A stretch of 39,034 bases of DNA from Bacteroidales bacterium (GTDB lineage: Bacteria > Bacteroidota > Bacteroidia > Bacteroidales > WCHB1-69): positions 1-39,034 of the forward strand of contig JAFZZT010000036.1 of assembly GCA_017615595.1 (NCBI GenBank), read 5' to 3'. The position numbers and the translations under genes were made by a program. A model generated the notes under the pieces. It did no database searches and had not been told where the DNA came from. It was given only the letters and a program-made list of their open reading frames with translations. Positions 1 to 39,034 of the stretch are shown piece by piece (the first letter of the stretch is position 1; each line of letters opens with the position of its first letter).

Positions 1-81
1 AAAAAAGGTTGGAATGAGATGAATGAAGAATTTAACAAATATGCAATGACAAATAAGAGACAAACGGTCAACCTTATTTAG
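1..81 (+). CDS. C-terminal end of an unidentified gene (partial)
   Basis: The first 81 bases read as 26 codons without interruption and end in TAG at 79-81. The encoded tail is hydrophilic (it includes the residues GWNEMNEEFNKYAM) and looks like real protein rather than noise. The gene enters from outside the window, so its family cannot be named. It is on the same strand as the downstream TPR gene, but about 190 bases and a promoter box separate them, so it is probably not in that operon. The call rests only on an open frame and plausible composition. Confidence 0.5.
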   Translation, partial: KKGWNEMNEEFNKYAMTNKRQTVNLI

Positions 82-99
82 GCATTGACACGTTGTCCA

Positions 100-121
100 T
101 TAGCTGTTGGCTATTGGCTAA
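100..121. repeat. short TTGGCTA-type low-complexity intergenic repeat
   Basis: The spacer between the partial first gene and the TPR gene carries TTAGCTGTTGG followed by CTATTGGCTAA, two near-copies of a GCTRTTGG word. The same word family (GTTGGCTGTTGGC) recurs in the spacer at 12046-12108. No gene is visible in 82-225. Confidence 0.45.
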
Positions 122-225
122 TACCAACTACAGATCTCTGTTCACTGATCACTCCCCTCAACGTTATCAAAAAATCCATGTTTACAACTAAACGGGAAGT
201 GAAAAAATCACACACACTAATTTTC

Positions 226-233
226 TATTTTTG
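226..233 (+). promoter_or_regulatory. Bacteroidota -7 promoter box for the TPR/barrel operon
   Basis: TATTTTTG matches the TAnnTTTG -7 consensus of Bacteroidota primary sigma factors. It lies about 38 bases before the ATG at 272. No clear -33 TTTG is seen. Confidence 0.6.
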
Positions 234-271
234 TACGTTTTTAATTTTGCTTTTTGAAATTTAAAAAAAAT

Positions 272-3200
272 ATGAAGTTTTTGAGATTCAACTTACTGGC
301 CGTTATGGTTTGGCTATGCTTCCTGCCAACGGGTCACGCGCAGCGGACTGAAAACTACAAATCTCCGCAATACGAATTCAAGACGGCCATGGATCTGTTC
401 AACAAAGAGAAGTACGGATCCGCCCAGCAGTATTTCAAGTATGTGTATGAAAACACAGAGGACAAGCAACAGGATTTGAGGACCAACTCCTATTTCTACA
501 TGGGGGTTTGTGCCGCCAAACTGGACAACCAGGACGCCGGCTATTACCTGCAGTCGTTCATTGACCAATATCCGGTGCATTCATACGTGCCGCAAGCCCA
601 CTTCTACCTAGGCAACTATTATTTCAGCCGCAAACAGTGGAAGAAGGTCATCACGCAGTTTGAAGGTCTGATGGAGAATGAAATCCAGCCGGAGAACATG
701 GCGGAGTACAACTTCAAGTTAGGCTACTCCTACTTGATGGTCAATGAGGACGAGCTGGCCAAGTCCTATTTCAAGAAAGCGCGCGAGCAGTCAGGCCCTT
801 ACAAGAAGAAAGCCATCTACTACTCTGCCGTGCTGGCCTACCAAAACGAGCAGTATGAGGCTGCCATGGAGGACTTTCAGGAGTTGCGGGAGGAACCGGC
901 ATATCGCAAAGACGCCTCCAACTACCTGACCCAGATCTATTTCAAGCAGGGAGAGTACGAGAAAGTGCTCCAGGTGGCTCCAGCCGTCACCGACAAGCGG
1001 GACACCGCCCAGCTGCACACGCTCCGCTGCGTGGCGGTATCCAACTACACGCTCAACAACTACGAAAAGGCCACGGACGAGTTTGACCAGTTGGTGGATG
1101 CCAACAAGATCAGCCTGAACCGGGAAGACAACTTCGCCGCCGGCTTCTCCTATTACCGCGAGGCGAAATACGACAAGGCCATCAACGCCAAAGAGCCGGA
1201 TGCCATGACGCAGAATGCCTACTACCTCATCGGCGACTGCTACCGCCGTGCCGGCCAATATGCCTTGGCCATCCAGAGCTTCAAAGAGGCGGCCAAGTAC
1301 GACTTCAGCGCCGACATCAAAGAGGACGCGCTCTTCAACTACGCCAAGCTGCAGTGCCAGACTTCCACCAGTCCTTTCAACAACGGCATCGATGCTTTAC
1401 AGGAGTACATCAACACCTACCCACACTCTGCCCGCAGCGAGGAGGCTTCCTCCTACCTGTCGAAGCTGTACATGTCCACCAAGAACTATCAGGCTGCCAT
1501 CACCTCCATCGAGAAGCTGAGCACCAAGTCGCCGTCCATCCTGCAGGCATATCAGCGCTGCACCTACTTCCGCGGCCTGGAGCTGCTGAACAACAGCAAC
1601 AACAAGGAGGCCATCAAGATGATGGACAAATCGCTCAGCGCCCCCAAGGATCCGTTATTCACCATGAACGCCACCTATTGGAAGGGCGAGGCGCAATATC
1701 GCAACGAACAGTATCAAGATGCCTACTACACCCTGCAGTCCTATCAGAAACGCGAGGGTGCGGCCTACAACGAGAACTATGCCAACTCCTTCTATTCCTT
1801 AGGTTATGCCGCCTTGAAGATTAAACGATATAAAGATGCCGCCAATGCCTTCAAGTCTTATATCCAGAAGACGACAGACAACGACACCAAGGTCAAGGCA
1901 GACGCGCTGGCACGTCTGGGCGACTGTTACTTCATGCAGCAAGACCTCAAGAACGCCATCAAATATTACGAGGATTGTGAGAGCATGCACGAATTCAACA
2001 GTGACTACGCCCTCTATCAGCAATCCAAGTGCTATGGTTATCAGAAGAACAACACCAAGAAGTTGGCGGCCTTGGAGCGCCTTCTCTCCAACAACCCGAA
2101 CAGCGCATACCGTGACGATGCGGACTATGACTTGGCGGTGACCTATCACACGCAGAACGACTATCCGAACGCCATCGCAGCCTACAAGGAGTTCATCAGA
2201 CAGCACCCGAAGAGCAGCTATATCCGCCAGGCCCACACCCGTCTGGCACAGGCCTACCTCAACAACGGCAACACCGACCTGGCCATCTCGACCTACAAGT
2301 ATGTGGTGGAGACCTATCCGGGTTCCCACGAGGCCAAAGACGCCCTGACCAACCTCGAGAACATCTACACCGAGGAGGGCAACACCAGCGAGTTCTTCGA
2401 CTATGTGCGCAGCAAGAACATGAACATCTCCGCCGACCGTCAGGACTCCATCGCCTTCAAGGCAGCGGAGGCCAAGTACCAGCGTGGCGACTGCGAAGCG
2501 TCCATCAAGGCCTGCGCCGACTACCTGCGCCAGTTCCCGAACGGCTCCTTTGCCGCCAAGGCACTCTTCTACAAGGCAGAATGCGAATACGGACAGAAAT
2601 CCTACTCTGACGCGCTCGCCGACTACGAGCAGATCATCAAAAAGTACAAGACTGAATTCAACATCACCGCCTTGCACAAGGCTGCCTCGATCCTGTATAA
2701 CGACAAGCAATACAGCAAAGCGCTGACCTACTTCAACAAGCTGGCGGAGGGCACCTCCGACGAGGACGAGCTCATCTACGCCAACAACGGCGCCATGCGC
2801 AGCGCTTACTTCATGAAAGACTATCCCAAGGCCCTCAAGGCTTCGGAATACATCATACAGTCCAACGCCACCGACCTGTTGAACGAGGCGTTGCTCATCG
2901 CCGGCAACTCCGCCATGAACCAGCAAGACTACACGAAGGCCAAGACCTACTACAGCCAACTGGAGAAACGCGGCAGCAACGACCTCTGCGCCGAAGCCGC
3001 CTACCATCTTGCCGAGATAGCCCTCAACAACGACAAAGACCTGAACGCCTGCGAGAAACAGATCCAGGACATCTTGGGCAAAGACTACTCCTCCGAATAT
3101 TGGTACGCTAAAACATTCATCTTGTACGGAGACCTCTACCTCGCCAAGGGCAACACCTTCCAGGCACGGCACACCTATCAGAGCATCGTGGACAACTACG

Positions 3201-3283
3201 AAGGCGAAGAGCTGGTGAAGCTCGCGCAGGCGCGCATTGCCGAAGTGGACGCCATAGAGGCCGCTAATCCATCCAACCACTAA
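272..3283 (+). CDS. large exported tetratricopeptide-repeat protein
   Basis: A 1003-aa protein with a Sec signal peptide (hydrophobic stretch about residues 6-20, ending at GHAQ), followed almost to the C-terminus by TPR-like helix pairs. Visible repeat signatures include LGDCYFMQQDLKNAIKYYED and LAVTYHTQNDYPNAIAAYKE. Such proteins are scaffolds; this one probably sits in the periplasm or at the inner face of the outer membrane. I chose the ATG at 272 over an in-frame TTG at 254 because the ATG directly precedes the basic-hydrophobic signal peptide, follows an A-rich stretch and lies at a normal distance from the promoter box. The downstream barrel gene begins 18 bases after the stop, so the two are probably co-transcribed and may form one outer-membrane complex. 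No enzymatic motif is visible. The specific function is unknown. Confidence 0.85.
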   Translation: MKFLRFNLLAVMVWLCFLPTGHAQRTENYKSPQYEFKTAMDLFNKEKYGSAQQYFKYVYENTEDKQQDLRTNSYFYMGVCAAKLDNQDAGYYLQSFIDQYPVHSYVPQAHFYLGNYYFSRKQWKKVITQFEGLMENEIQPENMAEYNFKLGYSYLMVNEDELAKSYFKKAREQSGPYKKKAIYYSAVLAYQNEQYEAAMEDFQELREEPAYRKDASNYLTQIYFKQGEYEKVLQVAPAVTDKRDTAQLHTLRCVAVSNYTLNNYEKATDEFDQLVDANKISLNREDNFAAGFSYYREAKYDKAINAKEPDAMTQNAYYLIGDCYRRAGQYALAIQSFKEAAKYDFSADIKEDALFNYAKLQCQTSTSPFNNGIDALQEYINTYPHSARSEEASSYLSKLYMSTKNYQAAITSIEKLSTKSPSILQAYQRCTYFRGLELLNNSNNKEAIKMMDKSLSAPKDPLFTMNATYWKGEAQYRNEQYQDAYYTLQSYQKREGAAYNENYANSFYSLGYAALKIKRYKDAANAFKSYIQKTTDNDTKVKADALARLGDCYFMQQDLKNAIKYYEDCESMHEFNSDYALYQQSKCYGYQKNNTKKLAALERLLSNNPNSAYRDDADYDLAVTYHTQNDYPNAIAAYKEFIRQHPKSSYIRQAHTRLAQAYLNNGNTDLAISTYKYVVETYPGSHEAKDALTNLENIYTEEGNTSEFFDYVRSKNMNISADRQDSIAFKAAEAKYQRGDCEASIKACADYLRQFPNGSFAAKALFYKAECEYGQKSYSDALADYEQIIKKYKTEFNITALHKAASILYNDKQYSKALTYFNKLAEGTSDEDELIYANNGAMRSAYFMKDYPKALKASEYIIQSNATDLLNEALLIAGNSAMNQQDYTKAKTYYSQLEKRGSNDLCAEAAYHLAEIALNNDKDLNACEKQIQDILGKDYSSEYWYAKTFILYGDLYLAKGNTFQARHTYQSIVDNYEGEELVKLAQARIAEVDAIEAANPSNH

Positions 3284-3301
3284 CCTTTCAGCAGCAAGAT
3301 T

Positions 3302-5155
3302 ATGAAAAACATCACGATAAAAAGCATTTTGGTCATGGCGGTCATCGCCCTCTCCATGACCTCCCTCTCAGCCCAAGTTGTTGACTCCGCCAAGCTGCTC
3401 GTCAACTATGTGCCCAAGCTGGCCAAGAGCAACAAGATCAACCGAGACGCCGTCATCACGGACACGCTCCAAAGCACGGTGAGCTACAGTTATGAGATCA
3501 GTCCGCAGAAGCCCGAGCTCAACTTCACCACTGCCAAGCTGTCGTTCAGCAAGTTCAACCCCGAGGTGCCGGAGCGTTTCTACCGCAACTATCTGAAGTT
3601 AGGGTTTGGATACCCCATCACGCCGCTGGCAGAGCTGTCGGTGCACAACACCCGCAACGCCAAGTACTCCTACGGCCTCAACTTCCACCATTTCTCGTCA
3701 TGGGCCGAGCCCATCGGGAAAATCCAGAAGCAGTTCGCCTACGCGCCCACCAGCGACACCCGGCTGCATCTCTTTTTCAACCGCTACTTCAAGAACTACA
3801 CGCTCTACTCTTCCATAGGCTACAACCACGAGCTCGCCAACCTCTACGGGTACAGCCGCGAGTGGGGAATCCCGGACCTGTACTATGCCAAGGAGTACCG
3901 CGACAGCATCCGCAACAGTTTCCATCACGCCAAGGCGGAAATCGGATTCCGTTCCAACTACACCACGGAAGACAAGCGCTTCAAGGAGGACATCTGCCTC
4001 CACTATGATTTCCTTCACACCTATTGGAAAGATATGGAACATCAAGTCGGCCTGCGCTCCACCTTTGCCTATGACTCCCGTTTTATCAAGATTTCCGGTT
4101 TCCAGCATTATCAGTTGGATTTTGATGTGGACTATTACCTCAACAACTGGAATGACAGCATCATGGTTGGCGTTGAGCACAACATCCCCGCCAAAAATAT
4201 CGACAACAGCTTCAAGATAGAGTTGCGCCCCACCATGAGCTTTGCCATCAAAGAGTACCACCTCAAAGTCGGTGTGGGCGTGCCCATCCTCATGGCCAAC
4301 GACGAGACCAGATATCCGGTTTATCCCATCGCGGAGTTGCAGATGGGACTGGTTAGGAACATCCTGAGCCTCTATGTCGGCGTGGATGGTCAGTCCAAAT
4401 ACAACTCCCTGCGCGAGATGCTGTACGAGAACCCGTACGTCAAGCCGCAGCTAGACAGCCTGCGTTTCTCCCGCACCCAGATCAGCGTCTTTGGCGGCGT
4501 CAAGGGCAACTTGGTCAAGAGATTGAACTACCATATTGCAGCCAGATACTCCTTCGTGCAGGATATGCCATTCTATGTTTTGGATACCACCTGTCTGCTG
4601 AAGAACCAGTACGACGTAGTCTATGTGGACAAGGCCAACGTGTTGAATGTCAGTGCCAACATCAGCTGGGAGGCTATCAACCACCTCTACCTCAACTTGA
4701 ACGCCAACTACTGGGGCTACTATATCAAGCAAGACCAGCTGGAGCATCCGTGGTACAAGCCGTCTTGGGAGTTGGGATTTGAGGGCAAGTACATCCTCAA
4801 CAACAAGTTCATCTTCGACTTGAACGCCAAGGTTGGCTTCGGCCGCTGGGCTTTGGTTCCCAAGACCTCCTACGACGAGAACGGCAACATCTACATCTCC
4901 TCATATGAGGCTGCCAACGACCTGCAAAAGAACGAGAACGGAGAGCGTCTGGTCAAGCCCGTGCTGAACTTCGGACTGGGCTTCGAGTGGATCATCACCC
5001 CGCAGTTCACGGCCTTTGCCAATGTCAACAACATCGGTTGCCAATATGCCACCAATTACTATGCTTTCAACAACTTCGGCGTCAACGCATTGGTAGGTGT
5101 CACCTATTCATTTGGCAACGAGCCGTTGAAAGCGACTCGCAAAAAGAAAAATTAA
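3302..5155 (+). CDS. predicted outer-membrane beta-barrel protein
   Basis: A 617-aa protein with a clear signal peptide (residues 1-24, ending SLSAQ). The rest is dense in short amphipathic strands rich in Tyr, Phe, Trp and Asn (for example YLKLGFGYPITPLAELSVHN), as in Bacteroidota outer-membrane barrels. The C-terminus ends in a strand-like segment (NALVGVTYSFG) and a short Lys-rich tail. I see no TonB-box or plug domain at the N-terminus, so it is not a standard SusC/TonB-dependent receptor, although database labels of that kind are possible. It follows the large TPR gene by 18 bases and is very likely in the same operon, which suggests that the TPR protein and the barrel act together. The substrate or role is unknown. 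Confidence 0.75.
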   Translation: MKNITIKSILVMAVIALSMTSLSAQVVDSAKLLVNYVPKLAKSNKINRDAVITDTLQSTVSYSYEISPQKPELNFTTAKLSFSKFNPEVPERFYRNYLKLGFGYPITPLAELSVHNTRNAKYSYGLNFHHFSSWAEPIGKIQKQFAYAPTSDTRLHLFFNRYFKNYTLYSSIGYNHELANLYGYSREWGIPDLYYAKEYRDSIRNSFHHAKAEIGFRSNYTTEDKRFKEDICLHYDFLHTYWKDMEHQVGLRSTFAYDSRFIKISGFQHYQLDFDVDYYLNNWNDSIMVGVEHNIPAKNIDNSFKIELRPTMSFAIKEYHLKVGVGVPILMANDETRYPVYPIAELQMGLVRNILSLYVGVDGQSKYNSLREMLYENPYVKPQLDSLRFSRTQISVFGGVKGNLVKRLNYHIAARYSFVQDMPFYVLDTTCLLKNQYDVVYVDKANVLNVSANISWEAINHLYLNLNANYWGYYIKQDQLEHPWYKPSWELGFEGKYILNNKFIFDLNAKVGFGRWALVPKTSYDENGNIYISSYEAANDLQKNENGERLVKPVLNFGLGFEWIITPQFTAFANVNNIGCQYATNYYAFNNFGVNALVGVTYSFGNEPLKATRKKKN

Positions 5156-5181
5156 GGCAAAAATAGTTAGAAAAAAAAGTG

Positions 5182-5189
5182 TATTTTTG
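5182..5189 (+). promoter_or_regulatory. -7 promoter box for the tRNA gene
   Basis: TATTTTTG fits TAnnTTTG and lies 30 bases before the tRNA, in an A-rich spacer after the barrel gene. Confidence 0.6.
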
Positions 5190-5219
5190 CGCCCTCTAAA
5201 AAAGTCCTTATAACAGGCA

Positions 5220-5293
5220 GGTCCCATAGCTCAGTTGGTTAGAGCATCTGACTCATAATCAGAGGGTCCAAGGTTCGAGCCCTTGTGGGACCA
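5220..5293 (+). tRNA. tRNA with CAU anticodon (elongator Met most likely, Ile2 possible)
   Basis: A 74-nt cloverleaf. The acceptor is GGTCCCA paired with TGGGACC and discriminator A at 5293. T8-A9 is followed by a GCTC/GAGC D-stem, a TCTGA/TCAGA anticodon stem with loop CTCATAA, and a T-arm containing GGTTCGAGCC. The anticodon is CAT. CAU tRNAs can be elongator methionine, initiator or lysidine-modified isoleucine. The fully paired first acceptor pair (G-C) argues against initiator; Met versus Ile2 cannot be settled by eye. No CCA is encoded after the discriminator, so it must be added after transcription. It has its own promoter box and terminator. Confidence 0.93.
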
Positions 5294-5299
5294 CAAAAG

Positions 5300-5328
5300 A
5301 CATCCGCAGCAATGCGGGTGTTTTTTTT
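5300..5328 (+). terminator. intrinsic terminator of the tRNA gene
   Basis: A 9-bp stem (ACATCCGCA with TGCGGGTGT, one G-T pair) around a GCAA tetraloop is followed directly by a run of eight T. It starts 6 bases after the tRNA. Confidence 0.85.
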
Positions 5329-5498
5329 GTCAACCTCCGCTGCAACCTTTTGGATTTTTTGCATCCTATAATAAAATATGGTTGTAATTTGGCCGTGTTG
5401 ACACCCTACTTGATGCTCAAAAGCCAGCCCCAAGCAGGCGACTACATGAAGAGGAAAAAAATCAATCATACGACAAATACCTATTTCAACAATTTTTC

Positions 5499-5506
5499 TA
5501 TCTTTG
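5499..5506 (+). promoter_or_regulatory. -7 promoter box for the second TPR gene
   Basis: TATCTTTG matches TAnnTTTG 39 bases before the ATG at 5546. An in-frame TTG at 5504 lies inside the box and therefore cannot be the start. Confidence 0.65.
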
Positions 5507-5545
5507 CACCGAATTTTCAATAACATATCCTTAACATCATCCAAT

Positions 5546-8500
5546 ATGAAAGCTTTTCGTCCCTTCCTGTTATGTACGTTGCTGATTGCCGGCATGCTGT
5601 CCGGCATGGCACAAGTAAAGCAAATCTTCAAGGTTACCGATGCCGTGAGCGGCAAGTCGCTGGCCGGCGCCAAGTTAGTGCTGTATGGTCAGCCCCTGCA
5701 GACCAATGCCAAGGGCGTGGCTGTCGCCGTGCTCCCCGCAGAACTCAAAGGCGGATTCTTAGCCCAGGACCTCTGGGAACTGGACGGGTATATCTGCCTC
5801 AACTCCCTCGGCGGATACTTTGACAAAGAGTTGCAGAGCAATGACACCATCTTCGCCTATATGGTGGAAGAGGGACTTTACAAGAAAGAGATCTCCGACA
5901 TCTTCGTCAATCTCTTCAACGAGGACATGATCTGGTTGAAAGATAAAATCTCGCATATCTACGACTCCGTCAAGACCGACCTCGAGGCGCGCAAGAAGTT
6001 CGGACAGTCATTGTTCGACGAAGTGTCGGGGAGCCGCAATCAGACTTGCGACATGTTTGTAAGCGATGCTTTGGACATTGTCAATATCCTCCATCGGGAC
6101 AACCAGATGCCTGCCGACATAGCAAACACCCTGCGACAGGGCAAAGTGGACGAGGCTGTCGAACTCGCCCTCCAACAGATCAAAAGCGATGACGTCACTC
6201 CCGAAAACCTGACCAGAATCGCCCGTTATCTTGAACTCCGGAGCCTCTATGCCAGTACCGAAGACACACTCTCCACAACCAACTTCTACAAGATCCTGTA
6301 CGAACAACATTTCGGGGAGAATTCTGCGCAAGATTATCTGCGTAGCCTGCTGAACAAGGAACAATACGAAGAGGCCAAAGCCTTCATCGCCAAGGAGAAA
6401 GACAATAACACACATCACGATTTCGATGCATTGTTCACTGATCCTCCCTTTCAATATTATGAAACCGACAACAACAAATTCTTAGAGGCTGCCCGAAACT
6501 ACATCAACGCCTATAAACAATCCAACCAGCAATACCCTGCCAAATACATGCAACGGCTGATAGAGCAATCTTACATCTCATCATACTACGCCAACTGTCT
6601 CCTGGAAGACACTCTGGGTGCCTCCGCTGACATGGACAGCATGCTTCTCTATTGCCGGAACTACTTGGCAGATTACCGTCAAGGAGATTTCAAGAACGAC
6701 GTCATCGATGTCTATCATCGCTCTTACCTTATATCTTATATCACCAACTATATTGTGAGAATGAGGACGGACTCGATACTGGCGCTTTCCTCCCAGATAT
6801 ACCAAGACGCCAAACGTCTCTATCTCAGCGACACCTCCAACCTCATGGGCAAGATATTATTTGCTGTCAAGGGTGAATACTGTCGCCACCTAACTATGCA
6901 GATTGACGAAGAGAAAGAGATCATCAGCCAGATAGAGCGTGAGATACAGCCTGTGATTCGTTCATTAGAGACCTACTACCCTTACTATTTCGCACTGGAA
7001 GATATCGAGATCTCCTCCTCCGTCATCACGCGCAGCGCGACTAAAGAGGAGGACGAGTCCATCATCCGTAACGACTTCAAGAGCTATAAGTCTTCCTTCT
7101 ACGCCATCAACAAGCTTTTCCCCAATCAATACCTAGACAACTTCCTCACACTCAACGCCAATCTGGAGGCCTATTTCGCTTCCGAAGGAAAGTCCACCCT
7201 GAACAACGCGCTGGCGGACTTCAACGAGGAGTTGCTGCGGATGAAGGCTGCCGACCTCAACGAGCCCATCGAGAACACCAAGGCGGCACACTACAACCGC
7301 ATTGCCGAGAAGCTGTACAAGTGGGAAGATTTCGACAAGAGCTATCCTTACTATCAACAATCCCTCGACCTTTACAAAATAGCAATCAACAAAGACCACA
7401 AATATTGGACAAACTATCTGGGCACCTATTTGCAGATGGGCGATGCCTACCTCTATGCCGAAGAATACGACAAGGCCATCGCCACCTATCGGAAGATCTT
7501 GGACGAGGAGCCCAACATCCCTGCTGACGTCATGCCCCAATACCTCACCCAAAAAGGATCGGTCTATTGGTTTGAGGGAGATGTCTATCGGTCACAAAAG
7601 AACCTTTCTGCCGCGGAGAAAAGCTATAAGACAGCGGAAAAATGGCTGAAAAAAGCCATAGCTGCAGGCGACAACGAAGCCTATCGCTGCATGGGCGAGA
7701 TGTATTTCACCAAAGGCATCATCAGCTACCAGCAAAACAACATCAAAAAGGCCTATCAACTGCTGGACCAGTCGGAGAAATATTACGGCGCCTACAACTT
7801 CAAGAACCCGTCTGAACGTTATGAAACCCTCCTCAACATCATGGAGGAATACTATGAGGAAAAAGACGATGCACTGCAGTACATCAAGGTTCAGACCGAG
7901 AAAGCGGCTTACAACAAGTTATTCCTCGACTATGGCGTGGACTACATGTCGGACCATGCCGAGGCGTTACGGAAACTGTCCATCCTGAGCAAGGGCACGG
8001 AACAAGAGCTCCCCTACCGGGAGGAATACATGGAGGCGCTGAAGGAGCTCTGCAAGTATCGGGATGACCTGAGCAGCCCCTACATACAAGGATGCTACGG
8101 CATTGCCGAGGCATACCGGCTCTCCGACTCCACGGCGAAGGCCATCAAATACTACGAAGAGTGCCTCAGCATGAACGATGCCGCATACAAGGACACGGCC
8201 TATGCCCGATGGGAGAAGAACTGTGTTGACGTATATATGCCACTGGCAGCTGCTTATGAAGAGATGGCTGACGTGGACACTTCCAACAGCCAGCGCTGGT
8301 ATGGGAAGGCGATGGAGACCCGCGACACGCTGACCACCATCATGGCCAGATGGTGTGCCGAAAAGCCGGATGATATAGACCAAGCATACCGGCTCTCCTT
8401 CCAATACTACAAGGCTGCTATCACCTACGCAGAGGCCGACCTTCCCTACATGGGTCTGGAACGACTCGACAAATCTGACGCCATCCTGCTGGAGATTTAC

Positions 8501-8785
8501 AAGGGCGAATATCGCAGCGCCATAGAGGAAGACTTGGTGCGCAACTACTGGCTGCGTGGCGCCATTTACGACCAAGAAGACGACATGGATAAGGCCAAAG
8601 AGCTGTACAACAATGCCATCAAGTGCGCCGACAAGGCCATAGACACCAAAAGCGTGGCCTCATGGGCTGTCGTCAGCATCAGTTCTTTGATTGAGTTACT
8701 GGAAGACGATCCAACTGCCGACCCCAACGAGATCAAAGCACTGAAACAGAAGCTGGCCAACTATGCCAAATATATCGATAAATAG
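5546..8785 (+). CDS. exported TPR protein with N-terminal carboxypeptidase-regulatory-like domain
   Basis: A 1079-aa protein with a signal peptide (residues 1-23, ending GMAQ). Residues about 27-75 (KVTDAVSGKSLAGAKLVLYG, then NAKGVA) resemble the CarboxypepD_reg/CNA-B-like beta-sandwich often found at the N-terminus of Bacteroidota surface and periplasmic proteins. The remainder is mainly alpha-helical with scattered TPR motifs, for example GDAYLYAEEYDKAIATYRKI near residue 635 and GIAEAYRLSDSTAKAIKYYE near residue 855. I see no catalytic signature. It is transcribed alone from the box at 5499 and ends tail-to-tail with rnr. It is probably a periplasmic scaffold; partner and function are unknown. 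Confidence 0.8.
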   Translation: MKAFRPFLLCTLLIAGMLSGMAQVKQIFKVTDAVSGKSLAGAKLVLYGQPLQTNAKGVAVAVLPAELKGGFLAQDLWELDGYICLNSLGGYFDKELQSNDTIFAYMVEEGLYKKEISDIFVNLFNEDMIWLKDKISHIYDSVKTDLEARKKFGQSLFDEVSGSRNQTCDMFVSDALDIVNILHRDNQMPADIANTLRQGKVDEAVELALQQIKSDDVTPENLTRIARYLELRSLYASTEDTLSTTNFYKILYEQHFGENSAQDYLRSLLNKEQYEEAKAFIAKEKDNNTHHDFDALFTDPPFQYYETDNNKFLEAARNYINAYKQSNQQYPAKYMQRLIEQSYISSYYANCLLEDTLGASADMDSMLLYCRNYLADYRQGDFKNDVIDVYHRSYLISYITNYIVRMRTDSILALSSQIYQDAKRLYLSDTSNLMGKILFAVKGEYCRHLTMQIDEEKEIISQIEREIQPVIRSLETYYPYYFALEDIEISSSVITRSATKEEDESIIRNDFKSYKSSFYAINKLFPNQYLDNFLTLNANLEAYFASEGKSTLNNALADFNEELLRMKAADLNEPIENTKAAHYNRIAEKLYKWEDFDKSYPYYQQSLDLYKIAINKDHKYWTNYLGTYLQMGDAYLYAEEYDKAIATYRKILDEEPNIPADVMPQYLTQKGSVYWFEGDVYRSQKNLSAAEKSYKTAEKWLKKAIAAGDNEAYRCMGEMYFTKGIISYQQNNIKKAYQLLDQSEKYYGAYNFKNPSERYETLLNIMEEYYEEKDDALQYIKVQTEKAAYNKLFLDYGVDYMSDHAEALRKLSILSKGTEQELPYREEYMEALKELCKYRDDLSSPYIQGCYGIAEAYRLSDSTAKAIKYYEECLSMNDAAYKDTAYARWEKNCVDVYMPLAAAYEEMADVDTSNSQRWYGKAMETRDTLTTIMARWCAEKPDDIDQAYRLSFQYYKAAITYAEADLPYMGLERLDKSDAILLEIYKGEYRSAIEEDLVRNYWLRGAIYDQEDDMDKAKELYNNAIKCADKAIDTKSVASWAVVSISSLIELLEDDPTADPNEIKALKQKLANYAKYIDK

Positions 8786-8803
8786 TGGCTCAGCCCACTA
8801 TTT
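8780..8803. terminator. hairpin between convergent genes, containing both stop codons
   Basis: A perfect 9-bp inverted repeat, AAATAGTGG and CCACTATTT, around a 6-base loop. The left arm holds the TAG of the TPR gene (8783-8785) and the right arm the TAG of rnr (read on the minus strand, 8798-8800). Both strands show only three T after the stem, so termination could be bidirectional but weak. Confidence 0.6.
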
Positions 8804-10963
8804 GCCATCCTCAAAGATAATGTCGAAGTTCATCTGCTTCTTGAGCAGATCGACTGCCACCACCTTCACCTTCACGGGGTCGCCGAAGCGCAACGCGCGG
8901 CCCTTGTGGAGACCTACCAGCGTGTAGTTATCCTCGTCGATATAGTAGAAGTCATCGTCAAAGGCCCGCATCGGGATCATGCCCTCGCAGTGCGACTCGG
9001 TGAGTTCGGCATAGACACCCCACTTGGAGATACCGGAGATCGTAGCCGGGAAGATCTGTCCCACTTTGTCCATCAGATATTCGGCCTGTTTGTACTTGAC
9101 GGAGTCGCGCTCCGCCTGGGTAGCCTGCTGCTCCATCTGCGAACAGTGTTTGCAATATTCGGTGTATTCCTCCTTGTCAACAGACTCTTGATTAGACAGA
9201 TAGCGATCCAGCAGGCGATGCACCATCAAGTCGGGATAGCGGCGGATGGGCGAGGTGAAGTGGGTATAGTGGGAGAAGGCCAGTCCGTAGTGGCCGATAT
9301 TGTCGGTGGAGTACTCCGCCCGCGCCATGATGCGAATGGAGAGCTTGCTCAGCATGTTGTAATCGGGCTTGCCCTTCTCGGATGCGAGCATGCTGTTGAG
9401 TGAAGCGTTGAGCGTCTTCACGGACGAGGTGCGCAGGTCGAAGCCCAGCTTCTTGACGAAGTTCTTGAAGGTGTTGAGTTTCTCGTCCAGTGGCTTGTCG
9501 TGCACACGATAGACGAACACGTTGGGTTTCGCTGTGTTGCCACGTTTCTTGCCGATCTTCTCGGCCACGCGGCGGTTGGCGAGCAGCATGAACTCCTCGA
9601 TGAGCCAGTTGGCCTCCTTCTGCACCTTGAGATAGACGCCGATGGGGTGCGCGTTCTCATCGAGTTTGAACTTCACCTCCTCGGTCTCGAAGTTGATGGC
9701 GTTATTGTCAAAGCGCTTCTTGCGGAGCACCTGGGCGATCTTATGGAGCTGGAGCATCTCCTCGGCGAGGTCGCCCTTGCCCGTCTCGATGATCTCCTGC
9801 GCCTCCTCATAGTTGAAGCGGCGGTCGGAGTTGATGACGGTGTGGCCAAACCACTCCTTATGGACCTTGGCATTCTCGTCGATGTCGAAGACAGCGCTGT
9901 AGCAGAGCTTGTCCTCATGCGGGCGTAGCGAGCAGAGGTTGTTGGACAGCGCCTCGGGCAGCATCGGGATGGTGCGGTCCACGAGATATACGGAGGTGCC
10001 GCGCTCGTAGGCCTCCGCGTCTATGGGGCTGCCAGGCTTCACATAGTGCGACACGTCGGCGATGTGGATGCCCACGCGGAAGAGGCCTTCGCCGAGGTCC
10101 TCGAAGGAGAGGGCGTCGTCAAAGTCCTTGGCGTCCTCAGGGTCGATGGTGAAGGTCGTCACGTTGCGGAAGTCGCGGCGTTTCTTGAGTTCTTCGGGTG
10201 TAATCTCGGTAGGGATGGCTTCGGCGGCCTCCTCCACCGCTTTCGGGAACTTGAGGGGGAAGTCGTTCTCGGCGAGGATGGAGAGCATCTCCACCTCGTT
10301 GCCGCCGGGCTTGCCGAGCACATGGATCACCTCGCCCAACGGACTGCGCGTGCCGGAGACCCAGTCAGTGATGACCACCACCACCTTGTCGCCGCTCTTG
10401 GCTTTCTTGAGCAGGCGACCGGGGATGATGACATCGCGGCGGAAGTAGGCGTTGTCGGGGATGAAGTAGGCCACCCCCTTGGAGATGTTGATGGTGCCCA
10501 CGAGCTGTCTCTTGCTGCGGCTCACCACCTCCACCACCTGTCCCTCCCGGCGCTTGCCCCGGCGGGTCGGGAAGACCAGCACCTTGACAATGTCGTTATG
10601 CAGGGCGGTGCCCAAGTTGCCATCGGCGATGAAGATGTCGTCGGAGAGCGACTCATCGGTCTTGTTGACGGGCTCGTCCTGCGGCACCACGAAGGCCATG
10701 CCGCTGCGTTTCATCTCGATGCGGCCCACCACATAGTTGCGGTGCGTGTCCTTGCCGCTGACCTGCTTGTAGTTGATGCGGTACTTGCCGCGCCCCGACT
10801 TAAGGAGCTGTTTGGCGGCCACCAGGCGCTCGATCTGCTGCTTCACCTGCTCCCTACCCTTCTTGTCGAAGATGCCCACCTTGGCGGCGATCTGTTTATA
10901 GTTCAGTTTCTCGGTCTTGCCCGTGGAGAGGGCCTCTATGATTTTCTTTCCAAGTTCTTCCAT
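8798..10963 (-). CDS. rnr: ribonuclease R (RNase II/R family 3'-5' exoribonuclease)
   Basis: A 721-aa protein with the full RNase R layout: an N-terminal helical region (1-60), OB/cold-shock domains (about 65-230), the RNB catalytic domain (about 265-590) and a C-terminal S1 domain (about 632-715). The metal-binding aspartates are in TIDPEDAKDFDDAL (D274, D280, D282, D283). The family signature FTSPIRRYPDLMVHR is at 569-583. It degrades RNA processively from the 3' end, including structured RNA, in the cytoplasm; in bacteria it takes part in mRNA and rRNA quality control and cold response. The ATG at 10963 follows a promoter box by about 25 bases. All recognised active-site residues are present, so it should be functional. 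It is probably monocistronic. Confidence 0.96.
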   Translation of the reverse strand: MEELGKKIIEALSTGKTEKLNYKQIAAKVGIFDKKGREQVKQQIERLVAAKQLLKSGRGKYRINYKQVSGKDTHRNYVVGRIEMKRSGMAFVVPQDEPVNKTDESLSDDIFIADGNLGTALHNDIVKVLVFPTRRGKRREGQVVEVVSRSKRQLVGTINISKGVAYFIPDNAYFRRDVIIPGRLLKKAKSGDKVVVVITDWVSGTRSPLGEVIHVLGKPGGNEVEMLSILAENDFPLKFPKAVEEAAEAIPTEITPEELKKRRDFRNVTTFTIDPEDAKDFDDALSFEDLGEGLFRVGIHIADVSHYVKPGSPIDAEAYERGTSVYLVDRTIPMLPEALSNNLCSLRPHEDKLCYSAVFDIDENAKVHKEWFGHTVINSDRRFNYEEAQEIIETGKGDLAEEMLQLHKIAQVLRKKRFDNNAINFETEEVKFKLDENAHPIGVYLKVQKEANWLIEEFMLLANRRVAEKIGKKRGNTAKPNVFVYRVHDKPLDEKLNTFKNFVKKLGFDLRTSSVKTLNASLNSMLASEKGKPDYNMLSKLSIRIMARAEYSTDNIGHYGLAFSHYTHFTSPIRRYPDLMVHRLLDRYLSNQESVDKEEYTEYCKHCSQMEQQATQAERDSVKYKQAEYLMDKVGQIFPATISGISKWGVYAELTESHCEGMIPMRAFDDDFYYIDEDNYTLVGLHKGRALRFGDPVKVKVVAVDLLKKQMNFDIIFEDGK

Positions 10964-10987
10964 AGTATTAAGGATAATTCAAGGCTG

Positions 10988-10995
10988 CAAAACTA
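10988..10995 (-). promoter_or_regulatory. -7 promoter box for rnr
   Basis: On the minus strand this reads TAGTTTTG, fitting TAnnTTTG, 25 bases before the rnr ATG. The spacer between apbE and rnr is 86 bases, so rnr has room for its own promoter. Confidence 0.55.
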
Positions 10996-11049
10996 CATAA
11001 TTTTTGAAAAAGGATGGTGAACGGCGTTAGCCGTGAATGAATCTGTTTG

Positions 11050-12039
11050 TTATTCCCCAAAAAACTTAGTGCTAACCGTCTTGTACTCACCCTTATCATC
11101 GTAGATGAAGTAGGCATCCAGTTCGGGGTGGCGGGACAGCAGTTCTATGGAGCGGTCCACGCCCAGCACCATGAAGGCGGTGGCGTAGGCATCGGCCGTC
11201 ATGCAGTCGGGAGCCAGCACCGTGACGCTGAGCAGGTTCGTCTCCTCGGGCGTGCCCTTGCGGGGATCCAGAATATGGGTATAGCGCTTGCCCTCCTTCT
11301 CGAAGTAGTTGCGGTAGTTGCCGGAGGTGGCCACGGCGCGTTTGCCAGGCTCGAAGCGGACGCTGCTCTCCACGGCGCCATCCTTGGTCGCGGTGGGCAC
11401 CTGGATGCCGACCACCCAAGATTTGCCGTCCGGCTTGCCATCTTTGGTGCCATGGCTTACCACCTCGCCGCCAATCTCCACGATAAAGTTCTCATAGCCT
11501 TGCTGGTGCAGAAACTGCGCCATCTGATCCACGGCGTACCCTTTGGCGATGGCGTTGAAGTTGAGCTGCGTGCGGGGATCCACCCGGACGAGCACACTGT
11601 CGTGTAGCGCCACCAGCTTATAGTTGACGAACTGCCGTACAGAGTCGAGCTGTTCCGGGGCGACCTGTCGGGGTTCCTTGTTGCGCCCGAAGCCCCAGAG
11701 CTCCACCAGCGGTTGCACGGTGAAGTCGAAGGCCCCGCCGGTGTGACGAGCCACCTCGGTGGCGCAGCGCAGGACATGCTCAAAGTCCGCATTGACGATG
11801 TTCTCGGAGCCTATGTTGAGGCGGGAGATCAGCGAGGCAGTGTCGAAGATGGAAAAGGTGCTGTTGAGGTCTGCCAGGAGGGAGTCCACACGGGCAGGCA
11901 GGTTTTGATCCTCATCGCCCAGATAGGTGATATGGTACATCGTGCCGAAGCAGGTGCCGGCAATCTGTTGTCGTTTGTCTTGATGGCAACTGACCAGCAA
12001 AAGGGTGAAGGACAAGAGGAGAATGAGGGGTGAACGCAT
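11050..12039 (-). CDS. apbE: FAD:protein FMN transferase, ApbE lipoprotein
   Basis: A 329-aa protein with a lipoprotein signal peptide (LLLVSC, lipid-modified Cys18). It transfers FMN from FAD to a Thr/Ser of target proteins such as NqrB/NqrC, RnfG/RnfD and other periplasmic flavoproteins, and should be anchored outside the cytoplasmic membrane. Family motifs are visible: GGAFDFTVQPLVELWGFG, NFNAIAKGYAVD, VEIGGEV, the RYTHILDPRKGTP segment and the metal-binding TADAYATAFMVLG. No target flavoprotein gene lies beside it; it is flanked by rnr and the AT-rich cassette. Its length is normal for the family. A promoter box is seen about 96 bases upstream. Confidence 0.95.
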   Translation of the reverse strand: MRSPLILLLSFTLLLVSCHQDKRQQIAGTCFGTMYHITYLGDEDQNLPARVDSLLADLNSTFSIFDTASLISRLNIGSENIVNADFEHVLRCATEVARHTGGAFDFTVQPLVELWGFGRNKEPRQVAPEQLDSVRQFVNYKLVALHDSVLVRVDPRTQLNFNAIAKGYAVDQMAQFLHQQGYENFIVEIGGEVVSHGTKDGKPDGKSWVVGIQVPTATKDGAVESSVRFEPGKRAVATSGNYRNYFEKEGKRYTHILDPRKGTPEETNLLSVTVLAPDCMTADAYATAFMVLGVDRSIELLSRHPELDAYFIYDDKGEYKTVSTKFFGE

Positions 12040-12045
12040 GGGAAT

Positions 12046-12108
12046 TTCGACTTTGAACTTTGAACTTTGACTTTAGCCGTTGGCTGTTGGCCTTTGGCTG
12101 TTGGCTTA
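12046..12108. repeat. low-complexity intergenic tandem words (GAACTTT and GTTGGC series)
   Basis: The apbE upstream spacer consists of GACTTT/GAACTTT words repeated in a row, followed by GCCGTTGGCTGTTGGCC and TTTGGCTGTTGGC. The second part resembles the TTGGCTA repeat at 100-121. It lies between the apbE start and its probable promoter, so it would be in the apbE 5' leader. Confidence 0.7.
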
Positions 12109-12134
12109 TAACTTTGATTCGATTAATGAGGGGG

Positions 12135-12142
12135 CAAATGTA
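12135..12142 (-). promoter_or_regulatory. candidate -7 promoter box for apbE
   Basis: The minus-strand reading TACATTTG fits TAnnTTTG, about 96 bases before the apbE ATG. This would give apbE a leader made of the repeat at 12046-12108. Confidence 0.4.
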
Positions 12143-12158
12143 CACAATATTTGGAATG

Positions 12159-12494
12159 CTAATCCCACGGAGTTGCAAAACAAGCATAATAAAAACTATA
12201 ACAGGCAATCAACACGACTGCCACAAAAAACAGATACTCCCACCATCGGTTTTGTTTTCGATATGCAGTGAGGCAGTGCATTCCAAAGCCCACATGCATG
12301 GGCAGTTGTATCAAAAAAAGCACGTTATCTACCAAAATTGTAATAGACAACAATTCTGCCCGCCAAGAACCTGTTTGCTGAAATTGTCCCATGCATTGCT
12401 GTTCCCATCCAAAATATTCCAAGGCATAAAAAAACATAGCAACAATTACCAATATAATGGCATTGACATAATAAATGGTTTTATCTTTTTTCAT
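12159..12494 (-). CDS. small three-helix membrane protein, cassette gene 4 (unknown family)
   Basis: A 111-aa protein with three hydrophobic stretches at about 6-27, 48-70 and 88-107, and a short polar loop YRKQNRWWEYL at 78-88 before the last helix. The C-terminus is CFATPWD. The ATG at 12494 lies 6 bases after the stop of the previous cassette gene, so the genes are co-transcribed. It is a divergent paralogue of that neighbour: both carry C74, Y78, R79, Q81, W84, E86, Y87 and L88 at identical positions. The first helix and the C-terminal end are also echoed in the decayed copy at 14092-14280. Codons are AT-rich compared with apbE and tsaD. I do not recognise the family. A role as a membrane sensor or immunity-type protein is only a guess. 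Confidence 0.7.
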   Translation of the reverse strand: MKKDKTIYYVNAIILVIVAMFFYALEYFGWEQQCMGQFQQTGSWRAELLSITILVDNVLFLIQLPMHVGFGMHCLTAYRKQNRWWEYLFFVAVVLIACYSFYYACFATPWD

Positions 12495-12500
12495 GGCATC

Positions 12501-12827
12501 TTAAACAAAAAGCATTATAATAAATGGCATTGCTATGGTGAGCACTAAAAAGAGAACCTGTGCTAAATACTCTTTCCATATTTGTTGTTGACGATAGCGC
12601 AATCCGCAAAATGAAACCAATGCGATAGACAAAAGGAACAAGGGTATCAAACTAAAAATCTCGAATGTCAACACTTGCTCAGAATAGGATTCAAAAAAGC
12701 GATTGAAACAAGATATCAAGCCTGCTTGTACCATCTGATCAAAAATTAAAAAAAGTTGGGCAAGGAAATAGAGGGCTAAAACAACCCATACTGTGTTTTT
12801 CACAACGCGGCAATCGTTTCTCATCAT
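12501..12827 (-). CDS. small three-helix membrane protein, cassette gene 3 (unknown family)
   Basis: A 108-aa protein with helices at about 12-30, 56-76 and 88-107, and the loop YRQQQIWKEYL at 78-88. The ATG at 12827 shares its A with the TGA stop of the upstream gene (TGATG), which indicates translational coupling; a TTG one codon upstream is a less likely start. It is paralogous to the following 111-aa protein by shared layout and the position-exact motif described there, but overall identity is low, so the duplication is old. AT-rich like the rest of the cassette. Function unknown. Confidence 0.7.
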   Translation of the reverse strand: MMRNDCRVVKNTVWVVLALYFLAQLFLIFDQMVQAGLISCFNRFFESYSEQVLTFEIFSLIPLFLLSIALVSFCGLRYRQQQIWKEYLAQVLFLVLTIAMPFIIMLFV

Positions 12828-13273
12828 CAAATGTCTTTTGCTAAATCAAACAGTGCCTGCCAAGACTCATCTAATTTATCTAAAGACATCCACCCATATT
12901 CATATTTTTCATTGTTATTCTTTTTATACTTCGCGTAGAGATTAGCAGGCCATTGATTGAAAAATCTAAAGCTGACTTGTCCAGATTTGTCCACTTTAAC
13001 ATCTGGATGATATGGTGTTCCTCCTGGTACCTTATAGACTTTATCCTTATAAAGGCAGGTGGCCAAACCATCCACGTTAAGGTTTTTGCGACTGCGAGGT
13101 GCAATTTTATTCTTTTCATCATACGAACCATCTTCAGGTTTGTAATACACCACAGAATCACTATCGTTTGTCACACTGCCCCGAAGCAAATACGTTTCCT
13201 CCACTTCCGTCACCTCGCTCATATCAGCAACGGCATCCCACTCGTTGCGCCAGAAATCCATCATGTTGTTCAT
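12827..13273 (-). CDS. 148-aa protein of unknown family, cassette gene 2
   Basis: The open frame extends up to 13372, but a promoter box (TATCTTTG on the minus strand, 13330-13337) lies inside that extension. The ATG at 13273 is therefore the better start, with about 50 bases of A-rich leader. If the gene is instead translated from the polycistronic message, the ATG at 13354, which overlaps the upstream stop by 8 bases, is the alternative (175 aa). The shorter product has no signal peptide or membrane helix. It is hydrophilic, with a Lys/Asn/Tyr-rich second half (VYKVPGGTPYHPDVKVD; YAKYKKNNNEKYEYGWM). No known domain is recognised. Its stop is coupled to the next gene by TGATG. It is probably cytoplasmic. 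Function unknown. Confidence 0.65.
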   Translation of the reverse strand: MNNMMDFWRNEWDAVADMSEVTEVEETYLLRGSVTNDSDSVVYYKPEDGSYDEKNKIAPRSRKNLNVDGLATCLYKDKVYKVPGGTPYHPDVKVDKSGQVSFRFFNQWPANLYAKYKKNNNEKYEYGWMSLDKLDESWQALFDLAKDI

Positions 13274-13329
13274 ATTCACATTTGTATTAAAATCCTCTTT
13301 GTTGTTTCCCTTTCTATTAATTGCAACGG

Positions 13330-13337
13330 CAAAGATA
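13330..13337 (-). promoter_or_regulatory. candidate internal promoter of the cassette
   Basis: The minus-strand reading TATCTTTG is an exact TAnnTTTG box just after the stop of the 207-aa gene. It would let genes 2-4 be transcribed independently of gene 1. Confidence 0.5.
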
Positions 13338-13346
13338 GTAAAAAAG

Positions 13347-13970
13347 CTATTCATCCATGACGTTGAAGACATCCAATATGGAAGCCTTTCTTACAGTTTT
13401 ATTAATATCTAACCTCTCCTTTTTAAGGACTTCGCTCAAAGATTCGCCAGTCAACACTTTTTCAGGATATGACAGGCTCTCTGAGACAACCTCGCCAGTA
13501 GGGGCATATATTCCTATAAATTCAGGACAATTGACACCTGCACAATAATTGGCACCATATACCATAAAGAAGAATGATTGTTTGTTTTCAACAATTCCAA
13601 TATCAAAAACGGGAAGATTTTGCAAGACAATAGCCTTCCCGTCACATGTTTTATGTAAAGAAGTGGATATTTTGATCTCTTTTTGGGAAACAATGTTGCC
13701 TTTTTGATAAAAAATCAGAACTTGTTTTATTACATAGGGTCGTAAAAAACCATACGGAACATCTTGGTTGTAGTAGGTCCATTTTTCTGCCAAATCATGA
13801 TCGTACAAAAAAGTTCTGAGTTCGATTTCAAAGCTCTTATAAGATAGAGAGATGGTCGTATCTCTATAAAACTGACTGGCTTGAGCTTGAGCTTGAGCAT
13901 TATTGGCCATCATCCCTAAAAAGAGAAGGGCTACAACATATATTTTTATAGATGGTTTGAATAAAATCAT
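13347..13970 (-). CDS. secreted 207-aa protein of unknown family, cassette gene 1
   Basis: A Sec signal peptide (about residues 1-28: basic start, hydrophobic core YVVALLFLGMMA, then AQAQAQA) is followed by a soluble domain with three cysteines, including NYCAGVNCPEF near residue 150. The frame is open to 14039, but the TTG there is inside a promoter box, so the ATG at 13970, which begins the signal peptide, is preferred. No T9SS C-terminal domain or lipobox is seen, so the protein is probably periplasmic. Its last residues (ILDVFNVMDE) recur as ILDVFNVMT in the decayed copy next to tsaD. AT-rich. I do not recognise the family. Confidence 0.7.
   Translation of the reverse strand: MILFKPSIKIYVVALLFLGMMANNAQAQAQASQFYRDTTISLSYKSFEIELRTFLYDHDLAEKWTYYNQDVPYGFLRPYVIKQVLIFYQKGNIVSQKEIKISTSLHKTCDGKAIVLQNLPVFDIGIVENKQSFFFMVYGANYCAGVNCPEFIGIYAPTGEVVSESLSYPEKVLTGESLSEVLKKERLDINKTVRKASILDVFNVMDE
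13357..13379. repeat. cassette-end direct repeat, copy A
   Basis: This 23-base segment, in the last codons of the secreted-protein gene, matches 14281-14303 in 21 of 23 positions and in the same orientation. It marks one boundary of the duplicated material. Confidence 0.7.
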
Positions 13971-14036
13971 ACCTAACGTTTTAAAAATCCTACAGGCACT
14001 GCCAAAGGAGAGCTCTCTGTTAATTCTTTTGCTCTG

Positions 14037-14044
14037 CAAAGATA
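14037..14044 (-). promoter_or_regulatory. -7 promoter box for the AT-rich cassette
   Basis: The minus-strand reading TATCTTTG lies 66 bases before the ATG at 13970. Its position excludes the in-frame TTG at 14039 as a start. Confidence 0.6.
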
Positions 14045-14091
14045 ATAAAATTAATCAAAGTTTTATTGTGCAAAATGCCTATGAATCAAAG

Positions 14092-14302
14092 CTAATCCCA
14101 CGGCGTCACAAACCATACATAGTACAACACATTGAAGGCCCATCCCAACACTGCTACAAAAACAAACGCACTGTCGGATCTTTGTTGAAGCATAACTGAA
14201 GTACGAATGTATTCAAATATGAAACTGCACGTTGAACTAACGATCAACAATAATCCAACAAGATAGTATATGATTTTGTCATGACGTTAAAAACATCCAA
14301 TA

Positions 14303-14303
<1 letters not shown>
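14092..14303 (-). pseudogene. decayed partial duplicate of the cassette (end of gene 1 joined to a shortened membrane gene)
   Basis: Reading the minus strand from the tsaD stop, ILDVFNVM matches the last codons of the secreted-protein gene. Immediately afterwards, in a shifted frame, 62 codons (14280 to 14092) read DKIIYYLVGLLLIV ... LYYVWFVTPWD. These match the first helix (DKTIYYV) and the end (FYYACFATPWD) of the 111-aa membrane protein but lack its middle part, including the YR-Q-W-EYL loop. The membrane frame has no ATG at its beginning: the only nearby ATG (14283) leads to a 12-codon dead end. At DNA level GCTAATCCCACGG is shared at 12158-12170 and 14091-14103. It is either a pseudogene or a two-helix protein using a rare start; I prefer pseudogene. 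Confidence 0.65.
14281..14303. repeat. cassette-end direct repeat, copy B, touching the tsaD stop
   Basis: The second copy of the 23-base segment (two G/A differences). Its last base is the final base of the tsaD stop codon, so the duplicated material is joined exactly to the end of tsaD. Confidence 0.7.
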
Positions 14304-15319
<1,016 letters not shown>

Positions 15320-15331
15320 AGACCTGATATT

Positions 15332-18300
15332 GTGAGCGGCAAAAGTAGAAAAAAAATTTGGAAGATACTCCTTTGGGTATTTCTGGGGTTGATAGCCCTG
15401 GACCTGCTCATTGTGGGCCTCTGCTTTGTGCCTGCCGTTCAGACCTTCGCCGTCAGCAAGGTGACGCAGAAAATCAGCGAGAAGTGGGGCACCGAGATCT
15501 CCATCGACCGCATCCACATCACCCCATCGCTGAAGATTGCCGCCGACGGGGTGCGCATCGCCGACCATCATCACAACGACATGATCTATGTCGGCAAGGT
15601 CAAAGGCCGCCTTCTCTCGGTCAAGACCAAACCCATACAGCTGAAGTTCGGCACCGTGGAGCTCTCCAAAGCCAACATCGTGTTGCGAACCTACAAAGGC
15701 GAAGAGACCATCAACATCGCACAATGGGCCAAGAAGTTTCACAAAGAGAAAAAGAAAGCGCCTTTTGAGTTGGAGGGATCTCATGTCCTCCTCAGCGACT
15801 CCCGTTTTGTGCTCATCAACGACAACAAACGGGTCGTCTATGACACCAAGGGCAATCCCGACATCGACTATTACTACTTGGAATTCAAGGACATCTTGTG
15901 GGATATGAAGCCCTTCAAGCTTGTGGGCGCCAATGTCTCCGCCGATTTCCAAGAGTTTGCTTTCTCTCAATATGGCGGTTTCAAGATGAACAGCGGCAGC
16001 GGCCAGTTCAACATCTGCGACACCTCGCTCTCCTTCAAGAACTTCAAGGCCGTCACCGACCGCAGCAACCTGGACTTGGACCTGAAGTTCTCCTATCCGA
16101 GATGGAAGACCTACGGCGAGTTTCTAGACTCCGTCCTGATCACGGCCAACATCCGTCCCACCGTCTTGGCGATGGGAGACGTGGCCTGTTGGGCGCCGGC
16201 CATCAAGGGCATGGAGGATGTCTTCACCATCCAGTCGGACCGCGTGCAGGGCTATGTCAACGACTTCAACCTCATCAACCTGAAAGCGCGCTGGGGCATG
16301 TTCACGCAGCTGGCGGGCGACTTCTCTTTCAAGGACATCACCGACTTCTGGAATGCGCGCATCAACGCGCAGATCGACTCTGCTTCCTGCAACGTGGCCG
16401 AGCTGACCGCCTTCACCCTGCCCAGGGGCAAGACCATCGACCTGCCCAAAACCGTCCAGAAGGTAGGCAACGTGAACCTGACGGGCTCCTTTGTAGGCAC
16501 CCCGAACATCTTCACCACCAACCTCAACGCCAACACCTCCATCGGTGGCCTCCAGGCGCAGCTGAGCACCCTGCCCGACAATGGCAAGATGCAGCTGAAG
16601 GGCAACGTCAAGACTGACGGCCTCAACCTGGCCAAGCTCACGGGCAAGGGAAAACTTGTCGGGACCACCCATGCAGACCTCACCGTGGACGGCTCCATGG
16701 ACGGCACCACCTGGTCCACCGCCGACTTCAGCACTCTGGATGCGCACATCAACGGCGACATTTCCGACATCCGCTTCATGGGATACAACATCCGCCACAG
16801 CAAGGTGGAAGCCGACTATCAAGACCGGCTCTACAACGTAGAACTCACCACCCACGACCCCAACCTCAGAGGGAACCTGGTGGCGCAGTTAGACCTTACG
16901 GAAGAGCTGCCTTCACTGCAAGGCAACATCGCCTTGTCGAAACTCAACGCCGGGGCCATCGCTGCTGCCATGCCCGCCGTGGATTCCGCCACCGCCAAAG
17001 GGTTTCAGAAGGTGATCCTCACCTTGCAGGAGAACCCCAACTTCGAACTGGGCTTTGACAACTTCGCCGTCATGATGCGCGGCCACAACCTCAACGATGT
17101 CAACGGCTTCATAGCCTTCGACAACATTAAGGTCAAGACCGCCACCGACAGCGTGCAGGGCGAGCGGCTGCGTTTCACTGCCATCAACGTGGACAAGATG
17201 CACAAGTACATCCTCTCCTCCGGCATTGCCAACGCTTCTCTGGAGACCAACTACGAGATGAAGACCCTCAAGGACTCCCTCATCGGCATGCTGCAGCATG
17301 TCGTGCCCGGCATCATCCAAGCAAGCCCTTCCTCTTCAAATCTCGCCAGCACCACGGAGCCTGTGCAAAACGGCTACATGAAGTTCCACCTGAACACATA
17401 CCGCACCTACTCCATCACCAAGTTCCTGCTCCCCGATCTGTTCATCGCACCCAATTCGGTAGTCGATATCGACGTCAATGCGAATGAATCCCGGAGTGCC
17501 ATCTCCGCCTCTTCTCCCTTCTTCGCCTTGCGCAACAAGGTGATGGTGCACAATGTATCCCTCACTGGCTACGACAGTCCGGACAAGACCCTGGCCGTGA
17601 ATCTCAGTGGCGACTCCGCCATTGTATTCGTCAAACAGTCAAGACTCACTTTCGACCACATCACAGCCAGTGCCGACGCCATCCACGACACCGTCAAGTA
17701 CGACATTGAATGGCACAACCCCTTCAACTCTCCCGGCAACAAAAGCAATCTCTCGGGACTGGCCTCGCTGAAGAATCCTGACGACATTGTGCTCAAGTTG
17801 CGAAATTCCACCATCTTCCTCAACGATTTGGATTGGAAGTTCAACAACGACAATGAGATTCACATCCTAAAAGACAAACTGCTCATCAAGGACTTAACCT
17901 TCTCCAACAGGGGCAGTAGCATTGAAGTGGACGGCACATACGCCAAGAACTCGCGCGAGCTGCTCACGCTCTCCCTCTCCGAAGTGGACATGGAGCTCCT
18001 CAACCCGCTCTTGCCCAACATGCTGATTGACGGTGACGTGTCCGCCAAGGTCAACATCGGCAACCGCAAAGGCAAGGTCATCGTTTTTGGAAAAGCCTTT
18101 GCCGGGGATTTCACCTTCAACGAAGAGCCCATCGGGAACGTGTATGTTTCAGCCTTGCTGGACACACTGGGCAAGATTGGATTCACCGGCGGCATCTTCA
18201 GCGACAGCTTGCTCTTGCCCTCCCGCAAGATGTTGGATCAGAGCTACCGCAGCTTTACGACAGAAAAAAACATTCTGGCCCGTCTGGATGGGGACTTCAA

Positions 18301-19930
18301 AATCGACCAAAAGAGTTTCACCATCAAGACCTCCTTCGACTCGCTTAATGCCGGATTCCTCTCTCCTTTCCTGTCAGGATTCAGCGACCACATCCACGGC
18401 CATGCCTCCGGCGACTTATCCATCTATATCAACCCCAAGAAATCTTACTTTGACGGCGTGGTGCATGTCTTGGATGCCGACATGGGCATTGCGCCTCTGA
18501 ACACCAACTATTTTGTCAACCATCAGGACATCACCTTCAACGAAGAAGGAATTGTCTTTGACAAGATGCTCATTCAAGATGCCAACAACAACTCCGCGCA
18601 CATGAGCGGCATCATCCGTCACAACATGTTTAAAGACATGAAGATAGACCTACGGATCCACACTGACAAGATTTTGGTGCTGAACACGCCCAAGACGGTG
18701 AACAGTGTCTTCTTCGGGACGGGTTATGCCGCTGGAGACATCACCATCAAGGGAGACGACCAGGTCCTGGCCTTCCGAGGACCCAACCTGACCACCTTAG
18801 AGGGCACCCACATCACCCTGCAGGTCAACTCCGCCAACTCGGCTTCCCAGTCCAGCACCATCTATTTCAAGCCCAAGACCAACTCGGAGAACGAGGACAT
18901 AGCGGAACTGATGGAGCCGCACCACGGGGCGGCACTCGACATCGACTTCACCTTCAACGTCACCAACGACGCGGACGTGACGCTCATCCTGGAGTCTATC
19001 GGAGGCACGATGAACGCCAAGGCGGACGGACGTTTCCAGCTGTTATACAACGATGCCAACGATGAGCTCAACCTTTATGGCAACATAGGCCTCAACTCCG
19101 GCGATTTCAGATTAGCTCTTTACAATGTCGTCAATTCGCGGTTTGCGCTGGTGCCTGGCGGCAACATCCGTTTCGACGGACCGCTGGAGAACATGCTGGT
19201 CAGCGTGAGTGCCTACAAGACCTCCAAGACCTCGCTCAACAACATCTTGACGCAAGAAGGCTTGAGCGGCAATGTGAACGTCAACTCCTACATCCACCTG
19301 AACGGGCAACTGATGCAACAAATAGAGCCCACCTTCAGCTTCGAGCTGCCCAACAGCAGCAACGAGGTGCGCACCTCCTTCTACAACGCTATCGACACCT
19401 CCAACAAGGAGAACCTGACCAAGCAGTTCGCCTATTTCCTCATGACCAACAACTTCATGCCCAACGAGCTGTTCTCCGGCGAATCAGGCATAGGATCCAC
19501 GAGCCTGAACCTCTTCAGCAATATCATCAACAACATGCTGGGCGACATGATGGCGAACCAGAAGGGCTCCTTCGGCATCACCTACAACCAGGCGACAGAA
19601 CGGACCTCCGCCGAATACGGGGTCACGGCCGGCGCCAACCTGCTGAAGGACAAGGTCTCTATCGAGACGAGCATCGGCTATTATGATGATCGGACGACCT
19701 CGGCCCTGAACAACATGTACGGCGACTTTATCGTCAACTACAACATCAACCCCAAAGGAACCTGGAAGCTCAAAGCCTACACCTACATCGGCGAGCGGGA
19801 CGAGTACCATTTTGTTGATAATCAGATCAACTACACCGCAGGCGTGGCTTTGGCCTTCAAGCAGGATTTCAACAGTCCCAAGAAGAAGGTGAAGAAGAAG
19901 AACCGCAAAGGCGCGAAGGGCACGAAGTGA
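15332..19930 (+). CDS. tamB: translocation and assembly module TamB-like protein (DUF490/AsmA-like)
   Basis: A 1532-aa protein. It starts with basic residues and one membrane anchor (about 10-32), followed by a long run of repeating beta-strands typical of the AsmA/TamB bridge-like lipid-transfer fold. The C-terminal TamB (DUF490) domain spans about residues 1150-1510, with FRLALYNVVNSRFALVPGGN, then LNGQLMQQIEPTFSFELP and TAGANLLKDKVSIETSIGYY. Family members are anchored in the inner membrane and span the periplasm; they are linked to outer-membrane protein assembly and phospholipid transport. The GTG at 15332 is the only good start before the anchor; no ATG is available upstream on this strand in the 12-base gap to tsaD. 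The last dozen codons (RKGAKGTK) are made of the same repeat that fills the following spacer. Confidence 0.9.
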   Translation: MSGKSRKKIWKILLWVFLGLIALDLLIVGLCFVPAVQTFAVSKVTQKISEKWGTEISIDRIHITPSLKIAADGVRIADHHHNDMIYVGKVKGRLLSVKTKPIQLKFGTVELSKANIVLRTYKGEETINIAQWAKKFHKEKKKAPFELEGSHVLLSDSRFVLINDNKRVVYDTKGNPDIDYYYLEFKDILWDMKPFKLVGANVSADFQEFAFSQYGGFKMNSGSGQFNICDTSLSFKNFKAVTDRSNLDLDLKFSYPRWKTYGEFLDSVLITANIRPTVLAMGDVACWAPAIKGMEDVFTIQSDRVQGYVNDFNLINLKARWGMFTQLAGDFSFKDITDFWNARINAQIDSASCNVAELTAFTLPRGKTIDLPKTVQKVGNVNLTGSFVGTPNIFTTNLNANTSIGGLQAQLSTLPDNGKMQLKGNVKTDGLNLAKLTGKGKLVGTTHADLTVDGSMDGTTWSTADFSTLDAHINGDISDIRFMGYNIRHSKVEADYQDRLYNVELTTHDPNLRGNLVAQLDLTEELPSLQGNIALSKLNAGAIAAAMPAVDSATAKGFQKVILTLQENPNFELGFDNFAVMMRGHNLNDVNGFIAFDNIKVKTATDSVQGERLRFTAINVDKMHKYILSSGIANASLETNYEMKTLKDSLIGMLQHVVPGIIQASPSSSNLASTTEPVQNGYMKFHLNTYRTYSITKFLLPDLFIAPNSVVDIDVNANESRSAISASSPFFALRNKVMVHNVSLTGYDSPDKTLAVNLSGDSAIVFVKQSRLTFDHITASADAIHDTVKYDIEWHNPFNSPGNKSNLSGLASLKNPDDIVLKLRNSTIFLNDLDWKFNNDNEIHILKDKLLIKDLTFSNRGSSIEVDGTYAKNSRELLTLSLSEVDMELLNPLLPNMLIDGDVSAKVNIGNRKGKVIVFGKAFAGDFTFNEEPIGNVYVSALLDTLGKIGFTGGIFSDSLLLPSRKMLDQSYRSFTTEKNILARLDGDFKIDQKSFTIKTSFDSLNAGFLSPFLSGFSDHIHGHASGDLSIYINPKKSYFDGVVHVLDADMGIAPLNTNYFVNHQDITFNEEGIVFDKMLIQDANNNSAHMSGIIRHNMFKDMKIDLRIHTDKILVLNTPKTVNSVFFGTGYAAGDITIKGDDQVLAFRGPNLTTLEGTHITLQVNSANSASQSSTIYFKPKTNSENEDIAELMEPHHGAALDIDFTFNVTNDADVTLILESIGGTMNAKADGRFQLLYNDANDELNLYGNIGLNSGDFRLALYNVVNSRFALVPGGNIRFDGPLENMLVSVSAYKTSKTSLNNILTQEGLSGNVNVNSYIHLNGQLMQQIEPTFSFELPNSSNEVRTSFYNAIDTSNKENLTKQFAYFLMTNNFMPNELFSGESGIGSTSLNLFSNIINNMLGDMMANQKGSFGITYNQATERTSAEYGVTAGANLLKDKVSIETSIGYYDDRTTSALNNMYGDFIVNYNINPKGTWKLKAYTYIGERDEYHFVDNQINYTAGVALAFKQDFNSPKKKVKKKNRKGAKGTK
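15340..15347 (-). promoter_or_regulatory. -7 promoter box for tsaD, inside the tamB start region
   Basis: The minus-strand reading TACTTTTG fits TAnnTTTG and lies 20 bases before the tsaD ATG. It overlaps codons 3-6 of tamB if tamB starts at 15332. Confidence 0.5.
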
Positions 19931-20138
19931 TTACCGCAAAGGCGCAAAGGGGTTACCGCAAAGGCGCAAAGGACGCAAAGGGGTTACCGCAAAGGCGCAA
20001 AGGACGCAAAGAGATTACCGCAAAGGCGCGAAGGGGTTACCGCAAAGACGCGAAGGACGCAAAGGGGTTACCGCAAAGGCGCAAAGGACGCAAAGGGGTT
20101 ACCGCAAAGGCGCAAAGGACGCAAAGAGAGCAAAGGGG
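19903..20138. repeat. degenerate tandem array of CGCAAAGG words (31-bp and 22-bp units)
   Basis: About seven and a half units of the form TTACCGCAAAGGCGCAAAGG plus ACGCAAAGGGG (31 bases), some lacking the last ACGCAAAGG block (22 bases). The internal 9-base period is (A/G)CGCAAAGG. Units at 19953, 20053-20083 and 20084-20114 are nearly identical; others carry G/A changes. The array starts within the last tamB codons and fills most of the 256-base spacer before the permease gene. There are no unique spacers, so it is not a CRISPR. It leaves frames open on the plus strand that are not genes. Confidence 0.9.
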
Positions 20139-20186
20139 AATTTATAAATAACAAAAAAGAGCATTTAAAACAAGCACAATATTGTA

Positions 20187-21371
20187 ATGGACAATAACAA
20201 ACTGAGCATCATCGCCATCATCATTATTCTGGGAGTACTCATCTTCATGGGTTGGTTCTTCTGGGACATCCTGGTCTATATGCTTGTTTCGCTGGCCCTT
20301 TGTTTCTTGGGGCAGCCCATCATGAAGCTCTTGGCAAAGATCCAGATCAAAAATTGGCAGATGCCCAAGGCCTTGGCCTCTGCCATCACCTTGATTGTCA
20401 TTGTGGGTGTCATCGTCCTGGCAGGCTACTTCCTCATCCCCGTGGTCATGCGGGAGCTCACCTCGTTGATGGCCATAGATCCGCAAGCCTTGAGTGGCAA
20501 CATTGCCAACTGGCTCAACGGGTTAGATCCCATGCTCCGGCGCTTCGGCCTTTTGAACGACAACGAGCACTTCTCCACCTTTGTCATGGAGGAGATGCAG
20601 CGCACCATCGACAAGATCGACATGTCCAATGTGGTCAGCGACACCTTCCATGTGGCATCGAAACTCATCCTGTCCTTATTCTGCATCATGTTCATGACCT
20701 TCTTTGCCTTGAAGGACAACGGCATCTTCTTCAGGATGATCAAGAAATGGTTGCCGAAGCGTTTTCACCAGAACTTCACCAACATCTTGAACGCCACTGG
20801 CGAGCAGCTCACCTCCTATTTTGTGGGTGTATTCATGGACATGCTCATCATAGCCGTTTTGGAGACCATCCTTTGCTTGATACTGAGGGTTCCGAAGCCG
20901 CTCTTGATCGGCACCTTGGGTGGCTTGTTGAACATCATCCCGTTTGTGGGTCCTATCCTCTCGGCCGTGCTGGGTGTCATCATTGCCCTCACCTCGATGA
21001 TCGCCTCGGATCCTGGTTCCTCCGTCATTGTCAGCACCATCGTCAAAGTGATTGCCATCGTGGTGCTGGCCAAAGGTCTGGATGTCTTCATCTTCCAGCC
21101 TCAGATCTATGGAAAACGGACGCACACACATCCTTTGGAAATCTTCATCGTGATTTTGATGGCTGCCTACATCGGCGGTGTTTTTGCCATCTTCTTCGCT
21201 GTTCCCGGCTACACGCTCCTGCGTATCGTAGTCAATGAGTTCTTCGGCGCCTATTTCTCTGAGGATGACGATCTGACTGGCGGAGGAACGAAACCACCAG
21301 AATACCTGCCGGAAGAATCAACACCACCAATCAAGGAAGAGGCTTACAGCACCACCAACGAGCCTTTGTAG
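20187..21371 (+). CDS. AI-2E (PerM/UPF0118) family transporter
   Basis: A 394-aa polytopic membrane protein of the AI-2E transporter family. Hydrophobic segments are at about 6-45 (two helices), 65-88, 155-175 and four to five more between 210 and 345. A conserved region PLLIGTLGGLLNIIPFVGPILSAVLG lies near 235-260 and a C-terminal FFAVPGYTLLRIVVNEFF segment near 330. Family members export small solutes or autoinducer-2, or act as Na+/H+ antiporters; the substrate cannot be inferred. The ATG at 20187 follows the repeat array and a short AT-rich spacer without an obvious promoter box. The acidic/Thr-rich tail overlaps the 3' end of the convergent adhesin gene by 28 bases. Confidence 0.88.
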   Translation: MDNNKLSIIAIIIILGVLIFMGWFFWDILVYMLVSLALCFLGQPIMKLLAKIQIKNWQMPKALASAITLIVIVGVIVLAGYFLIPVVMRELTSLMAIDPQALSGNIANWLNGLDPMLRRFGLLNDNEHFSTFVMEEMQRTIDKIDMSNVVSDTFHVASKLILSLFCIMFMTFFALKDNGIFFRMIKKWLPKRFHQNFTNILNATGEQLTSYFVGVFMDMLIIAVLETILCLILRVPKPLLIGTLGGLLNIIPFVGPILSAVLGVIIALTSMIASDPGSSVIVSTIVKVIAIVVLAKGLDVFIFQPQIYGKRTHTHPLEIFIVILMAAYIGGVFAIFFAVPGYTLLRIVVNEFFGAYFSEDDDLTGGGTKPPEYLPEESTPPIKEEAYSTTNEPL

Positions 21372-24300
21372 AGGTACGGACGTCCGCTGGCATTGGTGCA
21401 GCGGATGACATAGTTGTAGGTATTGTCATAGTAATTTTTACCCCGGACCTCCCCATTCCACTGGAAGTTTTTATCCGTAGAAAAGAAGACCAGCTCACCC
21501 CATCGGTTATAGATCGCTATTTCAAACTCATCAATCAGCAACTGGGTTCTTTCGGGTATGCAGAAATAGTCGTTCAATCCGTCACCATTGCTGGGCGTGA
21601 TGGCATTGGGAAGATATAAGCGGATATCGCATGATTCAATGGTGTATTGCGCATATACCATGCAATCGTTTTGAGAAGCCTGCACCGTATAGGTTCCTGA
21701 ATGGGTAGCGGTGATCTGCTGGGTATGGGCACCGGTATTCCACAGATAATTCGTCATGGAGGTGACTGCTGTAAGCTCCGCGGATAGTTCCTCGCAGAAA
21801 TCGTCAGTCGAGGAGAGAATCGTCAACGCGGTGTCGATGACGGTCAGCTCCAGATTGACAATACTGTCACACCCATTGACTGTTTGCAGATAGAGGGTTC
21901 TGGCGAGGGCGTTGACATCCACCGTCTCCGTTCGCGGAATATTGAAGCCGTATTTCGCATACGCAGAACCTTCGCATACATCATCCTCAATATCAATATC
22001 ATAGACGGGATTAACCGTCAGCTTGAGCACCACCAGACTATCACAATGTCCTGTGGTCAGAAGATTTTCAAAGAAGAGAAGACCTGGCGTGGCCGTTTCT
22101 GTTGCTGAGATGTCGAAGCCGTTGCCCTGGTAGGGACTGTTTTGACAGACGGTGGCGGTGACGGTGTCCACAAAGTTGAGCCATGTGGTCACGGTCACGG
22201 TGTCGCTATACACCGTGCCGCAGGATTGGCTTATCCAGGCGCGGCGCAACGAGAAGGAGGTCGTGGCAGGATCCGGATAGGTGTAGTTTTGGCCATTATT
22301 GGCTCCCGGAGCAGGAGACCAGGCAGTTCCATTGGAGGAGATCTGCCACTGGTACGCGCCATTGTCGCCACCCGAGGCAGTCGTTCCCGTAAACGGAGCC
22401 ACATCCCCGTCAATACAGACATCCTGGTTGGCGGATATCGTGCCTGGCTGCAGCGGACCGTTCACATGGTCCAGCGTCACCGTAGTCGTGGCGGAACAGC
22501 CGATCTGGTCCGTCACCGTGAAGTGGTAGGTGCCTACCGGTTGACCTGCAAAGGAGGTGTTGTTCGCTATCGGCGAACCGCCCGCGCCAGTCCACTGGTA
22601 GGTGAACGGTGCTTGTCCGCCCGTGACGGTTGCCGTGGCAGCGCCCGTGGAATCACCATAGCAAAGCACCTGCGTCACATTGCCGAGTGCAGTCGTGATG
22701 ACATCCACCATCAGATGACAGTTCAAGACACTGTCAGCGCCATTGGCAGCAGTCAATGTCACACTCTGGGTGGCGTCATTGGTGAAATTCAGCCCATGCC
22801 ACACATACGGCAGGTTGGTGGCACAGACCGTGGTGTCAATCGTCATGGACACATTTTGATAAACCGTCAGATTCAAGGTGAGGAGGCTGTCGCAGCCCAG
22901 CGAATTGGTCAAGTGTTGGGTATAGGAGCCACTGGTATTATAGCTTTGGCCGTTGAGTGTATAGGGCAGGTTGTTCTGCACAATGGTAGCGTTGATGGTC
23001 GAGGAGGAGGCGGGCAGCAGGGCCACCGTCATCACCACCGTGCTATCCACGCCGTTGGCCGCCGTCAAGACCGCGTTCTGCGTGCCCGCAGTCGTGAAGG
23101 TCTTGCCGTTCCAGTGCAGCGGCAATTCCTCGGCACAGACCGCACTATCTGCGATCGTCTGCACATTGTACAGCACTGTCAAGTTCACGATCAACGTGCT
23201 GTCGCAGCCATGGACATTCTGCATTTGTTGTTGATAGGATCCGGGAGTGGAATAGCTATGACCATTAACCACCAACGGCAGGTTGTTTTGCAGCATGGTC
23301 GTGTCTATGATGGCGGTAGTAGGCACAAAGACCGACAAGGTGACGGTCGTGTCGTAAGAACAGCCGAAGTCATCGTAGAAATGGACAATATAGGTCACGA
23401 TTGTATCGTGAGGCAACGTGTCAGGCGGGGTGATGAGGAAGGTAGTGTCGGAGACTTGCTGAATCCACGGTCCCTCGGCAATGGCATGTGTCATCGGGGT
23501 GCTGCTGACAGGCAGCAATGAGGGGTCGAGGGCCAGCTCCCAGCCAAACACATAGCCGTTGTCGCCACTCCAACCGTCCACCACCTCAATAAACCAGGAG
23601 CCGTTCAGCGGGCAACCCACCAAATTGGCAAAGGACTGGTCAGGATGATAGAAGTGTGTGCCCGCCGCCACATGGGAAGAGTCCACGATGTCGTTATGCT
23701 CATTGACGGCCCGGTATATCAGGCTGCCTGCGCCCGGAGCGTAGGTATAGCCCTGAGTAGTATTGTTCGACCAGCAGTAGTTCCAGCCAATGCCTGGGGC
23801 ATTAAGAGGATCATTAGGATTACAATCATTCCATCCCTCATAATCGAATGCTTGTCCCAGATAAGTCCAGCCACTCATATTGTTTCCACCACCTTGCCAT
23901 CCCACTCCTTGTGCCGGTATGCTATTGTTGCAGTTGGATGTTCCAGAACCGCCATACCGCAAGATATGCGACCGCTGTCCATTAGGACAGGTGATATTGA
24001 TATAGAGATCCCCAATGAAAGAGTGCTCCATATTCAACCTAACGTACAGAATATCGTTGACACTCTGAATGGTGGAACCGGGGGTAAAGTCGGTGAAGGT
24101 AAGCGGCGAGCGGTATGAGCAACCGTATGGCGGACATGAGACGCCATCGGGCAGGAAGATGGTCTCCGCTATGGAGAGCGTGGAGGTGCCGTGAGCGAAC
24201 TCTATGGTAACATTGTTAGAATAGCCCAGTGTCAGGGCATAGCTGCCGCCTGCGCACATATTGAAGGGGGTGATGCCCACAATCTGGTCCATCTCGCTGA

Positions 24301-27300
24301 GGGAGATGCTGTGCATAGCCGAGGCGACACAGCCGTGCTCATCCGTCACCGTCACGGAATAGTCTCCCGGTTGCGTCACCGCCAATGTCTGTGTGGTGAC
24401 GCCCGTATTCCAGAAATAGGAATGGGCACTGTCAACGGTCAGTACGGTGGTGTTGCCGGGACAGATGTAGAGATCTCCGGTGATCTGGGCGACTGGCGAC
24501 TGGTACAGTCCCACCGTCATCACCACCGTGCTATCCACCCCGTTGGCCGCCGTCAAGACTGCACTCTGCGTGCCCGCAGTCGTGAAGGTCTTGCCATTCC
24601 ACGTCAACGGCAGTTGCTCCGGACAAACCATAGAATCCACCAAGGTCTGCACATTGTTGAGGATGGTAAGATGGACGGTCAGCAGGCTGTCGCAGCCGTG
24701 TACATTGGTCAGTTGCTGATCGTAGGTGCCGGATGTCGTATAGGTATAGCCGTTCAATGTGAAAGGCAGATGGTTTTCAGCCACGACTGTGTCGATAGAT
24801 GAACTGGTAGGCAAATACACTGGCAAGGTGATGGTGGTGTCGTAGCCGCATCCATAGTCGTCATAGAGATGGACGATATATGTCACCAGGGTGTCATGTT
24901 GCAAAGTGGCAGGAGGAGTGATGATGAAGGTAGTATCCGTCACCTGCTGAATCCACGAGCCCTCAGCGGTGGCATGTGTCACCGGGTTGCTGGTCATCGG
25001 CAGCAACGATGGGTCAAGGGCCAACTCCCAGCCGAAGATATAGCCGTTGTCACCACCCCATCCATCCAGCACTTCGATATACCATGAGCCATTCAGCGGA
25101 CAGCCCACCAAATTGGCAAACGACTGATCAGGATGATAAAAACGGGATCCTGCCGCCACATTGGAAGAGTCCACAATGCCGTTATGCGCATTGTTGGATC
25201 GATAAATCAGACTGCCCGCGCCAGGGGCGTAAGTATAGCCCTGAGAGGTATTGTTCGACCAACAGTAGTTCCAACCTATACCTGGGGCATTGTAAGGGTC
25301 TGTAGGATCGCAATCATCCCAGCCCTCATCATCGAATGCTTGTCCCAGCCAAGTGGACTTATACATATTGGATCCACTCTGCCATGAGATGCTGGCAGCG
25401 GGGATACTACTGTTACAGGCAGAAGAGCCTGTGCCTCCGTACTTGAGAATGTCCGCCTTTTGACCGTTTGGACAGGTGATGTTGATATAGACATCCCCTA
25501 TGAAAGAGTGCTCCATATTCAGGCGGACAAAGAGAATGTCATTCACATTCTGGATAGTGGCACCCGGCGCAAAATCGGTAAACGTCAGCGGAGATTGGTA
25601 CGAACACCCGTAGGGTGAGCACGGGACTCCATCCGGCAGAAAGATAGTGTCGGACAAGGATAGAGAAGCGATGCCATGGGTGAGTTCGATGGTGCTGGTA
25701 TCAGCATATCCCACCGTCAACAAGTAGCTGCCGCCGGCGCACATGTCGAAGGTGTTGATGTTCACGATATTGTCCAACTCGCTCACCGCGACACTATGGC
25801 TGGTAGAGGCCATACAGCCGAACGCATTGGTCACCGTCAGCGAATATTCCCCGGGCGCTGTCACCAGGATGGACTGGGCGGTGGAGCCCGTACTCCAAAG
25901 GTAGGTGACGGCACTGTCGGAGGTCAGCACCAAGCTGCTGTCAGGGCACATATAGGGCAGGCCGGAGATATGGGCATCTGGTGACGGGTAGAGAGTCAGC
26001 ACCATGAAAACGGTGCTATCCACCCCGTTGGCCGCTGTCAAGAGCGTGCTCAGGGTATCCATAGCCGTGAAGGTCACGCCGTTCCACGTCAGCGGCAGGG
26101 ACTCGGGACAGACAATCGTGTCAATGATCGTCTCTACGTTGGGCAAGACAGCCAGATGCACCGTCAACAAGCTGTCACAGCCATGCACACTGGTCAGGAC
26201 CTGCTCGTAGGTTCCTGCCTGCGAATAGCTGTGACCGTTCAAAGTCAGCGGTAGATTGTTTTGCAGCACCACCGTGTCCAAAATGGCAGTGACAGGCAAA
26301 AACACCGGCAGCGTGATGGTCGTGTCATAACTGCAGCCGTAATTATCGTAAAGATGGACGATGTAGGTCACCATCGTATCGCTGGTCAAGGTGTCGGGCG
26401 GAGTGATGAGGAAGGTGGTGTCGGTCAGCTGTTGAATCCACAGTCCATCGGCGGTGGCATGTGTCACGGGGTTGATATTCGAAGGCAGCAGAGAGGGATC
26501 CAGTGCCAACTCCCAGCCGAAGATATAGCCATTGTCGATAGCCCAGCCATCCATCACCTCTATAAACCAAGCACCATTCAGCGGGCATCCCACCAAACTC
26601 GCAAACGATTGATCGGGATGATAGAAATTCATTCCGGCATTCACGTCTGAAGAATCCACAATCATGTGCATCTCTGCATCATTGTGCGCATTTTCGACAC
26701 GATACATCAAGCTGCCAGGACCGGGAGCATAGACATAGCCTTGGGCGACATTGTTCGACCAGCAATAGTTCCACCCGACACCAGGCTCGTTATACGAGTC
26801 ATTCGGATCACAATCATTCGTCCCTTCGTAGTCGTAAGCTTGTCCCAGCCATGTCTCAACACTCGTATTGTTTCCACTCTGCCACGTTCTGCTGGAAGGC
26901 GGGATATTGCTATTGCATTCAGAGTCGCCAGTACCACCATATTTAAGGATGTCTGCCTTATGTCCATTCGGGCAAGTGATATTGATATAGATATCTCCGA
27001 GATACGAATGTTCCATATTCAGGCGGACATAGAGAATATCGTCCACGCTTTGGATTGTAGCGCCCGGGATAAAATCGTCAAAGGTCAGCGAAGACTGGTA
27101 AGAGCAGCCATAAGGCGTACAGAGAACTCCATCAGGCAGGAAGACAGTGTCGGACAAGGAGAGCGTGGATACGCCTGGCGCCAGCTGAATGGTAGAGGTG
27201 TCGCCATAGCCCACGGACATGATGTAGCTGCCGCCGGCGCACATATCAAAGGGGTTGATGCTCACCACCTGATCCAGTTCGCTATAGAGCACGCTATGGG

Positions 27301-28876
27301 CGGCAGTGTCGGCACAGCCGTATTCGTTGGTCACCGTCACGACATAGAAGCCCGGCTCCGTCACCACGATGGACTGGGCGGTGGAGCCCATACTCCAGAT
27401 GTAGTTGCTGGCACTGTCGGCGGTCAGCACCACACTGCTGTCTTCGCACATGAAAGGATCGCCAGTGATGTGGGCGATGGGCGAAGGATAGAGATTCACG
27501 GTCAGCATCACGATGCTGTCCACACCATTTGACCCTTGGAGCACGAGAGAATGGGTCCCCGCCTCCGTAAAGAGTTCATCGCGCCAGAGCAACGGCAATT
27601 TTTCGGGGCAGACCAGTGTGTCCACATGCAACGTGTCGGGAGAAGGCAGCACATGCAGCACCAGCGTCACCACGCTGTCACACTGCTGAAAGGAGGAGAG
27701 TGTCTCCACCAGACTGTCTTCGTCCGCAAACCAATGTCCCTGCCAATAGAGGGGCAGATCCGCAGAGAAGACCGTAGTGTCCAATTGCTGGTAGGTCGAA
27801 GGTATGATGGTGATCTGTGCAGAGACCACGCTATCGCAGCCGTTGGCCGCGGTGAATGTCTGGCTATAGACTCCGCTTTCGTAGTAGGTAGTGCCGTTCC
27901 AGACCAGGCTATTGCAGGCGACCAGGGTGATGGTCGTGTCTTGGGCACCTTTCACGAGCAAGTGGAGGGTAAGGGTGGAGCTGCAATCGCCAGTCTCCAT
28001 GGTGCGATTGAGCGTGAGGGTCCCGACCGTGTCTGTCTGCGCCACGGTGAGGGCAAATCCATTGGCATCGTAGCCGGCGCCCCGGCAGACGGTGTCATAG
28101 ATGGTCTCCGACACACCGTTGCCCACCAGGATGATCTGTTCCGAGGTGTTTGTACACCCATATTCGGTGGTAGCCGTCACCGAGTAGGTGGCGGTCTGGG
28201 ATGGCGACACCTCAATGTTCGGCTGCGTGCTGCCGGTGTTCCAGAGATAGGTCAGCGAGGTGTCGTGCACCACGGTCGAATATGAGAAACTGCGTATGGC
28301 ACGGACACAGTTAAACCAAGTGTTGTCCTTGATCCAGGTTTGAAAATCACCGGGATAATAGGTTCCGAAATCAACCCTGTATGCTTCGGCAGCCGACTGT
28401 TCGGCACTTGTCCAATATGCCATGTTCGTATTAGTATTCATGGCAGTGCCACCTGCCTGCAGGATCCTTGGTGTGATGATGGGCGTCATGCCAAAGAGCA
28501 GACTCAGCTGTCCAGGTGCGGGTATGTACCATCCATGTTCAAAATCCACGCTCCATGCTGCATAGTATGGCGAATAGGGTTGCGCCGCCCGCATGGCTTG
28601 GGTGTGGGCATATCCGGCAGTATCCAGCAAGAGTTGCTGGGCAAAGTCCACCTCTGTATTCACCAATTCGACCATATCAGTCAACGTATCTCCCCACATG
28701 CACTGCTCGCAGGCATTGTCCAGAGCCACCACCCAGCCTCCGCTTCCATCCGGATGAAGATAGAAGACAATGCCCTGGCTTCCGTCCGGTGCCGTGTACA
28801 GATCTCCAATCTGATAACTCTGGGCAGATATCAGATTGCAGAAGCACAAGAGCAATATGGTGAGAAACCTTTTCAT
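21344..28876 (-). CDS. giant T9SS-exported surface adhesin (type B sorting domain)
   Basis: A 2510-aa protein. Signal peptide 1-18 (ending LISAQ). Residues about 20-197 form an Lcl/DUF1566-like domain (HGWYIPAPGQLSLLFG, YWTSAEQ, VRAIRSF). Next come Ig/PKD-like and 60-70-residue modules ending GCDSxxTLxLxV; about 14 such modules occur overall. Residues 464-1954 are three tandem ~500-residue units, each with an Ig-like module, a P-domain-like module and two GCDS/GVDS modules. A SprB repeat (LCYGDSTGAATATVTGG...) is at about 2065-2136, then further Ig-like modules. The C-terminal 90 residues (LPNAITPSNGDGLND, IYNRWGELVF, YKGSLVVL) are the gliding-motility-associated type B sorting domain. It should be exported by T9SS and displayed at the cell surface, probably in adhesion. 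The ATG at 28876 lies 13 bases after its operon partner. Confidence 0.92.
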   Translation of the reverse strand: MKRFLTILLLCFCNLISAQSYQIGDLYTAPDGSQGIVFYLHPDGSGGWVVALDNACEQCMWGDTLTDMVELVNTEVDFAQQLLLDTAGYAHTQAMRAAQPYSPYYAAWSVDFEHGWYIPAPGQLSLLFGMTPIITPRILQAGGTAMNTNTNMAYWTSAEQSAAEAYRVDFGTYYPGDFQTWIKDNTWFNCVRAIRSFSYSTVVHDTSLTYLWNTGSTQPNIEVSPSQTATYSVTATTEYGCTNTSEQIILVGNGVSETIYDTVCRGAGYDANGFALTVAQTDTVGTLTLNRTMETGDCSSTLTLHLLVKGAQDTTITLVACNSLVWNGTTYYESGVYSQTFTAANGCDSVVSAQITIIPSTYQQLDTTVFSADLPLYWQGHWFADEDSLVETLSSFQQCDSVVTLVLHVLPSPDTLHVDTLVCPEKLPLLWRDELFTEAGTHSLVLQGSNGVDSIVMLTVNLYPSPIAHITGDPFMCEDSSVVLTADSASNYIWSMGSTAQSIVVTEPGFYVVTVTNEYGCADTAAHSVLYSELDQVVSINPFDMCAGGSYIMSVGYGDTSTIQLAPGVSTLSLSDTVFLPDGVLCTPYGCSYQSSLTFDDFIPGATIQSVDDILYVRLNMEHSYLGDIYINITCPNGHKADILKYGGTGDSECNSNIPPSSRTWQSGNNTSVETWLGQAYDYEGTNDCDPNDSYNEPGVGWNYCWSNNVAQGYVYAPGPGSLMYRVENAHNDAEMHMIVDSSDVNAGMNFYHPDQSFASLVGCPLNGAWFIEVMDGWAIDNGYIFGWELALDPSLLPSNINPVTHATADGLWIQQLTDTTFLITPPDTLTSDTMVTYIVHLYDNYGCSYDTTITLPVFLPVTAILDTVVLQNNLPLTLNGHSYSQAGTYEQVLTSVHGCDSLLTVHLAVLPNVETIIDTIVCPESLPLTWNGVTFTAMDTLSTLLTAANGVDSTVFMVLTLYPSPDAHISGLPYMCPDSSLVLTSDSAVTYLWSTGSTAQSILVTAPGEYSLTVTNAFGCMASTSHSVAVSELDNIVNINTFDMCAGGSYLLTVGYADTSTIELTHGIASLSLSDTIFLPDGVPCSPYGCSYQSPLTFTDFAPGATIQNVNDILFVRLNMEHSFIGDVYINITCPNGQKADILKYGGTGSSACNSSIPAASISWQSGSNMYKSTWLGQAFDDEGWDDCDPTDPYNAPGIGWNYCWSNNTSQGYTYAPGAGSLIYRSNNAHNGIVDSSNVAAGSRFYHPDQSFANLVGCPLNGSWYIEVLDGWGGDNGYIFGWELALDPSLLPMTSNPVTHATAEGSWIQQVTDTTFIITPPATLQHDTLVTYIVHLYDDYGCGYDTTITLPVYLPTSSSIDTVVAENHLPFTLNGYTYTTSGTYDQQLTNVHGCDSLLTVHLTILNNVQTLVDSMVCPEQLPLTWNGKTFTTAGTQSAVLTAANGVDSTVVMTVGLYQSPVAQITGDLYICPGNTTVLTVDSAHSYFWNTGVTTQTLAVTQPGDYSVTVTDEHGCVASAMHSISLSEMDQIVGITPFNMCAGGSYALTLGYSNNVTIEFAHGTSTLSIAETIFLPDGVSCPPYGCSYRSPLTFTDFTPGSTIQSVNDILYVRLNMEHSFIGDLYINITCPNGQRSHILRYGGSGTSNCNNSIPAQGVGWQGGGNNMSGWTYLGQAFDYEGWNDCNPNDPLNAPGIGWNYCWSNNTTQGYTYAPGAGSLIYRAVNEHNDIVDSSHVAAGTHFYHPDQSFANLVGCPLNGSWFIEVVDGWSGDNGYVFGWELALDPSLLPVSSTPMTHAIAEGPWIQQVSDTTFLITPPDTLPHDTIVTYIVHFYDDFGCSYDTTVTLSVFVPTTAIIDTTMLQNNLPLVVNGHSYSTPGSYQQQMQNVHGCDSTLIVNLTVLYNVQTIADSAVCAEELPLHWNGKTFTTAGTQNAVLTAANGVDSTVVMTVALLPASSSTINATIVQNNLPYTLNGQSYNTSGSYTQHLTNSLGCDSLLTLNLTVYQNVSMTIDTTVCATNLPYVWHGLNFTNDATQSVTLTAANGADSVLNCHLMVDVITTALGNVTQVLCYGDSTGAATATVTGGQAPFTYQWTGAGGSPIANNTSFAGQPVGTYHFTVTDQIGCSATTTVTLDHVNGPLQPGTISANQDVCIDGDVAPFTGTTASGGDNGAYQWQISSNGTAWSPAPGANNGQNYTYPDPATTSFSLRRAWISQSCGTVYSDTVTVTTWLNFVDTVTATVCQNSPYQGNGFDISATETATPGLLFFENLLTTGHCDSLVVLKLTVNPVYDIDIEDDVCEGSAYAKYGFNIPRTETVDVNALARTLYLQTVNGCDSIVNLELTVIDTALTILSSTDDFCEELSAELTAVTSMTNYLWNTGAHTQQITATHSGTYTVQASQNDCMVYAQYTIESCDIRLYLPNAITPSNGDGLNDYFCIPERTQLLIDEFEIAIYNRWGELVFFSTDKNFQWNGEVRGKNYYDNTYNYVIRCTNASGRPYLYKGSLVVL
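23015..24502 (-). repeat. adhesin repeat unit 3 (496 codons, residues 1459-1954)
   Basis: Same order of modules, with CPPYGCSYR, DCNPNDPLNAPG and LVGCPLNGSWFIEV. Some DNA stretches are nearly identical to unit 2 (for example the HRYGGTG-type and TAANGVDSTVVMTV codons), which suggests unit exchange or recent duplication. Confidence 0.88.
24503..25987 (-). repeat. adhesin repeat unit 2 (495 codons, residues 964-1458)
   Basis: Same order of modules as unit 1, with CSPYGCSYQ, DCDPTDPYNAPG and LVGCPLNGSWYIEV. It is shorter than unit 1 mainly because it lacks the AEMHM-type insertion after the AHN motif. Confidence 0.88.
25988..27487 (-). repeat. adhesin repeat unit 1 (500 codons, residues 464-963)
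   Basis: Begins at PSPIAHITG and runs to the next PSPDAHISG. It contains a CAGGSY motif near residue 546, a CTPYGCSYQ pair, HSYLGDIYINITCPNG, the DCDPNDSYNEPG insertion and LVGCPLNGAWFIEV. Confidence 0.88.
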
Positions 28877-28889
28877 CTTTTATTCTGTA

Positions 28890-31199
28890 TCAAAAATTCC
28901 GGATACCTCGTACTTTGGGGCCACCGTTGGCAAACTGCTTATTTGACCAGATCTCCCCTTTGTAACTGATATAATAGGCACGAAAGTCATTCTCTTCCGT
29001 GGAAGACCAATAATACAACCCTGACAGAGATGTGGGGTTCATATCGAACAGGGTCCCTCCCACGAGCTGCAAAGACGGATTGATCAAGCCCCATGTCCCG
29101 TACAGGATACGCAGTTGTCCTAAGGCAGGCAGATACCATCCATGGTCAAAATCCACCGCCCATGCGGCAGGGAAAGCCTGCTGCTGATTGAGCCACCAAT
29201 TGGTAGAGGGCTCGTTTCGGATAATCTGGGTGTTCGAATAGCCATCCAAATCGAACATGGCATCCCACGATGTCGAGAAATTCGGCAGATTGGCTATATC
29301 CACAGTCGGCCACAGGTCACACCATTGCAACTCAGAATACTCTTCCAAGCTGACGGCCCACCCATGTTCGCCTGTATTGTCCACATAGAACACGATGCCC
29401 ATGGCCGTTTTGCCTGCCACGGGCCAGTCCGAAGGCTTCACGATAGAACTGTCGGTACAGAGAATATCGCCGATTGCCACCGTCAGCGGATAGAGGACAT
29501 GATTGTCAATGCCCGAATTGGAGCCCATGGCATGAATGGCAGTGCTGTCGCCGGGACAGATCTCCATAGGCTGTGCCAACGTGGTCAACTCAGGATTATG
29601 GACCACCAGAAGCTCCAATATCGAGGTGCTGTCGCAGCCCAACTGGGTCGTGTTTTCTGCCGTAAAGGTAAAGACTCCCACGCTGTCTTGTCGTGCCAGA
29701 TAAAAGCCATGTTCCTGATACTCATTGCCTGAGCATAGGGTGTCGCGAATGAACAGATGGTAGGACGGGTTGTGTGTCACACTGAGGGAGAGGCTTCCGC
29801 TGCCGCAGCCATTGACGGCAGACACCGAGATAACGGCAGGATTAGGCGTTTCCGGGGTGAAATAGACCCTGACGGACGGGCCCCACTGTCCTGACATGTT
29901 CGCCACCCCTGCCGGAAGCGACCAGAGGATGGTGTCCAGCACTTCAGCGCCAGGCCAGGCGTAGATAAACTCCTCGCCATCGCAGACAACCGTCTCTCCA
30001 GAGATGGTCTCCGGCAGCACAAAAGGATAACTGACAGAGAGGTGTAGCACCACCGCGGAGTCGCACAACCCTGCCCTGGGAAGGTATAGTGTGTCAAGAC
30101 GTTTGCCAGCCTGGGGCTGTGGAATGTTGAATCCGTTTGCCTCATAGTTGGTGCCGACACAGATATGATCGTAGATATGGTAAAACTTCTTCAGGATGGT
30201 CAGATACAGGGTGATGATGACCTCCTGCGCATTGGGGTTGCTGGGGTCGAGATAGACGTTGCGGTAGATGTGGGTGCCCAATGATTGTTGCGGCGGCAGG
30301 TTGAAATAGTGCTGATGGTAGCTATCGCCTTCGCAGATCGTGTCGTAATAGACCTGGCTGGTGGTGGGACCGACTCCCGTTGCAAAAAGGCCACTCAACG
30401 TGAAATAGCAGTTCACATTGGTTACCACCAAACAGTTGACGGATGTCCCTGCCGGATCCAGTGGATACGTTGTCGGGTTGGTGTAGGTGTGATTGTCCCA
30501 ATTGTAGTTAGGAAAACCATCCGGGGCGCTCACCGCAATCTGCCCGCCACCGATATTGTTGACTGTCAATTTGTTGCTGATGCAGGTCGCGGTGAAATAG
30601 GCATACCCATAATGACCTTGCCAGCCGCAGTCGTAGGTCACAAACTGGAGCTTGACTTGCTGTCCGATATAGTCGGCGAGGCTGATGCTCATCTTTTTCC
30701 ATGGCAGGAAACGCACGCTATGGTAGCTTTGGAAACCCTCGATGCCGTAGGCGGCAGTCACATTGTATTGGGCACAGCTGTCGATCAGCTCCCCGGCAAT
30801 GTTGAGCACGCGCATCAGGAAGTGCGGCTGGACATCATAAGGGTGGCTGGGATCTTGGAATACCACAGCGAAGTTCACCTGCAGGATGGGATTGTCAGCG
30901 TCAACGGTGATGTCGTAGGTGATGGCTTCCGCTTCCGAGCCGACATTTTCGTTGCCGAGCTTCACCACGGCACTCTCGCCCGGCGGCAGTAACGGCAGCT
31001 GGCCACCTGTGTTGGGGTCGGTGCCCTGCTGGGTGATGACGGAATGGCGGCCTGGAACAAGACCTGTATGCTGAAAAGGATTGGTGACAGAGCCGTATTG
31101 ACAAGTCACGCCCGCGCCCGTAAGATTCGTAAAATCAGGACACTGCGCATATACAGCCAAGGCACTTGACAATACAATCAAGAATAATAGTCTTTTCAT
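28890..31199 (-). CDS. secreted multi-domain surface protein with C-terminal Lcl/DUF1566-like domain
   Basis: A 769-aa protein with signal peptide 1-19 (ALAVYAQ). The N-terminal ~240 residues form a beta-rich ectodomain (GLVPGRHSVI, ITYDITVDADNP). Three or four ICxGxxYxxxGF/GCDS-type modules follow (about 260-580), including a PKD-like segment. Residues about 590-769 are an Lcl/DUF1566-like domain (GIVFYVDNTGEHGWAVS, HGWYLPALGQLRILYG, YWSSTEE, VRGIRNF) related to the N-terminal domain of the adhesin that follows. No T9SS sorting domain is visible at the C-terminus, so how or whether it reaches the surface is unclear. The frame extends to 31241, but the ATG at 31199 begins the signal peptide and has a promoter box upstream. 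It is first in a two-gene operon with the 2510-aa adhesin. Confidence 0.85.
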   Translation of the reverse strand: MKRLLFLIVLSSALAVYAQCPDFTNLTGAGVTCQYGSVTNPFQHTGLVPGRHSVITQQGTDPNTGGQLPLLPPGESAVVKLGNENVGSEAEAITYDITVDADNPILQVNFAVVFQDPSHPYDVQPHFLMRVLNIAGELIDSCAQYNVTAAYGIEGFQSYHSVRFLPWKKMSISLADYIGQQVKLQFVTYDCGWQGHYGYAYFTATCISNKLTVNNIGGGQIAVSAPDGFPNYNWDNHTYTNPTTYPLDPAGTSVNCLVVTNVNCYFTLSGLFATGVGPTTSQVYYDTICEGDSYHQHYFNLPPQQSLGTHIYRNVYLDPSNPNAQEVIITLYLTILKKFYHIYDHICVGTNYEANGFNIPQPQAGKRLDTLYLPRAGLCDSAVVLHLSVSYPFVLPETISGETVVCDGEEFIYAWPGAEVLDTILWSLPAGVANMSGQWGPSVRVYFTPETPNPAVISVSAVNGCGSGSLSLSVTHNPSYHLFIRDTLCSGNEYQEHGFYLARQDSVGVFTFTAENTTQLGCDSTSILELLVVHNPELTTLAQPMEICPGDSTAIHAMGSNSGIDNHVLYPLTVAIGDILCTDSSIVKPSDWPVAGKTAMGIVFYVDNTGEHGWAVSLEEYSELQWCDLWPTVDIANLPNFSTSWDAMFDLDGYSNTQIIRNEPSTNWWLNQQQAFPAAWAVDFDHGWYLPALGQLRILYGTWGLINPSLQLVGGTLFDMNPTSLSGLYYWSSTEENDFRAYYISYKGEIWSNKQFANGGPKVRGIRNF

Positions 31200-31266
31200 A
31201 CTCCCAGCAATCAGGTTTGACTGACAATTACAAAAAAACAAGACAAACCTAACTGTTTTAAAAATG

Positions 31267-31274
31267 CAAAGATA
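31267..31274 (-). promoter_or_regulatory. -7 promoter box for the surface-protein operon
   Basis: The minus-strand reading TATCTTTG lies 67 bases before the ATG at 31199. A second weaker candidate, TAGGTTTG, is at 31244-31251. The region is AT-rich and shared with the divergent parC promoter. Confidence 0.6.
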
Positions 31275-31353
31275 TACTTTTTTTTGTTGTTACATTTCTT
31301 TTTATATTCAAATTATTAAATAAGAATTGTTCATTTCGCTCGCATTTTTTTTG

Positions 31354-31361
31354 TATTTTTG
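31354..31361 (+). promoter_or_regulatory. -7 promoter box for the topoisomerase IV A gene
   Basis: TATTTTTG, 28 bases before the ATG at 31390. The in-frame TTG at 31327 is upstream of the box and so is not the start. Confidence 0.65.
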
Positions 31362-31389
31362 CCCCCTCAAACCAACCAAGCCTAAACCT

Positions 31390-34092
31390 ATGTCAGAAGA
31401 CACAAAAGATGAATTGGAAGAAGATGTTGTCGCAACACCTGGAGAGGACACTTCTGATTTGCACAAACTGATTTACGCAGACGTCATGTACCGCGAGTGG
31501 TACTTGGATTACGCCTCCTATGTGATCCTGGACCGTGCCATCCCGGATGTCTATGACGGATTGAAACCCGTACAACGACGCATCCTGCACTCCATGGACG
31601 AGCTGGAGGACGGCCGTTTCAACAAGGTTGCCAATGTGGTGGGTAACACGATGAAATACCACCCGCACGGAGACCAGTCCATCTACGCCGCCTTGGTGCA
31701 GCTGGGACAAAAGCACTACGCCATAGACACGCAGGGCAACTGGGGTAACATCCTGACGGGTGACCCGGCCGCTGCCGCCCGTTATATTGAGGCACGCCTC
31801 TCACCACTGGCTAAAGAGGTGATCTTCAACCACAAGACTACCGAATGGCAGGTCTCCTACGACGGCCGCAACCGCGAGCCCATCGCACTTCCCGTCAAGT
31901 TCCCGTTGCTGCTGGCCCAAGGTGTGGACGGCGTGGGCGTGGGCATGTCCACCAAGATATTGCCACACAACTTCTTGGAGCTGATGGATGCCTCCATCAG
32001 CATCCTCCGCGGCCACGATTTCGAGATCTATCCCGACTTCCCGACTGCAGGCACAGTCGATGTCTCCAGATATAACAATGGCGCCCAAGGAGGCAAGGTC
32101 CTCAACCGCGCACGCATCAACATCGTCAACAACAAGACCCTCTGTATCACCGAGATACCTTACGGAACCACCACCGTCAAGCTGATCGCCTCCATCGCCA
32201 AGGCAGTGGAAAACGGCAAGTTGAAAATCAAGAAGATTGACGACACCACGGCCGAGAATGTAGAGATCTTTCTGCATCTGCAGCCCAATGTCTCTCCCGA
32301 CCAGACCGTGGACGCCCTGTATGCTTTCACCGACTGCGAGATAGCCTACGCCACCAATGCCTGCGTCATCTGGGACGGCAAGCCCGTCTTCACGGACGTG
32401 AAGAGCATCCTGCGCATCAACACCGAGAACACCCTCAACCTGCTGCGCAAGGAGTTGGAGATTGAACTCCAGGAGCTGAACGACAAATGGCACAAGATCT
32501 CTTTGGAGAAGATATTCTTCGAAAAACGGATCTACAAAGAGTTGGAAAAGGACACGGACAGCTGGGAGACGCAGATCGACAACATCGAGCGTGCCTTCGA
32601 CCCATATCGTTCTCTCTTCAAGCAAGAGATCACCCGCGACCATGTGTTGGCACTCTGCGAGAAGCCTGTCCGCAAGATTTCCAAGTTCGACATCAAGAAG
32701 GCGGAACAAGATCTGGCCGACATTGAACTGAACATCGAGGAGGTGGAGAACCATCTCGCCCACATCGTGGACTATACCATCAACTATTTCAAGCAGTTGA
32801 AGAAGAAATACGGTGCCGGACGCGAGCGCAAAACCGAGATCAAGAACTTCAACACCATCATCGCCTCCGCCGTGGCTGTGACCAACCAGAAGCTGTATGT
32901 CAACAAGAAAGAAGGCTTCGTGGGCACGGGCCTCAAAAAGGATGACGAGGTGGAGTTCGCCTGCGACTGCTCCGACCTGGACGAGATCATCGTCTTCCGC
33001 GAGGACGGCACCTTCTCTGTCAGCAGGGTCTCCGACAAACAGTTCTTCGGCAAGAATATCCTCCTGGTGGAGGTCTTCAAACGCGGTGACGACCGGCGCA
33101 TCTACAACATGGTCTATCTCAACGGCGCCAACGGGCCCGCCATGGTCAAACGTTTCGCTGTGGGCGGCATCTCCCGCGACAAAGAATACGACCTGACCAA
33201 AGGAAAACCGGGTTCCAAGGTCATCTACCTGACCTCCAACCCCAACGGAGAGGCCGAGGTCATCCGCATCAAGCTCCGCCCCAAGGCCAAGCTGAAAAAG
33301 AAGGAGTTCGACTTTGACTTCAGCACGCTGGCGGTCAAGAACCGCTCCGCCCTGGGCAACCTGTTGACACGCTACCCCATCTCCTCCATCTCCATGAGCA
33401 AAGAGGGCATCTCCACCCTCAGCGCCATCAACGTCTTCTTCGAGGAGTCCGTCATGCGACTCAACAATGACGGCCGCGGAGAGCTGCTCGGCGCCTTCAA
33501 AGAGGATGACAAGATCTTGACCACCTACAAGTCAGGACATTACAGAATCACCGGCTTCGACATCACCACGCACTTTGATGACGACCTGGAGTTCATCCGC
33601 AAGTGGAACCCCAACAACATCATCACCGCGGTCTATTACAATCAGCTGGAGAAGAAATACTACCTCAAGCGTTTCAAGCCGGATGTCTTCCAAAAGAAAA
33701 TCGAATTCCTTCCCGCCGATGGCGATGCCGTTCTGAAAGGGGTCTCCATCGACTATCTGCCACAGATCAAGGTGGTTTACAAAGAGAAGAAGAAGGAAGA
33801 GAAGTCGGAAGTGATCATCTCCTGCGCCGAGTTCATAGACGTGATGACCTCGCGCGCCCGCGGCAAGCGCATCAACTACCCGAGCATCCAGTCTGTCACC
33901 TTCATCGAACCGCTGCCCTATGAGGAGCCCGAGGAAGAGCCTGACGACCAGCCGGAGGTTCCCGAGGACAACTCCGAGACCGTGGAGAATGTGGATTACG
34001 CCATCGCGCAAGCGGAGATGGAGAACATCACCGTTGAGCCTCTCGACAAGCCCGACCCCGGCACCGGCGAACAGATGAGCCTGGATTTCTAA
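31390..34092 (+). CDS. parC: DNA topoisomerase IV subunit A (GyrA/ParC family)
   Basis: A 900-aa type IIA topoisomerase A subunit. The N-terminal breakage-reunion domain has RAIPDVYDGLKPVQRRIL (about 50-67) and the catalytic tyrosine Y132 in AAAARYIEARL. It cleaves and religates DNA together with the ATPase subunit ParE to decatenate chromosomes. A coiled-coil region lies near 335-500 and a beta-propeller-like C-terminal domain after about 520, without a clear GyrA box, which favours ParC over GyrA. The last ~60 residues are acidic and Pro/Glu-rich. The position equivalent to E. coli GyrA Ser83 is Gln96, and that of Asp87 is Ala100, both non-canonical. No parE is in the window. The stop overlaps the next ATG by one base. 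Confidence 0.92.
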   Translation: MSEDTKDELEEDVVATPGEDTSDLHKLIYADVMYREWYLDYASYVILDRAIPDVYDGLKPVQRRILHSMDELEDGRFNKVANVVGNTMKYHPHGDQSIYAALVQLGQKHYAIDTQGNWGNILTGDPAAAARYIEARLSPLAKEVIFNHKTTEWQVSYDGRNREPIALPVKFPLLLAQGVDGVGVGMSTKILPHNFLELMDASISILRGHDFEIYPDFPTAGTVDVSRYNNGAQGGKVLNRARINIVNNKTLCITEIPYGTTTVKLIASIAKAVENGKLKIKKIDDTTAENVEIFLHLQPNVSPDQTVDALYAFTDCEIAYATNACVIWDGKPVFTDVKSILRINTENTLNLLRKELEIELQELNDKWHKISLEKIFFEKRIYKELEKDTDSWETQIDNIERAFDPYRSLFKQEITRDHVLALCEKPVRKISKFDIKKAEQDLADIELNIEEVENHLAHIVDYTINYFKQLKKKYGAGRERKTEIKNFNTIIASAVAVTNQKLYVNKKEGFVGTGLKKDDEVEFACDCSDLDEIIVFREDGTFSVSRVSDKQFFGKNILLVEVFKRGDDRRIYNMVYLNGANGPAMVKRFAVGGISRDKEYDLTKGKPGSKVIYLTSNPNGEAEVIRIKLRPKAKLKKKEFDFDFSTLAVKNRSALGNLLTRYPISSISMSKEGISTLSAINVFFEESVMRLNNDGRGELLGAFKEDDKILTTYKSGHYRITGFDITTHFDDDLEFIRKWNPNNIITAVYYNQLEKKYYLKRFKPDVFQKKIEFLPADGDAVLKGVSIDYLPQIKVVYKEKKKEEKSEVIISCAEFIDVMTSRARGKRINYPSIQSVTFIEPLPYEEPEEEPDDQPEVPEDNSETVENVDYAIAQAEMENITVEPLDKPDPGTGEQMSLDF

Positions 34093-35192
34093 TGAGACCA
34101 CGAGCCAGCATATTATGCCTGTTTGCCCTGGTCCTGCTGTTTCCCTCATGCCGACACATTGAGGAACCCACCCCGTATGAGATCAGCATCCCTTACGGGT
34201 TTCCCACACGTCTGAACATCCCGGACGACAATCCCATGACAGTCGAGGGAGTGGCATTGGGCAAGTGCCTCTTTGAAGACGGCCACCTGAGCGGTCATCT
34301 CGGCTCGGAGCCCGACTCGCTGATGTCGTGCGCCGACTGCCACGCCCGGGCACACAACTACGACATCGGCACCGACAACCCACGCTTCCCGGGCGGGAGG
34401 CCGCACGGACGCACGGGTATCTACACCCACCACACCGCCATGCCGCTCTGCAACTTGGTCTTCAACCACGAAGGCTATCTTTGGAACGGCGCCGTCAGCT
34501 ATCAGCAAAGTGCTGGCGCCCAAAATATTGAAGACATTGTCAAGGCGGCCATCCTGGCAGAAGACGAGATTGCCAGCACGGAGGCGCGCACCTTGGCGGC
34601 GCTGCGTCAAGACAGCCGCTATCCGGAGATGTTCAAGAAAGCCTTTGGCAGCGAGGAGATCACCATGGAGCGTGTGCAGAAGGCCATCGCCCAGTATGTG
34701 CGCTCGTTGGTCTCAGGCAACGCCAAGTTCGACCGCTATCTGCAAGGCTTGGAGCAGCTCACCCCGCAAGAGCTGCACGGCTACATCCTCTTCACCACCG
34801 AGGAGGGCGCCGACTGCTTCCACTGTCATGGCAGCGGAGGCACTCCCTTGTTCACCACCAACCTCTTCTACAACAATGGGTTGGACGCCACCTTCACCGA
34901 TCCGGCAGACCGCAGCGCCGTCACGGGCAACATCATGGACAGAGGGGCGTACCGCGCGCCGTCATTGCGCAACGTCACCGTCTCTGCACCCTACATGCAC
35001 GACGGCCGTTTCCTGACCCTCGACGAAGTGTTGACATTCTACAACGAAGGGTTGCAATACTCACCCTACGTCAGTCCCCTGATGCACAAACTCAACGAAG
35101 GCGGACGCCATCTGACCCCCAGCGAGATCGCCGACCTCAAGGCCTTCCTGGGCACTTTGACAGACGAAGAATACCTCCACGGAACCCGATAA
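34092..35192 (+). CDS. di-haem cytochrome c peroxidase / MauG-like lipoprotein
   Basis: A 366-aa exported protein with two c-type haem sites, CADCH at 80-84 and CFHCH at 242-246, in the order and spacing of bacterial cytochrome c peroxidases. Other family signatures are LVFNHEGYLWNGAV, AQNIEDIVKAA and YRAPSLRNVTVSAPYMHDGRF. The signal peptide ends LLFPSC, so Cys20 may be lipidated, although Pro at -2 is unusual. It would reduce H2O2 to water with electrons from a periplasmic donor; MauG-type oxidation of a protein is an alternative. The ATG overlaps the parC stop (TAATG), indicating co-translation with topoisomerase IV A, an odd functional pairing. Confidence 0.9.
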   Translation: MRPRASILCLFALVLLFPSCRHIEEPTPYEISIPYGFPTRLNIPDDNPMTVEGVALGKCLFEDGHLSGHLGSEPDSLMSCADCHARAHNYDIGTDNPRFPGGRPHGRTGIYTHHTAMPLCNLVFNHEGYLWNGAVSYQQSAGAQNIEDIVKAAILAEDEIASTEARTLAALRQDSRYPEMFKKAFGSEEITMERVQKAIAQYVRSLVSGNAKFDRYLQGLEQLTPQELHGYILFTTEEGADCFHCHGSGGTPLFTTNLFYNNGLDATFTDPADRSAVTGNIMDRGAYRAPSLRNVTVSAPYMHDGRFLTLDEVLTFYNEGLQYSPYVSPLMHKLNEGGRHLTPSEIADLKAFLGTLTDEEYLHGTR

Positions 35193-35233
35193 TTTTCCTG
35201 TATTTTTTTGTGCATATATTCATATAAAAATTA

Positions 35234-35241
35234 TACTTTTG
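35234..35241 (+). promoter_or_regulatory. -7 promoter box for the tsaC-coaD operon
   Basis: TACTTTTG fits TAnnTTTG, 29 bases before the ATG at 35271, in an AT-rich spacer after the peroxidase gene. Confidence 0.6.
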
Positions 35242-35270
35242 CCATTTTTCTGTATAACCCAATTTTCAGA

Positions 35271-35837
35271 ATGATGGAACAGGAAATTGAAAAATGCGTG
35301 GAATTGCTACAGGCGGGAAAGGTGATCCTCTACCCTACCGACACCGTCTGGGGCATAGGATGTGACGCCACCAATGACGAGGCGGTGCAACGCATCTACC
35401 AAATCAAACAGCGTCCGGAGAGAAAATGCATGATCATCCTGCTGGACTCCTTCGAGCGATTGCCCTATTATGTAGAGCACATCCCGTTGATAGCCTGGGA
35501 TTTAGTACCGCAGATCTCCCGCCCTACCACGGTCATCTACTCCACTGCCCGCAACTTGCCCGACCGACTCATCCACAATGACGGCACCATCGCCATCCGG
35601 GTGGTGCAGCATGACTTCTGCCGCCGGCTCATCAAGAAACTCGGGCACCCCATCGTCTCCACCTCCGCCAACTTCGCCGGACAGGAGACCCCGAAAGTGT
35701 TCGAGCAGATCGACCCCGCCATCATCAAGCTGATGGACTATGTGGTGCCGCAGACTTACGCCACCTCGGTGGACTACAAGCCCTCTCGCCTCATCAAGTT
35801 TGTGGACGATTATAACTTCACCATTTTAAGAGATTAA
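35271..35837 (+). CDS. L-threonylcarbamoyladenylate synthase-like protein (TsaC/YciO/YrdC family)
   Basis: A 188-aa single-domain YrdC-fold protein (the short form, without the Sua5 C-terminal domain). LYPTDTVWGIGCDATND near 19-35, then IYQIKQRPERKCMIIL, and the STSANFAG segment near 134 match the TsaC/YciO nucleotide-binding surface. TsaC makes threonylcarbamoyl-AMP from Thr, bicarbonate and ATP, the substrate of TsaD (also in this window). YciO paralogues are close relatives, so the symbol is left blank. The frame is open from 35208, but the promoter box at 35234-35241 lies inside that extension, so the start is ATG 35271 or the adjacent ATG 35274. It is followed after 2 bases by coaD. Confidence 0.88.
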   Translation: MMEQEIEKCVELLQAGKVILYPTDTVWGIGCDATNDEAVQRIYQIKQRPERKCMIILLDSFERLPYYVEHIPLIAWDLVPQISRPTTVIYSTARNLPDRLIHNDGTIAIRVVQHDFCRRLIKKLGHPIVSTSANFAGQETPKVFEQIDPAIIKLMDYVVPQTYATSVDYKPSRLIKFVDDYNFTILRD

Positions 35838-35839
35838 TC

Positions 35840-36304
35840 ATGAACATTGCTGTTTTCGCCGGCTCATTCTGTCCCTATACCAAAGGTCATGAAGACATTC
35901 TGAATAAAGTGATGCCTCTCTTTGACACCATCTACATCGCCATCGGGCATAACGTCCGCAAGCAAGATGTCTTCAGCGTGGAAGAGCGGATGGAATGGAT
36001 TTCCAAACTGTACGCCAACAACGACAAGATCCGCGTCGTCACCTACACCGGCTTGACGGTGGACCTCTGCCGACAGGTGGGGGCGCAATACCTCATCCGC
36101 GGCATCCGCAACAGCGCCGACTACCAGATGGAACAGGAAATGGGCCTCATCAACGAACAACTGAATGCTGAGGTGAAGACCCTCTTCGTGCCCACCTCCC
36201 CGAAATGGGCGGCAGTATCCTCCTCCATGGTTCGTGAATTGTGGGCACTAAAAGCCGACTATTCTCCGTTTATCTCTTATCCTTTACCTGAAAAACGGCC
36301 CTAA
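35840..36304 (+). CDS. coaD: phosphopantetheine adenylyltransferase
   Basis: A 154-aa nucleotidyltransferase of coenzyme A synthesis: 4'-phosphopantetheine + ATP gives dephospho-CoA + PPi, in the cytoplasm. Seen: the N-terminal AVFAGSFCPYTKGHEDIL with the T-x-G-H motif (T14, G16, H17), RGIRNSADYQMEQEM near 91-105, and the C-terminal SSSMVREL (the ISSS/VRE motif). The usual Asp of the GSFDP motif is Cys11 here. Length is normal. Its ATG is 2 bases after the TsaC-like stop and the thioredoxin-fold gene starts 3 bases after its own stop, so it sits inside an operon. Confidence 0.94.
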   Translation: MNIAVFAGSFCPYTKGHEDILNKVMPLFDTIYIAIGHNVRKQDVFSVEERMEWISKLYANNDKIRVVTYTGLTVDLCRQVGAQYLIRGIRNSADYQMEQEMGLINEQLNAEVKTLFVPTSPKWAAVSSSMVRELWALKADYSPFISYPLPEKRP

Positions 36305-36307
36305 AGA

Positions 36308-37765
36308 ATGCCCCGTCATCGCAGAACATATCGCACCTTGCTCCTTGGATTGTGCCTCCTGCTTGTGCAAAACCTCTTTTGCCAGCAGGTCACCATCAGC
36401 GGCAACGCCCCTTTTGCCCCCAACGAGGAGATCCGCGTGCTCCTGTTCCGCAACCTGATACAGAACACTCCCGAAGTGGCCGCCACCGGGAAAATCGACA
36501 AACACGGCCATTTTTCTCTCTCCTGCAAACTCAACCAGATCACCCTCGCCCAACTGGCCATCCGGACCACCAAAGCAGAACTGTACCTCGTCCCCAACGT
36601 GGACTACCAGTTTGACATCGACGTGGACACCGTGCTCTTCAACATGCTGAATCCCGAGACATACGGCGGCTATCTGATGATCACCAACCCCAAGGCCGAC
36701 TCCAACGATCTGAACTACAAGATCAACCGTTTCGACAACTACTTCGGTCGCGCCTTCGACTACTACGGCTTCCGCATCACCTACGACAAAGACCTCTCCG
36801 CCTTTGACACGCTCTCCGAACTGCTCAACAGCCGTTTCGACATCCGCTACGACCCCGACAACTTCTATCTATCTCACATGTACTACTCATACGGATTGTT
36901 AGAGAAACTCTGCTTCCCCAACGATCGGGTTCGCATCTACAACAAGTACTTCGACAACGACCGGATTCTGTACAACAGTCCCGCCTACATGGCACTATTC
37001 CTCAACTATTACACCGGCTATCTGTACAACTCCAAATATATCTCCAAAGACCTGCTCTCCCAAACCATCAATGAAGAGCCCGACTACCTGACGCTCTTCA
37101 ACGAGGTGGGTCGCGACCCGCTGCTGGTCAACGAGCGTATCCGCGAATTGGTCATCATCCAAAATCTCATCGAGCTCTATTCCAATTCTGAATTCGACCA
37201 AGGAAACATCGTCAAACTTCTGCAGTATCTGGATCAGGTGTCTCATTTTCCAGATCATAAAATCTATATTCAAGATGCTTTGAAGAAGATGACGCAAGCG
37301 AACAACACCATCCGGGAAGTCACCTTCACCAATGCCAAAGGGCGGAAAGAGAGCATTAAACATCTGGGAGACAAGCCCATCTATGTACAGTTTTTCAGCG
37401 CCGACTGTCTGGACTGCATCCGAGAAATGGCCATTATGCAAGAGTTCTACAAGAAATACAAAGACAACGTGGAGTTTCTGAGCATCTGCACAGACGCCAA
37501 AGAGAGTCTTTACCATCGTTTCATGAAAGACTACGGCGGGATGTTTGAGTGGCCTATCTGGCATATCAACGGCCAATACAAATGGCTGATGGAGAACGAC
37601 GTTTACACCCTGCCCGACTATCTGCTGTTGGACAAAGAGGGCAACGTGACCTTGCGGCGTGCGCCCGAACCTGAAAAAGGACTGGCAGAGTATCTCTGGT
37701 TTAACTTCACCCCCAAAGAAGAACAAGAAGCAAATCCATTATTCATCAAAAGAAATAACAATTAA
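36308..37765 (+). CDS. exported protein with C-terminal thioredoxin-like domain (CLDC)
   Basis: A 485-aa protein with a signal peptide (about 1-27, ending NLFCQQ). An N-terminal beta-rich region (about 28-115, similar in feel to DUF4369-type domains) and a helical middle (about 130-330) precede a thioredoxin-fold C-terminus. There SADCLDCIREM carries the redox pair C367/C370, and YTLPDYLLLDKEGNV contains the cis-Pro segment. It resembles Bacteroidota TlpA/ResA-like periplasmic thiol-disulfide oxidoreductases, although CLDC is not the common CxPC form. It is transcribed with coaD and the next TlpA-like gene, so the two probably act in the same redox process. The specific partner is unknown. 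Confidence 0.82.
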   Translation: MPRHRRTYRTLLLGLCLLLVQNLFCQQVTISGNAPFAPNEEIRVLLFRNLIQNTPEVAATGKIDKHGHFSLSCKLNQITLAQLAIRTTKAELYLVPNVDYQFDIDVDTVLFNMLNPETYGGYLMITNPKADSNDLNYKINRFDNYFGRAFDYYGFRITYDKDLSAFDTLSELLNSRFDIRYDPDNFYLSHMYYSYGLLEKLCFPNDRVRIYNKYFDNDRILYNSPAYMALFLNYYTGYLYNSKYISKDLLSQTINEEPDYLTLFNEVGRDPLLVNERIRELVIIQNLIELYSNSEFDQGNIVKLLQYLDQVSHFPDHKIYIQDALKKMTQANNTIREVTFTNAKGRKESIKHLGDKPIYVQFFSADCLDCIREMAIMQEFYKKYKDNVEFLSICTDAKESLYHRFMKDYGGMFEWPIWHINGQYKWLMENDVYTLPDYLLLDKEGNVTLRRAPEPEKGLAEYLWFNFTPKEEQEANPLFIKRNNN

Positions 37766-37777
37766 AAATTCAAGAAT

Positions 37778-38296
37778 ATGAAAAAGTTAATCTTAATTGC
37801 CGCTGCGCTGGTTTTCAGTGCGACCTTGTGGGCTCAGGAACCGCTGATGGAAAAGAATCTGGCCAAATTACCGGCCGTCACTATCCAGACATTAGACGGT
37901 CAACCTTTCAACACCCAGGACATTCAGAATGACGGCAAGCCCATCATCGTCAGTTTGTGGGCCACCTGGTGCCGTCCCTGTATCGCCGAGCTGATGGCCA
38001 TCGCCGACGAATACGAAGACTGGGTTGAGGAGACCGGCGTCAAGTTGTACGCTGTCTCTATCGATGACGCCAAGACCTCCGCACGCGTGGCTCCTTTCGT
38101 CAATGGCAAGAACTGGGAATATACCGTCCTGTTGGATGTCAACTCCGATTTCAAACGCGCCATGAACGTCAACGACGTGCCCTTCATGTGCATCCTCAAC
38201 GGCAAAGGCGAGATTGTATGGGAACACACCTCCTACGCTCCGGGTTCCGAAGAGGAAGTGTATGAGATCCTCAAGCAATTATCCAAAGAGAAATAA
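37778..38296 (+). CDS. TlpA/ResA-family thiol-disulfide oxidoreductase
   Basis: A 172-aa protein with a signal peptide 1-20 (SATLWAQ) and one thioredoxin fold. The active site is WCRPC with C65 and C68, in SLWATWCRPCIAELMAI. VNDVPFMCILNGKGEIV contains the conserved cis-proline. It should keep periplasmic or haem-protein thiols reduced, as TlpA/ResA do. It starts 12 bases after the 485-aa thioredoxin-like gene and is followed 8 bases later by the DUF6029-like gene, so it is in one operon. Confidence 0.92.
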   Translation: MKKLILIAAALVFSATLWAQEPLMEKNLAKLPAVTIQTLDGQPFNTQDIQNDGKPIIVSLWATWCRPCIAELMAIADEYEDWVEETGVKLYAVSIDDAKTSARVAPFVNGKNWEYTVLLDVNSDFKRAMNVNDVPFMCILNGKGEIVWEHTSYAPGSEEEVYEILKQLSKEK

Positions 38297-38304
38297 CAGG
38301 GCGT

Positions 38305-39034
38305 ATGAAGAAGCTATTACAGAGTGTTTTACTATTTCTTTTGGTGGCGGCGGCATGGCCAGCCCAAGCACAACATCAGCTAGGCAACAGCCGGATCAGT
38401 GGCGACTTTGGCTTTAATGGCATGTATTACATCCCCGACTCTCTCATCGGAGCAGACGCGGTGGACTCCAAGGTGCGCGCCAACGCCTTCCTCAACCTGC
38501 TCTACTCCAACGGAGGCTTCTCCGCGGGTATGCGCTACGAGTTCTATCAGTTCCCGCTGATAGATTTCGAGAAGCTCAACTACAAGGGCCAGGGCATCCG
38601 CTATTTCTTTGCCGACTACAAAAACGACTTCATCCAGGTCACCGCCGGCAACTTCTACGAGCAGTTCGGCAACGGCCTGACGCTGCGCGCCTACGAGGAA
38701 CGTCAATTAGGCATCGACAACAGCCTGCTGGGCGCCCGCATCAAGATCACCCCTTACAAGGGCATCTACCTGACTGGCGTCTGGGGCATCGAACGCCTGA
38801 ACTTCGACACCTATGTGGGACGCAGAGACTTCGTCCGTGGCCTTGACGGCGAGATCAACTTCGGCGAGATGATCCCCAAGATTGCCGAGAAAGGCTTTGT
38901 CTTCAATGTGGGCGGCAGCTTTGTAAGCAAGTTCGAGAAGGCTGACGAAGAGATCAACGTCACCGTATTCCCCGGCACCGACACTGTCCGCCAGGCGGTC
39001 ATCGCCACCGACAAGATCCCGCAGAACGTGCCTG
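38305..39034 (+). CDS. DUF6029-like outer-membrane protein (partial, runs off the window)
   Basis: The ATG at 38305 opens 243 codons to the window end with no stop. The signal peptide is residues 1-23 (ending PAQAQ). The mature part is barrel-like, with alternating aromatic strands: GGFSAGMRYEFYQFPLI, VTAGNFYEQFGNGLTLRAYEERQLGIDN, LTGVWGIERLNFDTY. The FYEQFGxGL-RxYEER segment is what I recall as characteristic of Bacteroidota DUF6029 proteins, which often follow thioredoxin-family genes. It is the last visible gene of the operon starting at 35271. The function of the family is not established. Confidence 0.75.
   Translation, partial: MKKLLQSVLLFLLVAAAWPAQAQHQLGNSRISGDFGFNGMYYIPDSLIGADAVDSKVRANAFLNLLYSNGGFSAGMRYEFYQFPLIDFEKLNYKGQGIRYFFADYKNDFIQVTAGNFYEQFGNGLTLRAYEERQLGIDNSLLGARIKITPYKGIYLTGVWGIERLNFDTYVGRRDFVRGLDGEINFGEMIPKIAEKGFVFNVGGSFVSKFEKADEEINVTVFPGTDTVRQAVIATDKIPQNVP

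Follow-up and report, generated by a model that had tools for sequence, protein, structure and literature searches.

A probable effector-immunity locus with a short conserved leader between tsaD and apbE in a Bacteroidales genome

A four-gene island between tsaD and apbE

The window, by which the whole stretch of 39,034 nucleotides analysed here is meant, belongs to a Bacteroidales genome of 2.1 Mb in 53 contigs (G000). Four co-oriented AT-rich genes lie on its minus strand between tsaD and apbE, and all four were present as open reading frames. In reading order these encode a 207-aa secreted protein (13970-13347), a 148-aa soluble protein (13273-12827), a 108-aa membrane protein (12827-12501, with an ATG at 12827, or 109 aa with a TTG start) and a 111-aa membrane protein (12494-12159). 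The whole island spans 12156..14302 (2.15 kb) and was delimited by the break in DNA homology relative to related genomes together with the lowest G+C.

The first-pass annotation had pointed to a sharp drop in base composition between apbE and tsaD, which was borne out by a G+C content of 37.0% for the island against 53.4% for the rest of the window. The island had the lowest G+C among equal-length stretches taken at steps of 50 bases (mean 52.6%, sd 3.8%), and a recount of G/C per 60-base line reproduced the annotated values of 21 at 12661-12720 and 41 at 11161-11220. Third-position G+C was 0.34-0.42 in the four cassette genes, 0.70 in tsaD and 0.78 in apbE. The TGATG overlap between the 148- and 108-aa genes and the 6-base gap between the 108- and 111-aa genes were likewise correct, while the proposed coupling of all four genes held for the last three, which are tightly spaced, and not for the 207- and 148-aa genes, which are 73 bp apart. 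No model in Pfam or NCBIfam reached its cut-off for any of the four proteins and PADLOC and PHROGs gave nothing convincing. With no convincing library match and a different gene at the site in close relatives, the description as an accessory cassette of unrecognised families was upheld. The only Rfam match was a tRNA at 5220-5293, far from the island. Elsewhere in the window (21344-28876, minus strand) a 2510-aa protein with SprB repeats, a P-domain and a CHU_C type IX secretion signal domain was observed.

Promoter-like elements of the form TATCTTTG, which we take to be the Bacteroidetes -7 box, were located on the minus strand at 13330..13337 before the 148-aa gene and at 14037..14044 before the 207-aa gene. 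The pattern TAnnTTTG was seen three times on the minus strand of the island against 1.7 expected, so that the count alone is no evidence. The element at 13337-13330 consists of a T run followed by CTATCTTTG and recurs in G017 and G019 before the first of the genes that share the leader described below. A sigma-70-type scan returned 10 promoter-like sites against 7.0 expected and three terminator-like sites against 1.9 expected, and was left unused because these counts were near expectation.

The tsaD locus was compared in 30 of the 34 genus genomes with a strong tsaD match, including the window itself, the other four having come without the locus. In four of the other 29 (G012, G018, G017 and G011; tsaD 96-99% identical) apbE starts within the 1.4-1.5 kb examined behind tsaD, and the cassette is replaced by a single opposite-strand gene of 366-417 codons that is alike by eye in the four genomes and was matched by the RHS_repeat model in the one copy scanned, that of G012. 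Homology with these genomes at the DNA level breaks off at the tsaD stop (14303-14309) and picks up again at 12153-12155, immediately after the last gene of the cassette. The interval therefore varies between close relatives, which have other genes at the site, and the cassette seems to be a replacement rather than an operon of ancestral origin. A different gene followed by an RHS-repeat-like gene adjoins tsaD in G026 (tsaD 97%), with no homology to the apbE side within the stretch examined; this gene (L056), which by eye we take to be RhuM-like, represents a third state of the variable interval. No apbE was found within the stretch examined in the remaining 24 genomes, one stretch ending 218 bp behind tsaD, and a gene that is ribonuclease R-like by eye lies behind tsaD in G013, G021 and G005.

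Directly behind tsaD in the window is the remnant of a second copy (14092..14303, minus strand), in which the last codons of a 207-type gene are joined to a shortened 111-type gene. Its matches extend over 24 nt at 92% (the end of the 207-type gene) and 37 nt at 78%. The shortened 111-type gene aligned with z 11.3 to the 111-aa gene of G031, a genome of the same genus, and with z 3.4 to the intact copy in the window. Since the remnant is closer to the G031 gene, a different second allele with 207-type and 111-type genes was once present here and has since decayed. The remnant is the sole observation linking the 207-aa gene with the other three genes as a block, and it concerns the tsaD-apbE site only.

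The leader and C-terminal domain of the 148-aa protein

The 148-aa gene begins with a conserved leader of 22 codons (13208..13273, minus strand) with the sequence MNNIMDFWRNEWDAVADTSEVT, about 22 residues including one conserved arginine. Seven copies were found in four of 104 family genomes (one in G000, two in G031, one in G017 and three in G019), all within one genus and always at the starts of small genes. In one copy, G019a, a stop interrupts the gene shortly behind the leader; this copy was included in the codon comparison and excluded from the comparison of C-terminal parts. Among the six copies with a readable C-terminal part the leader was identical at 14-19 of 20 residues in all 15 pairs, while the C-terminal parts fell into three classes consisting of G000 with G031a, of G031b with G017 and G019b, and of G019c. 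C-terminal similarity between classes gave z -0.9 to 1.6, with at least 42 of 500 shuffles reaching each score, against z 7.8 to 157 within classes.

Over 20 codons of all seven copies, pN was 0.095 and pS 0.654 (pN/pS 0.15, from totals of 147 silent and 99 replacement differences across 21 non-independent pairs), and over the first ten codons pN was 0.021 and pS 0.765. With pN far below pS, the leader has been kept as protein and not merely as DNA for recombination, and by this codon comparison it is under strong protein-level constraint. No recognised secretion signal was found in the leader and no export system was tied to it; an amphipathic helix was weakly suggested, with 8% of shuffles reaching its moment.

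A degenerate pattern for the leader core had exact matches in three records of the genome_contigs collection, a count that misses diverged copies and may leave out records of the window's own genome. These records were from the Bacteroidales MAGs RGIG9679 and RGIG9758 (yak omasum) and from the uncultured Bacteroidetes genome RUG11592, which judging by its prefix is presumably from the rumen. The exact degenerate pattern had no match in viral contigs. A small open reading frame of about 44 residues, ending in GECCGCPQTQIIHG in one copy, was seen ahead of leader genes in three genomes (G031, G017 and G019), and in G031 ahead of two toxin-less partner-type genes as well. It was located at 4238-4369, 3511-3606 and 5620-5751 of L022 (G031) and upstream of the leader genes in L023 and L024, and it gave seven match rows in three of 40 genomes (a single frame accounting for two of the rows) and was not found in G000. 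A literature text search for DFWRNEW had no match, which is weak since motif letters are rarely searchable text, and the leader is without description in the available portions of PMC12247911, PMC3482391 and PMC10435454.

A copy of the 148-aa protein with 70% identity was found in G031. Residues 32-147 of the search sequence also matched a 114-residue stretch that stops 5 residues short of the end of a full-length Rhs protein of 3065 aa in G027 (30% identity over 127 columns, pairwise E 8e-9; genome search E 9.1e-6). The matching domain stands there behind the Rhs core and a spacer, which is the position of a toxin tip, and a small membrane-protein gene (109 aa) lies directly behind the Rhs gene. 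A suspected relationship of this 109-aa protein to the 108-aa protein could not be detected, as its alignments with the membrane proteins of the window (z 0.35 and 0.39) were no better than shuffles. When a profile of the domain was run on 393 genomes drawn from the order, two matched, the window's own and, weakly, G361 (E 1.6e-4 to 4.9e-4). G031 was evidently absent from this draw, since it would have matched. In G361 the domain forms the outer part of 152-154-aa proteins that have membrane segments by eye and are not evident toxins. Three tandem, nearly identical 154-aa domain-bearing proteins of G361 (L052, 1339-2753) were observed next to an integrase gene and genes of phage-like appearance.

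Neither a catalytic motif nor a known toxin family could be assigned to the 148-aa protein from Pfam, NCBIfam, PADLOC, PHROGs or a PDB sequence search, or to the G027 domain from Pfam and NCBIfam. A PDB sequence search with the profile of the C-terminal domain gave no match, and with the profile of the 213-aa effector class of G031 and G017 the best E was 0.23, which is not significant. Pfam and NCBIfam searches on ten related effectors, partners and relatives gave one match with E <0.001, to an Rhs core remnant in the G027 piece, and it was below the cut-off. The motifs H-D-G-P and G-C-I-E prompted an L,D-transpeptidase-like assignment for the 213-aa class, which was dropped because neither Pfam nor the PDB search supported it. 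The 148-aa protein had no match in plasmid or phage collections and relatives of its domain were absent from viral contigs.

Partner genes and the 207-aa secreted protein

The 108- and 111-aa proteins have three predicted membrane segments each. Their alignment scored z 6.5, reached by none of 1000 plain shuffles, and z 4.0 with segment-preserving shuffles (0 of 1000), which at the sequence level makes them paralogues. Each of the two genes was found in two of the 40 genus genomes searched, a set that includes G000, and in both (G000 and G031) they follow the 148-aa gene in identical order, the G031 copies being 76% identical for the 108-aa type and 67% for the 111-aa type. As read from translations, the G031 block of 148-, 109- and 111-aa genes is flanked by lplA- and gph-like genes on one side and by ArgK-like and lon-like genes on the other; because these flanks are other housekeeping genes, the block occurs in two places. 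A search for the gene order in other flanking contexts, as had been suggested, therefore recovered the last three genes at a second locus in the same order. The G031 block has no 207-type gene, and the four genes could not be retained as one unit.

In five of the six leader copies with a C-terminal part (all but G019c, which had no evident partner gene) the gene directly behind encodes a protein with membrane segments or, by eye, a signal-like start. Two effector/partner sets recur in different surroundings, namely the 148-109-111 set in G000 and G031 and a 213-aa effector with a 144-aa partner in G031 and G017 (84.5% and 79%). A 167/168-aa protein is found behind an effector in G019 and without the effector in G031. 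Such a recurrence of partners would be expected where effector-immunity sets lose their toxins but retain the immunity genes. No Imm model in Pfam matched the 108- or 111-aa protein, and judging by gene order the two are likely the immunity proteins of the 148-aa protein.

The 207-aa protein has a hydrophobic segment at residues 1-19 and its family was found in five of 40 genomes, comprising G000, G022, G018, G011 and, as a 63-aa piece at a contig end, G036. No second copy of the gene was present in G000. The relatives have 26-39% identity and lie in or beside the Rhs-tip arrays of G022, G018 and G011, three of the four genomes besides the window's own. The gene stands directly behind an Rhs tip in G022, between two tip sets in G018, and after a 64-codon open reading frame and before an Rhs tip in G011. 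The stretches examined around these three relatives, whose surroundings are readable, contained no part of the block. The secreted protein is unlikely to be the effector of the cassette, since its relatives are placed like immunity genes within the Rhs-tip arrays. It is a putative immunity protein of the kind found in those arrays and is probably an orphan here, because no Rhs tip adjoins it. A PDB sequence search with the family profile gave a best E of 0.36, which is not significant; the protein had no match in plasmids and the family had no relatives in viral contigs.

Interpretation and comparison with known systems

We read the island, with a probability of roughly 0.7, as a polymorphic effector-immunity locus in which the 148-aa protein would be the effector, the 108- and 111-aa proteins its immunity proteins and the 207-aa protein an extra and probably orphan immunity protein as in the Rhs arrays of the genus. 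Such a locus would have been swapped into the tsaD-apbE interval. The 148-aa gene would encode a stand-alone effector with a short constant leader and a C-terminal domain that can be exchanged and also serves as a toxin tip of Rhs proteins, and the paralogous three-segment membrane proteins encoded directly behind it would protect against this effector. Membrane immunity proteins in turn suggest an action of the toxin at the envelope or across it. The island with its boundaries, the conserved leader before unrelated C-termini, the domain found also in an Rhs protein, the linkage of the last three genes at two loci and the decayed second copy are observed; toxicity, immunity, export and target are inferred. 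Points that weigh against this reading are the lack of a catalytic motif or known toxin family, the membrane protein behind the G027 Rhs gene with no detectable relationship to those of the window, the absence of a recognised secretion signal and of an export system tied to the leader, the distant G361 copies that are not evident toxins, the small number of leader copies, seven in one genus, and the lack of an evident partner gene for G019c. The effector/immunity layout offered in the first-pass annotation is supported, with roles reassigned so that the soluble 148-aa protein is probably the effector and the membrane pair probably its immunity proteins. The locus is patchily distributed, new in its leader and familiar in its logic, and its effector-immunity nature is probable.

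Displaced Rhs tips are common in the genus and the domain of the 148-aa protein is also found in an Rhs protein, which would fit a silent storage cassette in which the 148-aa gene is a displaced tip with a new start, never exported and kept to recombine into full-length Rhs genes. The displaced tips in the loci examined, however, keep Rhs core sequence, whereas the leader is unrelated to the Rhs core. The leader is also conserved as protein (pS 0.65, pN 0.10) and follows a recurrent promoter-like element, so we regard storage as unlikely. The probabilities assigned to the main and alternative readings overlap and need not sum to one, storage sharing most of the main reading. Three displaced Rhs tips were observed in L088 and L089 (G000:C50 and G000:C53), and the gene behind each of them encodes a protein whose start looks signal-like by eye.

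A purely defensive locus of the polyimmunity or acquired interbacterial defence kind would consist of orphan immunity or decoy proteins throughout, the 148-aa protein included, which would then have no toxin function. Such a locus would account for the 207-aa protein as an orphan immunity gene and for the failure to place the 148-aa protein in a toxin family. Arrays of orphan immunity genes are a familiar feature of Bacteroidales, as the available part of PMC12247911 describes. The occurrence of the 148-aa domain at the Rhs toxin position, and of varying domains behind a constant leader, is however effector architecture, and polyimmunity loci are described as never interrupted by toxins in the accessible text of PMC3482391. 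No tyrosine recombinase was present among the 15 window proteins scanned with Pfam, a set confined to the window within its 103-kb contig and lacking two open reading frames close to the 3' end. A solely defensive role is accordingly somewhat less credible again than storage.

A module of the toxin-antitoxin or stress kind that works inside the cell, with membrane antitoxins and no use between cells, would agree with the absence of a recognised export signal in the 148-aa protein and of a contractile spike in the leader genomes. The spike family PF04717 (Phage_base_V), the one family tested, had no match in G000, G017, G019 or G031 (completeness 92, 95, 97 and 85%), and its absence from all four through an assembly accident is unlikely. 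It matched four of 40 genomes (G006, G028, G036 and G038; L084-L087), which have Hcp-VgrG-PAAR-like genes by eye. The T6SS_VipA model matched none of the 40 genomes; as it was blank also in these four, the search is uninformative and was dropped as a sign that type VI secretion is absent. Set against an intracellular module are the signal-like starts, by eye, in partners of other leader genes and the sharing of the domain with a giant Rhs protein, which leave it improbable. An operon for membrane signalling or envelope maintenance with no part in conflict, prompted by the company of secreted, soluble and membrane proteins to which no family was assigned, has very little to recommend it given that each membrane gene occurs in two of 40 genomes, that another gene holds the site in close relatives and that C-termini vary behind a fixed leader.

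Within the effector-immunity reading, we tentatively raise the doubtful possibility that certain small antibacterial effectors of rumen Bacteroidales form a class with MNNIMDFWRNEWDAVADTSEVT as its recognition tag, which would use a non-contractile route possibly shared with the Rhs proteins of the genus. The Rhs core was found in 37 of the 40 genus genomes, including all 23 near-complete ones, with five matches in G000, and being nearly universal it cannot be linked to the leader by co-occurrence. If the tag reading were true, 22 residues would do the work of thousands of Rhs residues. An export or recruitment tag would also provide a short handle for finding effectors in Bacteroidales that lack a recognised secretion system, and a pool of toxin domains would then be common to Rhs tips and small stand-alone effectors of rumen Bacteroidales.

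Among known systems, the RIX effectors of type VI secretion resemble the leader proteins in their short constant N-terminus, varied C-terminal domains and narrow taxonomic range. In the available portion of PMC10435454, RIX occupies residues 1-55 as a constant, arginine-rich part before diverse C-terminal toxins, the genes are scattered outside secretion clusters, and 97.7% of carrier genomes have a type VI system. The leader here, in contrast, is about 22 residues long and has a single conserved arginine, and its four carrier genomes gave no match for a spike gene. The AID/rAID loci of gut Bacteroidales, as presented in the accessible part of PMC12247911, are alike in their small co-oriented genes and share with the island the feature of an orphan immunity gene, of which there is probably one here; unlike them, the island has no recombinase in the proteins tested, a single probable orphan gene and a probable effector. 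Imm17 is a two-segment membrane immunity type in the portion of PMC3482391 available; the 108- and 111-aa proteins, with three predicted segments each, matched no Imm model in Pfam.

Rhs/YD-repeat proteins and their displaced tips have in common with the island the C-terminal domain and the 207-aa family, which is shared with Rhs arrays, while no RHS model of Pfam or NCBIfam matched the 148-aa protein, so that RHS repeats and a core before the domain were not found. Polymorphic toxin systems with stand-alone cassettes, as far as the available text of PMC3482391 describes them, similarly show a domain common to giant Rhs proteins and small genes, a partner gene behind and arrays; here, unlike there, the stand-alone gene has its own constant leader and its domain matches no model searched. 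Three features by which polymorphic toxins are recognised were found in this locus, with a constant N-terminus (14-19 of 20 leader residues) before variable C-termini of three unrelated classes, a domain that also stands behind other trafficking domains in one 3065-aa Rhs protein, and a putative immunity gene directly downstream that travels along, its order being kept between G000 and G031.
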